Source: Pseudobdellovibrionaceae bacterium (lineage in GTDB: Bacteria; Bdellovibrionota; Bdellovibrionia; Bdellovibrionales; UBA1609). Taken from it: DNA of 64,000 bases. The translations under genes were made by a program, and so were the position numbers. The notes beneath the pieces are model-generated. The model was not told the origin of the DNA. It saw only the letters and a list, made by a program, of their open reading frames with translations, and made no database searches. Shown in pieces: positions 1 through 64,000 of this stretch. Each line of letters begins with the position of its first letter. Position 1 is the stretch's first letter. The stretch is taken from contig JAUVAX010000005.1 in assembly GCA_030591685.1 (NCBI GenBank), forward strand, positions 1 through 64,000. The letters run 5' to 3'.

Positions 1-21
1 ACAACCCCTATAAACCAGATT

Positions 22-96
22 TGGAGCCCATGGCGAGACTCGAACTCGCGACCTCACCCTTACCAAGGGTGTGCTCTACCCCTGAGCCACATGGGC
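22..96 (-). tRNA. tRNA-Thr (anticodon GGT)
   Basis: Read on the minus strand this folds as a complete cloverleaf: acceptor GCCCATG pairs with CATGGGC, the anticodon stem CACCC/GGGTG encloses loop TTGGTAA (anticodon GGT), the T-loop is GTTCGAGTC, and CCA is encoded at 22-24. It is the last of four tRNAs read leftwards; in many bacteria this position is followed directly by tuf (EF-Tu), which would lie just outside the window. Confidence 0.95.
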
Positions 97-129
97 GTTT
101 AAAGGCTTTAAGCGTTCTCACACTTAAAT

Positions 130-206
130 TGGAGCGGGAGACGGGGGTCGAACCCGCAACCCTCGGCTTGGAAGGCCGATACTCTAGCCAATTGAGCTAC
201 TCCCGC
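130..206 (-). tRNA. tRNA-Gly (anticodon TCC)
   Basis: Minus-strand cloverleaf with acceptor GCGGGAG/CTCCCGC, D-arm AGCTCAATTGGCTAGAGT, anticodon loop TTCCAAG (TCC), T-loop GTTCGACCC and encoded CCA at 130-132. It is third in the Thr-Tyr-Gly-Thr array. Confidence 0.95.
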
Positions 207-214
207 TCAAAAAA

Positions 215-300
215 TGGTGGAGAGAAGAGGATTTGAACCTCTGTAGGCATAAGCCAGCGGGTTTACAGCCCGCCCCCTTTAACCACTCGGGCATCTCTCC
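215..300 (-). tRNA. tRNA-Tyr (anticodon GTA)
   Basis: Minus-strand class II tRNA of 86 nt with a long variable arm. The acceptor is GGAGAGA/TCTCTCC, the anticodon loop is CTGTAAA (GTA), and CCA is encoded at 215-217. It lies 6 nt from tRNA-Thr(TGT) and 8 nt from tRNA-Gly, so the four are almost certainly one transcript. Confidence 0.95.
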
Positions 301-306
301 ACTAAA

Positions 307-382
307 TGGAGCTGAATATAGGACTTGAACCTACAACCTGCTGATTACAAATCAGCTGCTCTACCAATTGAGCTAATTCAGC
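307..382 (-). tRNA. tRNA-Thr (anticodon TGT)
   Basis: Minus-strand cloverleaf with acceptor GCTGAAT/ATTCAGC, anticodon loop TTTGTAA (TGT), T-loop GTTCAAGTC and encoded CCA at 307-309. It is first in the array; the order Thr(TGT)-Tyr-Gly-Thr(GGT) is that of the E. coli thrU-tyrU-glyT-thrT cluster upstream of tufB. Confidence 0.95.
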
Positions 383-438
383 ACCTAAACACTTTTGCTC
401 GCGCAAAAATACCGAAGCCTTACGGCGACAGAGGAAAA

Positions 439-468
439 TATTTACTGGTTACCACCATATAACGTCAA
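439..468 (-). promoter_or_regulatory. Candidate sigma-70 promoter of the tRNA array
   Basis: On the minus strand TTGACG (463-468) is followed after 18 bp by TAAATA (439-444), about 57 bp before the first tRNA. The -35 is good; the -10 and spacing are only fair. Assignment rests on motif and position. Confidence 0.4.
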
Positions 469-755
469 AGGTTATTTTTATAAGCTTGTTTTATGTTTGA
501 AATATAAGCGCTTTTAACGCATGGCACAGGGCGCGGGCTAAAGTCAGCAACGAAGGGTTCTTAATAATTACCTTTATATTAGTTTACAAACATTTGCGGG
601 GTTCTCAAAATGTTTACTGATAATTAAAAGAAAATGATCTCAAGCCCAAAAAATCCCCACCTAAGAATTTCGCCTTTTTTCTACCACACAGTGCCTAACT
701 CAGGCTTTTTTGTCTTAAATTGAGAAATAACAAGGCCCCTGACTTTATTTAAAGC

Positions 756-783
756 TAAATAAATCTCAATAAAAGTCCGATAA
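756..783 (+). promoter_or_regulatory. Candidate sigma-28 (FliA-like) promoter
   Basis: TAAA (756-759) and TCCGATAA (776-783) are 16 bp apart. The flagellar sigma-28 consensus is TAAA-N15-GCCGATAA, so the -10 matches 7 of 8 and the spacing is off by one. It points to the lipoprotein gene at 851, about 60 bp downstream. Confidence 0.35.
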
Positions 784-850
784 TTCCAATAATGATAATG
801 TTTTTTAGCCTAATCAACAGGCCTGTTTATTAAAAAAGGATCAACCGTAT

Positions 851-3463
851 ATGAGTAAAAAATCAAAAGTCACAATTGTTTTTTTCGTATTTGCTTTAGG
901 AGTACTCTCAATATTTCAAAATTGTTCTCAGGTCGAGTTTACTAAACTAACTGAACTTGAACAGGCCGGGATATCTGGAGAGCTTAGAAGTACCGAAATC
1001 AATGCCATACATAATGAAAATCGACCCCCAATTAAGCTCATAACTATACTTGATAATTCACATTCAATGGCAAGGATACTAAACAACGTAAGGCTTTCAT
1101 TTAATAATGTAACTGATTTACTTAAGGGGTTCACCGGAGATGTCTCAATTTATACGACCTCTCAATTTGATCGCGCGCAAAGATCTGTTGAAAAAACCGA
1201 GCTAACTATGTACACCGACACAGCCGGTATAACACATCCTTATTCTGGTCATATTTCACCATATCCAAACATACCTATAAACTTTGATCATTTGACCTAT
1301 TATTTTTTAACTCCGCCCTGGACTCAAACAAGAGCCCCTTTACCGTTTATGAGCATTATGAATGACTCTCAATTTAGTGTTTTTCGCTCAAGTTTTATAG
1401 ACTCAATTGGAGGTATCACCGAAGAGGGGTCTGATACCGAAGAGCCTTTATGTATTTTACTAAGGGCCATTCATGAGAACAAAAACGATAAGTCCTTTCC
1501 TTTGTTTTTAATTGCAACAAATGAAAATGACTCCAGCTCCTTATCACGCTGTTTAATAGAAAAAAAGGAACGGATCCATCGCCAGCCCCAAAGCTCCGCG
1601 GGCTCTACTTATGACTGTGAACTCGGAGAGCAGGGCTGCAATCATACATTTTCTCTAGAATATAAAGACGAGAGAGAAACACTTAGGCATTTCAAGATCG
1701 TATCGCAAGTGCATACTGAATCTATTGAATACAAGGCCGTCGAAAATGCGTACGTTTATCCATACGTTGAGTATGGTTATCCTACTTTTGAGCGCAAAAT
1801 GAATTACACAGCTATTGAACGTAATAAAATAGAAACCATCACCGGAGAATATGAAACTTATCAAGATGGAGATACGCTTGATCCAACAGGCAATATTATA
1901 ACCCTTTCTCATCAGAGTTCCGCGGGGAGCTGTGCCCCAGAGGGGACTAGCACTTGCACTGTGAGTGAACGCACACTGGACGGAAAAAAAATATATGCTG
2001 ATACCTGTGAATACACATGTATAGACGAAGTTATTTCTACAGAAAGATCTGTCGTCTTTGAGCAAGACGGAGATACTGCGGGCAGCTGCAGCGAAAACAA
2101 CTATGCCCTGTCTGCGTCTATATCATGTGGACATTCTACAATTGTAACCAATGTGCCCGCAAACGATTCAGGCAAAGAACTCTCTAGCTGTTCACTTGAG
2201 TGCGTTGACAATACTAACTATTGGACGCAGTATACTGATCTAACCGTAACATCGTGCGAAGGCCATACTTACCATGCCGATTGCAATGATGATCAAAAGG
2301 CTGCTGCTGCTCAACATTCTGGGCTTAGCATAAGTGATATCACTCATTGTAGAGACAGCTGCTCAATATACATGATCACTCAGCGGCATCACCTTGAAGC
2401 AAATCAATACTCCTGCACACAGAATCAATATGATAATTATGCTAAGCCTGCTTGCACAAATGAAGATAAGGATTTAGTTCTAGCGAGTTTAAATAGCGAT
2501 ACGATCACTTCACGAGATCAAATATTAAGATGTAAGCACGACTGCTCAACGGGCATTCAGTCCTCGACAGGTACATTTAACGAATACTCTAGTCCTTCTG
2601 ATGTTCTCTCATACTCCTCATGTGAAGACACTAATGGTGATTACACCTTACCTTGTACACAAGCTGACATAGATTATGTGGGTGGTCTGTATGCTGGATT
2701 AGGGGAAACTATGCCCATTGGCTATACCTGTTCGGCGAAGTGTGAAACACATGGCAACGCCCCGCAAGCACCTTGTCTTTTTGAAACCGGTGACGCCAAA
2801 ATTTGCACATATAACCTCACTAAAATAAAAGTCAAAAGCGAAAACGCTTGTTCATCCGTAGATAATTTAAGTGGAGCATGCCAACTTTTGTCTTCAACAA
2901 AGCAAGGCGCGCCGACCACCACTTATAGTGACGAATTATATGAAACTGTAAATAACTCTTTAATAAGTGGCTCTAGTACCAACAATGTGGAGACATCTGT
3001 TATAAACAGCCTACAATCAGCTTACGGTGATAATTTCTTTTTAGCTACGTTTTCGCACAAGCCCCAGGGAAATGGTTGTGATACTGATAGTGACGGTATA
3101 CCCAATGGCCTACAAGGCGGGGAAAGTGAGGGGGTTAGGTTTAAGAACATTCATGATATGCTCGGTGGAGATGCTTCTAAAACCTCAGCTAATTACTCTG
3201 TTTGTTTACCCAGCTACACACCGGCACTAAATACTTTGCTTACCAAGGTCACGAGCTCAATTGAGCGAAGCTATACCGTAAAAATGTTAAATAGCTACGA
3301 GTGGGTTTGGTACGTAAACTTAATATACCAAAACGGCACTACTTTGAAGCTAGAGAAAACTGATTTTACGGCCAACGGTGGGGTTATACAAATTAATAAT
3401 AACATCAACATTGATGGTCTATTAAAGCTAGATGTTGGGATTATAAATCCGATAACTAATTAA
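851..3463 (+). CDS. Large cysteine-rich VWA-like lipoprotein
   Basis: This is an 870-residue predicted outer-envelope lipoprotein. The N-terminus has a hydrophobic segment ending in IFQNC, a lipobox style common in Bdellovibrio, so Cys25 would be lipidated. Residues ~62-72 carry LDNSHSM, which matches the DxSxS metal-site motif of von Willebrand A domains. The middle (about 250-680) is unusually rich in paired cysteines, suggesting a disulfide-stabilised exported region. Near the C-terminus CDTDSDGIPNG resembles a calcium-binding Asp loop. The start has an AAAAAGGA ribosome-binding site. It stands alone, followed by a strong hairpin. A surface adhesin or sensor role is inference; no specific function is recognised. 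Confidence 0.7.
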   Translation: MSKKSKVTIVFFVFALGVLSIFQNCSQVEFTKLTELEQAGISGELRSTEINAIHNENRPPIKLITILDNSHSMARILNNVRLSFNNVTDLLKGFTGDVSIYTTSQFDRAQRSVEKTELTMYTDTAGITHPYSGHISPYPNIPINFDHLTYYFLTPPWTQTRAPLPFMSIMNDSQFSVFRSSFIDSIGGITEEGSDTEEPLCILLRAIHENKNDKSFPLFLIATNENDSSSLSRCLIEKKERIHRQPQSSAGSTYDCELGEQGCNHTFSLEYKDERETLRHFKIVSQVHTESIEYKAVENAYVYPYVEYGYPTFERKMNYTAIERNKIETITGEYETYQDGDTLDPTGNIITLSHQSSAGSCAPEGTSTCTVSERTLDGKKIYADTCEYTCIDEVISTERSVVFEQDGDTAGSCSENNYALSASISCGHSTIVTNVPANDSGKELSSCSLECVDNTNYWTQYTDLTVTSCEGHTYHADCNDDQKAAAAQHSGLSISDITHCRDSCSIYMITQRHHLEANQYSCTQNQYDNYAKPACTNEDKDLVLASLNSDTITSRDQILRCKHDCSTGIQSSTGTFNEYSSPSDVLSYSSCEDTNGDYTLPCTQADIDYVGGLYAGLGETMPIGYTCSAKCETHGNAPQAPCLFETGDAKICTYNLTKIKVKSENACSSVDNLSGACQLLSSTKQGAPTTTYSDELYETVNNSLISGSSTNNVETSVINSLQSAYGDNFFLATFSHKPQGNGCDTDSDGIPNGLQGGESEGVRFKNIHDMLGGDASKTSANYSVCLPSYTPALNTLLTKVTSSIERSYTVKMLNSYEWVWYVNLIYQNGTTLKLEKTDFTANGGVIQINNNINIDGLLKLDVGIINPITN

Positions 3464-3487
3464 ATAGTCTCTTTATCTTGATTGTAA

Positions 3488-3523
3488 AACCCATAAACAA
3501 GAGGTGTTTATGGGTTCCTTATT
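3488..3523 (+). terminator. Hairpin terminator after the lipoprotein gene
   Basis: A perfect 12-bp stem (AACCCATAAACA, 3488-3499, with TGTTTATGGGTT, 3505-3516) encloses a 5-nt loop and lies 25 bp after the stop codon. The T-tract behind it is weak (CCTTATT), so termination may be inefficient. Confidence 0.65.
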
Positions 3524-3619
3524 AATAATTGGCATTGTAGCTCTGACTTCAAATTAGTTTATTTTTTAAAAATAGTGTTGTTATTAAAATTAATACTATT
3601 AAGTGTGAATCTCTCGGCA

Positions 3620-3648
3620 GGGCCGGTTGCTCGACTGTGAGCCGGTCC
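3620..3648. other. GC-rich hairpin in AT-rich convergent intergenic region
   Basis: GGGCCG (3620-3625) and GCTC (3629-3632) pair with GAGC (3639-3642) and CGGTCC (3643-3648) around a 6-nt loop, with a 3-nt bulge. Its base composition contrasts sharply with the flanks. It lies between convergent genes, 47 nt past the end of the minus-strand gene. No T-run follows on either strand, so a simple terminator is not clear. Confidence 0.4.
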
Positions 3649-3694
3649 ACTTACCCTCAAACATGATAATTTTACTCAATTAAATATAATAACT

Positions 3695-4129
3695 TTATTT
3701 GCAGTATGATGAAAGTGGGTTTTGGGTGCTTGGGACACAGTAATTGACCCACTCACCGTTAAGGTTAGTACTATAGGCATAAAACCAGTGAACCAACTCT
3801 GTACCCGTTAAAAAAACTTGATCGGGCATAGTACTTGGATGAACCCCATTGACCTCGTAGCACCAGCCATAGGCCCTCATATGGGAGTCTGAAAGGACCT
3901 CAATAGCATCAAGCCCCACGGGGGTGCCCGCAATAGAGTTCATGCCACCTGCGGCCCCTTGATAGTCAACATCACTGCTGTTTAGAGCCTTAATAGTTAA
4001 CTCGCCTACTGATGTTTTTGATTCAAAGTGAGAGATTAAAAACACACCTTCCCCGCAAGGGTCTTGAAAGGTCATTGTGCCGGCAAACAATGGAGGGGTT
4101 ATAAAAAGTAAAAGCATTAATAGTTTCAT
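3695..4129 (-). CDS. Small secreted protein, DUF4430-like
   Basis: This 144-residue protein has a clean signal peptide (hydrophobic residues 2-14, probable cleavage near LFAG). The rest contains GWCYEVNGVHPS followed by HWFYAYS, which resembles the W-x-Y-x-VNG and W-x-Y pattern of DUF4430 (transcobalamin C-terminal-like) domains. Four cysteines in the mature part may form disulfides. No adjacent partner gene shares its operon. The family call is from motif memory and is moderate; the cellular role is unknown. Confidence 0.6.
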   Translation of the reverse strand: MKLLMLLLFITPPLFAGTMTFQDPCGEGVFLISHFESKTSVGELTIKALNSSDVDYQGAAGGMNSIAGTPVGLDAIEVLSDSHMRAYGWCYEVNGVHPSTMPDQVFLTGTELVHWFYAYSTNLNGEWVNYCVPSTQNPLSSYCK

Positions 4130-4255
4130 GAAGGGGCCCTTTTTTATTATTAATATTTTTTTTACAATAATTCGTATAGCAATTCAACAGGAGCTAAGAC
4201 CGTTACTCGTACACCCACTCGTACAGCAGTTCATACAGTATAACCAAGCCCGCTA

Positions 4256-5608
4256 CTAATTACTCTCCCCGGCCACAGACAAAGCACTCACTAAAAAAGA
4301 TGGCGAAATAACACGGGACTCGGCAATAAGAACATCACTACCTACAGCTTGAACATCTTTAAGCATTTGTATGATGTTGCCACTAATAACAAAGTTTGCG
4401 AGGCTTTGTTTTTTATGGCCCGACTCATACATAAACCCTTCGGCTTGCAAAGAAAAATCACCCGAAATCGAATTGTACCCACTGTGAAGGCCCTGAAGGA
4501 CGTCTATCACTATCGTTTGATTGTTTTTTGAAACTAACTCTTCAAAGCTCTCTTGGCCTGGAGTTAATACCATATTAGAAAAACCAATCCCTAAAGAGGT
4601 TTTAGCCCCCCGAGAGGCATTGGCTGTGTTTTCAACCCCAAGTTTTTTAGCGTAAACGCTATTTGTTAAGTAAGCGCTCAATTGACCCTTTTTAATTAGG
4701 GTGGTTTTTTTAGACGAGGCCCCCTCGCTATCAAAAGGGCGTGAGTGCTGTGATTTTTTTAAAAATGGATCATCAGTGATTTCGATCAGTGACGAGGCCA
4801 CTGACTCGCCTAATTTATTACAAAATATAGAGAGGTTTTTATCGACCTTATCGGCGTAAAAAGAGCCTTGTAATAAACCCAAAAGCTGTTGAGCCATATG
4901 AGGGTTAAACATCACCGCATAAGTCCCCGTTTTTGGAGTCACGGCATTTAGTTTACTCACGGCCTCTGTAGCTGCTTTTTTTGCCACCTGAGACATATTT
5001 ATTTTTTCAAACTCTACATCACTCGCCACCTCATAAGCGGTTCGAGTGTCTTTTGCACCCTTTGCTAAAGCAAAGGCGTACCCAAAAAAACCATTTGATT
5101 TATAAGTCGCCCTTACGCCGTTTGTATTATAAATAAAAAATTCGCTTTCGTAGTCGCCAAAGGACTGATAGGGGACGCTTTGGATTTTTTCATCCACCTC
5201 CATGGCGGACTTTTCAATGAGTTTTGACTGCTCTAGTTTTTGATCGATAGATACCTTATAAGCGTTTTCATTATATAAAAAACCCATGGGCTCATACTCT
5301 TCAGAGGTCACAAATTTTGGGGTGTAACTTTTTTTAAAAAACTCTACAGAGCCTAGGGCTTGCTCAAAAACAAGATCTAAGTCTGCTTGATCAAGGCTCT
5401 CTGAAAAAGTGGAGATTTCACACTCCCCCTTAATGATGCGAAACCCTAAAGCATGACTGTGTTCAGATTTAAATGGATCTAATTGACCCTTTTGGTAAGA
5501 CGCCGAAAAGCTCTTACTGGTTTCAAGTAATACCTCTAGCTCTACACCGGCTTTTTTTGATTTTAAAGTGTACCTGTCAATTATGGCTTCTATGCTTAAG
5601 AGACTCAT
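4256..5608 (-). CDS. pmbA: TldE/PmbA-family subunit of the TldD-TldE peptidase
   Basis: This 450-residue protein is the non-catalytic partner of TldD. In characterised systems the TldD-TldE heterodimer is a metalloprotease that trims unfolded peptides such as microcin B17 and CcdA. The call rests on the N-terminal pattern around KSFSASYQKGQLD and on GFRIIKGECEISTFSE, on the C-terminal EGFMYESGHKKQSLANFVISG, and on the lack of the HExxxH motif carried by TldD. Its ATG overlaps the tldD stop as ATGA, so the two are translationally coupled, and an AGGG ribosome-binding site lies 8 nt upstream. Confidence 0.92.
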   Translation of the reverse strand: MSLLSIEAIIDRYTLKSKKAGVELEVLLETSKSFSASYQKGQLDPFKSEHSHALGFRIIKGECEISTFSESLDQADLDLVFEQALGSVEFFKKSYTPKFVTSEEYEPMGFLYNENAYKVSIDQKLEQSKLIEKSAMEVDEKIQSVPYQSFGDYESEFFIYNTNGVRATYKSNGFFGYAFALAKGAKDTRTAYEVASDVEFEKINMSQVAKKAATEAVSKLNAVTPKTGTYAVMFNPHMAQQLLGLLQGSFYADKVDKNLSIFCNKLGESVASSLIEITDDPFLKKSQHSRPFDSEGASSKKTTLIKKGQLSAYLTNSVYAKKLGVENTANASRGAKTSLGIGFSNMVLTPGQESFEELVSKNNQTIVIDVLQGLHSGYNSISGDFSLQAEGFMYESGHKKQSLANFVISGNIIQMLKDVQAVGSDVLIAESRVISPSFLVSALSVAGESN

Positions 5609-6996
5609 TTTTGCGCCCTCCCACCAACGGTTATATTAGAGATTAATATTGCGGGCTGCCCTACTGTTGTAGGTATAGACCCACTCACCGAACCACACAT
5701 GCCACAATCAAGTTCAAAGTTATTGCCTACAGCTGTTATGCGGCCCAGGGTCTCAATACCCGTACCTATTAAGCTGGCGCCTTTAAGGGGTTGCTTTATT
5801 TCACCGCCCTCAACTTTATAGGCCTCTTGAACACTAAAGTTATAAGCTCCTGTACCAGGGTTTACAGAGCCACCACCCATTTTTTTGCAGTAAATGCCAT
5901 TGTCCATTTTTTTTAACAGTTGCTCTAAAGAGTCCTCGCCGGGGGCAATGTATGTGTTTCGCATTCTTGAGGCCGGCGCATACGTATAATCTTGCCTTCG
6001 GCCACTGCCCGTTGGGGTGTAGCCTGTTTTTTTAGCCCCCATTTGGTCTACTATATAGCTTTTAAGTACGCCCTTTTCTATTAAAACAGTTTTTTTAGTC
6101 GGCATACCTTCATCGTCAATACCAATGGAGCCCCACTTGTTTTCAATAGTGCCATCATCAACAGCGGTTACACACTCATGAGCTAATTTTTCACCCAGCT
6201 TATCGCAAAAAACACTCGCCCCATTAGCAACAGAGGTGGTCTCTAAACCGTGACCACAGGCCTCATGAAATATGACCCCACCAAAACCATTATCTAATAC
6301 GACTGGGCATTCAGCGGCAGGGGCAAAAGCGGCATCTACCATTGTTAACGCCTGTCTTGAGGCCTCTTTAGCCATGGCCTCTACGTCTAAATTGTCATAA
6401 AACTCACTGCCCCTAAGAGCGCCTAGTTTACTCATTCCGCTTTGTTTTTCGCCCCCTCTTTCAGCTATAGCACTTACAACAAAACGGGAGTAATTGCGCT
6501 GCTCTTGAGCCAAAAGGCCTAACGAATTTGCAATTTGAACTTTTTGGACCTTCTCTAAAACAGTACCGCTCACCTGGGTGATATCAGAGTGCATAGACCT
6601 AGCCGCTTTATCAGCTCTTTTTAAAAACTCAATTTTTTGTGCCGTTTGTAAATCCCATGGCAACAACTTGCAGGTTGAGTACGGGGTGTAGCTTAAATTT
6701 TTCATTGGGTCTTTTAAGGTTTTACTTGTGCCCTTTATAGCTTGGCTCGCCGTCGCGGCGGCTGTAAGTAAACCGTCTTCGGTTAAATCACTGGTTGAAA
6801 CATATATAATCTCAGTACCGTAAAATAGACGAATGCCCGCCCCCTTTTTTTTGCCAAAATTTAACTCGTCGGGTTTTTGATCAATAAACCCTAGAGCACT
6901 TGAGTAGGTGTCTTCTATAAACACTTCGGCAAAATCAGCACCCCCTGAAAGGGCTTGATCAATAGTTTTTTCTAGTAAACTATTTTGTATAATCAT
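5605..6996 (-). CDS. tldD: TldD metalloprotease subunit
   Basis: This is the catalytic subunit of the TldD-TldE protease. It carries the zinc motif HEACGHGLE (HExxxH type) in the middle of the chain and the glycine-rich C-terminal half typical of TldD (GGSVNPGTGAYNFSVQEAY, then CGMCGS). I place the start at ATG 6996 because AAGGAG sits 6 nt upstream and the protein then begins MIIQNSLLEKTI; an ATG 63 bp further up would add an atypical tail. The resulting length of 463 residues is normal. It is first in a two-gene operon with pmbA. Confidence 0.93.
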   Translation of the reverse strand: MIIQNSLLEKTIDQALSGGADFAEVFIEDTYSSALGFIDQKPDELNFGKKKGAGIRLFYGTEIIYVSTSDLTEDGLLTAAATASQAIKGTSKTLKDPMKNLSYTPYSTCKLLPWDLQTAQKIEFLKRADKAARSMHSDITQVSGTVLEKVQKVQIANSLGLLAQEQRNYSRFVVSAIAERGGEKQSGMSKLGALRGSEFYDNLDVEAMAKEASRQALTMVDAAFAPAAECPVVLDNGFGGVIFHEACGHGLETTSVANGASVFCDKLGEKLAHECVTAVDDGTIENKWGSIGIDDEGMPTKKTVLIEKGVLKSYIVDQMGAKKTGYTPTGSGRRQDYTYAPASRMRNTYIAPGEDSLEQLLKKMDNGIYCKKMGGGSVNPGTGAYNFSVQEAYKVEGGEIKQPLKGASLIGTGIETLGRITAVGNNFELDCGMCGSVSGSIPTTVGQPAILISNITVGGRAQK

Positions 6997-7288
6997 CTTT
7001 GACTCCTTATACCTATGGCTTTGATTTTTACTACATATCTCACTCAGGTGATAGGTCACTTTTCAGTACTGCACATAGTCAGTCTCTGTGTTTCAAAAAC
7101 CTACTTTTTTATATCCCTTTGATAAGGCAATACTCACACTCCCCTTTATTAGTAAGGGGTGCCTATCGAATAGCCCTCTTTGCTCCCTAGCTCATAAAAG
7201 GTTTATTAATTGATCCTTAATATCCCTGGCTTTAGGGACGCTAAATACACTTTATTAGAAAACGTCAGCGTATTGGTTTTTATTAACA

Positions 7289-7303
7289 TGGCATAGATAT
7301 TGT
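7289..7303 (+). promoter_or_regulatory. Possible sigma-54 promoter (imperfect)
   Basis: TGGCATAGATATTGT has the -24 GG and TTG at the correct phase for an RpoN promoter, but the -12 C is replaced by T. The predicted start would be near 7315, leaving a short leader with the GGAGG site (7323-7327) before the GTG at 7334. Confidence 0.3.
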
Positions 7304-7333
7304 TCTTATAAATCCTAAAAACGGAGGAATATC

Positions 7334-8425
7334 GTGGGAATATCGTTAATTGGACTTATACAACAGCGTAAGTGTCTATCAACTTTTCATTTATGTGACA
7401 AAATTTGGATTTACCGATGGCTTTTACGATTTCTTGTAGGAGTCCTCTTATTACCGCAGCCGTCAATAGCGGCGACCGATGAAAAAGAGGCCTTTTGTTC
7501 TCAGGCGTCGAATTTGGAATTTTTCAAGGATCGCCTCGAAGACACAAATTTTAGGCTAGGCTTTCAGAATCCAGCAGAGGGGTTTCTCAATTTTCCCACA
7601 GGACTCTGTTGGTGGCACTCTCGCTTCCAAAGAAGCGTATCTCATCTGGTAATTTTTAGAGAATTGAAACCAGGAGAAAGTGAAATGACAACCAAAGAGT
7701 TGAAAAGGGCAATTCATAGAATTCGAAAGATGAACAACGTTGTAGAAATAAGAACTAATAGATATCAAAATTTTGCTGAATGGTCCTGGGCCAATAAAGA
7801 CCTAATTCATAAGAAATTAAAAAGTTGGCAAGGTTGGGAGTTACTTCATGGGGTGATTGGTTTAGAGGGAAACTCTACAGAAGACCCCATAAAGCTTAAA
7901 TTTATGATGGATGAACTTTACAAGGAAGTAGAAAGTACGAATTCTCTGGTTTATCAAATGCTTCAGTTAAAGGGCCCTGCAGCCCACGCTTGGTTAGTTA
8001 TTCGTATGTCGAAATATAAAAATCGTTCGGGGGAGCCTCTGGGCTATAAGATATATATTGTAGACAGCAATTTTCCGTTACAAACGATGGAGTTTGACTA
8101 TAGATATGGTCAAACTCATTTTAATTACCCTGGATGGGGCAAATTTGTACCATATACACAACGAGAACGAGAGTTGAGGAAGATTTTAGGAAGTGTCTTG
8201 CGTTCTTGTCGCCCAGCAAAGGCCAACATGATGTCGAGGACAAACATCCTATATAAAAATATGATGCGCATACAAACACTTCAAGAGAGCCTGAAGTCAC
8301 CAAATAACTTTTCCATGAAGTATCCAGAGGAGGGCAAGACGTACGAAGACATCGTTGCAGAAAACATCCTAAAGGATGAATTTGAGGTCACTAATGAAAG
8401 TTGGTCAAAGTTGATGACGGAATAG
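7334..8425 (+). CDS. Exported protein with a possible Cys-His-Asp/Asn hydrolase triad
   Basis: This 363-residue protein starts at GTG with a strong GGAGG site 6 nt upstream. Residues ~28-48 form a hydrophobic export segment ending near SIAA. I do not recognise a named family. Three conserved-looking patches could form a papain- or transglutaminase-like triad: GLCWWHS (residues ~90-96), AHAWLVIRM (~218-226) and IYIVDSNFPL (~241-250). The sequence is rich in Trp, Tyr and basic residues. It is monocistronic and divergent from tldD. The triad is inferred only from the local motifs and their order. Confidence 0.6.
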   Translation: MGISLIGLIQQRKCLSTFHLCDKIWIYRWLLRFLVGVLLLPQPSIAATDEKEAFCSQASNLEFFKDRLEDTNFRLGFQNPAEGFLNFPTGLCWWHSRFQRSVSHLVIFRELKPGESEMTTKELKRAIHRIRKMNNVVEIRTNRYQNFAEWSWANKDLIHKKLKSWQGWELLHGVIGLEGNSTEDPIKLKFMMDELYKEVESTNSLVYQMLQLKGPAAHAWLVIRMSKYKNRSGEPLGYKIYIVDSNFPLQTMEFDYRYGQTHFNYPGWGKFVPYTQRERELRKILGSVLRSCRPAKANMMSRTNILYKNMMRIQTLQESLKSPNNFSMKYPEEGKTYEDIVAENILKDEFEVTNESWSKLMTE

Positions 8426-8828
8426 TTAGATACTCCCTGCTCTAGGCACTATATTAATTAAGTCTAGAGATTGGGTGAACGCGTCCTCCACTAGTTGACC
8501 CTTCCATAATATGAACTCAGTGATGAGTTATATCAATTCAAAACTTAAGGGCGATCTTTTTACCTAAAAGTTATAGGCGGACATAATCGCTGATAACTTA
8601 CAAAAAAACTAAAGACCTTATAAATTAACCAAATCTTGTACATATAAATAAGTTGGTCATAACCTTAAATAAGATAATATTTTTAAATAGATATAAGAAC
8701 TACCTTTATTTATTTGATCATACTTTTGACGATTTACTGCAAATGAAATCGTTTAAACATAGGTTATAGGGCTGGCCCCATCCTTGCATAATTAAGTTTT
8801 GATGAATTCAAATGGCATGGGGGATAAG
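8426..8828. other. Intergenic region upstream of the metalloprotease gene
   Basis: About 400 bp of AT-rich sequence without a coding frame. The only clear signal is the sigma-54-type promoter at 8773-8787. No hairpin terminator with a T-run is evident behind the gene ending at 8425. An upstream activator site could lie in the AT-rich stretch 8580-8740, but no symmetric motif stands out. Confidence 0.5.
8773..8787 (+). promoter_or_regulatory. Near-consensus sigma-54 (RpoN) promoter
   Basis: TGGCCCCATCCTTGC followed by A fits TGGCACGNNNNTTGCW, with exact spacing between the -24 GG and -12 GC; only A to C and G to C in the variable part differ. The expected transcription start is about 8799, which leaves a leader of about 30 nt before the ATG at 8829. 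Confidence 0.6.
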
Positions 8829-10664
8829 ATGGGGTCACGCTTTCTCGTTTTGATATTTGTATGGTTATTTTCAATCTCAAGCTCTACAGCTTTAGCTCAA
8901 GCACAAGGGAAGCAATATGGTATTGGCTCCCCTAAAAATGTCGACGAGCTGCCTAATGGTAAACTTAAAAAACAAATTCAAGCTCTCCCTGAAAATGCAA
9001 AAGGCAAGGCTCTGGGTTGGCTACAGAGAATTTCATTCCCAGCAGAGGATGTTGACAACTTAGATATCAACTCTAATGGAGACGTGGGGTACATTGAGAG
9101 TTTCCCCACAGCGAATGCCGATACTGCAGAGGGGGGAGATGCTATCTCTGCTGCTAGCGCATTAAGTGTGACTGAAACATTTAAGTTACATAGTAACCCA
9201 GGCTCTACCAATGTTGTTTATCTTGATTTTGATGGACATATTATTGAAGACAACGCACTGAACTACTATAGCGAACCCACTCTGCTTGCTATGCCCTTTG
9301 ACCCCTCAGGTAATGACACCCAACCAATGGTAGCAAACTTTAGCTTAGATGAGCTTTCTCGTATTTATGAAATCTGGCACCGGGTCTCCGAGGATTTCGC
9401 GGCCTTTGATATAGATGTAACAACTGAAGAGCCACCTGTTTTTACAAATACAATGGGTCGCGTTTTAATCACTCAATACAACGATGCTAACGGAGTAGAC
9501 ATGCCTGGTGGCGGCGGTGGATTTGCATACGTCGATGCTTTTGGCAGGAGTGACTATGCTTCTTATTATAATGTAGCGCTTGTTTACTACCGTGACCTTT
9601 ACAGTGGGAGAGCCAGTACCGTAGCCGAAGCCTGTAGCCATGAATTTGGTCACCATTTAGGACTCAGCCACGATGGCATTGTGGACGGAACCAGTTATTA
9701 CACCGGTCACGGCAGTGGCGAAACAAGCTGGGCCCCTATCATGGGTGCCGGCTATTACATGAACCTGACTCAGTGGAGTAAGGGTGAATACGCCAACGCC
9801 AATAATGACCAAGATGATTTAGCTATTATTGCTGCAAAATTAAATTATAAAGCTGACGATCATGGGGATTCAGCAGAGTTCGCAACCCCGCTCAATATTG
9901 AACCCGATGGTTCGGTCTTAGTGACCAGCCCAGAGTGGGACCCGCTGAACCTCTCCCCTGAGAATAAAGGAATCATTGATCACGGAAGTGACGTGGATTG
10001 GTTTTACTTTGACATGGCTGAGGGTGGGCTAAACCTTGTCGTTACTCCCGCTTGGCATTCATTTACCCTAACGAGTAATAAGGGTGGTAACTTAGACATA
10101 GCACTGTCTCTCTATGATGACGGTTTAAATTTAATCACCATCAGTGACTCTACAGATGAAACCCAGGCCAGCATAGTCAGCACTCTACCAGCGGGCCGCT
10201 ATTACCTTCGCGTGGAAGGGGTAGGAAACTTGAACTCCAGCGACTACTCTAGCCTTGGAATGTTTTTTATAGAAGGGAGCGTTCAAGATAACACCAGTGA
10301 ACCACCACCTCCTCCTGTTGTTGTTGAAGAAAACTTAGCCCCTGTGGCCGTAGCTAGTTACTCTCCCAACCCTGCTATAATCACTAAGGGCAAGAACATG
10401 AATGTCACCTTAAACGGCTCTGCTTCGTCAGACCCTGATGGAAGTATTTCAACTTATACCTGGAAGGACTCTAGCGGCGCCATTATTGGAAGCTCCGCTC
10501 AAGTTACTGTAAAATTAAACGCTGGCACGTACAACTATACCCTTACTGTAGTAGATAATATAGGGGCCACCGACAGCACAAGCATGTCGGTAACAGTGAC
10601 TAAAGAAAAGGGCGGCAAATCCGGTGGTGGAGAAGACAAACCCTGCCGCGGAAGTAAGTGCTAA
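8829..10664 (+). CDS. Secreted zinc metalloprotease with PPC and PKD domains
   Basis: The protein has a signal peptide (cleavage near TALAQ), then a metzincin-type catalytic domain with SHEFGHHLGLSHDG (HExxHxxGxxHD) and a likely Met-turn at APIMGAGY. These are followed by a pre-peptidase C-terminal (PPC) domain (about residues 350-480, DVDWFYFDM to GRYYLRVEG), a Pro linker, a PKD domain (about 505-590, GSASSDPDGS, YTLTVVDN), and a Gly/Lys tail ending CRGSKC. I choose ATG 8829: GGGGGAT lies just upstream and the sigma-54 promoter predicts a start near 8799. Start codons at 8799 or 8802 would leave almost no leader. It is probably an exoenzyme that degrades external protein. Confidence 0.88.
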   Translation: MGSRFLVLIFVWLFSISSSTALAQAQGKQYGIGSPKNVDELPNGKLKKQIQALPENAKGKALGWLQRISFPAEDVDNLDINSNGDVGYIESFPTANADTAEGGDAISAASALSVTETFKLHSNPGSTNVVYLDFDGHIIEDNALNYYSEPTLLAMPFDPSGNDTQPMVANFSLDELSRIYEIWHRVSEDFAAFDIDVTTEEPPVFTNTMGRVLITQYNDANGVDMPGGGGGFAYVDAFGRSDYASYYNVALVYYRDLYSGRASTVAEACSHEFGHHLGLSHDGIVDGTSYYTGHGSGETSWAPIMGAGYYMNLTQWSKGEYANANNDQDDLAIIAAKLNYKADDHGDSAEFATPLNIEPDGSVLVTSPEWDPLNLSPENKGIIDHGSDVDWFYFDMAEGGLNLVVTPAWHSFTLTSNKGGNLDIALSLYDDGLNLITISDSTDETQASIVSTLPAGRYYLRVEGVGNLNSSDYSSLGMFFIEGSVQDNTSEPPPPPVVVEENLAPVAVASYSPNPAIITKGKNMNVTLNGSASSDPDGSISTYTWKDSSGAIIGSSAQVTVKLNAGTYNYTLTVVDNIGATDSTSMSVTVTKEKGGKSGGGEDKPCRGSKC

Positions 10665-10704
10665 AATAATCACTTTGTCTGACGAGGATTGCTCAAGTAA
10701 GAGG

Positions 10705-11541
10705 TCACTTAAGATGTTGTCTATTGGTCTCTGAGAGGGCCATAGCACACGCTACAGAGGCGTTATAGCTGGCCTCAGCGTTGGACTGAGGGATGCTGAC
10801 CGTATCGTCACAGGCCCTCTTAACGGGCAAGCGAACTCCCTTGGCCTCAGCACCTATCACCCATGCTACCTTTTCAGGGAGCTCGATATTATAAAGTGTG
10901 GTCTCGTTATTTTGAGCCAGGGCATAGGACCAAAAACCTATTTTTTTTAAATCCCCAATCACTGACGACAAGCTGGCCTCTTCAATAACAGGCACGTGCT
11001 CCGCCGCTCCTCTTGCTACTTTTATAGCCGTAGGAGTTAAAGCGGCGCCTTGCTTTTTAGGTAAAAAGACAGCCCCTACACCCATTAACCAGGCGGTTCT
11101 TAATATAGCACCTAAGTTATGAGGGTCTTCAAGGCCGTCAAGTATAAGAACAATTTGTTTTTTGTTTTCTTTTAAGCTTTGCCAATCAAACTTTGGCCTT
11201 TCAGTGACTACTAAGCAAAGGCCTTGGTGAGTTTGGCAAATGCGATCAAAAAAATTAAGGGACTTAATATGTATTTGCTTTTTATTTTTAATCGCCCAGT
11301 CGTGGATTTGAGCGAGCTCTGTGTTTTGCTCCCAACCTTTTTTTAAAAATACACAACTCACAGCTTGGGGCCTGACCCGCATAGCCTCTTTAGCCGAATG
11401 AACCCCCACTACGTATCGCCCCCGGGGTAACTCTGAAGCATCCACTTTAAGTGAGGTCTTTTTTGAATGCTGCGCCCTTGATTTAACCTTTGATTTAGAT
11501 TTATGGCTTAGTTTTGTTTTAGATGAGTGACCCTTTTTCAT
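10705..11541 (-). CDS. rlmB: SpoU/TrmH-family 2'-O-ribose RNA methyltransferase (RlmB-like)
   Basis: This SAM-dependent methylase of the SPOUT class is 278 residues long. A Lys/Ser-rich basic tail (residues 1-35) precedes a small substrate-binding domain starting VVGVHSAKEAM, then the catalytic knot with motif 1 DPHNLGAILRTA, motif 2 IGAEAKGVR and motif 3 SIPQSNAEASYNASVACAMA. RlmB methylates G2251 of 23S rRNA in E. coli; the exact target here is inferred. Motif 2 normally reads GSEGKG, so the Ala is slightly unusual. It lies 4 bp after pyrF and is probably co-transcribed. Confidence 0.82.
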   Translation of the reverse strand: MKKGHSSKTKLSHKSKSKVKSRAQHSKKTSLKVDASELPRGRYVVGVHSAKEAMRVRPQAVSCVFLKKGWEQNTELAQIHDWAIKNKKQIHIKSLNFFDRICQTHQGLCLVVTERPKFDWQSLKENKKQIVLILDGLEDPHNLGAILRTAWLMGVGAVFLPKKQGAALTPTAIKVARGAAEHVPVIEEASLSSVIGDLKKIGFWSYALAQNNETTLYNIELPEKVAWVIGAEAKGVRLPVKRACDDTVSIPQSNAEASYNASVACAMALSETNRQHLK

Positions 11542-11545
11542 GCCT

Positions 11546-12238
11546 CTATAACCCTAAAGCTTCATAGTATTTTTTAGCCGCTTCGACAGGGTCTGAGGCC
11601 TCATATATAGGGCGGCCCACAACAATAGCACTGGCCCCTAAATTAAAGGCCTGCTTGGGGCCGACCACTCGTTTTTGATCCCCTGCGGACTCTTCGGGGA
11701 AGCGTATACCCGGAGTGACAAAGTAACAGCCTGGAAAATTATTTTTTAAGGCCTCCACCTCTAGAGCCGAACAAACAAAGCTTCTTAACCCACAACCATA
11801 AGCCTCATGAGCTAAAGCCTGAACCTGCTCGGTGATAGACGCCTTAATACAGTTCACAGGCATGGTCTCTTTATTAAAGCTTGTTAGTACCGTTACGACT
11901 AAAACTTTAAAGGCTCTCGTTTTGTTTAACTCAGCCTCAAGGTCAGCAAGCTTTTTTAAAGCCTCAGGGCCTGACTGAGCATGAACGGTACAAAAGCTAG
12001 CCCCCATATTAAAAGAAGACCTCACAGAGGCCAGCATAGTATTTGGTATATCAAAATATTTATTGTCTATAAAAACGGGTTTTATTTTTGCCAACTCTGA
12101 AACAATATCAGCACCGTATTTAAAGCCCATACGAGGGCCAATTTTAATGCCCGTAATAAACTCAGAGACTTTATGGACTAATTCTAGGGCTTGGGCTTTG
12201 TCGTCTAAATCTAAGGCTAAAAATAAATCTCTACTCAT
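11546..12238 (-). CDS. pyrF: Orotidine 5'-phosphate decarboxylase
   Basis: It catalyses the last step of UMP synthesis (OMP to UMP). The N-terminal LALDLDD, the active-site VFIDNKYFDIPNTM (the D-x-K-x-x-D-I-x-x-T signature), VTPGIRF and VVGRPIYEA phosphate-binding loops identify the class I bacterial enzyme; about 230 residues is normal. I prefer ATG 12238 over GTG 12247 because AAGGG sits 11 nt before the ATG and too close to the GTG. The other pyrimidine genes in this window (pyrB, carA, carB) lie 30 kb away. Confidence 0.93.
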   Translation of the reverse strand: MSRDLFLALDLDDKAQALELVHKVSEFITGIKIGPRMGFKYGADIVSELAKIKPVFIDNKYFDIPNTMLASVRSSFNMGASFCTVHAQSGPEALKKLADLEAELNKTRAFKVLVVTVLTSFNKETMPVNCIKASITEQVQALAHEAYGCGLRSFVCSALEVEALKNNFPGCYFVTPGIRFPEESAGDQKRVVGPKQAFNLGASAIVVGRPIYEASDPVEAAKKYYEALGL

Positions 12239-12330
12239 TGCACTCACGGCCCTTATTAGTGTTCATCTTTTGACTTCGAAAAGGTAGCTTTACCTTTTTA
12301 CTCGTCCGTTAATATTGCTAACTCATTACA

Positions 12331-14064
12331 TTATAATGAGTTTAAAATTTCTTCGACTTCGATTGATACATTATTAATCTCAACTTGTTTTTTATTGCCC
12401 GTGGACCTATTAACAACATCAACAGTCCCCTCTTTAACACCCTTGCCGCCAATAGTTAGTCTCACAGGAAACCCTAACAAGTCAGCGTCTTTAAACTTAA
12501 CCCCGGGGCGCTCTTTACGGTCATCTATAAAGACTTCAATATTTTTTTTCTCAAGATCACTTGTGATACTCTCAACAACAGAGTTCACGCTACTGTCTTT
12601 AGGGTCTAAATTGCAAATATGTACATGAAAAGGAGCCAAAGCTTTTGACCAAATAATACCATCACTATCATTTTTTTGCTCAACAGCTGCCTGAATCGTA
12701 CGGCTTACACCTAGGCCATAACAGCCCATTTCTATAGTTTTAGCCTTACCGTTTTGGTCAAGAACCTGTGCTTTCATGGCTTTTGAGTACTTAGTGCCGA
12801 GGTAAAATATATGCCCCACCTCTATGCCTCGAATCGCTTTAAGAACACCTTTGCTGTCAGGGCTTTTATCCCCTGATTTTGCAAATCTTAAATCAGCGTA
12901 CTCAGTCACTTGAAAATCACGACCGGCATTTACATTTTTTAAATGAACGTCATTTTTATTGGCACCCACAGTAAAGTTTTTATAATTTTTTAATCCATTA
13001 TCCGAATACACAGGGATATCTAAACCCACTGGCCCACAGCTGCCGGGTAAAGCGCCGGTAAGGGTTTGAACCTCAGTCTCTGTAAGCAACAGCGGAGGGT
13101 TACTGAGGCCTAAGTGATTTTTAATTTTAATGGGATTTACCTCGTCATCACCCCTTAATAATACGGCAATGGGCTTTGATTTATCATCTTCAAGGCCCTC
13201 ACTCAGGGAGAAGAACATAGTTTTAACAAGGTTTTTTTGGTCTATCTTTACACTCTCAGAAAGGCTAGCTATTGTTTTTAAACCTGGAGTCGGGAACTCC
13301 TCTAAGGGCAACGCTTCACCACCACCATAGCTTGCCTCGACAGGGTCAATGGCCGGGCATACCTCTAAATTTGCCGCAAAGTCACTTTCTGTTGAGACCA
13401 TCAGTTGGTCCTCGCCGCTTTCGGCAAGCACATGAAACTCTTCAGATGTATCGCCACCAATACTGCCCGAGTCGGCTTTAACGACTCTGAAGTCTAAGCC
13501 TAAGCGATTAAATATATTAACATAAGCAGCATGCATTTTATCGTAAGATTGAAGGGCAGCCTCTTTATCGATGTCAAAGCTATAGGCGTCCTTCATAATA
13601 AACTCACGCCCGCGCATGAGGCCAAATCGTGGGCGAATTTCATCTCTAAATTTTGTTTGAATTTGATAAATAATCATAGGTAAGTTTTTATAAGACTTTA
13701 AATCATGTCTAATATAATCAGTGATCGCCTCTTCATGAGTGGCCCCTAAACAAAATTCATGATCGTTTCTGTTTTTAAATTTTAATAAGCCATCACCCAT
13801 CTCGCTCCAACGATGAGTCTCTTTCCAAATTTCAGCCGGCTGCACCATGGGCATTAACACTTCACTGCATTCTATATTGTCTAATTCTTCACGAATTATT
13901 TTTTCTAACTTACGGATAGATCTTAACGCCATCACCCCGTAGGTGTAGATGCCAGGAGCTAGTTTTTTTATATATCCCCCGCGTATGAATAGCTGATGAG
14001 AGGTGATCTCTGCATCTGAAGGAGCCTCACGTAAGGTGTGCAGGTGTGTCTTGGACCATTTCAT
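12331..14064 (-). CDS. proS: Prolyl-tRNA synthetase
   Basis: It charges tRNA-Pro with proline. The 577-residue protein is the bacterial-type ProRS with the editing insertion. Class II motif 1 lies near GIYTYGVMALRSIRKLE, motif 2 near TKFRDEIRPRFGLMRGREFIMKDAYSFD (interrupted here only by description), and the insertion domain spans roughly residues 230-400. Motif 3 is GLGVSRTIQAAVEQ and the C-terminal anticodon-binding domain covers about 470-577. It stands about 90 bp from pyrF and 27 bp from ntrX. Confidence 0.95.
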   Translation of the reverse strand: MKWSKTHLHTLREAPSDAEITSHQLFIRGGYIKKLAPGIYTYGVMALRSIRKLEKIIREELDNIECSEVLMPMVQPAEIWKETHRWSEMGDGLLKFKNRNDHEFCLGATHEEAITDYIRHDLKSYKNLPMIIYQIQTKFRDEIRPRFGLMRGREFIMKDAYSFDIDKEAALQSYDKMHAAYVNIFNRLGLDFRVVKADSGSIGGDTSEEFHVLAESGEDQLMVSTESDFAANLEVCPAIDPVEASYGGGEALPLEEFPTPGLKTIASLSESVKIDQKNLVKTMFFSLSEGLEDDKSKPIAVLLRGDDEVNPIKIKNHLGLSNPPLLLTETEVQTLTGALPGSCGPVGLDIPVYSDNGLKNYKNFTVGANKNDVHLKNVNAGRDFQVTEYADLRFAKSGDKSPDSKGVLKAIRGIEVGHIFYLGTKYSKAMKAQVLDQNGKAKTIEMGCYGLGVSRTIQAAVEQKNDSDGIIWSKALAPFHVHICNLDPKDSSVNSVVESITSDLEKKNIEVFIDDRKERPGVKFKDADLLGFPVRLTIGGKGVKEGTVDVVNRSTGNKKQVEINNVSIEVEEILNSL

Positions 14065-14091
14065 TTAAACAACCTCTAGTTCAGTTTGTTT

Positions 14092-15453
14092 TTAAACATC
14101 AATACCATAGGATTTAATTTTACGATGTAAATAGCTTCGCTCAAGACCTATGGTTTCTGCTGTTTTAGTTATATTGCCTTGGTTTTCTTCAATGGCTTTT
14201 AAAATAAAATCTTTTTCAAATCGTGCTCGGGCCTCTCTGAAGTTAACATTAAAGTCAAAGGTGTCCAGTTCATTGTAGTTTAACCCTGCAAAACGCACGT
14301 CTTGCACGTCTATTTGCTCACCGGGGGTGAGGATATAGAGCCTCTCAACAAAGTTTCTAAGTTCAAGAACGTTCCCCGGCCAATTATAGGCAAACATTAA
14401 ATCTAAGGCCTCTTCGGATAGGGATTTGTTTAAAAAACCACCGTGATTTGCAAAAGCATCTCCAAAATGTTGTATCAGCATGGGCAGGTCCTCTTTACGA
14501 GACTTTAAAGGGGCCAGATCAAAGGGGACAATGTTAAGGCGATAGTAGAGCTCTTCCATAAAACGCCCGGCCTTGATTTCGGCCTTCATATCTTTGCTGG
14601 TCGTTGCCAGCACACGAACATCAGCGTCTATAGACTCATTACCATTAACCCGTTTAAAGCTTTTGTTTTGAATGAGGTTCAGCAGCTGGAGCTGAGCTTC
14701 AGGGCAAAGCTCTGAGACCTCCTCTAACAGAAGAGTCCCCCCTTGAGCGGCATCTAGCTTACCTTTTTTATCTCCATCATCAGCGGCAAAAGTGCCCCTG
14801 GCATAACCAAAAATTTCAGCCAACATTAACTCTTTAGGGATTAACACACAGTTGACTTCAACTAAGGCACGCCCCGCCCTGGGGCTTAGGTAATGAATAT
14901 TTTTAGCAACAAGCTCTTTGCCCACCCCTGGTTCACCGGTGACAAGCACCCAAGAGCTTGTCGGAGCCACCCGAGCAATCATTTGCTTAAGAGCTCTCAT
15001 TTTTTCGCTCTCACCAACAATATATAAGTTGTCTCTCAGTCGATTGAGCAGAGTGTCCTTTTCGCTTTTTTGCGAATTAAATAAAGCAATGTTCTTTAAT
15101 AAAATAAGTATTTTATCTATAGACAGGGGCTTTTCAACAAAATCCCAGGCCCCTAGTTTTGTGGCCTTGACGGCTGTTTCAATGGTGCCGTGCCCCGACA
15201 TAATGATGTACTGAATGGCTGGGAATTGAGCCTTGGCTTTTTGAAGCACCTCAATGCCATCCATCTCCCCAGGCATCCAAATATCTAAGAGTACAATATC
15301 AGGCTTGAAGCTTTTAATTTTAGATAGCCCCGACAAACCATCTTCAGCAGTTTGAACGTTAAACCCCTCATCTTTTAAAGAGTCTTTAAGGATCGAGCGA
15401 ATCGCCTTTTCGTCATCCACAATTAACACACGAGTGTTTTCGTTTGAACTCAT
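14092..15453 (-). CDS. ntrX: NtrX-like response regulator with degenerate sigma-54 motif
   Basis: The domains are a receiver (residues 8-120, phosphoacceptor Asp in VLLDIWMPG), an AAA+ domain (about 140-370) and a Fis-type helix-turn-helix at the C-terminus (ITKTAETIGLERSYLHRKI). Walker A is GEPGVGKE. The GAFTGA loop that contacts sigma-54 is replaced by RGTFAADDGDKKG, and Walker B reads GGTLLLEEVSEL with Glu for the usual Asp. As in other NtrX proteins lacking GAFTGA, it may act without sigma-54. The start overlaps the ntrY stop as ATGA, so it is the partner of NtrY. Confidence 0.88.
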   Translation of the reverse strand: MSSNENTRVLIVDDEKAIRSILKDSLKDEGFNVQTAEDGLSGLSKIKSFKPDIVLLDIWMPGEMDGIEVLQKAKAQFPAIQYIIMSGHGTIETAVKATKLGAWDFVEKPLSIDKILILLKNIALFNSQKSEKDTLLNRLRDNLYIVGESEKMRALKQMIARVAPTSSWVLVTGEPGVGKELVAKNIHYLSPRAGRALVEVNCVLIPKELMLAEIFGYARGTFAADDGDKKGKLDAAQGGTLLLEEVSELCPEAQLQLLNLIQNKSFKRVNGNESIDADVRVLATTSKDMKAEIKAGRFMEELYYRLNIVPFDLAPLKSRKEDLPMLIQHFGDAFANHGGFLNKSLSEEALDLMFAYNWPGNVLELRNFVERLYILTPGEQIDVQDVRFAGLNYNELDTFDFNVNFREARARFEKDFILKAIEENQGNITKTAETIGLERSYLHRKIKSYGIDV

Positions 15454-17723
15454 AGACTAACCCCCTCTACTGAACGTTCGCGATTTACTATTTTGTTCGC
15501 CTCAACTATTGGCAGCTCCACAACGACCTTAAAACCCTTTGGCTGATTGTGAAATGCTCTAATGTAGCCATTATGGTCCTCAATCATTCTTTTTACAATA
15601 GCCAATCCAAGCCCTGTACCCTGAGATTTTGTCGTCACATAAGGGTCAAAGATTCGGTCCATAAACTTAGCGCTTACACCTTTGCCATTATCTGCGACCG
15701 TGAGGCGAGCCAGCTCCATTTTTTGATCAAATTGAGTTTTTATTAAAATTTTTGGACTTTCTTGGTTTTCTAAAGCTGAAATTGAATTATCAATAAGATT
15801 TGTGATCACACGCTTTATTTGATCGGGGTCAAACATAAAGTCAGGCAAAGAGTCGCGGTCAAATATAATATCAATATTTTTGTTAGCCATTTTAAACATA
15901 CTTATAACCTGCTCCACCACAGAGTTAAAATCACCGGCGACGGGGTTTGAATGGGGCAGCCTTGCAAAATGGCTAAACTCGTTCACAAGGGTTTTTAAAT
16001 CATCGACCTGCTCAACAATCATTGAGGTGCACTCAGCAAAGGCAGGGTCTGAAATTTTAACCCCAAATTTTCGCTGCAATCGTTGAGCCGCTAGTTTAAT
16101 TGGAGTGAGGGGGTTTTTAATTTCATGAGCAATTCGTCGGGCCACCTCTGTCCAGGCGGCAGACCTTTGAGCCCGAAGCACCGGTGAGAGGTCGTCAAAA
16201 ACAATAACCTTGCCAATTTCATTATTAAACTTATCATGCAGTACCGTAAGTGTAATTTGCAGAGGAGTGTTTCGACCATTTATATTTACAGACTGTTCGC
16301 TTTTTAAACTCTTCAATCCCTGCTTACGCATAATACTGATCAGTTCATCGAACACTTTGTAGCTATTAGATTTTAACACTGACCTGGCCTTTTTGCCGAC
16401 CATTTCTTTAGAGGTGATGTTTAATAGTTTTTCAGCATAACGGTTAACCATAGTAATGAGTCCCTCATCGTCTACAGAAACAACACCGGTACTGGCATTT
16501 GACAACACCACCTCAATATAACGTAGGTGCTCATCTAATGTAGATAGAGTTTTTTTAAGCTCATCATTTGATTTTGTTAATTTTATTTCTGACTTTTCAA
16601 GAGCCCCTGTCATAAAGTTAAAGTTAGAGATCAACTCATTGATCTCATCAGATCCCGTTGTGATCTCTACATTTTGATAACGGCCCAGGGCTACATCTCT
16701 GGTTCTTTCGCCAAGTATTTGCAAAGGTACTGAAAGCTGCCTTGCTAAATAAAAGCCAAACCATGTGGCACATAACAAGATTGTTAAAGTCATTAAAACT
16801 AAAATAATTAAATATATAGATTTAATAGGGTACTCGATAGGGTTTATGTTTCTAAAATCTTGATAGGCGGAGGCAATGTCATCCATTTTTGCAATAAGGC
16901 TAAGGGGTATAAAGGTCGAGACCACCAAGGCACCGTCTACTCCGTTTATTTTCGTAGGCACGATCACCCGTACAAGGTTTCCTTGCCCAAAATGATGTAT
17001 AGTGCTTGCCTCTGCCATTTGCTGAATGCTCTTTTTTTTGAGTTCAAATGATATCTCTGGCACCTTAGCTATAGAGCTCTCATCAGACAACACCACGATG
17101 GGTTTAGAAAACAACCCCGAGTAATACTCTACAGCATCAAGACTATAATCTTTTTGATACTGCTCAAGGCGTTGCCTAATGCTTTTTCTGTTTTGAGAGA
17201 AATCCATTTTTTTATTGATCTCTTCAGCAAAATGATAGTTTTTCTTTTTTTCATTCGAGTAATAGGCATTTGTAACCTCAAGTGAGGACTTTAAAACGCC
17301 GGACATTTTTTCAGAAAACCATTTATCAAAAGAGTTATTGATATAAAACACTGAGATAATAAACATTAAAATCGTGGGGATTACTGAAAAACTCACAAAG
17401 GCTGCAATGAGTTTGCTTTTTAAAGAGCCTCCAAAAATACCATCACGTCGCTCGGTAAAAACTTTTACGATATTTCTAAATATAAAAAATATAAGTAAAA
17501 GAAAAACAATAATATTAAAATTGACTAGCCCAATAAAGAAAACCGAGTGAACAAAAGGCAAGAGCTTTGAGATGTCTACAAGCCTAAACTCAATCCAGGT
17601 GAGGATTAAAAAAAGTAACCCCAGAGCAAAAATGACGAGTAGTTCTTTTCGTCGCTTTTTTTTCTCTTCGGGGTCCTTAAGAGCTGAAATAAAACGCGTT
17701 TTACGTTTATTTTCGGTTTTCAT
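15450..17723 (-). CDS. ntrY: NtrY-like membrane sensor histidine kinase
   Basis: This 757-residue kinase has several membrane segments in its N-terminus (about residues 27-120) and another near residue 300-325, enclosing a periplasmic sensor region. After that come a HAMP domain (about 325-385), a PAS domain (about 400-500), a HisKA domain with ARRIAHEIKNPLTPIKLAAQ (phospho-His in HEIKNP) and an HATPase with N box NLIDNSISAL and G boxes DNGKGVS and GTGLGLAIV. It phosphorylates the overlapping NtrX. NtrYX systems elsewhere respond to nitrogen, redox or envelope state; the signal here is unknown. Confidence 0.9.
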   Translation of the reverse strand: MKTENKRKTRFISALKDPEEKKKRRKELLVIFALGLLFLILTWIEFRLVDISKLLPFVHSVFFIGLVNFNIIVFLLLIFFIFRNIVKVFTERRDGIFGGSLKSKLIAAFVSFSVIPTILMFIISVFYINNSFDKWFSEKMSGVLKSSLEVTNAYYSNEKKKNYHFAEEINKKMDFSQNRKSIRQRLEQYQKDYSLDAVEYYSGLFSKPIVVLSDESSIAKVPEISFELKKKSIQQMAEASTIHHFGQGNLVRVIVPTKINGVDGALVVSTFIPLSLIAKMDDIASAYQDFRNINPIEYPIKSIYLIILVLMTLTILLCATWFGFYLARQLSVPLQILGERTRDVALGRYQNVEITTGSDEINELISNFNFMTGALEKSEIKLTKSNDELKKTLSTLDEHLRYIEVVLSNASTGVVSVDDEGLITMVNRYAEKLLNITSKEMVGKKARSVLKSNSYKVFDELISIMRKQGLKSLKSEQSVNINGRNTPLQITLTVLHDKFNNEIGKVIVFDDLSPVLRAQRSAAWTEVARRIAHEIKNPLTPIKLAAQRLQRKFGVKISDPAFAECTSMIVEQVDDLKTLVNEFSHFARLPHSNPVAGDFNSVVEQVISMFKMANKNIDIIFDRDSLPDFMFDPDQIKRVITNLIDNSISALENQESPKILIKTQFDQKMELARLTVADNGKGVSAKFMDRIFDPYVTTKSQGTGLGLAIVKRMIEDHNGYIRAFHNQPKGFKVVVELPIVEANKIVNRERSVEGVSL

Positions 17724-17729
17724 TTAAAA

Positions 17730-18077
17730 TCAATTGCTAAAAGTATTGTATAAGTTTTTACCCACCTGAAAAGAGGGGCCACCTTTTTTACATAACTCTA
17801 AACAAATAGACTTTGCCATCTCTTGATTTAGAGGGGTGTCCGGTGCTTGTTTAACTCCACTCAGAACAATGGCGTGGTTAAGCAGGAGCTTAGCGTTATA
17901 GGCGGTGACCTTTTCTGATAGTTTTTTAAAGATAACATTTAAAGTTATATCTGTAAGCTTTGTCGCTTCTGCACTGGGCTCTGCAACGGCGTCTTCAACT
18001 TTAGCCGCCTCTGTGCTTTCAGTGTCTACGCTTGCGGCCTCAATATTACCTGCCTCTTCATTCACTACTTCTGACAT
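17730..18077 (-). CDS. Small acidic protein of unknown function at the usual nusB position
   Basis: This is a 115-residue cytosolic protein. Residues 1-40 are low-complexity Ala/Glu/Val/Thr and probably disordered. Residues 42-115 look helical and contain KLLLNHAIVLSGV and SICLELCKKGG. I do not recognise the family. It lies between ribH (28 bp away) and ntrY (6 bp), so it is likely in the riboflavin-ntrYX transcript. In many bacteria nusB follows ribH, but I see no NusB features here. Confidence 0.55.
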   Translation of the reverse strand: MSEVVNEEAGNIEAASVDTESTEAAKVEDAVAEPSAEATKLTDITLNVIFKKLSEKVTAYNAKLLLNHAIVLSGVKQAPDTPLNQEMAKSICLELCKKGGPSFQVGKNLYNTFSN

Positions 18078-18104
18078 TTTTATGACTCCTTTAGGGCTTA
18101 ACCC

Positions 18105-18572
18105 TTAATTAATAGATTTATTTAATTCAATCATTTCAATCATTACTTCGGCAGCATCGGCCCCCTTGTTGCCTTTTTTGCCCCCAGCGCGGTCGTAAGC
18201 TTGCTCTGCGTTGTCTGTGGTAATCACACCAAAAGTTACAGGGCGATTGTATTGGAGCTGCAGTGACGAGCAGCCTCTTTCCACAGAGTTGCACACATAA
18301 TCAAAATGAGGTGTACCCCCACGAACAACGGCACCAATGGCAACTATACCCTCACAACCCGCCTCAAGTAAATACTTTGCCGCTAAGGGGATCTCATAGG
18401 CCCCCGGCACTCTCACCTGCTTAATTTGGTCTTGAGACAACCCTGATTCAAGCAATTTTTCAATGGCGCCAGTTTCTAATTTTTTTGTGACCTCTGAGTT
18501 AAATCGAGCCGTCACCACACCAACGCTTGTTATTGACTGTGAGTCTATTTTTTTAATTTTTACTAAGCTCAC
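18105..18572 (-). CDS. ribH: 6,7-dimethyl-8-ribityllumazine synthase
   Basis: It condenses 3,4-dihydroxy-2-butanone 4-phosphate with the pyrimidinedione to give lumazine, the penultimate step of riboflavin synthesis. The 155-residue length is standard. Signature patches are VVTARFNSEV, VPGAYEIPLAAK, GAVVRGGTPHFDYV (with the catalytic His), FGVITTDNAEQA and NKGADAAEVMIEM. Its start overlaps the ribBX stop by 4 nt. Confidence 0.95.
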   Translation of the reverse strand: MSLVKIKKIDSQSITSVGVVTARFNSEVTKKLETGAIEKLLESGLSQDQIKQVRVPGAYEIPLAAKYLLEAGCEGIVAIGAVVRGGTPHFDYVCNSVERGCSSLQLQYNRPVTFGVITTDNAEQAYDRAGGKKGNKGADAAEVMIEMIELNKSIN

Positions 18573-19702
18573 AATACCACCTCTGAGGGGCTTGTTTCAT
18601 TGAGGCCCTGTAAAGGTATGGCCTCAACAATTTCAAGCCCGTAGCCCTTTAAACCCACAAGTTTTTTAGGACTGTTTGAGATTAATTGAATCTCTTTTAC
18701 CCCTAAAGAGCGCAGTATTTGCGCCCCAACGCCATAGTCTCTTTGATCTACTTTTTTCATTTCAGCGGGGTTGTCAATAGTATCTACCTGTCGGGTCAAA
18801 GAGGGGCTCATATCATCTTGCCTTAAGTATACGAGAACACCACTTTTGTTTTTCTCAATCATTTTTAAAGATTTCAATAAGTCAGCCCTTGAGTCAGTTT
18901 GAGAGCAACCAAACACATCTCCAAGTATAGAGCCCCTATGCATTCTAACAAGGGTTGGTTGGTTTGGGTTTATTGAACCATGCACCAAGGCCATGTGTTC
19001 TTTTTGATCTAATTTATTTAAAAACACGTGAACATTAAAACCATTAACCGTATGGGAGTTGAGCTCAGAGGCGGTTTTCTCTTTAACGAAACTTTCATTT
19101 TCGCTGCGATACTGGATAAGAGCCTCAATGGTCCCGATTTTTAATTGGTGCTCTTTTGCGAATTTTTTTAACTCAGGCACTCGCGCCATTGTGCCATCAG
19201 GGTTCATGATTTCACAAATTGCAGCGGCTGGGTTACAGCCGGCAAGGGTGGCCAAGTCTACACTGGCCTCCGTGTGACCGGCTCGCTTTAATACCCCGCC
19301 CTTTCGAGCCTTTATAGGGAACACATGACCTGGGACCATAATGTCAGAGGCGGTCGACTGAGGGTCACTGGCCACTCGCATCGTATGGGCTCTGTCGGCC
19401 GCTGAAATACCAGTAGTGACTCCAGAAGAGGCCTCAATACTTACAGTAAATGCTGTACTATGAGGGGAGTTGTTAAATTCATCTTTAATCATCATAGACA
19501 AACCTAAACGCTTTGTTTGCTCTTCGGCCAAAGAAAGGCATATAAGCCCACGGGCTTGCGTGGCCATAAAATTAACAGAGGCTGCATTAATGTGGTCGGC
19601 CGCAATAACTAGGTCACCTTCGTTTTCACGATCTTCGTCGTCAAGCAAGATGACCATTTTACCATTTTTTATGTCTTCAATAAGCTCTGGCACAGTATTC
19701 AA
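18569..19702 (-). CDS. ribB: RibBX: DHBP synthase fused to a degenerate GTP cyclohydrolase II domain
   Basis: Residues 1-205 form 3,4-dihydroxy-2-butanone 4-phosphate synthase, with DDEDRENEGDLV and HTEASVDLATLAG intact, so ribulose 5-phosphate cleavage is expected. Residues 215-377 are homologous to GTP cyclohydrolase II but lack its key residues. Where active enzymes have C-LTGD-FGS-x-R-C-D-C, this reads SILGDVFGCSQTDSR, so the three zinc cysteines are not in place. The catalytic GRGIGL loop is replaced by DDMSPSL. Such hybrids have been described in Proteobacteria as RibBX. A separate RibA is therefore expected elsewhere. It overlaps ribE and ribH by 4 nt each. Confidence 0.9.
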   Translation of the reverse strand: MNTVPELIEDIKNGKMVILLDDEDRENEGDLVIAADHINAASVNFMATQARGLICLSLAEEQTKRLGLSMMIKDEFNNSPHSTAFTVSIEASSGVTTGISAADRAHTMRVASDPQSTASDIMVPGHVFPIKARKGGVLKRAGHTEASVDLATLAGCNPAAAICEIMNPDGTMARVPELKKFAKEHQLKIGTIEALIQYRSENESFVKEKTASELNSHTVNGFNVHVFLNKLDQKEHMALVHGSINPNQPTLVRMHRGSILGDVFGCSQTDSRADLLKSLKMIEKNKSGVLVYLRQDDMSPSLTRQVDTIDNPAEMKKVDQRDYGVGAQILRSLGVKEIQLISNSPKKLVGLKGYGLEIVEAIPLQGLNETSPSEVVL

Positions 19703-20310
19703 TGGGACCTCTTTTTGTTTTGGTCTAAATAGTTCACTAACCCTCGGGCCATGTTATCAAACTCAAGGTTTACTCGCTCGCCTGATTTTAAAAACTGTAG
19801 GTTCGTTTTTTTTAGAGTTTCAGGTATTAAGCAAATCTCAAAATAACTTTCGCCCACATTATTTATTGTAAGGCTCACACCATTTATAGCCACAGACCCC
19901 TTAGGCCAGACAAACAGCTGATACGCTTTATCAATGGCAACCCTAAACTCGCGACTGTTGGTGCCAAGGTTTGTGACACTCAATAGTTTGGCTGTACAAT
20001 CTACATGCCCTGTCACTAAATGGCCATGTATACGGTCATCATGGCGCAGAGACCTTTCTAGGTTAACCTTCATTGAAGAGAGCTGTTCTTTTGACCAACG
20101 GGTCACTTTTAAAGTTTCACTGGCTATAGAGAGGTCAATGTATTTGCCCTCAAAGGATTCGACGGTTAAACACACTCCGTTAACCGCCAAGGAGTCCCCC
20201 ACACTAAAATCATCAAAATGAGTGGGCCTTAAAATAGAAATTTTAAGTACACCAGCGTCGGCCTTAACATGGTCGATTGAACTCAATGTTTCAATAATTC
20301 CAGAAAACAT
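19699..20310 (-). CDS. ribE: Riboflavin synthase (alpha chain)
   Basis: It dismutates two lumazines to riboflavin. The protein has two similar lumazine-binding halves: MFSGIIET at the start, then SLAVNGVCLTV in the first barrel, and HGHLVTGHVD with GSVAINGVSLTI in the second. I choose ATG 20310 because the family nearly always begins MFSGI; an upstream start would add five atypical residues. It is the first gene of ribE-ribBX-ribH; no ribD is nearby and I find no FMN riboswitch in the 240 bp upstream. Confidence 0.95.
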   Translation of the reverse strand: MFSGIIETLSSIDHVKADAGVLKISILRPTHFDDFSVGDSLAVNGVCLTVESFEGKYIDLSIASETLKVTRWSKEQLSSMKVNLERSLRHDDRIHGHLVTGHVDCTAKLLSVTNLGTNSREFRVAIDKAYQLFVWPKGSVAINGVSLTINNVGESYFEICLIPETLKKTNLQFLKSGERVNLEFDNMARGLVNYLDQNKKRSH

Positions 20311-20550
20311 ATATAAAACCACCAAACTAGAAAAAAATTGAAATTATTACCCGGCTTTAAGCTCACTTATTAAGCCGTCTTAAAGCCAGATCTAAAAAAA
20401 CAACATTTGAAGGCCCAACTATTGTTTAAAAGACACACTTAACCTACAGTAAGGTTCAATTAAAACTCAAGCAAAAAGTATACATTTGTCTTTATTACTT
20501 AAAGCACTTCGTGATTTTAAGTTATTTTACCACCAACTCTAGAGGGCTTA

Positions 20551-21114
20551 ATGTTTTCATATTTTAATGACTTAAACTATCTGCTCAAAACAACCCCCTT
20601 TAACAAGCAGGTTTATAAATCCATTAGAGACTCAAAAGTCATGGTGCTCTGCCGAGCTTATAGCCCCTTTTTAGCCGGGACCATCCCTATTGAGATCAAC
20701 ATTGAAAGCAGCGACCTTGATATTATTTGCGAGTGCTATGATTTGGACCCATTTGATGAATTAATGGCTCAAAGCTACAAACACTTTTTGGGCTTTCGCC
20801 TTATAAAAAATAATGACCATCTTTCCGTTTGTCAGTTTATGTGTATGAATTTTAAATTTGAAGTCTTTGCCCAAGCAAAGCCTATTCAAGAGCAAAATGC
20901 GCCCGTACATATGCTTGTAGAATATGAACTTTTAAAACTTGGGGGTCAAAAATCAAAAGCAGGCATTAAGAGCTTAAAAAAACAGGGACTTAAAACTGAA
21001 CCGGCTTTTTGTGAGTACTTTAATTTCCCAGGGGACAGCTATAATGAACTTCTTAAACTCAAGGGGCCTCAAGGAGAACATTTAGCAAGGGTGATTCATT
21101 TTAATCCCTTTTAA
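20551..21114 (+). CDS. DUF4269-family protein, nucleotidyltransferase-like
   Basis: This 187-residue cytosolic protein matches the DUF4269 pattern. GTIPIEINIESSDLDIICEC resembles the GS-x-x-x-x-D-x-D core of small nucleotidyltransferases, and a later FKFEVFAQAKPIQEQNA is typical of the family. An AGAGGG site precedes the ATG. It is divergent from ribE. Its 3' end lies in an imperfect repeat whose second copy sits past the neighbouring acetyltransferase gene. Its biochemical substrate is not known. Confidence 0.72.
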   Translation: MFSYFNDLNYLLKTTPFNKQVYKSIRDSKVMVLCRAYSPFLAGTIPIEINIESSDLDIICECYDLDPFDELMAQSYKHFLGFRLIKNNDHLSVCQFMCMNFKFEVFAQAKPIQEQNAPVHMLVEYELLKLGGQKSKAGIKSLKKQGLKTEPAFCEYFNFPGDSYNELLKLKGPQGEHLARVIHFNPF

Positions 21115-21148
21115 CGAAGCGTGGTGGCCCTTAATTGTTTAATTTACG
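21076..21148 (+). repeat. Imperfect direct repeat, copy A
   Basis: The first 30 nt of this 73-bp segment match copy B (22030-22108) at 27 positions, the middle is divergent, and the last 18 nt (TTAATTGTTTAATTTACG) are identical. Copy A includes the last codons and stop of the DUF4269 gene. Confidence 0.75.
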
Positions 21149-21204
21149 TAAGCCAAGTAACTCGCGAGCTCAGACATTCTTAGCTTAATTGACCCGGCAC
21201 ACAT

Positions 21205-21981
21205 CTACTCGGCTTTTAATACGCGGAGTTCTGAGTTTCTGATAAATCCATATTTTCTATATAGCTCGATGGCGGACTTATTGTCGACCTGAACCAATAA
21301 GCTGAGGTCTTTGCCTTCGCCAAGGGCTAAGTCAGAAAGCTTGTTGAGCATCACCAGGGAAACCCCAGTACCCCTGAATTCGGGCCAAATATAAAACCGG
21401 CCAAACCAAAACCTTTTTTTACTGGGCAATGTGTTTGCAACAGCACCAATGATTTTACCAACCCTGTTTTTTAGCACATAAAAGCGATAGTCCGTATTCA
21501 CTATTATATTAGGAATAATCCAACTGGAGTCCATCTCTTTATTGAATGTATTATACCAATGCTTTAAAAAAACCTGACTTTTCTCCGTCTTCTCGATTTG
21601 AAGAAAATCAAATTCAACGTGTTCACTCGACCTAGATTTTATTTTGAGATTATAGTAATCAAACGAGAAGCTCTCCCTAAAGGAGGGATCTACAGCTTGC
21701 AGGCGCTCCATAATAGGTTTAGTTGTAAACAAACTCGCTGACCTTAATGCTTGTTGATCAAAATTTTTAAGAAGATGATCTACTGCAAAAACAGGGTCAC
21801 TACCATAAAGGTGAATAGTGCCATCAGCACTAACAAACGCAGTTGATTTTTTAGGTTGCTCTGAGAACAATATTTTAATTTCACCAGTATTGTTACTTAG
21901 CTTATCCCAGTTCAAATCCAGGTAATTAATACCTTCAAATGAAGAGTCGCTTAGTTCATTTAAAATAGTGTTCTGGTTCAT
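21205..21981 (-). CDS. GNAT-family N-acetyltransferase
   Basis: The C-terminal half (about residues 170-255) is a GNAT fold: the acetyl-CoA loop is around EFRGTGVSLVMLNKL (Q/R-x-x-G-x-G/A-like), and LLVQVDNKSAIELYRKYGF is the typical strand-helix end. The N-terminal ~120 residues are not recognised and may form a second, divergent GNAT-like lobe. The start is uncertain: ATG 21981 (MNQNTILNEL) avoids residues encoded by the flanking repeat, but the reading frame is open to 22035 and no start has a good ribosome-binding site. It lies between two repeat copies, which suggests it was acquired or rearranged into place. Substrate unknown. Confidence 0.75.
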   Translation of the reverse strand: MNQNTILNELSDSSFEGINYLDLNWDKLSNNTGEIKILFSEQPKKSTAFVSADGTIHLYGSDPVFAVDHLLKNFDQQALRSASLFTTKPIMERLQAVDPSFRESFSFDYYNLKIKSRSSEHVEFDFLQIEKTEKSQVFLKHWYNTFNKEMDSSWIIPNIIVNTDYRFYVLKNRVGKIIGAVANTLPSKKRFWFGRFYIWPEFRGTGVSLVMLNKLSDLALGEGKDLSLLVQVDNKSAIELYRKYGFIRNSELRVLKAE

Positions 21982-22029
21982 AAACAGTATTTTACACGAC
22001 ATTGAGTAACATTCCATAGAAAAAAGGGC

Positions 22030-22065
22030 GAGCATTTAGCAAAGGTGATTCACTTTAATAAATGA
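22030..22065 (+). pseudogene. Remnant of a second DUF4269 gene (3' end only)
   Basis: In frame this reads EHLAKVIHFNK then stop, against EHLARVIHFNPF then stop at the end of the intact DUF4269 gene at 20551-21114. Conservation of frame and stop position shows it derives from the end of a duplicate copy whose body is missing. Confidence 0.6.
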
Positions 22066-22108
22066 GTCCTTTAGCAAGGTGTTATAGTCCTTAATTGTTT
22101 AATTTACG
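22030..22108 (+). repeat. Imperfect direct repeat, copy B
   Basis: Counterpart of 21076-21148. It brackets the acetyltransferase gene on its upstream side and contains the last two codons and stop of the minus-strand lyase-like gene in its identical 18-nt block (22091-22108). Confidence 0.75.
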
Positions 22109-22926
22109 AGACTGAGCCCCATATATACATCGTCAAAATACAATGTACGTTCGACAACATTGGGGTTTACATCATTGCCATTTTTCCATCCACTTTTGTA
22201 CATGCCAAATTTCCAATAAATATTTTGATCAGGCCTCATGTTTGAAATATTAGTGCCCGAAGTAACTAATTCTGTATTTACAAACGCCTCTGTAATACCA
22301 GAATTTGATGACGAAAATAAATGATGAACAGCAATGTTCATCCACTGCCCCTTAGTTTTAGGTATAGTAATGTTATCAATTCCTTGACCCATGATTTCGA
22401 GTTTATCACCAACAGATCTAACAAGAAAAGGCACCCCTGGTGAGTTATGGTCACCATGTAGTTGCCAGATAATTTCATATTCAGAGTCATCAATATAGTC
22501 ATTTGGGAAGTATACGCTTAAAGCCAGCCAAACCTCATCCCCCTCAGAAAAGTACCCAATATTTTGTGGAGACGAATACTCACTCCGCGGCCCGTTTGCA
22601 ACATATGGGTCATCTTTATGCACATAAACCCTAAGCACTCTTTCTCCGGCATGAGGGGCGCTGAACGTTGTACTTAAAAGGTGGTCATCAACGGCGGTTT
22701 GCTTTTGCCACTCAATATTTAAGCCTTCACCATCCTCCTCAAATCCATCATGTAAAATTTCAACAGCATCTGACATAAATTGTTCTAGAAAAACGATAGA
22801 CTCTGAGGATTTAGGCCCTGCTTCATCGACAGCTTTTGGCACTTGCTTTATTGACTCACAGTTTTGATAAACTAAAACAAATGTTAATAAAATTAAAATT
22901 GCAGATATTTTTTTTGTGACCTGAAT
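22099..22926 (-). CDS. Polysaccharide-lyase-like lipoprotein (heparin lyase I family fold), probable AUU start
   Basis: The mature region resembles the Polysacc_lyase (heparin lyase I-like) jelly-roll: RVLRVYVHKDD, RSEYSSP, YEIIWQLHGDHNSPGVPF, GQWMNIAVHH and YWKFGMYKSGW. A GTG at 22842 would omit the export signal. The frame continues upstream through a lipoprotein signal, KKISAILILLTF then VLVYQNC, with Cys in a lipobox like that of the lipoprotein at 851. No ATG, GTG or TTG begins this extension. ATT at 22926 lies 6 nt after AAGGGGG and is the best candidate start. An ATG-to-ATT mutation of a once normal gene is the alternative. Confidence 0.68.
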   Translation of the reverse strand: MQVTKKISAILILLTFVLVYQNCESIKQVPKAVDEAGPKSSESIVFLEQFMSDAVEILHDGFEEDGEGLNIEWQKQTAVDDHLLSTTFSAPHAGERVLRVYVHKDDPYVANGPRSEYSSPQNIGYFSEGDEVWLALSVYFPNDYIDDSEYEIIWQLHGDHNSPGVPFLVRSVGDKLEIMGQGIDNITIPKTKGQWMNIAVHHLFSSSNSGITEAFVNTELVTSGTNISNMRPDQNIYWKFGMYKSGWKNGNDVNPNVVERTLYFDDVYMGLSLVN

Positions 22927-23159
22927 AACCAGCCCCCTTATTTGAAACCTATTGTATCATATCTAAGCAAACATAGGGAGCGCTACCTTTAAAGTGGTCA
23001 CCTAGATATCAAAGGACGTATAACTAAAATAAAAATTCCCCATAAAAACTTTAGTTGCCCTACTTTGAGACAAAACTTAACTTAGAAAGGCTCCTACTAT
23101 TATCCTGTCGCTTAACAGGCTTCTTTTGCGCCCCAAGTTATATTAAAAAAATAGATATA

Positions 23160-25745
23160 TTATTTATACTTAAAAGTTAGCTTTATATCAGTGGCGGTTA
23201 CGTTTACGACTTGCCCTTCTTTGAGTACACCAGAAATTAAATCTTTTGCTAAGTGATCTATGATTTCTTTTTGAATCACTCTCTTTAAAGGCCTGGCGCC
23301 ATAAATGGGGTCAAAGCCTTTTTTAGTAAGGAGTGCAATGGCTTTATCATTAACGTTAAAGGTAATCCCTCGCCCCTCGAGCCGCTTTTCAAATTCAGCC
23401 AGTTGAATTTTAACAATGTTGCCGATTTGATCTTCACTTAAACTATTAAAGGTCACTATTTCATCAACACGGTTTAAAAACTCAGGCCTAAAGTGATCTT
23501 TAAGGGCCTGGTCAACGGCTTGAGACTTTTCTTTGTCTGAGAGTGTAGCGTCTATCAATGAGTGAGACCCAATATTTGAGGTCATCACTACCACTGTATT
23601 TTTAAAATCCACAGTGCGGCCCTGGCCGTCAGTTAACCGGCCATCGTCTAGTACCTGGAGAAGGACATTAAACACGTCCACATGGGCCTTTTCAACTTCA
23701 TCCAGTAAGACAATACTATAGGGGCGACGACGGACCGCTTCGGTCAACTGCCCACCCTCTTCGTAACCAACATAGCCCGGAGGGGCACCTATGAGCCGAC
23801 TGACTGAGTGTTTCTCCATATACTCACTCATATCGACCCTGACAATAGCGTCTTCTGAGTCGAATAAAAATTCAGCTAGAGCTTTTACGGTTTCGGTTTT
23901 ACCTACGCCTGTAGGGCCTAAAAACATAAAACTACCGATGGGCTTATTGGGGTCGGAGAGCTCAGCACGAGACCTTATAACGGCGTTTGAAACAAGCTCT
24001 AGAGCTTGATCTTGACCCACGACACGATTTTTTAATATCTCACTCATCTTGAGGAATTTTTGCATTTCAGACTCAAGCATTTTTTGCACAGGGACCCCTG
24101 TCCATTTAGCAACCACTTCGGCGATCTCTTCAGGACCGACCTCTTCTTTTAAGAGTTGGTTTTCGCCCTTTTTACTGGACACCTCCTGAATTAAATCTTC
24201 AAGCTGTTGCTCCAGCGCCGGGAGTCGGCCATATTTAAGTTCAGCCGCTCGCTCTAGGTTGCTTTCTCTTTCGGATCGATCTATTTCAAGCTTTACACTT
24301 TCTATTTCTTCTTTTGTTTTTTTAAGATCAACGATCCCATGTTTTTCACTATCCCACTGGGCTTGAAGCTCTGCAATATTCGTAGAGAGTACTGAGAGTT
24401 CTGTCTTAATTTCACCCAGTCGATCTTTTGCCGAAGCCTCTGACTCTTTTTTAAGAGCCTGCTCCTCAATTTGTAGTTGAGTTTTCTTTCTGATGAGTTC
24501 ATCTATCACCGAAGGGACGCTGTTGATCTCAATACTTAACTTACTGGCCGCTTCGTCGATTAAATCTATGGCCTTATCGGGTAAAAATCGACTGGTGATA
24601 TATCGGTCTGACAACTTTACAGCCTGAACAATAGCTGAGTCTGTAATACGCACCCCATGATGAACCTCGTATTTATCTTTAAGACCCCTTAATATAGTTA
24701 TAGCGTCGGCCACATTGGGCTCAGCCACAAGAACGGTTTGAAAGCGTCGCTCTAGGGCTTTGTCTTTTTCAATGTATTTTCGGTATTCGTCTAAAGTGGT
24801 GGCTCCGATACATCTTAGTTCACCTCGAGCCAGAGCGGGTTTTAGTATTTGCCCGGCATCCATAGCGCCTTCAGTTTTACCGGCTCCTACTAGTGTATGC
24901 ATTTCGTCTATAAATAAAATAATTTGACCATCACTCGTTGTGACCTCTTTGATTACTGCTTTTAAGCGGTCTTCGAACTCACCCCTATACTTAGCGCCAG
25001 CCACTAAAGAACCTATGTCGAGTGCCATTAATTTTTTACCAAATAAAATCTGAGGTACATCCTCGTTTATAATCCGAAGAGCTAACCCTTCAGCAATGGC
25101 TGTTTTACCAACCCCTGGCTCACCAATAAGCACAGGGTTGTTTTTTGTTCTACGAGATAAAACCTGGATCACTCGGCGTATTTCTTCGTCTCGACCGACG
25201 ACAGGGTCTAACTTGCCCTCTTCGGCTAACTCAGTGAGGTCGCGGGCGTATTTTTTTAACACTTCATATTTATTTTCGGGACTATCATCGGTCACTTTTT
25301 GTGCTCCTCTTACTTCAGATAAATTAGACTTAAATTTATCTAAGTTTACATCAGACTTTTGAAAGATTCTAATTATTTTATCAGGACCCATTTTGTAAAG
25401 AGATAATATAAAATGCTCTGTTGATATGTAGGAGTCCCCCATATCTTTAGCCTGAGAATCGGCCTCTTTAAATAACTTAATTAAAGGCTGGCTGGGGTAA
25501 ACCTTAGCCGAAGACCCAACGGCCTCTGGCAACTCCTTTAAAAGGGCCTCAAACTCTGAAATAAGAGAGGCGACATTGGCCCCTGACTTTTCAAACACAC
25601 GGGGCACAGTGCCCCCTCTTTCAGTTAAAAGGGCGTAGACTAAGTGAACAGGGTCAACGGTGGGGTGAGTGCGATCCTCAGCCAGCTGGGCGGCAACTTG
25701 CATGGCTTTTTGTGAGCTAATTGTCATTTTTTCTATATTATCCAT
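23160..25745 (-). CDS. clpB: ClpB disaggregase
   Basis: This is the ATP-dependent Hsp100 chaperone that resolves protein aggregates with DnaK. It has 861 residues, as usual. The order is an N-terminal double Clp repeat (1-145), NBD1 with Walker A GEPGVGKT (~208-215) and Walker B LFIDEMHT, the coiled-coil middle domain (about 410-530), and NBD2 with GPTGVGKT (~606) and [10 protein letters not shown]. The C-terminus includes [10 protein letters not shown]. The ATG has AAGAGGT 6-10 nt upstream. It stands alone, divergent from the gene at 25850; I do not see a clear heat-shock promoter. Confidence 0.97.
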
Positions 25746-25849
25746 GGATGACCTCTTTATACCTTAGAACAAAAATGCTATGGTTTTCATTGAATAATTA
25801 CACTTACTCTAATAACAATGTGTGCCTGCATTTAAGGATGTCAATACCG

Positions 25850-26080
25850 ATGAAAAAAAATACACCGGCCCCGCTTAAAAAGGGCATCATCAAAGACCCC
25901 GTGGCCCCTCAGGACCTCTTGAGTTTTGCGCACTACTGTGAATGTTGTAGCTACTTTAATAGCCCTAAGGCCACGTGCTCTCTTGAGCATAATACCGAGC
26001 TACACCTAAAAAAAAATCAGCTTAAATCCTACAGTATGGGCGGCAAAATGGCCCTTTGTCGAAACCTAGAGATTGATTAA
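25850..26080 (+). CDS. Small cysteine-rich protein, possible metal-binding
   Basis: This 76-residue protein starts MKKNTPAPLKK. It contains CECCSYF and then ATCSLEHN and ALCRNLEID, so its cysteines (C-x-C-C, then C and C) could bind zinc or iron. I prefer ATG 25850 (AAGGA 11 nt upstream) over ATG 25838, which abuts the AAGG. It ends 5 bp before the hydrolase gene and is probably in its operon. I do not recognise a named family. Confidence 0.55.
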   Translation: MKKNTPAPLKKGIIKDPVAPQDLLSFAHYCECCSYFNSPKATCSLEHNTELHLKKNQLKSYSMGGKMALCRNLEID

Positions 26081-26085
26081 GGTTT

Positions 26086-27024
26086 ATGTTTAATATTGAT
26101 ATAATTTTTATATTTTTTGGCCTTCTGTTTATAACCCTTGTTGTATTTGGTATTTGGTTTTATATAAAAAAGCGGCCAAAGGCCATCCCCCCAAGAGATG
26201 CCTACCTCCCCCCTTTTAAAACACTCACCACAGGTAAGTTTAAGATCAACTATGTTCAGCAGGGCCAGGGCCCTGATTTAGTTTTGCTCCATGGGCTCGG
26301 CGCCTCGGTTTATATTTGGAGATTTATATTTAAATCCCTTGCTAAAAACTACAGGGTTACAGCTATTGATTTACCTGGGTTTGGCTCTTCAACAAAAGAC
26401 CCAACAGCAAAATATGGCCTTGATGAGCAAACAAATCGACTGATCGATATTTTAAACCAATTAAACATTCAAAGTCTTCAGTTTATCGGGAGCTCTATGG
26501 GCGGAGCACTGGCCCTGTGGATGGCTGTTAGGTGCCCCGAACGTATTAAAAATGTTATCGCCCTAGCCCCGGCAACAAACAGAAAACTTGTAAAAATAAG
26601 CCCTATGCCGTTAATGAAAATTGCACGTCAACTACATAGCTATGTGCTTGGAAAAAAGCTCATCGCATTTATTTGTAAGCTCATTTATTATAATGACTCT
26701 TTTGTTACCGACAAAGATCTGGATAACCATTTTTCGCCCTACAAGGGACAGCCCGAAGCCCTGCGCACCTTTATTTTAGCAACAGAGTTGATTACTGACA
26801 AAAGGCTACCCTTAGAGCTTAAAGCCGTTTCTTGCCCTGTTACTCTTGTTCGGGGTAGCAAGGATCTTATTGTGCCCCTTAGGTTTATGAATGAATTAAA
26901 TAAAACTATTCCGCATTGTCACCTCATAAAAATACCCAATTCGGGCCATCACCCTATGGAAGAAAGTCCTGGAGAATGTGTCAAAATACTGTATGAGAAC
27001 CTTCTTAAAGACCAAAGGTCTTAA
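26086..27024 (+). CDS. Membrane-anchored alpha/beta hydrolase
   Basis: This 312-residue protein has an N-terminal transmembrane anchor (residues ~4-27). The alpha/beta hydrolase domain carries the oxyanion loop LLHGLGAS, the nucleophile elbow GSSMGGA, the acid GSKDLIVP and the catalytic His in NSGHHPMEE, so the Ser-Asp-His triad is complete. Substrate is not predictable from sequence; esterase or lipase activity is typical. It follows the Cys-rich small gene by 5 bp. Confidence 0.85.
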   Translation: MFNIDIIFIFFGLLFITLVVFGIWFYIKKRPKAIPPRDAYLPPFKTLTTGKFKINYVQQGQGPDLVLLHGLGASVYIWRFIFKSLAKNYRVTAIDLPGFGSSTKDPTAKYGLDEQTNRLIDILNQLNIQSLQFIGSSMGGALALWMAVRCPERIKNVIALAPATNRKLVKISPMPLMKIARQLHSYVLGKKLIAFICKLIYYNDSFVTDKDLDNHFSPYKGQPEALRTFILATELITDKRLPLELKAVSCPVTLVRGSKDLIVPLRFMNELNKTIPHCHLIKIPNSGHHPMEESPGECVKILYENLLKDQRS

Positions 27025-27396
27025 TTTATTTTTTGACTGTTAATAAAAACTAGACACATCAAAGGTTTTGATTTCAAAATCAAAGTCTTAGGACCTAGAT
27101 AGTTCTTAAGGCCAAGTTTAGAGGGATATTTGACGTTTTAGTCAGAAGTCCTGTCAAGATCAACTCAACCTCTGTCGAAAGATTTAATGTAAGCAGTGCT
27201 GTTGCAGCCTCTTACATGAATAAGGGTGAAAGTATTTAACTGTTAATAAAGGAGGTTTCAAGGAAGATAACAAATCAAGGAATAGATAGGGAAAACTCCC
27301 TAAATAAATATGGCCAGGACGCCAACCCAATTATGGGAATTAACAAGGAGGTAAGTATGATTAGAGATTATAAATTTTAATTGAGAGGAATAAAAA
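27025..27396 (+). other. Long flagellin leader and promoter region
   Basis: These 372 bp carry a nested hairpin at 27188-27216 (TGTAAG/CTTACA outer stem, GCTG/CAGC inner stem), an AAAGGAGGT stretch near 27248, the seven-codon reading frame at 27357-27380 and the flagellin ribosome-binding site GAGAGGA. Two weak FliA-like elements (around 27154-27181 and 27263-27270) are present; neither is convincing, and no sigma-54 promoter is seen. Confidence 0.5.
27357..27380 (+). CDS. Possible seven-residue leader peptide upstream of flagellin
   Basis: ATG at 27357 encodes MIRDYKF then TAA. It is preceded 5 nt upstream by AAGGAGG, the best Shine-Dalgarno in this region and better than that of flagellin itself. 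The stop lies 16 nt before the flagellin ATG, so ribosomes translating it would occupy the flagellin initiation region. It could be a translational-coupling or attenuation device; chance is possible for so short a frame. Confidence 0.4.
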   Translation: MIRDYKF

Positions 27397-28230
27397 ATGG
27401 GATTCAGAGTTTCAACAAACATAGCCGCGATAAACGCGCAAAGAAATTTAAGCCAAGGTCAGTTAAGAATAAACTCAAGTTTAAGCAAACTAGCCAGTGG
27501 TAGTCGTATTAACAAAGCTGCCGACGATGCTGCCGGACTAGCTATCAGTGAAAACTTAAAGGGTCAAATTAGATCTACTCGTCAAGCCAACAGAAACGCC
27601 AACGATGGTATATCAATGGTGCAAGTGGCTGAGGGCGGACTTAATGAAATAGGAAACATCATTGTAAGACTCAGAGAACTAGGTATCCAAGCCGCTTCTG
27701 ACACCGTAGGTGATTCAGAGAGAAGCTTTGTGGATAAGGAAGTTCAACAGCTTAAAGAGGAAATCAATCGTATATCTAATGTAACAACCTGGGGTGAAAC
27801 AAAATTATTAGATGGCTCTAGCCCGACTTTTGATTTTCAGGTGGGTATATTTAATGATGAATTAAACGATAGAATCGGCTATGACGCTGGCGAAAACGCA
27901 GCGACATTAGATGATTTATCCCTAGGAAGTCTTGATTACTCTACTAAAGAAGGGGCTCAGGAGGCACTCTCTTTACTTGATGAATCGCAACTTAATGTAA
28001 ACGGAATGAGAGCCGGTCTTGGTGCATTACAAAACAGGCTTACATCTACAGTCAGTAACCTGCAAATTGCTGAAGAGAACCTTTCAGCTGCAAACAGTCG
28101 AATTCGTGATACGGATGTGGCCAATGCTTCTGCAGAACTCACAAAGAATAATATTTTATTACAAGCTGCAACATCAACTTTAGCTCAAGCCAATCAGTTT
28201 AATGCGATTGCCTTAAAGCTAATAGGATAA
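27397..28230 (+). CDS. fliC: Flagellin
   Basis: This 277-residue protein is the flagellar filament subunit. It has the conserved D0/D1 N-terminal region (NIAAINAQRNL, LASGSRINKAADDAAGLAIS) and C-terminal region (LSAANSRIRDTDVANASAEL, then ANQFNAIALKLI). The variable D2/D3 insert is nearly absent, as in short flagellins of Bdellovibrio, which carry several flagellin genes. GAGAGGA precedes the ATG. It is monocistronic, with a strong terminator behind it. Confidence 0.96.
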   Translation: MGFRVSTNIAAINAQRNLSQGQLRINSSLSKLASGSRINKAADDAAGLAISENLKGQIRSTRQANRNANDGISMVQVAEGGLNEIGNIIVRLRELGIQAASDTVGDSERSFVDKEVQQLKEEINRISNVTTWGETKLLDGSSPTFDFQVGIFNDELNDRIGYDAGENAATLDDLSLGSLDYSTKEGAQEALSLLDESQLNVNGMRAGLGALQNRLTSTVSNLQIAEENLSAANSRIRDTDVANASAELTKNNILLQAATSTLAQANQFNAIALKLIG

Positions 28231-28268
28231 CAGTTAAATAAACACACCCAATACTAAGTACGAGTACT

Positions 28269-28299
28269 GAGCCTAGTCCTAGACTAGGCTCTTTTTTTT
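28269..28299 (+). terminator. Rho-independent terminator after flagellin
   Basis: A 10-bp perfect stem GAGCCTAGTC/GACTAGGCTC with loop CTA is followed by eight T residues (28292-28299). Confidence 0.93.
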
Positions 28300-28400
28300 A
28301 TTTGATTTGCGTTAATTGAGATTTACACTTTAAATTATACCATTTACTGGATTATATTATATATGGAAACTTTTTAAAAAAGAAAAAGGGGTTAATTAGT

Positions 28401-29009
28401 ATGGCTAAAAATAAAAAAACAACAAAAAAAGCGGCTAAAAAAGTGACTAAAAAGAAAGCTGCCAAAAAGAAAGCTACTAAGAAAAAAGTTGCCAAAAAGA
28501 AAGCCACTAAGAAAAAAGTTGCCAAAAAGAAAGCCACTAAGAAAAAGGTTGCCAAAAAGAAAGCTACTAAGAAAAAGGTTGCCAAAAAGAAAGCTACTAA
28601 GAAAAAGGTTGCCAAAAAGAAAGCTACTAAGAAAAAGGTTGCCAAAAAGAAAGCCACTAAGGAAAAAGTTGCCAAGAAAAAGGCAACTAAAAAGAAAACT
28701 ACTAAAAAAAAGGCCATCAAACCCAGCGCGCCTGATTTTAATGACATTAAAAATTCCGACAGCAGCGTGACTCAAATAGCCTCTGCGAATTTATTTAAGG
28801 CTAAGGACACTAGGGAAACAGCCCCGACTGACATCATCGAGGAAATACCCCCTGAGAATGTTTTAGTTGAAGATGAGGAGCAAACAGCTTTTAACCTTGA
28901 TTCCCCTTCTGAGGACCTTGAGGATGACGACTTGAGCGATGAGCTTGATTTAGATAGCTACGATAATATTTCTGAGACCGATGACTCTGATGACGAGGGT
29001 TATTTTTAA
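28401..29009 (+). CDS. Histone H1-like Lys/Ala repeat protein with acidic tail
   Basis: Residues 1-110 are almost entirely Lys, Ala, Thr and Val, with seven tandem decapeptides of the type KATKKKVAKK, resembling eukaryotic H1 tails and bacterial Hc1/AlgP-like nucleoid proteins. Residues 120-202 are strongly acidic (for example DLEDDDLSDELDLD), so the chain is sharply bipolar. The basic half should bind DNA; the acidic half may self-inhibit or bind partners. The ATG has AAAGGGG upstream. Long Phe/Leu-rich open frames on the opposite strand are a by-product of the repeat. Confidence 0.8.
   Translation: MAKNKKTTKKAAKKVTKKKAAKKKATKKKVAKKKATKKKVAKKKATKKKVAKKKATKKKVAKKKATKKKVAKKKATKKKVAKKKATKEKVAKKKATKKKTTKKKAIKPSAPDFNDIKNSDSSVTQIASANLFKAKDTRETAPTDIIEEIPPENVLVEDEEQTAFNLDSPSEDLEDDDLSDELDLDSYDNISETDDSDDEGYF
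28470..28679 (+). repeat. 30-bp tandem repeat, seven units, in the H1-like gene
   Basis: Seven consecutive 30-bp units begin AAAGCYACTAAGAAAAARGTT. Units differ mainly at third codon positions (GCT/GCC, AAA/AAG); the last has GAA for AAA. Copy number is likely to vary between strains. Confidence 0.92.
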
Positions 29010-29042
29010 CTTAAGTTAAAAGTTTAACCCTTTAACTTAAAA

Positions 29043-29072
29043 AAAAAGCCTTGGGAGACCAAGGCTTTTTTT
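29043..29072 (+). terminator. Terminator between convergent genes (bidirectional)
   Basis: AAGCCTTGG-GAGA-CCAAGGCTT is flanked by A-run and T-run, so it can work for both the H1-like gene and the converging regulator gene. A second 10-bp inverted repeat (29011-29020 with 29031-29040, TTAAGTTAAA/TTTAACTTAA) lies just before it. Confidence 0.9.
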
Positions 29073-29090
29073 ATTATTTTTAAATTTTTA

Positions 29091-30137
29091 TTAACTCGAT
29101 TTTGGCCTTGAATGAACAGCGAACTTTTCAAACTCACCATACTCGTGCAGTTTATTATAAAGTGTCTTTATGGTAATACCCAAGGCATTGGCGGCTTGTG
29201 TTTTGTTGCCCTCAAAGTAGCTTAGAGATTTCAAAATATATCGCTTCTCTAGCTCATGCAATGGTATTGTTGGGTCATAATCGTCAATAATAGTTTTTTG
29301 ATCTGGGCTTTTAATTTGCTCAGGTAGATCGGCAAATGTGATCGTCTCACCTTCTGATAAAATTTGAAGTCGCTCACATACGTTTTGCAGTTCTCTAATA
29401 TTACCCGGCCAGTCATACTTACACATATGAGTCATGGCTTCTTCATCAATTTTTTTGCCTCTTCCAAGGTAAGAGTGAGGGCCGCTTTGTAAAAAGTGAT
29501 GTATAAGAGGGGTTATATCATCTCTTCTTCTTCTTAAAGGTGGAGCGCTTAACATAATGGTATTGATTCGGTAAAATAAATCTTCTCTAAAATTACCGCG
29601 CGTGACCTCTTTATCTAACTCACGATTTGTGGCGCTGATCAGGCGTATGTCTACTTTTATAGGCTCTTTGCCGCCAACTCTGTAAACCTCACCTTCTTGT
29701 AAAAATCTTAAAAGCTTAGCTTGAATACCAGGACTCATTTCACCCAACTCGTCTAAAAATAAGGTTCCGCCATCGGCGACTTCAGCGAGGCCGATTTTTC
29801 TAGCATAAGCCCCTGTAAAGGCTCCCTTTTCGTGTCCGAAAAGTTCTGACTCTAATAGAGTCTCTCTTAAGGCTCCGCAGTTAATGGCAATAAATGGCTT
29901 ATTCGCTCGAGAACTCTTTTCATGTATAGCATGAGCAACAAGCTCTTTTCCTGTGCCACTTTCACCCATTATTAAGACTGTGGCCGTGGATGGAGCCACT
30001 CGATCCACCATATGCATTAACTGATGCATGGCTTCTGATTTGTAAACAATCTTTTTGTCATCTAGAATATTATTAGTAATCGGTGTACCTAAAAGTTGTT
30101 GGTCACTCGGAGGGAGAATTTTGTTTATATCAGACAT
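29091..30137 (-). CDS. Sigma-54-dependent activator lacking a receiver domain
   Basis: This 348-residue protein has a short N-terminus of about 35 residues, an AAA+ domain (about 40-270) and a Fis-type helix-turn-helix (about 305-340, NKTQAANALGITIKTLYNKL). All sigma-54 activator motifs are intact: Walker A GESGTGKE, GAFTGA in GHEKGAFTGAY, and Walker B GGTLFLDELGEM. With no receiver or sensor domain it must be controlled by level or by a partner, as with PspF- or FlgR-like proteins. It may activate the sigma-54 promoter at 8773, which is inference. Confidence 0.88.
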   Translation of the reverse strand: MSDINKILPPSDQQLLGTPITNNILDDKKIVYKSEAMHQLMHMVDRVAPSTATVLIMGESGTGKELVAHAIHEKSSRANKPFIAINCGALRETLLESELFGHEKGAFTGAYARKIGLAEVADGGTLFLDELGEMSPGIQAKLLRFLQEGEVYRVGGKEPIKVDIRLISATNRELDKEVTRGNFREDLFYRINTIMLSAPPLRRRRDDITPLIHHFLQSGPHSYLGRGKKIDEEAMTHMCKYDWPGNIRELQNVCERLQILSEGETITFADLPEQIKSPDQKTIIDDYDPTIPLHELEKRYILKSLSYFEGNKTQAANALGITIKTLYNKLHEYGEFEKFAVHSRPKSS

Positions 30138-30339
30138 AGGGTTTTTTCCTTCGGCTTAAGGGGGTTAATGTTTAAAATCACATCCATCGTGGCAGACAAA
30201 CCGTCTCATCGTGATACGCAGCGTCATATGCTTTGTAACAAATGCTTAAAAATATTGCAAGAATTTTTTTCTAAACTGAGTATTTTTTTTAAAATACCCC
30301 AAAAAGGGCTTATTTTTGTCACCTAAAAAGGGCTTAAAA

Positions 30340-31311
30340 ATGGTAAAAACAGCAGCTAAGTACTTAAAATATTTGTATTTTGTTGAGGGCGCATCTAAAC
30401 ACACCTTGATTTCTTATGCCAATGATTTAAATCAATTATTAGGTCGCTGTTTTGTTGAAAAAATATCAATTTCATTTACAAACTCTAACCCCCTGTTCGC
30501 CATCACCCCCAATTCTTCAGTAAAACTCGACCCTCAATTTGCAGGCCTTAAGCTTCAAAATGTTGATGGGTTAAGGGGGCTTATTCAGGCCACCCTGTCC
30601 GGTTGGTCCAAGCACGCCCTGACAACGCGAAACAGAAAGGCCGCCTGCTTGAAGGGTTATTTTAAGTGGGCTTATACAGAAAACTATATTAGTACTGACC
30701 TTTCAGATAAAATATTTTGTCCTAAAGTGCCCCGTAAAATCCCTAATTTTTTATCTGTCGATGAGGCCTTAAACCTCATTAATACATTAAAAAAGGCCGT
30801 CAAGGACCCTCAATCGAGCCGATTTATTGAGTACAATAGAGATTATACCCTCATCTTAACACTCTACAGCGCTGGCCTCAGGGTGAGCGAGGCATGTAAC
30901 CTTCAGTGGAAACACGTAGATTTTAATAAAAACACGCTCTTAGTACTTGGCAAAGGCGGAAAGCAAAGGATTGTTACTCCTGCAAAAATTTGCTTTACAC
31001 AGCTTAAGAGGCAAAAAAGCCTTCTCCCTAGCGAGTCTATATATATCTTTAATAAGGCCCCTCTCAATACAAGAACAGCCTATAGTATTGTGCGTAGATG
31101 GGGCGCCAGGGCGAACCTGATCAAACCCCTGTCCCCTCATGCTTTAAGGCATAGTTTTGCCACCCATTTACTCACTAGCGGAGCTGGGCTGAGAGCCTTA
31201 CAAGAACTCTTAGGGCACTCAAGTTTAGTCGCCACTGAGAAGTACACACATATAACCACTGATGACCTGCAAAAAACATTGAATTCTCACCACCCTCTTG
31301 AGAAAACATAA
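30340..31311 (+). CDS. Tyrosine recombinase, XerC/XerD-like
   Basis: The protein has an N-terminal SAM-like core-binding domain (about 1-105) and a catalytic domain with the full set of residues: Arg in SAGLRVSEACNL, Lys in GKGGKQRIVTP, HALRH in LSPHALRHSFATHLL, His in LLGHSSLVATEKY and the nucleophile Tyr in that same motif. A Xer role in chromosome dimer resolution is likely. I prefer ATG 30340 (AAAAAGGG 7 nt upstream) over TTG 30316. At about 323 residues it is slightly longer than E. coli XerC/D. No attachment site or phage genes are adjacent. Confidence 0.88.
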   Translation: MVKTAAKYLKYLYFVEGASKHTLISYANDLNQLLGRCFVEKISISFTNSNPLFAITPNSSVKLDPQFAGLKLQNVDGLRGLIQATLSGWSKHALTTRNRKAACLKGYFKWAYTENYISTDLSDKIFCPKVPRKIPNFLSVDEALNLINTLKKAVKDPQSSRFIEYNRDYTLILTLYSAGLRVSEACNLQWKHVDFNKNTLLVLGKGGKQRIVTPAKICFTQLKRQKSLLPSESIYIFNKAPLNTRTAYSIVRRWGARANLIKPLSPHALRHSFATHLLTSGAGLRALQELLGHSSLVATEKYTHITTDDLQKTLNSHHPLEKT

Positions 31312-31333
31312 AAATTATTTAGGAGCGTAAAAA

Positions 31334-31867
31334 ATGACTCAAAAAAAAGCTGTGTTTTTTGACCGAGATGGCACCTTAATTGTAGATAAAATTTATCTCA
31401 ATGACCCTGGTCAAATTGAATACCTTGACGAGGTGATCACATCACTTAAAAAAATTCAAAGCCACGGTTACGATTTTATAGTCGTAACAAATCAATCGGG
31501 TATTGCCCGAGGGATTGTTGACGAAGCTAATCTTTTTAAAATCCATAAAATAATTGATGATTTTTTTAAAAGCCATCAGATTAAAGTACTTGATTACCTC
31601 TATGCCCCCTACTTAACGAGCAGTAACCACTATTACAGAAAGCCCCAAAGCGGTATGCTGCAAGAGGGGTCCGTCTTATACAATATCGATCTTTCAAAAA
31701 GCTGGATGGTAGGGGATCGCATGACAGACGTTGAGGCTGGCCACAGGGCCGGCACTAAAAGCATTCTTTTAAGTGACCTTGAAGACCCCAGTGATTTTGA
31801 CTTTAACCCACCGGACGCCCATGTTCACTCACTGGCAGAGGTGGCCGCAGCCATTTGCGAACCTTAA
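31334..31867 (+). CDS. HAD-IIIA phosphatase, GmhB-like
   Basis: This 177-residue protein resembles D,D-heptose 1,7-bisphosphate 7-phosphatase (GmhB) and the HisB phosphatase domain. HAD motif I is FFDRDGTL, motif II VTNQSG, motif III RKPQSGM and motif IV MVGDRMTDVEAG. The Cys-x-Cys zinc loop usual just before RKP is missing here (SSNHYYRKP). If it is GmhB it acts in LPS core heptose synthesis. AGGAG lies upstream; it follows the recombinase gene by 22 bp. Confidence 0.75.
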   Translation: MTQKKAVFFDRDGTLIVDKIYLNDPGQIEYLDEVITSLKKIQSHGYDFIVVTNQSGIARGIVDEANLFKIHKIIDDFFKSHQIKVLDYLYAPYLTSSNHYYRKPQSGMLQEGSVLYNIDLSKSWMVGDRMTDVEAGHRAGTKSILLSDLEDPSDFDFNPPDAHVHSLAEVAAAICEP

Positions 31868-31869
31868 AG

Positions 31870-32409
31870 TTAGTTTAAAAACTCTTTTTCATGGAGCCAA
31901 GCACTATGGCGGGGTGGTTTTTTTGTTTGGCTCCACTCTTTGAGCATCTTTGGAGCTATTTCTTTGAGTTCTTTTAACTGCTGAGCCGTCCCGGTCACAC
32001 AGGTCAACTCTACGCGGTGGCCGTTGGGGTCAAAAAAGTAAATGGACTGAATGATCCCGTGCTCTGTAACCCCAAGTACATCAATACCCTGCTGCTCAAG
32101 CTCTTTTTTAGCGTCAATGAGAGCTTTTTGATCTTTGATCTGAAAGGCAATGTGCTGGACCCACTTAGGAGTATTAAAATCACGGCTCATTTCTTTTTCA
32201 CCGGTGATTTCAAAAAATGCTAAAATATTACCCTGACCGGCATCTAAAAACACATGCATATAAGGGTTCGGCTCTTTTGTAGAGGGGACTTTATCCTCAG
32301 CAATACAAACCAGAAGGTCCATGTTTAAATGTTTTTGATAAAACTCTACCGTTTTTTGAGCGTCTTTACACCGGTAAGCAACGTGGTGGATTTGTTCTAT
32401 TTTTATCAT
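31870..32409 (-). CDS. VOC-family metalloenzyme (glyoxalase/dioxygenase superfamily)
   Basis: Two paired beta-alpha-beta-beta-beta units are visible. Likely metal ligands are the His in QIHHVAYRCKD, the His in VQHIAFQIKD and Glu in HRVELTCV. The C-terminus (PPRHSAWLHEKEFLN) is an extra tail. Three ATG codons in tandem follow AGGAGA; the third, 32409, has the best spacing (6 nt). Substrate is unknown. Its genomic neighbours phhA and hppD suggest aromatic or aldehyde metabolism but it is not obviously in their operon. Confidence 0.75.
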   Translation of the reverse strand: MIKIEQIHHVAYRCKDAQKTVEFYQKHLNMDLLVCIAEDKVPSTKEPNPYMHVFLDAGQGNILAFFEITGEKEMSRDFNTPKWVQHIAFQIKDQKALIDAKKELEQQGIDVLGVTEHGIIQSIYFFDPNGHRVELTCVTGTAQQLKELKEIAPKMLKEWSQTKKPPRHSAWLHEKEFLN

Positions 32410-32633
32410 CATCATTCTCCTGACTTACTGTTTACTGTTACTTAATAGCAACCTGTAAAAATTTAAAAAAATCGAATATCTATTAAATATTTGTGCCCTT
32501 AAATTTTAAATAATAAGGCTTTATCATTGCACACTAAATTCGTTTAAAAAATATGTCACTCAATTACCCTATATTTACAGCGCTCACAAATCGGTAAAAA
32601 AATTCTTACCCCCCATTAGGGCATCAATCGGTG

Positions 32634-33377
32634 TTAACTGTCTTGCTGCACTTTAAAATACAATTCGTCTAAGCCTCTGTATAATTGATCTGTGCTCTCA
32701 AGTAAAAAAAGCTTTTTTTGTATTTCATCTATACGAAACTCCTGTTGACGTATAACATCTACATCAAAAGGGAGTACCTCGGGCTCTTGGCTCAAGGCAT
32801 AATGGCTCTCTTCAGTGGACGATGCTATACCGGCTCCAAAAATTCGAACCCCCTTTGGAGTTTTAATTAATCCAAACTCAATAGTGAACCAAAAAAACCT
32901 CTCAAACTGACATAGTAAATCTTTACGGTCTAAAAACTGGCAAGCTATTCGACCAAACTTTTCACAAAAATCGGAGTACTCACTGTTTGTAAAAAATGGT
33001 AAGTGGCCATACAGGTCATGAACAATATCAGGCTCGGGGGTGTAGCTTAAATCTTTGGCCTCTCTTATAAAGTGGCCAATGGGAAACTCTCGGTTTGAGA
33101 GCATTTTGTAAAAGCCACTCCCATCCTCTAGCCCCTCAACATAAACACCTTGAAACCCTGTTAGCTTCATAAGCCTTTCATTAACCTCTTGCAAGTTTGG
33201 TATTTGCTCAGCGTTGATTTTAAGCTTTATAAGCCCTTCGTTAAAAATATCAACAACCTGCTCTTCACGAACCTGATCGCGTTCTTCGAGTATACGCCTC
33301 CAGGTTTTTTGATCTTCATCTGTGAAGTGTTTTTTATTTGGGCTTGATAATTTATTATGCTCACTTGCCATTTGCAT
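32634..33377 (-). CDS. phhA: Phenylalanine 4-hydroxylase
   Basis: It converts phenylalanine to tyrosine with tetrahydropterin and non-haem iron. The iron site HDLYGH (in DIVHDLYGHLPFF) and a downstream Glu in FWFTIEFGLIK are intact, as is GLEDGSGFYKML-type upstream sequence. The 247-residue length fits bacterial enzymes without a regulatory ACT domain. Start and hppD stop overlap as TAATG, indicating translational coupling. Start codons at 33377 or 33371 are both possible. Confidence 0.93.
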   Translation of the reverse strand: MQMASEHNKLSSPNKKHFTDEDQKTWRRILEERDQVREEQVVDIFNEGLIKLKINAEQIPNLQEVNERLMKLTGFQGVYVEGLEDGSGFYKMLSNREFPIGHFIREAKDLSYTPEPDIVHDLYGHLPFFTNSEYSDFCEKFGRIACQFLDRKDLLCQFERFFWFTIEFGLIKTPKGVRIFGAGIASSTEESHYALSQEPEVLPFDVDVIRQQEFRIDEIQKKLFLLESTDQLYRGLDELYFKVQQDS

Positions 33378-34423
33378 TACAAAGTTCCTCGCCTCATTTG
33401 ATCTCGCTCTATTGAGTCAAAGAGGGCTTGAAAGTTGCCCTCACCAAAGGATAAATGATTAGCCCTCTGAATCAGCTCAATAAAAATAGGGCCCACTAAG
33501 TTTTTAGTGAAAATCTGTAATAAGTAACCCTCCTTATCACCATCCACTAAAATATTTAACTCCTCAATTTTACTTTTGTCCTCTTTAACATTCGGCACTC
33601 TATTAAAAACACTCTTATAGTATTCGGGGTCAATGTCTAACATCTCAATAGAAGTCCCCTTAAGTTGATTCATAGAATTTATAAGATCATTTGTTAAAAA
33701 CGCTAAGTGCTGAACCCCAGGCCCTTTATAATCATCTAGGTACTCATTGATTTGTGACTTGGCCTCATTGGCCTCATTGATTGGGATACAAAACTGACCG
33801 CACGGAGACCTTAATGCATAGGAAGTAAGCCCTGTTTTTTCACCCTTTATGTCAAAATATCGGACCTCTACAAACCCAAAGATATCCTTATAAAAAGAGG
33901 CCCACTTTTCCATAGTCCCTTTGTAGACATTATTTGTAAGATGGTCGACTAACAAAAAACCTTTGTCTGGGACCAACACCGGGTCTTGAAGCTTTTCAAA
34001 ACCAAAGCGTGCGTAAGTAAAGTTTTGATCTGCATCGGGCTCTATAAAGTAAATTAAGCTGCCGCCAATGCCCTGCACTGCCGGCACGAAGCCACCTGAT
34101 TGAGTTTGATAGTCCCCACTGGAGCACTCTTCGGCACCTCTGTTTAATGCTAAATCATGAGCCTGTTGGGAGTCTTTAAACCGCCAGCCCATGGCCGAAA
34201 TTGAAGGGCCATGCTCAGACTGAAATTTATAACCTAGAGATGTTTTTTCGTAATTAAGAAGAAAGGTGATCCCGCCTTGGGCGTAGAGATCAATATTTTT
34301 ATCCTTATGCTTTGCAATTTTAGAAAATCCGAACTCAATAAAAAGCTTGTGTAAAGTCTCTGGCGAGCTTGAGCTAAACTCAATAAAATCAATACCATTT
34401 AAATTCAGTGGGTTTTTATTCAT
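33377..34423 (-). CDS. hppD: 4-hydroxyphenylpyruvate dioxygenase
   Basis: It converts 4-hydroxyphenylpyruvate to homogentisate. The protein has two VOC halves; the C-terminal one binds iron through His in LVDHLTNNVY, His in VQHLAFLTND and Glu in FIELIQR. AGGAGG precedes the ATG. With phhA it forms a two-gene phenylalanine/tyrosine catabolic operon transcribed away from a LysR gene. The aminotransferase and homogentisate dioxygenase are not in the window. Confidence 0.94.
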   Translation of the reverse strand: MNKNPLNLNGIDFIEFSSSSPETLHKLFIEFGFSKIAKHKDKNIDLYAQGGITFLLNYEKTSLGYKFQSEHGPSISAMGWRFKDSQQAHDLALNRGAEECSSGDYQTQSGGFVPAVQGIGGSLIYFIEPDADQNFTYARFGFEKLQDPVLVPDKGFLLVDHLTNNVYKGTMEKWASFYKDIFGFVEVRYFDIKGEKTGLTSYALRSPCGQFCIPINEANEAKSQINEYLDDYKGPGVQHLAFLTNDLINSMNQLKGTSIEMLDIDPEYYKSVFNRVPNVKEDKSKIEELNILVDGDKEGYLLQIFTKNLVGPIFIELIQRANHLSFGEGNFQALFDSIERDQMRRGTL

Positions 34424-34447
34424 AATTAATCCTCCTATAGTAGGCTC

Positions 34448-34491
34448 AAACTATATGAATAAACTGTTGATTAATAGATCATATATAGTTT
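34448..34491. promoter_or_regulatory. Inverted-repeat operator between hppD and the LysR gene
   Basis: AAACTATATGA (34448-34458) and TCATATATAGTTT (34479-34491) are inverted arms, with two extra bases in the second. They lie in the divergent intergenic region where a LysR regulator would bind, and overlap candidate -10 sequences (TATAGT) on both strands. Confidence 0.5.
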
Positions 34492-34525
34492 ACTCTATGT
34501 TAGTATTTTTAACATTGTGAGAGCT

Positions 34526-35404
34526 ATGGATATAACAATCGACCAAGCCAAGGCCTTTCATGCTATAGCCAGGTGTGGGACCATACAGGGGGCTGCAAAA
34601 GCCCTTAATAAGGGGCATTCGGCCGTTATGTACCTCATTAAAGCCCTTGAGGAGCAAACTCAGCTTTGTTTATTTGACCGCTCAGGGTACCGAAACCAAA
34701 TGACCCCAGAGGGTGTGATTGTTTTAAAGTACTGTCGTCAGCTCATCCAAACTCAACACGAGCTCGAACAAGTGTGTAATCAACTTCTTACTGACTGGGA
34801 GCCGCGGCTTAAGTTAATTTATGATGGTGTCATTGATTTTAACCCCATTGCCGACGCTTTATTTAAATTAAATGAATCTCAAACGCCTACAGAAGTAAAA
34901 GTTATCGCCGCTTACCTTCACGAAGTTGAAACCAAATTCAAGGAGGAAAATGCAGACATTATGGTTACTATTATGCCCATCAAAGAGCCCCATATTTTAT
35001 CCATAAAGCTCAAGCCCATTCGCATGCTCCTAGTGGCTCATAAAGAGTACTCCTTAAATAAAATAAAAACTAAAGGGCACTCTGCCTCTGAGCTCACAAA
35101 TCACACCTATATAAAAATAAGGGGTGCGACGGACCAATTGGGGCTAAGCACTGAACAAATGGACTTTAGCTCATCGTTTTTAGTTAATGATTTTGCCACA
35201 AAAAAACAAGCGATACTCAAAAAGCTCGGCTATGGCTGGCTCCCTGAGTACCTTATTAAAAGCGATCTTAAGTCTAAAAAAATTCAGGTCATCAAAACAG
35301 ACATTGAAAGCGAACACATATTGAACCCACGACTTTACCACCGAAATAAACTTTCTATTGGCAGGTCAACAAAACAACTTATAAAGTACTTTAAAGAGCG
35401 CTAG
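34526..35404 (+). CDS. LysR-family transcriptional regulator
   Basis: An N-terminal winged helix-turn-helix (about residues 1-62, with FHAIARCGTIQGAAKALN and AVMYLIKALEEQ) is followed by a periplasmic-binding-protein-like effector domain. I choose ATG 34526 (MDITIDQAKAF), the usual LysR start, over GTG 34517. It is divergent from hppD-phhA and probably controls it in response to an aromatic amino acid or its keto acid; that link is inferred from position. Confidence 0.87.
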   Translation: MDITIDQAKAFHAIARCGTIQGAAKALNKGHSAVMYLIKALEEQTQLCLFDRSGYRNQMTPEGVIVLKYCRQLIQTQHELEQVCNQLLTDWEPRLKLIYDGVIDFNPIADALFKLNESQTPTEVKVIAAYLHEVETKFKEENADIMVTIMPIKEPHILSIKLKPIRMLLVAHKEYSLNKIKTKGHSASELTNHTYIKIRGATDQLGLSTEQMDFSSSFLVNDFATKKQAILKKLGYGWLPEYLIKSDLKSKKIQVIKTDIESEHILNPRLYHRNKLSIGRSTKQLIKYFKER

Positions 35405-35691
35405 AGGTAAAAAACTGAAATCTTCGTACCGAACGGCATTCAGAAGCACCTGGATCAGAACTAACCGTTGCCAAAAAGCAGGCTCCTATAGCCCTCTCTA
35501 GAGCCCCCTATAACTTCTCGTTGAGACCTACAGAGTACCGTATAGCTTTAAACTCAAAACCCCCAAAGAGCCCTCAGCACTTGATAGGCATAAAAACATT
35601 GTCTCTAAATGGGAGCCTCATAGAAGGTGGCTTTATTATTCTTACACTTAGCCCGATAAGTATATAGTTAATATACCCCCAGAGGAGCTCA

Positions 35692-36621
35692 CTGATCATC
35701 AATAAAAAAATTTCTGCTTTAATAGCTATTTTTTTATTTACTCTTTTTTTAACCCCCATTTCGTGGGGAGCAAAGGTTTATGGTGTTTTTAAAGTTGTTA
35801 AAGGGACGGTCTTCGTTATTTCTGGTAAAAATGGAAAACGAAAAAGGGCAAAGGTCGGAAAAAGGGTGTTCCCTAAAGATACTATTATTACTAAGAAAAA
35901 CGCTCGAGTTAAAATTGTTATGATTGATGAGAACATTATAAATATTTCGCCAAAATCAAAAATTACAATTGAAAAGTATGAGTATGAGCCGAGTAAAGAT
36001 AAAAAAGAGGTTCTTTTAAATGTTATCTTTGGTAAAATTAGATCTAAAATCAAGCAAAAGTACAATGGTAAATCTTCTAAATACGAAGTTAAAACGAAAA
36101 CAACCGTTGCCGGTGTTCGTGGAACTGACTTTTTACTCACCTATGATCACCAGACGAAGCAAACCACTATTATTACCTTTGAGGGCCAAGTTCAATTTGG
36201 ACGCCTTGGCCTCAATGGAGGAGTCAATAGCAAGGTACTTGTTAGTGTTGGCCAAATGTCCTCTAGTATTACTGGGGCCGCACCCACAAAGCCCGTTCGT
36301 ATTCCTAAGTCTGAACTCAAACAGATCAACCGACAAACACAGCTCAATGAGCCCGACCAGGCTTCAGTGAATGACTCTATGTTAAAAAGAAGAGATGCTC
36401 ATATTGAAGAAGAGCCCAGACTTAATGCTAAAAGGGTGCGTAATCGACACAGCAGGGACCCTGCCTCCTGCGAGGGCAAACGTTGCGACTCCATAATATT
36501 GCCGCCTCCCCCTATGGCGCCAACAACTGGGTCAGGCCTCTACATAAACCAGCCCAATACTATTTGCTCATCACAGCTGTGTGAGAACTTTAAGACCAAT
36601 TTGAATATCGTAATAGAATAA
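35692..36621 (+). CDS. Secreted FecR-domain protein with non-standard start codon
   Basis: The FecR domain spans the middle, with KTKTTVAGVRGTDFLLTY as signature. A GTG at 35866 would begin inside the domain. The frame stays open upstream and encodes a signal peptide, KKISALIAIFLFTLF then LTPISWGAKVYG, plus the first FecR strands VFKVVKGTVFV. AGAGGAG at 35681-35687 is 4 nt before CTG 35692 and 7 nt before ATC 35695; no ATG, GTG or TTG is available. The C-terminus has a Pro patch and paired cysteines. It is followed by a TPR/beta-barrel gene, a common pairing for FecR surface proteins. Confidence 0.72.
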   Translation: MIINKKISALIAIFLFTLFLTPISWGAKVYGVFKVVKGTVFVISGKNGKRKRAKVGKRVFPKDTIITKKNARVKIVMIDENIINISPKSKITIEKYEYEPSKDKKEVLLNVIFGKIRSKIKQKYNGKSSKYEVKTKTTVAGVRGTDFLLTYDHQTKQTTIITFEGQVQFGRLGLNGGVNSKVLVSVGQMSSSITGAAPTKPVRIPKSELKQINRQTQLNEPDQASVNDSMLKRRDAHIEEEPRLNAKRVRNRHSRDPASCEGKRCDSIILPPPPMAPTTGSGLYINQPNTICSSQLCENFKTNLNIVIE

Positions 36622-36785
36622 TTCACTAAAGAAGCCCCTATATACTTACAAACCCTATTTAGCATGACCAGACTTTAAATGAGTTCTTCTATATAAGGGT
36701 TACATTTGGCCTCAAAACCTCTAAAATCTACCTAAACTACTGAAATAACAAATCTAATTTCGTCCAAATATGTGGCAAGGTGAGT

Positions 36786-38951
36786 ATGCAAAGGGTATCT
36801 TTATTTTTTCTCATACTGATATGCCTTACAGATATAACAATAGCTGGACAAAAAAGTAAAAACAGTACGCCTTTAAAAAGTGGACCTCTAAAGAAAAATG
36901 TAAGGCAAAAAACTCTAAAACTAATTAGCTCCAAAAACTTAAAAATACCCTTTGAGATAAACTATGGGTCTTATGAATGGAATCACCTCTCTACAAAGCT
37001 TGATGTCACTTCAGTATTTATTAGAGATAAGAACACTGGAAAAATTGCCAAGACATTATTAAGCGAAACAGAGCCTGACTCGGCTATTTTCTCAGGTAAA
37101 CTCTGGGTGAACTGGAAACAGAAAAGCTCTATCTCACCTGAGATATACATCCCTACAAATAGTCGTAAAATAAAACAAATCGCTAAGAAGGACTTTGCTA
37201 CACTATTAAAGATGGGGCATCTTAAGAAAAAGCCTCTTTTATTTAAAAAATACCCCTCAGGAAACCTTGTCATAGATGTCTATGACACAAAAAAACAGGT
37301 TCAAAAGGCCAAAAAGCACTTTAAAAGTGAACTTGCCCTAAAAAAGCAACTAGAAGAATCTAAAAAAACGACTCCTGAATCACCGAATTCGCATTCAAGG
37401 CTTAAGCTTTTAGAAGCTCAAAGGTTAGCAAAAAAACAGGCCCTTATTGAGAAGGCTCAACAAATATCAATTGATAATGAAAACTTCAGACTCAGGGAAG
37501 AGCAACTAGAGAGACAAAAAATAATATTATTAATAAAAAAACAAAGTCATATAAAAAAAAATGGTTCTACAGAAAGAGCTTTGTCTTATTTAAAAAAGGG
37601 GCAGGCTGCGTATAAAATAAATAATTTTAAAAAAGCAGAAAAATACTTTAAAAAAAGTTTCCAACTAGATCCAAACAATGACTCCTATAGATTTAAATAT
37701 GCGGTTTCTCTATATAGAAATCAAAAACTCAATAAAGCCCTTATCATGCTTAAGCTCAGTAATCCGTCTCAAACCGAAAAAATTGAGAAGCAGTACTACT
37801 TAGGACTTATCTATTACCGCATTGGAGAGTTTAAAAATGCTCTTAAAAAATTTAGACTTTGTAAATTACAAAATCACACTTTCATTAGCCCTTCTTCTGC
37901 CTTTTATGAGGGGCGAATACTTTATGCACTTGAAAAGTTTGAGCAGGCCAAGGCCCCTTTTGAATTTGTCCTTGAACACTCAAAGGACCCAAAGTTAGAC
38001 CAAAAGGCCGAAGACTATTTAGAGAAAATTGCACTTCAACAAGCTTATTTAAAAAGGCTTGAGCATAGGCATGATTTATCTATGACAACAGGATTTATGT
38101 ACGACTCCAATGTACTACTCACAGCCAGCTCTGCCATAGCCCAAGGAAATGCCCTTTCTGTAGAAACCCCGAGGGTCTTACTCACGTCTGACTACAATTA
38201 CCAAATTGTGTATAATCGAAAAAATGAATTTTCACTTAAGGCCTCTACCCAGTGGCTGTACAGTATTAAGGACGAAGGGGCGTTTGCAGACCCACTCGTC
38301 GTCGGCGTCACGGCCCCTTATACTGTGAGAGGTAGAGTGCTTGGGCTCCCTCATCAGTTCACCTCTACTTTGGGGTTTGAAACTATATACTTACCAATAA
38401 GCACAGCCGCTGTTCGAGAAAACCTTTTTAATAGCGTTACCCTCAACTTTAAGAGTACATTTTTTATGAGCCGTGATTGGATAGCAGGTTACGAGCTTAA
38501 ACTTCGTAATGATGACTCTCAACTTATTTTTTCTGACCCGTCAGATGAGTCGGATGCCCAACTTTTTAGTTTTGAAACAACACAAAGTTTTTTTGCAGAT
38601 TATACAAAAAAAGAGGGGCACGAGTGGAAACTTGGATACACTCAAAATGAGGCTCAAGGAGAAAACAAAAAATACTCGAGAATCGATTTGGGCGTTACCT
38701 ACTTTTCAACTTTAAGTTCCTGGAACGCTACATGGTATAGCCTTATTAATCTTTATCATCTGACCTTTCAGGGCAGTAACCCTCATGCTGACCTCAACTC
38801 AACAGTACTTATTGGGGTAAAGAAGCCTCACAAAAAATGGATCAACTATAATTTTTCAGCCAGTTATACCGACAGCTCTTCAGATGTAACAACATTTACC
38901 TATGATAAATATGTGGTTTCAATGGCTGCAGAGTTTAACTGGAATTTTTAA
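36786..38951 (+). CDS. Exported TPR protein with C-terminal outer-membrane beta-barrel
   Basis: This 721-residue protein has a signal peptide (SLFFLILICLTDITIAG) and a Lys-rich region with coiled-coil character (about 180-250). TPR-like repeats follow (about 265-410, for example AEKYFKKSFQLDPNNDSYRFKYA). The C-terminal ~290 residues alternate in the manner of a beta-barrel and end in aromatic Phe (EFNWNF). I choose ATG 36786 with AAGG 5 nt upstream over the GTG at 36780. It pairs with the FecR gene and may form a surface assembly or export pore. Function is inferred only from architecture. Confidence 0.75.
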   Translation: MQRVSLFFLILICLTDITIAGQKSKNSTPLKSGPLKKNVRQKTLKLISSKNLKIPFEINYGSYEWNHLSTKLDVTSVFIRDKNTGKIAKTLLSETEPDSAIFSGKLWVNWKQKSSISPEIYIPTNSRKIKQIAKKDFATLLKMGHLKKKPLLFKKYPSGNLVIDVYDTKKQVQKAKKHFKSELALKKQLEESKKTTPESPNSHSRLKLLEAQRLAKKQALIEKAQQISIDNENFRLREEQLERQKIILLIKKQSHIKKNGSTERALSYLKKGQAAYKINNFKKAEKYFKKSFQLDPNNDSYRFKYAVSLYRNQKLNKALIMLKLSNPSQTEKIEKQYYLGLIYYRIGEFKNALKKFRLCKLQNHTFISPSSAFYEGRILYALEKFEQAKAPFEFVLEHSKDPKLDQKAEDYLEKIALQQAYLKRLEHRHDLSMTTGFMYDSNVLLTASSAIAQGNALSVETPRVLLTSDYNYQIVYNRKNEFSLKASTQWLYSIKDEGAFADPLVVGVTAPYTVRGRVLGLPHQFTSTLGFETIYLPISTAAVRENLFNSVTLNFKSTFFMSRDWIAGYELKLRNDDSQLIFSDPSDESDAQLFSFETTQSFFADYTKKEGHEWKLGYTQNEAQGENKKYSRIDLGVTYFSTLSSWNATWYSLINLYHLTFQGSNPHADLNSTVLIGVKKPHKKWINYNFSASYTDSSSDVTTFTYDKYVVSMAAEFNWNF

Positions 38952-38956
38952 TTCAC

Positions 38957-39580
38957 CTACAAAACTGCTGACTCTACATAATGATTAACTACATCTTGGG
39001 TTCGGGAGCGAAGGCTGTCAAAATCAATCGACTCTGAGCGATGTAACTCTGCGCCCGCTTTTTCATAATGAATTAACGGGTTTTTCAGTAACGGCTCCAC
39101 AAACAAATCTTGTGGCAATACGCCTTGTTGGAATAAAAACTTAATTTCAAATTGAGTTTTTAAAACCCCAATATTCTCTGCTGTTGAGAGAGCTTTCAAA
39201 GCATTCCCTAGAAGGTTAAAGCACTCCTGAGAGTCTACCGCCGCCTCTAAAGAGACTTTATAAACAATATCAACCAAGTAAAGGGCTAGCTGTAACTTGT
39301 CGTAGTGACTTCTAATACCAGTGAAGTCATTTATTATTTGGGCCTCTTCTAAAAAATACAATTGGCCCTCTGACATTGAGTATTTTTTGGGTCTATAGGC
39401 TAATAAAACATAGTGAGTGGGGTCTAAAACTCCGCCCACAAACCTTTTTTTACTCTTTAGAGCGCCCTTTGCAATAAGCCCTATTTTAGCCCCATCTTTA
39501 TTAAGTGCATTGATAATTAAATCTGACTCACCATATTTTATTTTTTTTAAAATAATACATTTTTCTTTTATTAAGTTCAT
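38957..39580 (-). CDS. recO: DNA repair protein RecO
   Basis: It helps load RecA in RecFOR recombination. An OB-fold N-terminus (EKCIILKKIKYGESDLIINAL, FVGGVLDP) is followed by a helical domain. At 207 residues it is shorter than the usual ~240, and I see no C-terminal zinc cysteines. It starts directly after the mgtE stop, so the two are co-transcribed. Confidence 0.85.
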   Translation of the reverse strand: MNLIKEKCIILKKIKYGESDLIINALNKDGAKIGLIAKGALKSKKRFVGGVLDPTHYVLLAYRPKKYSMSEGQLYFLEEAQIINDFTGIRSHYDKLQLALYLVDIVYKVSLEAAVDSQECFNLLGNALKALSTAENIGVLKTQFEIKFLFQQGVLPQDLFVEPLLKNPLIHYEKAGAELHRSESIDFDSLRSRTQDVVNHYVESAVL

Positions 39581-40921
39581 TTAATACAAACCAAACAAAA
39601 TTAATAAGGCCATAATGTCGGCTATGATTGTAAAAAATGGTACGGATAACACCATGGGGTCTAAATTTATTTTATCCATTAGTAGTGGTATTCCACAACC
39701 AAGACCAATGCTTACTATGATCTGTATTGAAATCGCTAAAGAAATTATCACTAAAACAGGCATAGAAAAAACAAAGAGCCCTAAGAACAATACGAGTCCA
39801 CCAAAAATAATAGAAAATAAAAGGCTTAAGGTTAGCTCTTTAGAGATATATGATTTTAATGCCGAGGCTTCAAATCTCCCTGAGCGCAGGGCACCAAGAG
39901 TTGTTGTCGCCGCTTGACTGCCAGCGGTTGTACTAAGACCTAATACTATAGGAACCATGGATGCTAAAATAATAAAATCATTATTTAAGTTTGAGAACGT
40001 ACTTTTTATGAAATTATGAATAATCACAAAACAAATGATCCCGCCTAAAAACGAGAGCGCTAGCCAAGGTATTCGGGCGCGAAATTGACTAAAAATACTG
40101 GCCTGACTATCAACACCGGCCTGACCCATGGATAATAAATCTTCTTCGGCCTCGGCGCGAATAACATCAATGACATCATCTACTGTAACAACCCCTACGA
40201 GCTTGTTGTTACCATCTACAACGGGGAGAGATAAAAAATCATAGTGCTCTACTGTTTTGGCCACGTCCTCTTGGTCCATACCTAGAGTGACTGAGATGAC
40301 ATCTAGAAACATAACCTCTTTTAATGTTGATTTTTTTTCAGACAAAAGAAGCTGCTTTAAACTTAAAACACCTACAAGCTGCCCGTTGCTATTAATTACA
40401 TATAAGTAAAATAAGACTAAGTTAGTTTCTTGATCGTTCTGAATGGTTTGGATCGTTTGCTCAACGGTATAATTTTCATCTACCGAAAAGTGATCTGAGT
40501 TCATGATCCCACCAGCAGAGTCCTCAGGGTAACCCATAAGGTCAGAGACCTCTTCAGATTCATCAGAGCCTAAAGCGTTTAAAATCTCTTCTGATTGCTC
40601 GGGCTTTAGCTGTCCTAATAAATCGGCTAAATCATCAGACTCCATAAGCTTAGCTAACTTAACGAGGTCAACCTTAGGCATCAACTCTACCAAGTCTTTT
40701 TGTATGTTTTTATTTAAATAACTTAAAATTGTGGCTTTGTTTTCTAAAGTGTCTACAAACCCCAGTAGTGTTAGCACCTCTGGAGAGTCAAAAGACTCTA
40801 AAACAAGTGCTATGTCGGCTGTGTGTGTTTTTAAAAAAATCTTTTTTATATTTACAGTGGCATTGCGATGAAATAATTTTTTAACTGTTGCTATAAGCAA
40901 CCTTGTTCGATCTTCGATCAT
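39581..40921 (-). CDS. mgtE: MgtE magnesium transporter
   Basis: The 446-residue protein has the MgtE order: an N-terminal helical superhelix (about 1-130, EEILNALGSDESEEVSDLMGYPEDSAGGIM), paired CBS domains that sense Mg2+ (about 140-260), and a five-helix membrane domain (about 285-446) with the signature region VPIVLGLSTTAGSQAATTTLG. It overlaps the flippase-like gene upstream by 4 nt (ATGA). Confidence 0.95.
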   Translation of the reverse strand: MIEDRTRLLIATVKKLFHRNATVNIKKIFLKTHTADIALVLESFDSPEVLTLLGFVDTLENKATILSYLNKNIQKDLVELMPKVDLVKLAKLMESDDLADLLGQLKPEQSEEILNALGSDESEEVSDLMGYPEDSAGGIMNSDHFSVDENYTVEQTIQTIQNDQETNLVLFYLYVINSNGQLVGVLSLKQLLLSEKKSTLKEVMFLDVISVTLGMDQEDVAKTVEHYDFLSLPVVDGNNKLVGVVTVDDVIDVIRAEAEEDLLSMGQAGVDSQASIFSQFRARIPWLALSFLGGIICFVIIHNFIKSTFSNLNNDFIILASMVPIVLGLSTTAGSQAATTTLGALRSGRFEASALKSYISKELTLSLLFSIIFGGLVLFLGLFVFSMPVLVIISLAISIQIIVSIGLGCGIPLLMDKINLDPMVLSVPFFTIIADIMALLILFGLY

Positions 40922-41958
40922 TTCACTACCTCCTGGTTCACTTGACCTTTGGGGCCACGAGCATACCTATAAGCCCCAATGAGGCCGAGTAAAAACAACA
41001 AAACTTGAAAAGATGTTATCCCCAACTGACCGACTTGGGACTTATCGCCCAAATACAGCTGAAACAAGGTTAAAAAAGCCAATTGACCAATACCAAGCCC
41101 CCCCGGGGATACGGGTACGGACATAATTATGAACCCTACAGGGACCGCAAAAAAGAATACACCCAGTGGCAACTGGGCACCGATGGATAAAGCAAAGCAA
41201 ATAAAAAAGCTAATTGATAACATTTGAGCCACAATACTTATAAAAATAGTTTTCAATATTGTTTTTTTAGACTGACCAAAAGAGTTTAAGGCCTGATACA
41301 GATCTTCAAAAGTTCTTGGAACTAATGAAAGCAGTTTTTTAAACCAACTACTGTTGTTTATTGTTCTAGAAAAAATGGCCACTAGCCCTATACTCATACA
41401 CGAAAAAAAAATACCGGCCGCGTAAAAAACACGCAGCAAATCTTTATTTTGCTTTACCATATCAAAATTAAAAACAAGCGCTAACCAGCCTACCCCAACC
41501 ATTACAAAAAGACCCAAAACCCGGTCCACAAGGACAGACGAAAAGGTGAGTATTTTTTTTGACTGACTGTTTTTGGCTAAATAATAGGCCTTAACCGCAT
41601 CTCCCCCGACACTACTAGGAAGAGTAAAGTTAAAAAATAACCCCATAAGTGTTAAATTTAAGGTTTCCTTAAAGGTCACTTTAAAACCCTTGTCCCAAAG
41701 AAGCAGGCTCCAACGGTAGTTCATAACGAGCACATTAATACACAAAATAACAATGCAAAGGGCAAAATATAGAGGCGCTTTGATTTGTAAAAAAATTTTA
41801 AAGTCTAAATCGCCACTTTGTATAAGGTAAAATATCAAACCAAAAGCTACTGAAAATTTTAGCGCTAATAATATATTTTTTTTAATTGAAGAACTCAAGG
41901 TCGCCCCATTTATTTTTTTGTATTTCTCGTTTAACACACTACCGGCCTTGGCACACAC
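40918..41958 (-). CDS. UPF0104/flippase-like multi-pass membrane protein
   Basis: This 346-residue protein has about eight membrane segments and matches the lysylphosphatidylglycerol synthase TM region (AglD2/MprF-like) family. Typical motifs are NYRWSLLL, FFNFTLPSSVGGDAVKAYYLA, VLVDRVLGLFVM and VPVSPGGLGIGQLAF. Family members are thought to move lipids or lipid-linked sugars across the membrane. It is translationally coupled to mgtE and recO in one operon. Confidence 0.85.
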   Translation of the reverse strand: MCAKAGSVLNEKYKKINGATLSSSIKKNILLALKFSVAFGLIFYLIQSGDLDFKIFLQIKAPLYFALCIVILCINVLVMNYRWSLLLWDKGFKVTFKETLNLTLMGLFFNFTLPSSVGGDAVKAYYLAKNSQSKKILTFSSVLVDRVLGLFVMVGVGWLALVFNFDMVKQNKDLLRVFYAAGIFFSCMSIGLVAIFSRTINNSSWFKKLLSLVPRTFEDLYQALNSFGQSKKTILKTIFISIVAQMLSISFFICFALSIGAQLPLGVFFFAVPVGFIIMSVPVSPGGLGIGQLAFLTLFQLYLGDKSQVGQLGITSFQVLLFLLGLIGAYRYARGPKGQVNQEVVK

Positions 41959-42052
41959 TAAAAAGGTCTAAAAAATAATACTTTCACTCGTCTTTAAAAA
42001 AGGCCCAAAGGCATAATAACTGATAACAGAACCAGAAAACAGGGTTTACTGA

Positions 42053-42074
42053 CTAAATGATCAAACTCATTTAG
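42053..42074. other. Hairpin in the gap downstream of the pyr operon
   Basis: CTAAATGA (42053-42060) and TCATTTAG (42067-42074) form a perfect 8-bp stem with a 6-nt loop about 45 bp beyond the last gene of the leftward operon. No T-run follows, so it is at best a weak terminator or 3'-end stabiliser. Confidence 0.35.
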
Positions 42075-42117
42075 AAATATCTAAAAATTTGTAACCCACT
42101 GAGTAAATTTAAAAAAA

Positions 42118-43110
42118 TTACCCTGTCTGCAGGGCTAGAACCTGCTCTCGAGTGGCTTGAATTAAAGAAAGCTGGCTTTCCTTAACCTGGCTGGCATCTA
42201 GTACCACAAGACCCCTGAGGGCTTCAGGCTTAACCCCTGAACTCATGAGCCAATCAAAGTACTTTATCTCACCCCAGCGCGAGCGGCTACAGGCCTCCAT
42301 GAGAGGGCTTTCACCAGGGGGAAACAAAGGTTTTGAAGAGCTCATTTGATTTAAGTAATGTATAAATGCATGTCCATCCATATCGGACCAATAAAAAACA
42401 CTTCGGTCGTAGAGCCTCTGTGCCGACTCAGGGATCAAGGTCCTTGCCCCCTCCGGCAAATGGGCCTCAAAATGCTTTACCGCCGCCTCATCCTCTTGAA
42501 GTTTTTTATTAAATCCGCTGACTATAGCTGTGAGGTCTTCTTCTGTCCAGGTGAGTCCCCCTGAAATTAAATCCGGAACTCTCGCCCTTAAACCCGAAAT
42601 AACAACACAGTACTGACGACTTAACTGTAATATTTGCACATGCATTGGGCCTGGTGATTTTTCAAACCCAGCACTTAAAAACCTATTATGAGAGATCCGA
42701 AGGGAGAATACTTTTTTTTCTCCTAAAAGCCCTTCAAGCCTTTCAACATCATGACAGACCCCCAGCAAAGGGTCGTCATCACTGTATAAGCAAAATAAAT
42801 CCTCTTTGCCGAGGCTGTTTGTAAAACTCTCGGAGTCTTTGAGTAACTCTTTAGGTTTTGAAATGACTTGGTAACCGTTTATACTTAACTGCTTCATTGG
42901 ACGGCTTATAAAAGGCGATAGGGCCTCTAAATAAAAAGCCTTTTTTTTATGTGGAAACTGCTGAGTTAAACCAATACAAACTTCTGTGAGTGCGTGATGT
43001 AGGCCACGATATACTTTAACTGAAGCCACTGAAGTATCTACTTGCAAATACTCTGCAATTTTTTTATTAATCCATGGCCAGCTAGAACTTGTATTTAAAT
43101 CTAATTTAAT
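42118..43110 (-). CDS. Conserved-looking protein of unknown function after carB, probable AUU start
   Basis: The protein is about 330 residues and cytosolic-looking; no named family is recognised. The frame is open from just after the carB stop. Starting at TTG 43047 would discard IKLDLNTSSSWPWINKKIAEY, which reads like real protein. ATT at 43110 lies 6 nt after AAAGGGA and 15 nt past carB, so it is the likely start. The C-terminal half includes DLISGGLTWTEEDL and PLMEACSRSRWGEIKYFDW. As last gene of pyrB-carA-X-carB-Y it may relate to pyrimidine or arginine supply, but nothing in it shows an enzymatic role. Confidence 0.6.
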   Translation of the reverse strand: MKLDLNTSSSWPWINKKIAEYLQVDTSVASVKVYRGLHHALTEVCIGLTQQFPHKKKAFYLEALSPFISRPMKQLSINGYQVISKPKELLKDSESFTNSLGKEDLFCLYSDDDPLLGVCHDVERLEGLLGEKKVFSLRISHNRFLSAGFEKSPGPMHVQILQLSRQYCVVISGLRARVPDLISGGLTWTEEDLTAIVSGFNKKLQEDEAAVKHFEAHLPEGARTLIPESAQRLYDRSVFYWSDMDGHAFIHYLNQMSSSKPLFPPGESPLMEACSRSRWGEIKYFDWLMSSGVKPEALRGLVVLDASQVKESQLSLIQATREQVLALQTG

Positions 43111-43125
43111 TGTACATCCCTTTTT

Positions 43126-46100
43126 TTAATTAAGCCCCAGAGGGGAGACCTCAAAAATTGGCTTAAGACTATTTTTCTTTAAAGCTTCAATAACCTGAAT
43201 GGCCGCATCACTTTCTGTAAAACAAGGGATCGAATAATCAACACAACTTCGGCGGATTGTAAAACTAGCCTCTACAGCCTCTCGACCTGAGGTCGTGTTA
43301 ATAACCATATTGACCTTTCCTGACCGTATACGATCTACGCAATGAGGCCGACCTTGAGACACTTTTTTTACAGCTAGTACTTCAAACCCCTGATCAATTA
43401 AAAATTTAGCCGTACCACCTGTGGCTGAAAGTGAAAACCCTAAATCAACTAAATCTTGAGCTACATTTAATAACTCTAACTTATCTTTTTCGCGAAGAGA
43501 TAAAAACACCTCTCCTTTTTCAGGTAAATTAACGTGGGATGAAATAAGGGCCTTTAAAATAGCCTCAGCATAGGTCTTACCTCGGCCCATGCTCTCGCCG
43601 GTCGACTTCATCTCAGGGCCAAGAATAGAGTCGGCCTCAGCAAATTTTTTAAACGGAAACACAACGCCCTTAACACAAATTGTGTCGAGTTTTCTCCAGT
43701 CATATTTTTCAGGGTGTACTTCTGAGGACTTTTTACCCAGCATGGCCTGAACTCCAAGGTTCACTAAGGGGACCCCGCCCGCTTTGGCTATAAAGGGGAC
43801 ACTTCTTGAGCTCCTTGGGTTGGCTTCAATCATAAAAATTTCATCGTTTTTTATAGCTAATTGTAGGTTCAAAAAGCCGATGACATCCATTTCTTGGGCC
43901 AACTCACAGCTCATCTTCTGAATCAACTCTGCCACCTCAGGCTTTAACCTTTGTGGGGGTAATACTCCCATGCTGTCGCCACTGTGAACGCCTGCGGCCT
44001 CAATATGCTCGACAATTCCTCCCACAACGACCCAGTCGTCACCTCGAACCAAGTCCACATCGACCTCTAAGGCACGATCTAAAAATTGATCCATTAAGCA
44101 GGGCTGAGTTTTTGACATCATGTTGCCGTTACGCTCAAAGTAGGATTTTAAATCGGTCTCGTCCTCTATGATCTCCATGCACTGCCCCCCTAAAACATAC
44201 GAAGGCCTGCACAGTAAGGGAAAGTCGACCACGTTACAGGCCTCTTTAGCCATTTCGTAATCATAAGCCATAGCTGCTTTAGGGATTTTAAATTTTAATT
44301 TTTTACACAACTCAATAAATTGACCGCGATCCTCAGCTAAATCCATGGACTCTATAGTGGACCCCAACATTTTGTAACCAGCGTTGACCAAACTAGAGGC
44401 CAGCAAAATGGGCGTTTGCCCCCCGAGCTGAGAAACAAATCCCTCAGGGTTCACATGACGGAATACCTCAAGTACGTGCTCTGAGGTTAATGGTTCAAAA
44501 TACAGTTCATTAGCGGTATCGTAATCTGTCGATACTGTTTCAGGGTTAGAGTTCACCATAATGACATGTTTGCCAAAGGACTGAAACTCTTTAACAGAAC
44601 GAACACAGCTATAATCAAACTCAATCCCCTGACCAATTCGGTTAGGCCCACTGCCTAAAACTACAACCTGTGGTTTTTCAATATGGCGAGGGGCACAAGA
44701 AGACCAGTAGGTTGAATAAAAATAAGGGGTCTGCGAAGCAAACTCACCAGAACATGTATCTACCTGCAGATAACTCGGAAAAATTTTATTTTCACTACGG
44801 TAGGCTGATACTGATTGAGCGGGCAAATTTTTTAAAACCTCAATACGACAATCTGAAAAGCCAAGTCGCTTTGCTTTTATTATAAGTTCGGGGCTCAGCT
44901 CTGAGGCCTTTAAATCACTTTCAAATTTTGAGATTTCTTGAATTTGTTCTAAAAACCATGGAGTAATGGCTGTTATTTCAAAAATTTCGTCGATAGTTTT
45001 GTTCTCTCTAAAGGCCTGAAACAAATGAAATATACGCTCACTATTGGGTATGGAAACCTTGCTTTCATCATAAATCACCTCAGCAATGCCCTGTGGAGAC
45101 ATTTCTAACGACAAGAGAGCTTTCATAAAAGATTCTTTAAAGGTTCGCCCAATCCCCATGACTTCACCGACGGACTTCATTTGAATAGAAAGAATATCCT
45201 TGGCCCCATGAAATTTTTTAAATGCAAATCGAGGTATTTTAGTCACCACATAATCTAAGGCCGGCTCAAAACATGCCGGAGTTGATTTAGTAATATCATT
45301 TTGAATTTCATCTAAGTGGTAGCCTATCGCCAGAAGTGCAGCAATTTTTGCTATGGGAAACCCAGTTGCTTTGCTGGCCAATGCTGAGGATCGACTCACT
45401 CGAGGATTCATTTCAATAACAATGCGATCCCCCGTTTTAGGGCAAACAGCAAATTGTACATTGGCGCCGCCTGTTTCAATGCCTACTTTTTCAATGATGG
45501 CTTTCGCCTCCATTCGCATTTCTTGGTATTCATGGTCAGTGAGAGTCTGTTGAGGGGCAACAGTAATACTATCCCCTGTGTGAACTCCGCAAGGGTCAAG
45601 GTTCTCAATAGAGCAAACGACAACAAAAGTCCCCGCTCGGTCGCGCATGACTTCAAGTTCGTACTCTTTCCACCCTAAAATACTCTCTTCAACCAAAACC
45701 TCTGAGGTGGGGCTTGCGTGTAAGGCTTGAGCCAACTTAACCTTATACTCTTCAGTTGAGTAGGCGATGCCACCACCACCGCCACCTAAAGTGTAGTTTG
45801 GCCTCAAAATTATGGGAAAGCCGATGTCGTCCACAACACCTAGGCCTTGTTCAAAACTTTTTACAATTTCACTCTTAGGGTACTTGGCACCCAGGTCGTC
45901 TAAAATTTTACGAAACTTATCTCTGTCCTCAGCCCTTTGAATCACCTCAGAGGTGGCCCCTAGCATTTTGACCCCTAGGCGCTCTAGTACCCCTGACTCT
46001 TCAAGCTCTATACCTAAGTTTAAAGCCGTTTGACCTCCGAGAGTTGGGATTAAAGCATCGGGCTTTTCTTTTTCTAGGATTTTTTCTAAGAAGTTTTTTT

Positions 46101-46308
46101 TAAGAGGCTCTATGTAAACCTTTGTCGCTATATCTACGTCGGTCATAATTGTAGCGGGGTTAGAGTTAACTAAAATAACCTCCAGCCCTTCACTCATTAA
46201 AGCCTTACAGGCCTGTGTGCCCGAATAGTCAAATTCACAGGCCTGACCAATTTGAATAGGACCGCTTCCTAGGATTAAGACTTTTTTTATATTTTCTCTC
46301 TGAGGCAT
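43126..46308 (-). CDS. carB: Carbamoyl phosphate synthase, large subunit
   Basis: It makes carbamoyl phosphate from bicarbonate, ammonia and two ATP. The 1060-residue chain shows the internal duplication: each half begins with a nucleotide-fold ([20 protein letters not shown] and [19 protein letters not shown]) followed by an ATP-grasp domain with [18 protein letters not shown] or [18 protein letters not shown]. The C-terminal MGS-like allosteric domain lies at about 930-1060. Normal length is about 1070. It is separated from carA by a small extra gene. Confidence 0.97.
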
Positions 46309-46322
46309 ATTACATAGACCTA

Positions 46323-46982
46323 TTATATTCTAAGGCCCACACCGTCAGTATAGATTTTATCTGCTGCAATGTGAGCGTATTGTTCGTATTTATTTTTCAT
46401 TTTAAATATTTTAAATATAAATTGCTCTCTCGCCCCAGCTTGCCCCTCAATGGGTAGTATTTTATTTTTCTTAATACCCTTGAGAATAAATTTTTTAGAC
46501 TCTTCGGGGTGAAAACAAAAAGACTGAGTAAAACAAAAGTTGTCTTCATGGGGAATTAATCGCCCCTCAAATATATCGCCCTTATTAAAACCATATTTTA
46601 AGGGCATTCTTTTTAAAATCATTTTATAATCTGAAAACAAATCCTTAATGTGCATATCCTCTTTAGAGAATTTAATAAACTCAAATAAACTATGGCGAGT
46701 GTTTTTTAGATTATTAAAAAGGACTTTCTGTTCTTCAAGGATTTCAAAATCATCTAACTCAGAACAAACCTCAACTGGAGCACGCCCATAAGCATTCAAA
46801 GGGCGGTGAAATAAAAACCAATCCCCAAATTGTTTCATTTTCATATTATAGTTTTCAGCCTCTTCATCTAAAAAGCCCGTGCCTTCAAAAAATACAATTC
46901 GCCCTTGCTCAACATCATCAGCAAACTCCTCAGTGGTGAAACACTGTAATAAACGATCTGTTAATGGCTCATATATATTCAT
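46323..46982 (-). CDS. Unknown protein inserted between carA and carB
   Basis: This 219-residue soluble protein has no family I can name with confidence. The segment [21 protein letters not shown] resembles the W-x-x-F/D-x-x-L-x-x-G-x-T/A-P-x-E pattern seen beside SEC-C motifs in some uncharacterised bacterial proteins, but no SEC-C cysteines follow. Its start overlaps the carA stop (ATGA) and it ends 14 bp before carB, so it is translated as part of the pyr operon. Confidence 0.65.
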
Positions 46983-48046
46983 TGAATCTGCTTTATAAAG
47001 TAATCAAATAACCCTTCGGCATCTCTCGGGCCAGGGTGACTCTCTGGATGAAATTGTACACTCATACACTTTTTTTCTAAACACATGATGCCGGACACCG
47101 TTTGATCATTTAAGTGGGTGTGACTCACTGTCACATTTTCGGGGAGACTCTTTTTATCAACAGCATAGCCATGATTTTGGCTCGTCATGTAAATGAGGTC
47201 CAAATTATGGTCCTTTACGGGCTGATTGCTCCCCCTATGGCCAAATTTCAACTTATAAGTACTCGCCCCTAAGCTTTGAGATAAAATTTGATGCCCCATG
47301 CAAATGCCAAAAATAAATCGGTGCCCCAAGAGCTCTCGAACGGTTTCCGTAGCCTCTAAAACCTCAACAGGGTTACCCGGGCCATTAGTCAGCATAACCC
47401 CATGAGGGTCCCAGCTGAGTATTTCTTTAGCACTTGTTCTTGAAGGAAATACTTTAATTTGTGAGCTTCTCTTTTTTAACTCTCTGAGGATGTTTTTCTT
47501 TAATCCAAAATCTAGGACCGCGACCTTGGCCCCAGAGGGGCGATCCCCTTTGAGCTCATAGGGTTCTTTACAAGTCACAGCATGAACCCAATCAGAGTCC
47601 ATTTTTTTTTGAGCCTGAATAAGCACAGAGGCCTGATCTTGAGCCTCTTTTTTTGTACTGGCCTTCACAACTGCACCCCAGGGGGTGCCTTTTTCTCGAA
47701 GGCATAAAACAAGACTTCTTGTATCCATGCCCTCTACAACAGGCACTCCTTTTTGAGTGAGTCGCTCAACCCAAGATTTATCTCTAGTTGAGTTTTGCAT
47801 TTCAAGGCAAAGAAGACCTTGAATCCAAATGTCCTTAGACTCCCATACCCCATCGTCAACTCCATAGTTACCTTGTTGAGGGGCCGTCATCACCATAATT
47901 TGAGAATAGTATGAGGGGTCTGTCGCTATTTCTTCATAACCGCTATGGGAGGTGTTAAATACAACTTCTCCGGCTTTTGGCTCACCACCGAGCCACTGAC
48001 CAGAGAAAACCTCCCCCGAATCTAAAACTAAAAAACCTAATGACAT
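46979..48046 (-). CDS. carA: Carbamoyl phosphate synthase, small (glutaminase) subunit
   Basis: It hydrolyses glutamine and passes ammonia to CarB. The N-terminal CPSase_sm domain (FLVLDSGEVFSGQ, GYEEIATDPSYYSQIMVMT) is followed by a class I glutamine amidotransferase with the nucleophile Cys in FGICMGHQILSQSLG and His-x-Glu in QFHPESHPGP. At 355 residues it is normal. It overlaps pyrB by 1 nt. Confidence 0.96.
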   Translation of the reverse strand: MSLGFLVLDSGEVFSGQWLGGEPKAGEVVFNTSHSGYEEIATDPSYYSQIMVMTAPQQGNYGVDDGVWESKDIWIQGLLCLEMQNSTRDKSWVERLTQKGVPVVEGMDTRSLVLCLREKGTPWGAVVKASTKKEAQDQASVLIQAQKKMDSDWVHAVTCKEPYELKGDRPSGAKVAVLDFGLKKNILRELKKRSSQIKVFPSRTSAKEILSWDPHGVMLTNGPGNPVEVLEATETVRELLGHRFIFGICMGHQILSQSLGASTYKLKFGHRGSNQPVKDHNLDLIYMTSQNHGYAVDKKSLPENVTVSHTHLNDQTVSGIMCLEKKCMSVQFHPESHPGPRDAEGLFDYFIKQIQ

Positions 48047-48996
48047 TACCTGTCCCCTAACACTTTTTGCAACAAAGCGGCTCTGACATAAACTCCATTT
48101 TCGACCTGCTGGTGGATCACAGTACGAGAGTCTTTTACAATGTCTCTTGTGATCTCTTCATCCACCACAAAAGGCCCAGGGTGCATAATTATAGCCTTAT
48201 CACTGAGCGATCCTATGCTTTTTTTGTTAAGTTGGTAGTTTTGTATAAAATTTGATAAATCAGCCTTAGTTGAATGTCGCTCTTTTTGAACCCGTAAAGA
48301 CATCGCCACATCACACCAATCAAGTGCCGAAGTTAATTGTTCAAAGTTTTCAACCTCTCCCCACTCACTGGGTGAGGGCATAAAATCTTTCGGTGAGCAG
48401 ATGGCCACCTCAGCCCCCAAAGCAAGCAATAAACTTTTATTAGAATGAGCAACACGACTATGCCGAACGTCTCCAATGAAAACTATTTTTTTACCCTTAA
48501 TCTCTCCGAGTCGCTCTTTAATAGTAAATGCATCCAGTAACGCCTGAGTCGGGTGATGAAACTTACCATACCCAGCGCTAATACATGGTTTTTGAGAGGT
48601 TTTAAAAAACTCTCTCACACCTTCATCTTCATCGGAGCGAATAATAAAAGCATCGGGCTGAACGGCATGTAAGTTTAGTAACGTGTCTAGGGCCGTCTCC
48701 CCTTTTTTAATACTGGTCGTTGAGTTTGCAATAAAAGTAACGGGCCGTATACCCAAGCGATTGCAGGCCATTTCAAAACTAAACCGAGTCCTGGTGCTGG
48801 ATTCAAAAAAAACTAAGGCGACTGATTTGTAACTTAAACTTTCGTTTCTTCTTAAAAACTGCTTGTGCCTTACAAAGGAATGTTTGAACTGAGAAGCTAA
48901 GGAAAACAGCTGTCCGATGGTTTGAATATTTAAATCGGTAACTGAAAAAAGGCCACTATTTTTCATCAAAGCCACTATAGCCGCGGTATTTAACAC
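48046..48996 (-). CDS. pyrB: Aspartate carbamoyltransferase
   Basis: It commits carbamoyl phosphate to pyrimidine synthesis. The carbamoyl-phosphate site FFESSTRTRFSFEMA and the domain hinge HPTQALLDAFTI are clear, as is HPGPFVVDEEI near the C-terminus. The start is uncertain: GTG 48996 or ATG 48966; neither has a strong ribosome-binding site. It heads the operon with carA, an unknown gene, carB and another unknown gene. No pyrI, pyrC or pyrR is adjacent. Confidence 0.94.
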   Translation of the reverse strand: MLNTAAIVALMKNSGLFSVTDLNIQTIGQLFSLASQFKHSFVRHKQFLRRNESLSYKSVALVFFESSTRTRFSFEMACNRLGIRPVTFIANSTTSIKKGETALDTLLNLHAVQPDAFIIRSDEDEGVREFFKTSQKPCISAGYGKFHHPTQALLDAFTIKERLGEIKGKKIVFIGDVRHSRVAHSNKSLLLALGAEVAICSPKDFMPSPSEWGEVENFEQLTSALDWCDVAMSLRVQKERHSTKADLSNFIQNYQLNKKSIGSLSDKAIIMHPGPFVVDEEITRDIVKDSRTVIHQQVENGVYVRAALLQKVLGDR

Positions 48997-49084
48997 TCGT
49001 CAATAAAACCCTACTCATGTGGATTTAAAATTAACCCCAATATTGACTCTTGCCTACAAACAGGGCAGTGGCTGGGCTTCTTAG

Positions 49085-49789
49085 TTAGGGGATGGGCTTA
49101 AAAACTCTCCCCCAACGAACACTCGGCAAGGCCCCTCCTAACACAGGGTCAGTCCAGTCTATGGACATCCAAATCATTACCCCACGCCCCACAATAGAGC
49201 TTTTTGTAACCCCACCCCAAATGCGTGAATCCTCACTGGCCACCCTATTATCACCTAAAACTAAATATTCATCAGGGCTGGCGGTCATTACAAAGTCATT
49301 AATTATAGGGGCCTGCTCAGCGGGCAAAATAACTAGGTTTGATTGGTCCTCAATGGTCTCAACAGATACATTTAAATACTCAGCACCAGAAATGCCTTTA
49401 AATTTTTGTGTCGAAGCTTTATAGACCGCTTCTGTGGAATTAATTTTAACCCTGTTGCCCTCAATTTTTAGAGTTTCACCGGGCAGAGCCACAACCCTTT
49501 TAACGCAAAAGTATTCCGTATTTTTAGGGCAGTGAAAGACTATTACGTCTCCTCGCTCAATGGCAGGGTCTTGGCCAAAAGCACTCGACCATACAAAGGG
49601 GAGTTTGAAGCTAAATATAAAATCCCCAGGGAGAAGAGCTGGAACCATCGCCTCTGTCGGGACCCTGTAGGCTGACACCACAAAGGCTCTGAGTAGTAGT
49701 GCTACGACCACTGCCACAATGAGCCCCTCAGCATAGTGCCTAAGAGAGGATTTTAATATTTCGAGAACCTTTTTAAAAATTAACATCAT
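49085..49789 (-). CDS. Signal peptidase I paralogue with catalytic Ser replaced by Ala
   Basis: Third of three tandem LepB-type genes. It has an N-terminal membrane anchor and S26 fold with the catalytic Lys region CVKRVVALPGE and VLGDNRVASEDSRIWG intact. The nucleophile box, normally PSGSM, reads PTEAMVP; the codon at the Ser position is GCG (Ala). Peptidase activity by the Ser-Lys mechanism is therefore not expected. It lies 1 bp after the middle copy, so all three are co-expressed. It may be a scaffold or regulator of the active copies; S. aureus SpsA is a known inactive paralogue beside SpsB. Confidence 0.85.
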   Translation of the reverse strand: MMLIFKKVLEILKSSLRHYAEGLIVAVVVALLLRAFVVSAYRVPTEAMVPALLPGDFIFSFKLPFVWSSAFGQDPAIERGDVIVFHCPKNTEYFCVKRVVALPGETLKIEGNRVKINSTEAVYKASTQKFKGISGAEYLNVSVETIEDQSNLVILPAEQAPIINDFVMTASPDEYLVLGDNRVASEDSRIWGGVTKSSIVGRGVMIWMSIDWTDPVLGGALPSVRWGRVFKPIP

Positions 49790-49790
49790 A

Positions 49791-50546
49791 TTATTTGATT
49801 ATAGTTAATAAACGATCACTCCTCAACTGTCCTAAGCTACATAACGGCGTGTCTTTAAATGTTTCATGACAGCTCATCCATATAAACCGAGCATGACCCA
49901 ACAAATTTTCAAGGGGCAGCGGACCCCATACTCTTGAGTCCGCTGAACGATCACGATTATCACCCATTAAAAAAATATGGCCCTCTGGCACCTGAACCGG
50001 GCCGTAGCCCTTTGAAAACCCCTCTGAGCCATAACGAACTAAATAACGCTCTTTTGACTCGTAATAATAACGCCACCCATCAAGCCCGTTTAAATCAGAC
50101 TCTGTGGCTTGAGGAAAAACTTTTTTAATATCTAAAACAGGCTCCTGGCTTAAAGCCGAACCATTAATTATAATTTTACCATTTGAAAGCACCTGGATAG
50201 TATCACCAGGCCAACCGATCACTCGCTTGACCATAAAATAATCAAACTGCTTTACAGACCTAAAAACAACCACTTGGCCTCGGCGCGGAAGCTTAGGGCC
50301 GAAGCTCCAACTTTTAGAAAACGGCCACCTAAAGCCAAAGGCCGATTTACTTACTAAAATATAATCATTAACAAGCAGGCTGGGGATCATGCTCCCACTG
50401 GGGATGACATAGGGTTCAAAAAAAGCCCACCGGACCGACATAAGTACGGAAAGCGCCACTACAAACTGCAGCAGCGACTTTACGACTTTTTTAATATGAT
50501 TTTTATTGGTGGACACTGTGGAGTAGACGCTTCCATCTAACTTCAA
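49791..50546 (-). CDS. lepB: Signal peptidase I (second tandem copy)
   Basis: It cleaves signal peptides at the outer face of the inner membrane. The Ser box IPSGSMIPSL, Lys box MVKRVIGWPGD and GDNRDRSADSRVWG are all intact. One N-terminal membrane segment is present (about residues 24-43). The start is uncertain: TTG 50546 overlaps the upstream copy by 44 nt, while GTG 50516 overlaps by 14 nt; neither has a clear ribosome-binding site. Confidence 0.9.
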   Translation of the reverse strand: MKLDGSVYSTVSTNKNHIKKVVKSLLQFVVALSVLMSVRWAFFEPYVIPSGSMIPSLLVNDYILVSKSAFGFRWPFSKSWSFGPKLPRRGQVVVFRSVKQFDYFMVKRVIGWPGDTIQVLSNGKIIINGSALSQEPVLDIKKVFPQATESDLNGLDGWRYYYESKERYLVRYGSEGFSKGYGPVQVPEGHIFLMGDNRDRSADSRVWGPLPLENLLGHARFIWMSCHETFKDTPLCSLGQLRSDRLLTIIK

Positions 50547-51270
50547 AAGGGTTACAAATGGAGCTCAATAAAAATATTTTATCACTCAACATTTTATCAC
50601 AACTGAGCCAAACAAAACCAGCCCGGCCAACAAGGTTTTCCCTTGGAACAAAACGCTTATCAGGGGCCCACCTTCGGCTATCACTAGAGCCATCACGGTT
50701 ATCCCCCATTACAAAATAAGAATCTTTAGGAACAATATAAGGCCCATATGTAGAGCCATCACTGGTCCCCTTTTGCAATAAAGTACTATAAGTTTGGTCG
50801 CCTAATGTTTCTTGCCAGTGCACATGGTTTTCTGTCATCGGAACGCCAAAACTAGTCACCCCCTCAAGCCAAGCAAAATCAGAGCTTAGGTTTGTGGGCA
50901 CACTTTTTTCGATCAATTGGTCGTTGATATAAAGGTTACCGTTTTCATAATAAACCCTATCCCCAGGAACCCCAACAACTCGTTTAATATAAAATAAACT
51001 CATATCTTCAGGGTACTTAAATACAATCACCTCTCCCCTTTTGGGGTCTGAAAATTTGACTAAAAAATTTTCAGTGAACGGGGCTCTCACCCCATAGACC
51101 ATTTTATTTACAAATATATGATCATTCACAAGCAGGCTCGGCAACATGCTGCCTGAAGGGATCACATAGGCCTCTAAAAATAGCCACCGTATAATGAGGG
51201 CGATTAATACAGCGACGAGTAATGACCCCGTCCCTTCAGTCCAATAATTTTTAGTTAATACTCGCTTCAC
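50503..51270 (-). CDS. lepB: Signal peptidase I (first tandem copy)
   Basis: The protein is 255 residues with an N-terminal membrane anchor (about 15-33), the catalytic Ser in IPSGSMLPSL, the Lys in YIKRVVGVPGD and box E GDNRDGSSDSRRW. It follows lepA by 1 bp, the same lepA-lepB pairing as in E. coli. Unlike the third copy, all catalytic residues are present. Confidence 0.93.
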   Translation of the reverse strand: MKRVLTKNYWTEGTGSLLVAVLIALIIRWLFLEAYVIPSGSMLPSLLVNDHIFVNKMVYGVRAPFTENFLVKFSDPKRGEVIVFKYPEDMSLFYIKRVVGVPGDRVYYENGNLYINDQLIEKSVPTNLSSDFAWLEGVTSFGVPMTENHVHWQETLGDQTYSTLLQKGTSDGSTYGPYIVPKDSYFVMGDNRDGSSDSRRWAPDKRFVPRENLVGRAGFVWLSCDKMLSDKIFLLSSICNPFEVRWKRLLHSVHQ

Positions 51271-51271
51271 T

Positions 51272-53071
51272 TTAATCCTCCACCTTTAATATTGCTAAGA
51301 AAGCCTTTTGTGGCACTTCAACGTTCCCAATTTGCTTCATTCTTTTTTTACCCTCTTTTTGCTTTTCAAGTAATTTTCTTTTTCGGGTAATATCACCGCC
51401 ATAACACTTAGCCGTGACGTCCTTTCTTAAAGCGCCAATAGTTTCTCGAGCTATAATTTTAGCACCAATACCGGCCTGAATGGCAATCTTAAACTGATGA
51501 CGGCTGATTAATTCTTTAAGTTTAGCGACCAGCTGCCGCCCTCGATGCTGAGCTTTTGACTTATGAACAATAATACTCAAGGCGTCCACTGGCTCTGCAT
51601 TTAATAAAATATCCATTTTAGCTAAATCAGACTCCCTGTAATCAGCCAACTCATACTCCATCGAAGCATAGCCCTTTGATATAGATTTTAACTTATCATA
51701 AAAATCTAAGACCATTTCGTTTAACGGCAGGAGGTATTCAATGATCACCTTTGAGTCTGAAATAAACTCCATTTTTTGCTGCTCTCCGCGTTTATCCTCA
51801 CAGAGTTTTAAAATATTACCTATATACTCAGGTGGCGTGTGTAAACTTAAAAGCACATAGGGCTCTTTCATGTACTCTATGCCCGCAGGGTCGGGCATAT
51901 CAGCAGGGTTTTCTATTTCAAACTCTTCACCGTTTGTGAGTTTTACTTTGTAAACCACGGTAGGAGCTGTCGTAATTAAATTTAAATCAAATTCTCTTTC
52001 GAGCCTCTCTTGAATGATTTCCATATGGAGTAAGCCTAAAAAACCACACCTCATACCAAAACCTAAAGCCGCAGAGCTTTCGTTTTCAAAAGTTAAACTT
52101 GAGTCATTTAAGGCTAATTTTGCAAGGGCCTCTTTTAGAGCCTCAAAATCAGTCGAGTCTACAGGGTAAATGCCTGAAAACACCATAGGCTTAACCTCTT
52201 TAAACCCACTCAAGGGCAGATCAGAGCCTTTTTTTAAATGAGTGATTGTATCACCCACTTTAACGTCACTAATATCCTTCATTCCACAGGTTAAAAAGCC
52301 CACTTCACCGGCCTGTAAAAGGCCCAATGGGTCAGGCGTCGGAGTAAATACTCCCAACTTTAATACTTCAAAGTCCTTATCTGAGGCCATAAATTTAATA
52401 CGATCCCCTTTTTTAATCTCCCCATCAACAACTCTGACTAAAATGACAACCCCTTGGTAGGGGTCAAACCACGAATCAAAGATCAAGGCCCTGAGTGGCT
52501 TTGATCGGTCGGCAGTTGGGGGCTGAACTTTTTTAACAACCTCCTCAAGGATCTCCTTAATGCCTTTACCCTCTTTAGCACTGGCTAAAACCGCCTCAGA
52601 GGCATCTAACCCTATGGCGTCTTCGATCTGCTGTCGAACCCCTTCAGGGTCGGCAGCGGGGAGGTCAATTTTATTTAAAACAGGGATAATATCTAAATCG
52701 TTATCTAAAGCTAAATAAACATTGGCTAAGGTTTGTGCCTCTACACCTTGTGCGGCATCTACAACGAGTACCGCCCCTTCACAGGCCGCCAGTGACCGGG
52801 AGACTTCGTAGTTAAAATCTACATGCCCAGGAGTATCAATTAAATTTAATTGGTAGGTGTTCCCGTCGTCCGCTTTGTACATAATTCGAACGGTTTGGGC
52901 TTTAATGGTTATGCCGCGCTCTCTTTCGATATCCATAGTGTCGAGAAACTGCTCTTTCATTTCTCGATCAGATAAAGCGCCTGTCACCCTTAAAAAACCA
53001 TCGGCAAGAGTCGACTTGCCGTGGTCAATGTGGGCGATTATAGAAAAGTTACGAATAAACTCAGGCTTCAT
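51272..53071 (-). CDS. lepA: Elongation factor 4 (LepA)
   Basis: This ribosome-associated GTPase can back-translocate or remodel stalled ribosomes. The G domain has [18 protein letters not shown] and NKIDLP; EF-G-like domains II and III and V follow, and the LepA-specific C-terminal domain ends with [20 protein letters not shown]. 599 residues is the usual length. It precedes the three signal peptidase genes. Confidence 0.97.
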
Positions 53072-53087
53072 ATACAGCGCGAACCTT

Positions 53088-54248
53088 TTAAGAAAGAGTT
53101 TTTACAATATCTTTAAGAGCCTCTACTTTATTGGTGCGCTCCCAAGTAAACTCTTCTTCTTCGCGTCCAAAGTGCCCATAGGCTGCCGTTTTAATATAAC
53201 GGGGTTTTAATAAGTCCAGCTCTTTAACTATATCTGCAGGCTTTAAAGTCCAAAGTTCTCTAACGGCTTTTGTTAACAGATCTGGTCCCACTTTACTGGT
53301 GCCATAATCGTTGATCATGATGCTTACTGGCTCCGCCACACCAATAGCATAGGCCAACTGCACTAAACATTTATCTGCTAGGCCGGCTGAAACAATATTT
53401 TTAGCCACATGTCTTGCGGCATAAGCCGCCGAACGATCTACCTTTGAAGGATCTTTACCTGAAAAGGCCCCGCCACCATGAGCCCCATGGCCACCGTATG
53501 TATCAACAATAATTTTACGACCCGTTAACCCACAGTCACCCATTGGCCCACCAATAACAAAACGGCCTGTTGGGTTGATGAAAATTTTAGTTTTATCATC
53601 GATCCACTTATCGGATACAGATTTAGCAATGAGCTCCTCTCGCAAATACGATTGCAAATCTTCTAATGACACGTCTTCAGAGTGCTGTGTTGAAACAACT
53701 ATGGCGTCTACTCTTTTAATCTTGCCCGCCTCATACTCAACGGTGACCTGACTTTTACTATCAGGTCTTAAAAAAGATTTTTTATCACTTTTACGGATCT
53801 GAGCTAAATCTTTAACCAACTTGTGTGAAAGGCTCAGAGATAAAGGCATAAGCTCTGGTGTTTCATTCACCGCATACCCAAACATTAAACCCTGGTCGCC
53901 AGCACCTTGCTCGTGTTGGTCATCATCAACCCCCATAGCAATGTCTGGTGATTGTCGATCTATCGATGTTAATACGGCACACGTTTGATAGTCATAGCCT
54001 TTATCACTACTATCGTACCCAATTTTTTTAATGGTTTCTCTTACGATTTCTGGCATATCCACGTAACAACTTGTTGTGATTTCACCAGCAAGGGCCACAA
54101 AACCTGTAGAAATCATGGTCTCACAAGCCACTCGGCCCTTTGGGTCTTTTGCTAAAATAGCGTCTAGTACGGCATCAGAGATTTGATCCGCCATTTTATC
54201 CGGATGACCTTCAGAAACAGATTCACTGGTAAATAGGTAGTCTTTCAT
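53088..54248 (-). CDS. metK: S-adenosylmethionine synthetase
   Basis: It makes SAM from methionine and ATP. The start is placed at ATG 54248: the protein then begins [18 protein letters not shown], the family hallmark, with GAGGGG 10 nt upstream. Other signatures are [12 protein letters not shown] and [19 protein letters not shown]. About 386 residues is normal. I see no SAM riboswitch in the short upstream region, which is occupied by the hpf terminator. Confidence 0.97.
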
Positions 54249-54342
54249 AAAACTATACCCCTCGAAGTTAAAGTTTAAAGATAAACCTTTACCAGAAAAC
54301 ATCCCCAGCGGTCAAATTCGACAATCAAAACAAATGGGACAC

Positions 54343-54373
54343 AAAAAAACCCAGCCACGACTCTGCTGGGTTT
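54343..54373 (-). terminator. Terminator after hpf
   Basis: On the minus strand AAACCCAGC and GCTGGGTTT form a 9-bp stem with a 9-nt loop, followed by a seven-T run (the A-run at 54343-54349 on the plus strand). It separates hpf from metK. Confidence 0.92.
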
Positions 54374-54402
54374 ATAAGCTTAATTTGAATTTAAAGTTAA
54401 AG

Positions 54403-54792
54403 TTAGCCTGTTTTCTTGATCTCAAAAAGGGGCTCGCCTTCCCATTGAGGTTCTGTTTGAGGCTCTGTATAGGCCCATTTTTCCCCTCTAGTGGAGTGAG
54501 CATAGTGGTGATCCTGCAGTTTGTTTTTCCTTTTCACCAATTGAGATTTAATCTTATGAAACACCTTATCCACAGAGGCATAGTAGTCATCACTATAAGC
54601 CGTAGCCCTATAAGTGGCCTCATAAGCGTGGATGATCACCTCTACACATCTCTTGTGCCGCTCTGCGCTAACGACCATATGTACGTTTAATGACTTTAGC
54701 TCTACTTTTTCTATTTTACTAAACCTCTCTGCTGCATAATCAACAAGGCTTTGTGACCAATCGAGGTTTTTGAAATTGCTGTTAAGCTTCAT
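54403..54792 (-). CDS. hpf: Ribosome hibernation-promoting factor, short form
   Basis: The 129-residue protein matches the HPF/RaiA fold: a beta-alpha-beta-beta-beta-alpha core with FSKIEKVELKSLNVHMVV, RCVEVIIHAYEAT and YYASVDKVFHKIKSQLVKRKNK. It lacks the C-terminal dimerisation domain of long HPF. It would bind the 30S decoding region in stationary phase. It is near rpoN, as in many Proteobacteria, though two divergent genes intervene here. Confidence 0.87.
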   Translation of the reverse strand: MKLNSNFKNLDWSQSLVDYAAERFSKIEKVELKSLNVHMVVSAERHKRCVEVIIHAYEATYRATAYSDDYYASVDKVFHKIKSQLVKRKNKLQDHHYAHSTRGEKWAYTEPQTEPQWEGEPLFEIKKTG

Positions 54793-54947
54793 AATCTCCC
54801 CTTTAATAATTTAATGAGTGAACTTGTTATTTTTACGAACACTTATCTATCGGCAAAAACCAGCCCTTAGCATAGGGGGAGGAGTATAAAAAGGCGCTTC
54901 ATAATGAGGCCTTCTCATGAGTTCACCTTATATGATGAATTAAGAGG

Positions 54948-55910
54948 CTACTTTATGACTCCCTTTTCTTTTAACAGCTCCTTGAGTGCGTTAATGTGAT
55001 CCAACTCATAATGCGCCAGACTATGAATGTTCACTTCTTTTAAAGCCTCCTGGTGCGACATCCCTGAAGTGAGCACATGCCTATCAAAAGTATTTGCCAA
55101 ACCTACCACCTGAGCAAAAACATCAAACTCTTGTTTTTTCACTCCGTAGTGCCCACTGCCATCAATATGCTCTTCATGTTGAGCGATAATATTTATAACC
55201 GTTTTATCAAAGTGCTTTAGCTTGTCCACCTTCTCAGCGCCCAAACCAGCATGTTGTTTGTATATCTTTAACTCTAGTGGACTCATAGACTCAGGGCCTT
55301 GAGTGAGGTCTAGATCATGCATCGTATGACCAATGTCGTGAAGCAGCGCCCCTAAAGAGATTTGCTTAATTTTCTCTAAATCTTCTGTCAGACCTAATTT
55401 TCTGACTAAACTCACAGCTAGTGTTGAAACCGATAAACCATGATGGGCTAAGTTTTTATCCGTATTTTCTATAGATAAAACGGCCTTCATGGCTAGATCA
55501 TCCTCCTCAAGAAATGTCGCATATCTCCCCATACTATTTTTTGCCTCAAAGTACTTACCTTCGCTCTCTGGGCTCTCTAGCACCTCTTCAGCAGCCGCCT
55601 GGTTCATGCCCTGAACTATTTCAGAACGGTCCTCAAGTGATCGACCAGAGGACTTGTCGTAAGCTATATCTAAGTTAGCCCTTATATAGCTTTGATAGAA
55701 CTCCTCATGCTCGGCTGGTATATACATTTTTTTGAGCTTACGGTCTTTGAGCCTATTCAGGCGCTTTCCCTCAAAGCTATGACCTTGACGAATGTAGTGT
55801 ATAAACTTATCTCTAAGTTGAATGTAGATATCAAAATTAATTTTTTGATCCCCCCTAAGGGTGCTTACTCTCACAGGCACATATTCCAATTGCAAATCTC
55901 CTCTATTCAT
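54948..55910 (-). CDS. HD-GYP-like protein with altered GYP motif
   Basis: The N-terminal ~130 residues are uncharacterised (a region with DKFIHYIRQGHSFEGKRL may be a PilZ-like or adaptor domain). The HD domain (about 150-300) keeps HHGLSVSTL and LLHDIGHTMHD. The signature HHE-x-x-DG-x-GYP reads QHEEHIDGSGHYG, so one His and the GYP itself are changed. Cyclic-di-GMP hydrolysis is therefore uncertain; a binding or sensory role is possible. It is divergent from an Hpt-like gene only 11 bp away. Confidence 0.78.
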   Translation of the reverse strand: MNRGDLQLEYVPVRVSTLRGDQKINFDIYIQLRDKFIHYIRQGHSFEGKRLNRLKDRKLKKMYIPAEHEEFYQSYIRANLDIAYDKSSGRSLEDRSEIVQGMNQAAAEEVLESPESEGKYFEAKNSMGRYATFLEEDDLAMKAVLSIENTDKNLAHHGLSVSTLAVSLVRKLGLTEDLEKIKQISLGALLHDIGHTMHDLDLTQGPESMSPLELKIYKQHAGLGAEKVDKLKHFDKTVINIIAQHEEHIDGSGHYGVKKQEFDVFAQVVGLANTFDRHVLTSGMSHQEALKEVNIHSLAHYELDHINALKELLKEKGVIK

Positions 55911-55921
55911 TTAAAAATAAA

Positions 55922-56425
55922 ATGATGGACGATGTAATACAATACTTTTTAAACGAATCCAGAGGAATACTAGCTGAAATGACAGGCTTGCTCCATGAAA
56001 TGGACGGCAAACCTAAAGAAATTCATATGCTAGAAAATTATGGACAGCTCATGGATCGCGTAATGGGCGGGGCCAAAACTCTCGAGATGCAGTATCAATC
56101 CCCGCTCCTCTCTTATATAACTAGCTACTCTGAGCTCTGCAAAACAATTAGCTATAAAGGTTCTCAGTTAAAAGGAAACCCAGAGTTTGGGATCGTCATT
56201 GTTGCTTTTTTACTAGATGCCACCGAAATGCTTGAAGAGTTAATTAATGGCCTTGGCAGCGAAGAGCAGTATCAAGTCAAAGACCTATTAACTAAAACTT
56301 TTTTAAGCCGACTTCAGCTTATTGGTGAGGGGTTTGACAAAAACATGCGGGGCACACTCCCCTCAGAACGAGACACCGCCGCTCAAAATGAAATCGATAA
56401 ATTTTTAAATAGCTTTAATATATAA
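55922..56425 (+). CDS. Helical protein resembling an Hpt domain without the histidine
   Basis: This 167-residue protein is predicted mostly helical. DVIQYFLNESRGILAEMTGL resembles the first helix of Hpt/CheA domains, and the expected R-x-x-H-x-L-K-G site reads LMDRVMGGAKTLE with no His. So it may be an Hpt-like adaptor that cannot accept phosphate. It shares a promoter gap with the HD-GYP-like gene and may act with it. The assignment is tentative. Confidence 0.55.
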   Translation: MMDDVIQYFLNESRGILAEMTGLLHEMDGKPKEIHMLENYGQLMDRVMGGAKTLEMQYQSPLLSYITSYSELCKTISYKGSQLKGNPEFGIVIVAFLLDATEMLEELINGLGSEEQYQVKDLLTKTFLSRLQLIGEGFDKNMRGTLPSERDTAAQNEIDKFLNSFNI

Positions 56426-56475
56426 GCCTATTAAAAAGAAACTTATTTATTGCCCCTTGATATTAAAAATAAACT

Positions 56476-57936
56476 TTAAAAGTATTTTTTTCTTTTTGAA
56501 GACGGTAGTATTTTGAGCATATCTCTATACTTAGCTACTGTGCGACGAGCTATTTTAATTCCATGATCCTTAAGAAGCTCGACTATTTTTTGATCAGAAA
56601 GCGGTTTTTGAGGAGACTCCTCAGAAATCATTTTTTTTATTTTTAACTTCACTGACTCACTCGCTAATTTATCACCGTCTGTTTTATTAATACCAGAATT
56701 AAAAAAATATTTTAGCTCAAAAAGGCCTTGCGGAGTGTGCACGTATTTACTCGTGGTGACTCTTGAGACCGTTGATTCATGCATCTCTATATCATTTGCA
56801 ATATCTTTTAAAATCATGGGTTTAATAAACCCCGCCCCTTTTTCAAAAAAATCTGTTTGGTGCTTAACTATGCTTTCAGTCACTTTATAAATTGTTCTTT
56901 GCCTTTGATGAATCGACTTAATTAACCAAACAGCCGCCTTTAACTTATCTTTAATATACTCATTGGCATCTGAAGAGGCTGTGCCTTCAGCAGCGGCGGC
57001 ATCTCCTTTTTGCTTCAAAAGGGTTTTATATAAATTAGAAATTCTCAGTTTTGGCAAGCCGTCTTCATTGAGTGAAACTACGTATTCGTCTCCTACTTTA
57101 TGGACATACACATCGGGGGTAATATAATAAGTGTCTTGAGTAATAAATGCACGGCCGGGTTTAGGGTCCATAGTGTATATGATTTTACAAAGATCAATGA
57201 CCTCCTCAAGTGAGAGACCCATTTCTTTAACAATAGCATTGTAGTTTTTTTTCTCTAAATCACTCAGGTGGTTTTCAATGATGTTTACTAAATCATAAGT
57301 GTCCTCTTCAATGTGCTTTGCCTGGATAAGTAAGCACTCCTTTAAATTACGAGCACCCACGCCCGGGGGGTCAAACTCATGAACAAAGGGCAGCATCTCT
57401 TCAAGGTCCTCTACAGTAAGCCCTTCGCTTTTTGCAATTTCGGATAAGGACACTTTTATATAACCACTGTCCTCAATGTAGTTAATAATGATCTTTACAA
57501 AAGTCTCTTCTTCTTCGTTAAACCCTGAGAGACCCATTTGCCAAAGTAGATGGTCTTTAAGAGTTTGCTTTGAAGAGATTATGTTTTCATAATTCATAAT
57601 CTCTTCATTGCCACCAGACATAGAGGGGGCGGCAGGCTTTTCTTGATTTTCTACAAAGCTATCCCAATCAAATTCATCCTGCTTTGTAGGGTCTTGCTGC
57701 TCTTTTCCGGATTCTGGGTTCACCTCTTCACTAGAGAGTTGGCTGGATTCCTGTGCCGGGTCCACCTCGGAGGTGTCAGACACCTCCTCTAAAATAGGGT
57801 TCTCATCAAGCTCTTTTCTGATTTCAGTTTCAAGTTCCATTCTTGAGAGCTGGAGAAGCTTAATGGCCTGCTGAAGTTGAGGAGTCATCCTCAACGACTG
57901 CGAAAGCTTCATAGACATTTTCAAATTCATTGCCAT
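56476..57936 (-). CDS. rpoN: RNA polymerase sigma-54 factor
   Basis: The N-terminal activator-interacting region has Gln/Leu-rich LSQSLRMTPQLQQAIKLLQL, the linker is acidic, the core-binding domain is in the middle, and the RpoN box near the C-terminus reads ARRTVAKYRDMLKI. The 486-residue length is normal. It follows lptB by 15 bp, the widely conserved order. It would serve the sigma-54 activators at 29091 and possibly 14092 and the promoter at 8773. Confidence 0.97.
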   Translation of the reverse strand: MAMNLKMSMKLSQSLRMTPQLQQAIKLLQLSRMELETEIRKELDENPILEEVSDTSEVDPAQESSQLSSEEVNPESGKEQQDPTKQDEFDWDSFVENQEKPAAPSMSGGNEEIMNYENIISSKQTLKDHLLWQMGLSGFNEEEETFVKIIINYIEDSGYIKVSLSEIAKSEGLTVEDLEEMLPFVHEFDPPGVGARNLKECLLIQAKHIEEDTYDLVNIIENHLSDLEKKNYNAIVKEMGLSLEEVIDLCKIIYTMDPKPGRAFITQDTYYITPDVYVHKVGDEYVVSLNEDGLPKLRISNLYKTLLKQKGDAAAAEGTASSDANEYIKDKLKAAVWLIKSIHQRQRTIYKVTESIVKHQTDFFEKGAGFIKPMILKDIANDIEMHESTVSRVTTSKYVHTPQGLFELKYFFNSGINKTDGDKLASESVKLKIKKMISEESPQKPLSDQKIVELLKDHGIKIARRTVAKYRDMLKILPSSKRKKYF

Positions 57937-57951
57937 TTAATTACCTGAACC

Positions 57952-58674
57952 CTACAGTTTAAAATTTTCGCCTAAGTAAAATTTACGGGCCTTAGGGGAT
58001 GCCGCTACATCTTTAGCCTCACCCTCAACTTCAATCTTTCCATCTTTAAGTATATACGCATAATCACAGATACCCAATGTTTCTCTTACATTATGGTCTG
58101 TAATCAAAACCCCTATACCTTTATCTTGCAGCTGTCGGATGATCTTCTGTATATCACCAACAGCAATGGGGTCGATGCCTGCAAAGGGCTCGTCTAGGAG
58201 TAAAAATTTAGGCTTTCCAGCAATAGCTCTCGCTATTTCTACTCGGCGCCTCTCACCCCCAGAAACAGAGTACCCGTAACTATCGCGTATGTGCTGAATA
58301 TTAAATTCCGTCAATAATTTTTCAAGCCGCTCTGACCTCGCCGCCCCAGACAAGCCTAAAGCCTCTAGGGCCACAAGGATGTTTTCTCCCACAGTAAGGC
58401 GTCTAAATATACTGGGCTCTTGAGCCAAATAACTCAATCCGTGGCGAGCTCTCTGAAACATGGGCATAGCTCCAATTTCAATATCATCCAAGAGAACCTC
58501 ACCTGAATCAGGGGTCACGAGCCCAACAACCATATAAAAACTTGTCGTTTTACCAGCGCCATTGGGGCCTAAAAGACCAACAATTTGACCTGAACTAACA
58601 TTAAAAGAAATCGCCTTTACAACTTCACGCGCTTTAAATTTTTTAGCAATGCCTTGAATCTTTAAACAACTCAA
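57952..58674 (-). CDS. lptB: LPS export ABC transporter ATPase LptB
   Basis: It powers LPS extraction with LptFG. Walker A is [13 protein letters not shown], the ABC signature [13 protein letters not shown] and Walker [14 protein letters not shown]; the H-loop is [11 protein letters not shown]. 240 residues is standard. It follows the LptC-LptA fusion by 2 bp. Confidence 0.96.
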
Positions 58675-58676
58675 TT

Positions 58677-59642
58677 TTATTTCTCCAGTTTATCTTTAGT
58701 TACTTTAATATTAGCTTTACGAACTTTAATTATTTTTCCATTATTTAAAAAAATAATTTCATCCCCCCTAAGCTCATCACTACCTTGAACAAGACGAGGG
58801 TTACCTTTAAATATAAACTTATTTTTCAAAAAGTCAGCCTCTACTTGATGCGCCGTCGCCCATTTATTACGATCTGACACCTTAACACCCCCCTCAACAA
58901 TAACTGTTTGCAGTTTACCAGCCTCAGGGTCAAGGCCTATGCCGGCCACCGCCCCCGTGATCCTCATGGTGTCCGTGTCAATCACCACCTGGCCAATAAA
59001 TTTTGATAAATAATTTTGACCGTTAAACTGAGCGCGCTGACTTTTGATTTTCACTTCTTTTCCGTTTATAAATCTCTTGATGCCACGAACTTTTGAGACC
59101 AGCTCAATAACAGATTCATTAAGATCACCCTTGAGCCCCTTGGCTGTAAGCAGCATATTAAATCCCCATGGGCCCTTTATTCCAAACATTTTCACTATAT
59201 TATCTGAAAAAAGAGAGTGTGTGCTTGCTTTGTAGGTCACTCGATTTGTTTTAAATTTATATCCATTTTCAGATGTTATGATTACATTTCCCTCAATAAT
59301 CATATCTTTATTGACCAAGATCTGACCTCGATCCCCCTTAACTTTATAGGGCAAACCCTTGGTTGTCGTGAACTCAGCTTTTACCTGCTCAACAGTCCAA
59401 GAGTCGTTTTTCTTAAAGCTAACGGCGGTTTGAGCCCAAAGCTCCCAACGCTTCTCACCATTATTCGCTTCAACAAGATGAACTCCCTGCATTTTTTGCA
59501 GAACTTCATCCTCGTCCAATAAGTTGTCAAACTCAACAGCTATAGGCTCCTTAATATCCAAGGTTTGAGGAGCCACTAAAATGATCTCAATAATTAGCAC
59601 AATGAACAGTAAAACAAGGCCAAATTTCCAGCTATTTCTCAT
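58677..59642 (-). CDS. LptC-LptA fusion protein
   Basis: Residues 9-27 form an inner-membrane anchor, and residues ~30-190 look like LptC ([43 protein letters not shown]). Residues ~200-315 look like a second OstA/LptA jelly-roll unit ([50 protein letters not shown]). In E. coli these are two proteins of about 190 and 185 residues. It lies directly before lptB, where lptC and lptA would be. The periplasmic LPS bridge may thus be partly covalent. Confidence 0.75.
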
Positions 59643-59719
59643 AGTTTGAATTTAACATAAAACCAACGAAACGAGTACCAATGGTTTTTTTGAAAATATT
59701 ATATTTTTAATAATTAAGA

Positions 59720-60301
59720 CTAGAGCTCTTCTGTTTCACTCTCTTTTTTTACTACGGCAAAATTTATTTCATGTATTCCCGCTTCAGTGAGAGTATACAT
59801 GACTTTCTTAACCGTTAAAAACTCAATAGATTCATCTGCCTGAATCGTCATTTTTCTAAATGAGTCCAGTTTGTACTTCTCGCCCTCTTCATCCTCTGGG
59901 TTAACAGCCCTTTTTACTTTATTAGACAGTTTCGCCTTCTCTTTTTCCCCTGTTGCAATAAGTTTTTGTACATGATCTTTAAGTTCAGGCAAAAGCCAAT
60001 CCTCTTGTTCTCTCACGTACTCCTTATCATAAACCCGCTCATCGTTAAGTAATATTTTTTCTTCAGTAATAACGACAACATTTGATGGCTTTAACTCCTT
60101 CACCGCCGTGGCCTGGGGCAATACTACCTCGTCAGGTATTTCGATAATTTCGCCTGTCATATTGTAATTTTGCAGTAAAAATACCACTAGTACCGTAAAC
60201 ATATCGACCATCGCTGTTAGTGACAGTGCTGCGACAACATTTCTTTTACTAGAGCCCTGCCTGTTTCGTCTGTTTCTTTTTCCTGGTGTGTGAATGGCCA
60301 C
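59720..60301 (-). CDS. ExbD/TolR-family protein (second copy)
   Basis: This 193-residue protein has one membrane helix with the proton-path Asp in LTAMVDMFTVLVVFLL, a basic N-terminus (KRNRRNRQGSSKR), and a periplasmic domain containing a charged helix (about 105-140) not usual in TolR. It overlaps the first ExbD-like gene by 1 nt. With the TolQ-like protein it forms a proton-driven stator resembling AglR-AglQ-AglS of Myxococcus. Confidence 0.87.
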   Translation of the reverse strand: MAIHTPGKRNRRNRQGSSKRNVVAALSLTAMVDMFTVLVVFLLQNYNMTGEIIEIPDEVVLPQATAVKELKPSNVVVITEEKILLNDERVYDKEYVREQEDWLLPELKDHVQKLIATGEKEKAKLSNKVKRAVNPEDEEGEKYKLDSFRKMTIQADESIEFLTVKKVMYTLTEAGIHEINFAVVKKESETEEL

Positions 60302-60774
60302 TACTTAACCCCCGATGTTGCTACGGCAAGCTCTGGAAACCCAGCGATTAATAACGCATCCATGCCCTTAACCAATTCACCGTAGGCCAAGGAGTCATCA
60401 ATAGTAATTACAGCATCATTTTTCTCTGGGTAGGTTTTTTTAATGTCCTTTAAATATGAGAGGAGCTTCTTAAAATCGTACTCGTTATTCACTTTAGGGA
60501 ACCGATGCCTTTTTGTAGAAATTAAAACACGATACCCACTGCGCATGACATCTAACCTGAAAGGGATTTCAGCTTTTGGAGGTGGTTTAGCCACCTTTTC
60601 TGTCGTTTTTTTGCCATAAACTGAACTTCCTATTTGAATCATAGAAACTTGCGACCACACAGCTGTAATCAACAGAAAGATGATCAACACACTCATCAGA
60701 TCAATAAATGGAACTATGTTTGGCTCAACAGCAATTTGCCGACCAGAACCATCACCCTCTTCTATATTTGACAT
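60301..60774 (-). CDS. ExbD/TolR-family protein (first copy)
   Basis: This 157-residue protein has one membrane helix carrying Asp in VPFIDLMSVLIIFLLI, as required for proton flow, and a small periplasmic domain ending VITIDDSLAYGELVKGMDAL. It lies 10 bp after the TolQ-like gene. Confidence 0.88.
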   Translation of the reverse strand: MSNIEEGDGSGRQIAVEPNIVPFIDLMSVLIIFLLITAVWSQVSMIQIGSSVYGKKTTEKVAKPPPKAEIPFRLDVMRSGYRVLISTKRHRFPKVNNEYDFKKLLSYLKDIKKTYPEKNDAVITIDDSLAYGELVKGMDALLIAGFPELAVATSGVK

Positions 60775-60784
60775 ACCTTAACCC

Positions 60785-61471
60785 TTAGTATTTCATTTTA
60801 TCTCGGTTAGAAGTCACTAGATTCATCATTCTCATACTACTCTCAAGCATATCATTGATGGCCCGACCAATCTTAACCTGAAAAAATCCATAAAAAGTAA
60901 TTGCTGTAATCGCCACAGACAAACCAAAGGCTGTGCAGTTTAGTGCTTCAGCTATACCCCTTGTTAACTCTAGTGACTTAGTGGCTGCATCAGCGTTAGC
61001 AACACCCCTAAAAGACATAATCATACCGATAATAGTGCCCAGCAGACCAATCAAAACCGAAATGTTACCAAATACCGCCAAAAATGAAGTCCACCCTTCA
61101 AGCTTAGGGGTTTCTTTTAAAACCTCAGCATCCATAGCCACCTGGACTTCTTCATCGGGACGTTTATTTAACACTTGAACAAGTCCTGCTTTTAATGTGT
61201 TCGTCAGCGGAGTCTGTTTACTGTCACAAAAAGCAATCGCTTGCTTTAGGTCGCCCCTTAGAAGCATCGAAAATAAGTTTTCATTGAGGTGAGTTTTATT
61301 TATTGTTAAACGCCCTAAAACTGAAAATCTCTCAATAACTAAAAATGCAGTCAACACACCTACTGCACCGATAATATACATGATCGATCCGCCCTCACAA
61401 AAGGCCCGAGCAATAAAATTGCCGCTCGCTTCACATTGCATAACAGCTAACTGTACGACTTCTTCTCCCAA
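60785..61471 (-). CDS. TolQ/ExbB/MotA-family proton channel
   Basis: The 228-residue protein has three membrane segments: about 28-46, 125-150 and 170-195. The conserved C-terminal region GNISVLIGLLGTIIGMIMSF and GIAEALNCTAFGLSVAITAI match TolQ/ExbB. It is followed by two TolR-like genes and preceded by an FHA/TonB-like protein, the arrangement of Agl/Glt-type machines. Confidence 0.9.
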   Translation of the reverse strand: MGEEVVQLAVMQCEASGNFIARAFCEGGSIMYIIGAVGVLTAFLVIERFSVLGRLTINKTHLNENLFSMLLRGDLKQAIAFCDSKQTPLTNTLKAGLVQVLNKRPDEEVQVAMDAEVLKETPKLEGWTSFLAVFGNISVLIGLLGTIIGMIMSFRGVANADAATKSLELTRGIAEALNCTAFGLSVAITAITFYGFFQVKIGRAINDMLESSMRMMNLVTSNRDKMKY

Positions 61472-61524
61472 AACTTTCCTCCTAGTAATTATTTAATAAC
61501 CTTTTACTTTTATAAAAAACTCAA

Positions 61525-63552
61525 CTATTGCGCCGCAAACACAAATGGATACTCAACTATATACTCTTGATCTCCTGGCGGCTCTGGGAACCTTAAACCT
61601 GCGATTCTCCTCATTACACACGCCCCTAGGCGATTACTATTTGTTGAATTTGATGAAACTTTAATTTTTTTCACCTTCCCGCCCTCAACAACAGTCCATT
61701 TAATGCTTACTTTACCAAAGACAGAGGAGTTTCTAGTTCTCTCCCTTGTATAGCAATGCTGTATAGACCTTTTATTTTGCTGGATCACCCTTCTGACGGC
61801 ATCCCTGTCTACAGATCCTTCAAAAAACGCCTCTTCTCCACCAAAATTTACATTTACCTTACCCTTTGAGCCGAATCCACCACTACCAGAGCCACGATTT
61901 CCAGTGCCGCGGCCCTTAGTGCCTATGGCTCCAATTCCGATAGTTGAGGCTCCGCTTCCGGAAGTGGCCTGCTTTAATGACGACCCAACACCCTTTCCGG
62001 CACGATTTGAGGCAAAGCCACTCGCCCCAGAGGAACCCTCAGCAATACCCATAAGCTCACCACTCCCACTTGAGGCCTGATTGAGTTTCTCTCGAATCCC
62101 TCCACCAGAAAGAGCCCCTAGTAGTCCTGTTTTAGAAACATCCTTTTTAACACTTTTTGCACTTTTCCCTGTTCTTCGAGATGTTTTCTTGCTCCCACCA
62201 GAGCGAGTAGCCACAGGGGTTCTCTTTGATTTCTTCCTTTTAGGCTTTTTAGGGGCCGCTACAGAGGCCGCCTTTCCAGGATCTTTTTTAGTTATATTCT
62301 GCTTGTTCTCACTTTTTTTACCCTGAGAGGTTGCCTGTTTTTGCTCCTGCTTAACAGGAACAACTATTGGCACTTTCGGAGGGGAGAATGTAACAACAGC
62401 TCTCCTAATTCTCTCCTCAACAAGAGTTTCTTCATCAATGTCTGGGCTGACGACAAACATATAAAATGAAAATAAAACCCCCACAAGACCAGCCAAAACT
62501 AAACTTGTTACTTCAGTTGCCGAGAAATCTAAGAAAGGGGCTGCGATAGGTTTTTGTGTCGGTTTAGTGAAACGAACAATCACCTCAATAGATCCGCCTG
62601 GCAATTTTAAATGTATCAACTCACCTTGATTTAAAGTCATGTCAATAGGATTAGAACCCGCACCGCTTTTGGCTCTGAGCTCAGCAAAAGGACGCTTACT
62701 GTTGTCTTTTGAAATAATATGACCCGAAGTGTCTACATCAGCATAGACTATTACTGAATCCGAAATCGTCAGCAAGCGAATCGCAGGGGCATCCCCCATG
62801 ATCGGAACTCTAATTTCGCACTCTCGATTGGTGCCAATGCTAACTGTCCCCTTGGTTCTAAAAATATAAGTACCAATAACTCTTTCCTGCCACGCAACTA
62901 TCACCTCAACGAGGTCACCCTCGCCAACACCAACAATTTCTGGCAGCTCCTTATTTATACTATTTGGAGCAAAAGACTTTTTACCAAATTCTGATGACAA
63001 AAGAATATCTTTAACTTCACTGTCCTCAGAGGGCTCAGTCACTAAGGGGTCATCTTCTGAGTGTTCAGGACCACTCCCTGGCATCTTAGGAGGCTCAGTA
63101 CTTTTCTTATTACCTTTAATGAAGGTCTTCAATTTTGACTTAAGAGCGCTGCTAACAACAGTTTTAGCCTCATTCTCAATAGGGATTTTAAGTTCTTTTT
63201 CTACAGTCTCGTTTTCTGCATTCTCATTTATTTTGGGAGGCGCCACAGGTTTAGGCACTCCAATAAAAAATTCAATCTTATAATCACCAATTTCTATTGA
63301 ATCATTTGAGTTAATTTTTTCATCTAATACTTTTTTACCATTTTTAAGTGTCCCTGAGGATGAGCCTAAATCAGATATATAGTGGCCCTCGTCCCTCTCT
63401 TCAATAAGAGCATGTAACGGAGATACCGAATCACCCACCAAACACACTTGAGCCTCATTATTGGCACCAATAACAACCTGGTCTGATTTAAATTGCTTTA
63501 CATCAATTAATTTATTTTTTAAATAAATTCGCAATAAGATAGGTGGTTTCAA
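61525..63552 (-). CDS. FHA protein with TonB/AgmX-like C-terminal domain (GltG-like)
   Basis: This 675-residue protein has an N-terminal FHA domain (about 25-95, with SPLHALIEE and SDLGSSSGTLKNGKK) and a second FHA-like or beta-sandwich region (about 225-330, VSIGTNRECEIRVP). One membrane helix lies at about 345-365, then a long Lys/Pro- and Gly/Ser-rich periplasmic stretch. The C-terminal AgmX/PglI-type TonB-like domain (about 570-675) has AVRRVIQQNKRSIQHCYTRE and LGACVMRRIAGLRFPEP. This resembles Myxococcus GltG/GltJ, which link a cytosolic cue to a TolQR stator and the outer membrane. Confidence 0.82.
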   Translation of the reverse strand: MKPPILLRIYLKNKLIDVKQFKSDQVVIGANNEAQVCLVGDSVSPLHALIEERDEGHYISDLGSSSGTLKNGKKVLDEKINSNDSIEIGDYKIEFFIGVPKPVAPPKINENAENETVEKELKIPIENEAKTVVSSALKSKLKTFIKGNKKSTEPPKMPGSGPEHSEDDPLVTEPSEDSEVKDILLSSEFGKKSFAPNSINKELPEIVGVGEGDLVEVIVAWQERVIGTYIFRTKGTVSIGTNRECEIRVPIMGDAPAIRLLTISDSVIVYADVDTSGHIISKDNSKRPFAELRAKSGAGSNPIDMTLNQGELIHLKLPGGSIEVIVRFTKPTQKPIAAPFLDFSATEVTSLVLAGLVGVLFSFYMFVVSPDIDEETLVEERIRRAVVTFSPPKVPIVVPVKQEQKQATSQGKKSENKQNITKKDPGKAASVAAPKKPKRKKSKRTPVATRSGGSKKTSRRTGKSAKSVKKDVSKTGLLGALSGGGIREKLNQASSGSGELMGIAEGSSGASGFASNRAGKGVGSSLKQATSGSGASTIGIGAIGTKGRGTGNRGSGSGGFGSKGKVNVNFGGEEAFFEGSVDRDAVRRVIQQNKRSIQHCYTRERTRNSSVFGKVSIKWTVVEGGKVKKIKVSSNSTNSNRLGACVMRRIAGLRFPEPPGDQEYIVEYPFVFAAQ

Positions 63553-63830
63553 TCCCCACTCCCCGTTTGATGAATGTCCTCAGCTGTACTTCTCATCTCA
63601 GGTAAAAAGTTTTTTCTTAACCTAATTAATTTTTTAAAATTGTACTCTTTCCTTTCAAGAAGGTAGAAAAGCTCTGGCCTTTGAGAACCACCTTTTATTA
63701 AATCATCCTGAAAGTTTAATACTTGGGTTTTACTGCGTCTTTTTTTCCGTTTAGATTTTGCAATAACATCGCCGGCAGAAGATAAACAAAAAATGATTAA
63801 AATTAATTTTAAAAAATTATTTTTTCTCAT
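63549..63830 (-). CDS. Small exported basic protein of the Glt/Tol-like cluster
   Basis: This 93-residue protein has a signal peptide (NFLKLILIIFCLSSAGDVIA), a strongly basic patch KSKRKKRRSK, then a helical part with SQRPELFYLLERKEYNFKKL. No named family is recognised. It overlaps the FHA gene by 4 nt and the TPR gene upstream by 14 nt, so it belongs to the machine operon. Confidence 0.7.
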   Translation of the reverse strand: MRKNNFLKLILIIFCLSSAGDVIAKSKRKKRRSKTQVLNFQDDLIKGGSQRPELFYLLERKEYNFKKLIRLRKNFLPEMRSTAEDIHQTGSGD

Positions 63831-64000
63831 AGGCTTCCTTCTGCAGCTGATGGATCAATTTTACTTTTTTTCTATCACCTGTTAAGTACTTAATCTTTGT
63901 CAGCAACATAGTGGCGTCACTCTTTTTATCAAGGTAACGAACTAATAATACAGCATAATTTAATAATATTGTAGCGTTCCTGGACTCAGCTAAGAATATT
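63817..64000 (-). CDS. C-terminal end of a TPR-like protein (truncated by window edge)
   Basis: An open frame enters from the right edge and stops at 63817. It reads AESRNATILLNYAVLLVRYL, then DKKSDATMLLTKIKYLTGDR and ends QLQKEAYEKK. Helical pairs of about 34 residues suggest TPR repeats, as found in Glt-type clusters. Its length and start lie outside the window. Confidence 0.65.
   Translation of the reverse strand, partial: IFLAESRNATILLNYAVLLVRYLDKKSDATMLLTKIKYLTGDRKKVKLIHQLQKEAYEKK

Follow-up and report, generated by a model that had tools for sequence, protein, structure and literature searches.

In E. coli, CsrA acts on iraD only through a coupled short ORF, ORF27 (idlP), according to the available text of that report (PMC5574718). 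In the case of flagellins, the accessible portions of three papers describe a flaA leader with two GGA hexaloops in C. jejuni and a hag leader with one site over the Shine-Dalgarno (SD) sequence in B. subtilis (PMC7652899, PMC6529632, PMC4894983), and the coupling described in the excerpt of one of them is between fliW and csrA (PMC6529632). For the integron attI1 ORF-11, changes in its residues matter little in the part of the report at hand (PMC8876359), and the excerpted text of a review states that short ORFs may have no role other than the delivery of ribosomes (PMC12548453). Here we describe a mini-ORF in a flagellin leader that is probably a ribosome-loading switch for flagellum building.

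The short frame in front of the flagellin gene

The window, the whole 64,000-nucleotide stretch of Pseudobdellovibrionaceae DNA that was analysed, contains a flagellin gene preceded by the elements listed in Table 1. The initial annotation had pointed to a short leader frame with a perfect SD, and its letters proved exact: after the SD and a 5-nt spacer, the ATG at 27357-27359 is followed by the codons ATT AGA GAT TAT AAA TTT TAA. The distance of 16 nt between the mini-ORF stop and the flagellin ATG is also as claimed, and the SD of the flagellin itself, ending 7 nt 5' of its ATG, is indeed weaker than that of the leader. Around the leader SD, the near-invariant columns of the leader alignment (A2) are C-A, GGA and G. 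Peptides are written below without their stop.

Table 1. Positions in the window of the flagellin gene and of the elements upstream of it
Feature	Positions	Strand	Basis
Sigma28 (FliA)-type promoter, TCAAGA-N15-GTCGAAA	27154..27180	+	11/12 consensus bases
Stem-loop of the initial annotation, at the predicted mRNA 5' end	27187..27217	+	minimum-energy fold; absent from centroid structure
GGA-rich stretch (GGA at 27251, 27262, 27279, 27290), candidate extra CsrA sites	27250..27302	+	
P1 hairpin TGGC-CAGGAC-GCCA, GGA in hexaloop, CsrA-type	27311..27324	+	covariation, 46 genera
P2 short hairpin CCCA-ATTA-TGGG	27326..27337	+	stems in relatives
Mini-ORF SD AAGGAGG, in ACAAGGAGGT; also candidate CsrA site	27345..27351	+	sequence; A2 columns
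Mini-ORF, MIRDYKF	27357..27380	+	sequence and conservation in relatives
Flagellin weak SD, GAGAGGA	27383..27389	+	sequence
Flagellin, 277 aa	27397..28230	+	ORF; Pfam Flagellin_N 132.7 bits

The named relatives of the window flagellin are recorded as Bdellovibrionales and Bdellovibrionaceae. Its own genome (2.66 Mb in 98 contigs) contains nine Flagellin_N matches, the weakest of which, on contig C35, may be another filament-type protein. On the 3' side of the gene, positions 28401-29009 encode a Lys/Ala-rich repeat protein with repeats like KKATKKKVA and an acidic tail, which we take to resemble bacterial histone-H1-like proteins.

We defined a closed mini-ORF as a frame of at least two codons within 110 nt upstream of a gene, with an SD core (GGAGG, AGGAG, GGAAGG or AAGGA) 4-11 nt before its ATG and an in-frame stop that extends at most 5 nt into the gene. 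Only one of the 53 window genes has such a frame, and this is the flagellin. When twelve further stretches of the same genome (219,075 bases) were added to the window, 5 of 228 genes passed, two of which are flagellins, that of the window and C22:298 (MQGG). The other three frames (12, 2 and 11 codons) have stops 36-68 nt from the gene or encode just two residues, and they look like chance.

Conservation of the frame in relatives

Orthologues were chosen by protein identity and independently of their leaders, giving 121 loci at 65-100% identity; the rows left out have 65-75% identity and are mostly further copies in genomes already sampled. L022, with 5 bases of upstream sequence, and L062, in which the start is missing, were also excluded. 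A mini-ORF with ATG was found in 93 of the 121 loci, and in 98 when GTG and TTG starts were counted, two of these 98 being stray frames (L013 at -110, counted as ATG although this locus has an additional TTG frame at -35, and L178, a TTG at -93). Taking one locus per genus, an SD core lies 22-75 nt upstream in 47 of 51 genera, and a closed ATG mini-ORF is present in 39 of 51 against 4.1 expected, with a maximum of 12 among 1000 shuffled sets; these figures, obtained from dinucleotide-preserving shuffles of the segment between the SD core and the flagellin ATG, serve as a guide, as the relatives are not independent. The short frame upstream of flagellins, whose conservation had been proposed as a check, is therefore strongly conserved. 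With GTG and TTG allowed and at least three codons required, the number rises to 44 of 51.

Stronger evidence than the shuffle figures is that length, reading frame and peptide all turn over while the frame stays closed. There are 43 different peptides among the 44 frames, 33 of which have 5-6 codons, and the mini-ORF starts occupy all three frames relative to the flagellin (21, 14 and 9). A function of the peptide sequence was rejected on this basis; because the peptide is not conserved, it is the act of translation that matters and not its product. Two arrangements can be distinguished. In the first one, the mini-ORF enters the flagellin SD, which is read GGA-GGA-stop (MNLNGG, MNINGG, MKFNGG). 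In the second one, an earlier stop leaves the flagellin SD in the gap, as in the window and in many genomes of g37, the genus that holds B. bacteriovorus (MKNKY). When the frame is open into the flagellin SD, it reads GGA-GGA-TAA/TAG/TGA in 21 of 23 cases, and the other two close before the gene in another frame. The mini-ORF ends 1-4 nt from the flagellin ATG in 17 of the 44 genera and 11-33 nt from it in 27; in none of the 44 does its stop strictly overlap the main start as in iraD. The proposal that a ribosome on the leader would cover the flagellin start agrees with the geometry, since the two ATGs are 16-54 nt apart in all cases except for the stray frame of L013.

The B. bacteriovorus locus (L133) has the same leader element with the mini-ORF MKNKY. 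Ten second copies in g37 (L162, L163, L171, L174, L177, L178, L179, L181, L189 and L198) lack the mini-ORF and four (L187, L191, L194 and L203) have it, the copies without it providing a natural comparison inside one cell. Those ten copies have a short leader directly after a sigma28-type promoter, with no mini-ORF near the gene. Beyond the orthologues, a closed mini-ORF was found in 2 of 27 paralogs of the own genome and of the family (0.6 expected) and in 8 of the 57 flagellins that are more distant (1.3 expected).

A second group of flagellins was sampled with C22:298 (L002) as query, plus 20 more upstream stretches. An ATG mini-ORF is present in 38 of its 50 loci, mostly as MQGG, and G060 contributes a member with MKHGG (L294). 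In 49 loci, counted with the corrected register for CAGGGAGG, start and stop occur together in 39, the start alone in 2, the stop alone in none and neither in 8 (Fisher p about 1e-7 for joint loss, uncorrected for relatedness). L283, the twin of L282, was left out of this table and of the hairpin counts, and L306 and perhaps L304, possibly of another leader type, were retained. In the frames with a start, the codon after GGAGGA is TAG in 21, TAA in 17 and TGA, TTA and CTT in one each. Exchange of stops only among stops, together with the joint loss of start and stop, is what selection on a reading frame predicts. These counts, together with the gene-wide ones and the shuffles, led us to reject a chance frame, and the fact that the same genomes have the arrangement in two groups of flagellins suggests repeated selection for it.

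The SD of the second-group mini-ORF forms the hexaloop of a covarying hairpin, NATC-AAGGAG-GATN, with 76.1% of cells paired against 66.7% and a covariation score of 0.280 against 0.139 (0 of 500 shuffles as high). The cells changed on both sides are likewise above the shuffles (0 of 500 as high), and two of the five measures are at shuffle level: 352 of 500 shuffles reach the observed number of pairs with changes on both sides, and 235 of 500 reach that of further pair types.

Other flagellins of these genomes carry other leaders. A third type, seen at L001 and at tandem neighbours in L266, L269, L272-L274, L276, L278 and L280, has the flagellin's own SD inside TTCTTC-A[AC]GGAG-GAGGAA, where a hexaloop hairpin is possible by eye, and such a layout would fit a start blocked directly by CsrA. 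Different conserved blocks, again by eye, precede L004, L005, L063-L065 and L090, L092, L100, L104 and L106 (CCAACGTGT/CCAACATGT and GGGTACAGCAAATTCCTGCC).

A covariance model of the leader gave 102 matches in 101 of the 140 genomes of the order. For 92 of them, the contig also offered a flagellin coordinate for comparison, and 90 of these end no more than 3 nt from the flagellin ATG; of the other two, one ends 29 nt before the ATG and one lies at a flagellin match whose first 65 residues are unaligned. In the own genome only the window locus matches (next E 2.6). Over 368 genomes of the phylum, 105 match. Five leader matches fall outside the order, one in the same class and four elsewhere in the phylum, and all five precede a flagellin with a mini-ORF by eye (MNGE, MMGG, MNGG, MNGG and MNGG), a sample that is not independent because the model includes the mini-ORF region. 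The matches span at least three classes' worth and reach no further than one phylum. Over many genera, this natural bacterial mini-ORF is evidently retained because it is translated and irrespective of the peptide.

Leader structure and putative control by CsrA and FliW

The promoter form common to the relatives, CCTGTCAAGA-N14/15-CCCGAA, lies upstream of the leader and resembles the FliA consensus of B. bacteriovorus, TTAAG-N16-CCGATA, in the available text of its publication (PMC3627812). It scores 10-12 of 12 in 40 of 51 genera against 5 of 51 shuffled upstreams, although the pattern alone is not rare in the window (7 matches with at most two mismatches, 7.5 expected). As this conserved sigma28-type promoter is located just upstream, the hairpin at 27187-27217 falls at the predicted mRNA 5' end. 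The initial annotation had combined a hairpin at 27188-27216 with the short frame into translational control of the filament protein. The conservation of the short frame lends good support to the putative control through its translation. The hairpin is real in the minimum-energy fold, but it marks the predicted mRNA 5' end and is not the conserved control element; the conserved hairpin is the one at 27311-27324. The 5'-end stems are moderately favoured in relatives: their mean z is -1.1, and 11 of 38 rank among the lowest 5% of shuffles.

The whole leader folds no better than shuffles (z -0.58), and RNAalifold found zero pairs on the gappy leader alignment A2, so the hairpins were tested on short ungapped blocks. 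Blocks A1 and A3 were picked by the best consensus match with a GGA required, A1 keeping 46 of 51 genera, and hence the invariance of GGA in both is a selection effect. In A1 (46 genera), the general form of P1, GGC-NNGGAN-GCC, has 93.5% of cells paired against 89.0% in shuffles, consensus matching also favouring pairs. All three pairs show changes on both sides, and a control slid by +3 scores higher covariation (0.203 against 0.146) at 68% paired cells. The P2 segment, from P1 to the leader SD, folds a stem in 42 of 44 genera, with a mean of -7.15 kcal/mol against -4.24 after shuffling and 15 of the 44 within the lowest 5% of shuffles, the P2 of the window itself being unexceptional (rank 42 of 200); as this segment ends at the SD core, the result is uninformative on the SD itself. 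GGA occurs 5.45 times per leader compared to 2.80 in shuffles (51 genera), and a further hairpin is predicted at 27287-27302 within the GGA-rich stretch. An Rfam search of 26900-28400 gave three matches with E of 0.44-0.96, all below cut-offs and none over 27154-27396 on the + strand.

In the own genome, csrA (75 aa, C35:69278) and fliW (179 aa, C35:69697) adjoin each other. Of the 140 genomes of the order, 117 have a FliW match and 131 a CsrA match. A close flagellin is absent from 16 genomes, of which 13 also have no FliW match and 14 keep CsrA, so that FliW goes with the flagellin and CsrA is independent of it. Several genomes of the same family, of 1.2-2.0 Mb, have neither a close flagellin nor a FliW match and keep CsrA (G001, G012, G013, G016, G019, G021, G028-G030, G130 and G136).

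On balance, we lean towards a reading in which the mini-ORF feeds ribosomes to the flagellin by coupling and is itself gated by CsrA, countered by FliW. The sigma28-type promoter would produce a flagellin mRNA whose leader is about 210 nt long, and the mini-ORF (4-9 codons in relatives) close to the 3' end of this leader would be translated from its strong SD. Termination would take place 0-33 nt ahead of the flagellin ATG, in many cases within the flagellin SD read as Gly-Gly-stop, and the ribosome would be passed to the flagellin start by translational coupling. CsrA on the GGA hexaloop of P1 and on the GGA of the mini-ORF SD would block loading of the mini-ORF and hence of the flagellin too, until exported flagellin frees FliW, which would remove CsrA and let synthesis resume. 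We infer translation of the mini-ORF, the positive sign of the coupling, CsrA binding and relief by FliW from the features described above. Coupling to assembly had been suggested as an example by the initial annotation; CsrA-FliW, which it did not name, is a concrete candidate for it because of the GGA hexaloop hairpins, the GGA in the leader SD and the neighbouring csrA and fliW. The leader also has the GGA layout of CsrA-FliW-type control, with one GGA in a hexaloop and one over an SD, here that of the mini-ORF, and the flagellin SD holds a GGA as well. To the wider proposal, that CsrA gates a throw-away mini-ORF in a leader widespread in Bdellovibrionota, with flagellin made mainly by handed-over ribosomes and the FliW-flagellin feedback acting one ORF upstream, we give an even chance.

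Several observations count against this account. The flagellin SD shows no sign of being hidden (mean unpaired probability 0.52, vs 0.57 for the leader SD), and a hidden SD is thus unsupported as the reason for coupling. Furthermore, this SD, often ACGGAGG, looks strong enough alone in most genera, and the representatives of 7 of the 51 genera have no mini-ORF even with GTG and TTG allowed. The gaps of 11-33 nt have to be set against the synthetic boost, abolished by 12 inserted nt in the accessible text of that work (PMC13255528). Finally, 9 of the 101 genomes with the leader have no FliW match and 7 have no CsrA match; eight of the former are 54-88% complete and the ninth reaches 95% in an assembly of about 550 contigs, and those without CsrA are also 54-88% complete.

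The mini-ORF could instead act negatively, its ribosomes sitting at the strong SD over the flagellin start as an occluding decoy, with or without CsrA. The two starts are indeed too close for two initiating ribosomes, each with a footprint of about 30 nt, and in the window the leader SD is the stronger one. However, a mere decoy needs no stop, whereas the stops are retained close ahead of the flagellin ATG, in many cases in its SD, which favours hand-over, and flagellin is usually made in bulk; we consider this alternative unlikely. Translation of the mini-ORF might otherwise serve mainly to shield the leader, for mRNA stability or to keep the region open. Such a role would be independent of the peptide, as observed, and a parked ribosome would protect an A-rich leader in a highly transcribed gene class, but the closeness of the stop to the flagellin ATG would be left unexplained, and we hold it to be improbable. 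It is more doubtful still that the purine-rich motifs owe their conservation to a role as CsrA sites or SDs alone, with the frame as a by-product: no letters of the leader are better conserved than the GGA motifs, yet with the SD core fixed ATG and stop exceed shuffles about tenfold, start and stop are lost together, and the stops vary only among TAA, TAG and TGA in 39 of 41 started frames. A classical leader peptide for attenuation or stalling, sensing something through its sequence, might be evoked by a short frame before a regulated gene but hardly deserves credence: it is already contradicted by the diversity of the peptides, and the room of at most 33 nt between stop and gene is too little for a terminator. 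The near-constant MQGG of the second group follows from the SD it contains.

With this element, two questions become testable, namely the minimum length of an ORF able to feed its neighbour by reinitiation and the possibility that an upstream ORF mediates the feedback of CsrA-FliW on flagellin. As the swimming attack phase of these predators depends on flagella, the leader is a candidate post-transcriptional handle on that phase, of which a promoter map exists for B. bacteriovorus, according to the available text (PMC3627812).

Comparison with described systems

The available text on iraD/ORF27 offers the closest parallel (PMC5574718). In both, a short ORF upstream brings its own SD, which is overlaid by a CsrA site (here a candidate one), its stop is close to the main start, and the leader contains further GGA sites. 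On the other hand, ORF27 is 27 codons long and ends in a stop that overlaps the start of iraD, whereas the frames described here have 4-9 codons and no overlap; the iraD SD is hidden by structure, unlike the flagellin SD; and here the gene is a flagellin and the element is conserved over a phylum.

With B. subtilis hag and C. jejuni flaA the locus shares a GGA-bearing flagellin leader and the presence of csrA and fliW, but in those systems CsrA acts directly on the flagellin leader or SD, with no mini-ORF mentioned in the portions of the papers at hand (PMC7652899, PMC6529632, PMC4894983). Like the mini-ORF, the attI1 ORF-11 is very short (11 codons), has a good SD and raises translation of the next gene by coupling; it differs in serving SD-less cassettes in mobile elements, and CsrA sites are not described in the available part of that work (PMC8876359). 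The synthetic nfORF/HESP designs, as far as the accessible text goes, also place a short ORF for a nonsense peptide, with a strong internal RBS by its stop, directly ahead of a gene, like the GGA-GGA-stop found here, but they are engineered in E. coli, and their boost is gone at 12 inserted nt between stop and ATG (PMC13255528).

Our search of open-licence PubMed Central, whose coverage leaves out most subscription papers, found no publication dealing with mini-ORFs in flagellin leaders. Each half of the arrangement has precedent in the excerpts cited, CsrA gating in iraD/ORF27 and CsrA-FliW control in hag and flaA on one side, and peptide-independent boosting by ORF-11 and nfORF on the other. 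What would be new is their combination, CsrA-FliW control of flagellin joined to coupling from a short ORF.

Follow-up and report, generated by a model that had tools for sequence, protein, structure and literature searches.

infC, the gene for IF3, starts at AUU, AUC or AUA (ATT, ATC or ATA, here ATH) and is autoregulated through IF3, and this codon class is conserved across bacteria. Such starts are also known from pcnB of E. coli, where an AUU start goes with limited expression (Binns and Masters 2002, as cited in PMC13009471), and from cvfC1 (AUU), ccpN (AUA) and citZ (AUA) of S. aureus, in which, in poor medium, AUU and AUA starts reached about 10% of the expression from AUG (PMC13009471). 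Weak pairing at the third position, AUU/CAU included, is discriminated against by IF3 (PMC10158994), and in E. coli translation from non-canonical starts is inhibited when IF3 is raised (PMC2268962).

Three genes in a stretch of 64,000 nucleotides from a Pseudobdellovibrionaceae bacterium (hereafter the window) very probably begin at AUU or AUC instead of AUG. Two of these starts are supported by orthologues and the third by signal-peptide anatomy. The combination of a Shine-Dalgarno sequence and AUU is that of infC, and infC itself apparently uses this codon class here and in most relatives read; none of the three genes, however, encodes IF3, and in relatives genes 1 and 3 start conventionally. 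As with pcnB, an isolated AUU start is found in a gene other than that of an initiation factor, but there is no homology to pcnB, and limited expression, shown for pcnB according to the citing source, is only predicted for the three genes. S. aureus likewise has a few ATH starts in its genome. The S. aureus starts have an extended Shine-Dalgarno and were shown by ribosome profiling and reporters, whereas those of the window were assigned from sequence, and the starts of cvfC1 and ccpN are conserved between species, unlike those of the three window genes.

Start codon of the gene downstream of carB

The window lies on contig 93 of a genome of 2.66 Mb in 98 contigs; among named relatives, the closest are metagenome-assembled Bdellovibrionales bacteria. 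The features around gene 1 were as follows.

43126-46308, minus strand: carB, carbamoyl-phosphate synthase large subunit (NF003671, 1452 bits)
43118-43125, minus strand: Shine-Dalgarno-like AAAAAGGG upstream of the gene 1 ATT (from sequence; AAGG match, aligned spacing 5)
43108-43110, minus strand: ATT, very probable start codon of gene 1, aligned with ATG, GTG or TTG of orthologues
42118-43110, minus strand: gene 1, conserved protein of 330 codons (from orthologues; family unnamed)

carB ends with TAA at 43128-43126, with 15 nt between its end and the ATT, and the minus strand continues after this stop as AAAAAGGGATGTACA ATT AAA TTA GAT. The ATT is in the frame of carB, and this frame is open up to the carB TAA. 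The initial annotation had proposed an AUU start from the open upstream frame, in which TTG 43047-43045 is the first ATG, GTG or TTG, and from the context AAAGGGA, 6 nt, ATT; both descriptions agreed with the sequence as read. The Shine-Dalgarno (AAAGGG) is moderate in strength, and weak folding of the start region is possible (-7.8 kcal/mol). Orthologues of gene 1 were sought in 59 related genomes (best identity 36%) and their 5' ends were read.

Window: ATT-AAA-TTA-GAT
L005 and L016: ATG-AGG-ATT-GAT
L015: ATG-AGA-CTG-GAT
L006: GTG-CGT-TTG-GAT
L011: TTG-CAG-ATA-CAT
L164: ATG-CAT-ATA-GAT
L017: ATG-AAA-ATC-GCT
L028 (same locus as L003): GTG-CAG-GTT-GAC
L029 (same locus as L004): ATG-CAT-ATC-GAC

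The codon at exactly the position of ATT 43110-43108 was ATG in L005, L015, L016, L017, L164 and L029, GTG in L006 and L028 and TTG in L011. Because the orthologues begin conventionally at this very position, the ATT was assigned as the start of gene 1, in agreement with the earlier proposal. All orthologue starts were upstream of TTG 43047. N-termini from the same family and order read MRID, MRLD and VRLD against I-KLD in the window, and residues 4 (D) and 11 (W) were invariant in a three-way alignment.

Automatic annotation would place the starts at the first conventional codons (TTG 43047, GTG 22842 and GTG 35866), as does the program-made list of open reading frames. Starts at these codons are very unlikely, as they would remove the conserved N-terminal stretch from gene 1, the lipoprotein signal from gene 2, and the signal peptide and part of the domain from gene 3. 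Gene 1 might also be reached from ATG 43117 (ATG TAC AAT TAA), 7 nt upstream in another frame, if ribosomes shifted frame at its stop, which overlaps the ATT, to give MYNKLDL. Such a route is highly improbable: the Shine-Dalgarno abuts ATG 43117 with zero spacer, the orthologues begin M-x-[LIV]-D with no added residues, and no known slippery site was seen.

No Pfam or NCBIfam match was obtained for gene 1. The PDB fold matches of its AlphaFold model (mean pLDDT 59.7) were cysteine desulfurases and aminotransferases (best E 2.4e-9), which weakly suggests a fold similar to the PLP-transferases (aminotransferase type I). An SLRxSH motif was noticed in gene 1 and is common to its two nearest relatives. 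Its His may stand where the PLP lysine (SxSK) would be, and gene 1 possibly encodes a pseudoenzyme.

In relatives, gene 1 is located directly after nuoG-nuoI or near it, the place occupied by carB in the window; synteny of carB and gene 1 was expected in relatives and was not found among those read. The genes downstream of gene 1 (flippase, mgtE and recO) are the same in relatives and window, so that, of the genomes read, only this one has the carB junction. The initiation region of gene 1 may thus have been rebuilt by a rearrangement at this junction. As in the window, match coordinates place the FecR gene (gene 3) 4-10 kb from gene 1 in several relatives. Both genes would therefore come from an old neighbourhood, so that the start-codon change would be later than the split from those relatives.

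Start codons of the lipoprotein and FecR-domain genes

The other two genes are located on opposite strands.

22924-22926, minus strand: ATT, very probable start codon of gene 2 (Shine-Dalgarno AAGGGGG, 6 nt, ATT; signal peptide IQVTKKISAILILLTFVLVYQNC before the first GTG)
22099-22926, minus strand: gene 2, polysaccharide-lyase-like lipoprotein (PF14099 Polysacc_lyase, E 3e-23)
35695-35697, plus strand: ATC, very probable start codon of gene 3 (Shine-Dalgarno AGAGGAG, 7 nt, ATC; aligned with ATG of L093)
35695-36621, plus strand: gene 3, FecR-domain exported protein (PF04773, E 2.4e-14; orthologues in many relatives)

The minus strand at 22926 reads AAATAAGGGGGCTGGTT-ATT, i.e. AAGGGGG-CTGGTT-ATT, and the good Shine-Dalgarno followed by ATT that had been annotated here was present. 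A lipoprotein signal with the lipobox LVYQNC at its end precedes the first conventional start (GTG 22842), and an upstream start is needed for this signal. Gene 2 had no orthologue in the 59 relatives, and a search of 369 genomes of the phylum gave no full-length relative and a single partial, weak match. Since an orthologue was lacking, the case for gene 2 is that of its signal-peptide anatomy. Immediately before gene 2 a consensus promoter was also suspected but rejected, as the sequence there is TGATACAAT, without TGNTATAAT.

For gene 3, a Shine-Dalgarno followed by ATC had been annotated at 35692-35697. The codons there are CTG (35692-35694) and ATC (35695-35697), in the context AGAGGAG-CTCACTG-ATC. 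CTG 35692 was rejected because it is too near the Shine-Dalgarno, and the orthologue ATG matches ATC 35695: L093 reads ATG ACC AAT CGT AAA ATT TCA against ATC ATC AAT AAA AAA ATT TCT in the window (M-TNRKIS against I-INKKIS). Better spacing and this alignment identify ATC 35695 as the start. In the other readable orthologues ATG, GTG or TTG was found immediately upstream of the signal peptide, which in the window lies upstream of the first conventional start (GTG 35866).

None of the three genes has an in-frame ATG, GTG or TTG that gives the full conserved protein, all have a Shine-Dalgarno at normal spacing (aligned spacing 5-6), and the codon-usage signal of each extends to about two codons from the ATH codon. 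Conventional starts of orthologues fall on the ATH codon in genes 1 and 3, an agreement that goes beyond chance.

Occurrence of ATH starts in the genome and its relatives

infC of the window's genome was found to read AAGGAG-TTTTGTT-ATT, with no ATG, GTG or TTG for 30 codons. Of the 30 relatives examined, most had ATT, ATC or ATA as the apparent infC start, and a few had ATG or TTG candidates or were unreadable. In the relative G009, prmA (L083:16005-16901) reads AAGGAG-AGCTT-ATT; no ATG occurs until about codon 90, and the Pfam PrmA profile matches from near the ATT, its position 12 corresponding to residue 13 counted from that codon. Judging from infC and prmA, ribosomes in this group apparently initiate at ATH codons in a small number of genes.

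The frequency of such starts was estimated in 0.90 Mb of the window's genome (595 genes, simple codon-usage caller). Genes whose coding signal began 12 or more codons ahead of any conventional start were flagged and read by eye. Candidates were infC and the three window genes, and the 548 sampled genes outside the window gave infC only. One clear ATH case, prmA (ATT), was found among 621 genes of five relatives, and the frequencies (3/594 against 1/621) showed no difference (p=0.36). The true rate may be higher, because the screen is insensitive to an ATH codon closely followed by ATG.

Several other flagged genes were fragments or interrupted genes. A lipoprotein-like gene in L046 near 9257 (minus strand) contains an in-frame stop (VGF*NC), and a threonine-dehydratase-like gene (L040:276-1125) and a histidine-kinase-like gene (L039:2637-3126) are apparently interrupted in the same way. 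These look like pseudogenes or assembly errors. With a genome in 98 contigs and these few sampled genes apparently broken by stops (L039, L040, L046), the three ATH codons might themselves be errors of assembly or sequencing for true ATG codons. This is unlikely, since three errors at the third base of start codons require a rate far above that of the few broken genes in 371; by a rough estimate of our own (about 1e-4 per base) some 0.04 start hits are expected. The infC ATT, moreover, fits a pattern conserved in relatives.

Shine-Dalgarno enrichment around gene starts was observed for ATG, GTG and TTG, and overall none was seen for ATT, ATC and ATA. When only genes without a well-placed conventional start were compared, a Shine-Dalgarno match of at least 5 bases was found for 6 of 113 ATT, ATC or ATA codons (5 genes) against 16 of 1018 other codons (p=0.017), a modest excess by Shine-Dalgarno context alone. 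Relaxed start selection in the lineage, suggested in the initial annotation, did not hold up against the low count (infC and 3/595 genes), the lack of bulk enrichment and the conventional starts in orthologues. IF3 looked ordinary, its alignment to IF3 chains of solved structure showing nothing unusual. The search for an altered initiator tRNA gave none: one ordinary CAT initiator-type tRNA was found, and in a search by exact pattern no other tRNA carried the initiator pattern GGGCTNNNAACCC. The 16S gene, looked for in order to read the anti-Shine-Dalgarno, was absent from the assembly. The three genes are isolated cases, with no sign of lineage-wide relaxed start rules.

Compared with the remainder of the sample, clustering of the three starts in one window gave p=0.0005, a post hoc value because the window was chosen for the three cases; with the pooled rate, one such window would be expected in about 8% of genomes of this kind. 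It is very unlikely that the three ATH starts, which lie within some 20 kb of each other, mark a small set of genes kept in this species at low, IF3-dependent expression and are not a coincidence.

Proposed initiation and expression

The explanation considered highly likely is that the three genes are intact and start at AUU (two) or AUC (one), the codon being positioned by the Shine-Dalgarno and translation being IF3-sensitive and of low yield. The Shine-Dalgarno at normal spacing would position the 30S subunit on the ATH codon. The ordinary initiator tRNA (anticodon CAU) would read AUU or AUC by a third-position mismatch that IF3 penalises, and the product would therefore still start with formyl-methionine, at roughly one-tenth of the AUG rate. 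Gene 1 may gain from ribosomes terminating on carB, 15 nt upstream. Given the published low yield from AUU and AUA and the discrimination by IF3, weak, IF3-sensitive translation of the three genes is expected by analogy with infC, pcnB, ccpN and cvfC1, and they would respond to the IF3 level like infC. The "deliberate low expression" of the initial annotation is possible.

Separate mutations of ancestral conventional starts in this lineage are the probable origin of the ATH codons, and in gene 1 the change would coincide with the rearrangement that placed carB instead of nuoI just upstream. The same codons would be seen if the starts had recently been lost to no purpose, the genes being hypomorphs, or pseudogenes at an early stage, under drift in this strain; only the reason for the codons differs. 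The relatives have ATG, GTG or TTG, gene 1 lies at a rearrangement junction with carB in place of their nuoI, and no ATH codon was found for the three genes in any relative read (one genome of the genus in the comparison). Conservation of the infC type was absent, the readable starts of relatives being ATG, GTG or TTG for genes 1 and 3. Purposeless loss is a serious possibility, though it falls somewhat short of probable, as against it all three frames are intact and the Shine-Dalgarno sequences well placed.

Implications for annotation

Gene finders usually accept only ATG, GTG and TTG. Starts of this kind are therefore mis-annotated, and signal peptides and conserved N-termini are lost. With conventional starts, two of the three proteins would be mistaken for cytosolic ones. 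The three genes are new examples of ATH starts outside infC in relatives of Bdellovibrio, ordinary in kind and useful for annotation. Comparison of orthologues can reveal such starts, which occur in roughly 0.2-0.5% of genes.
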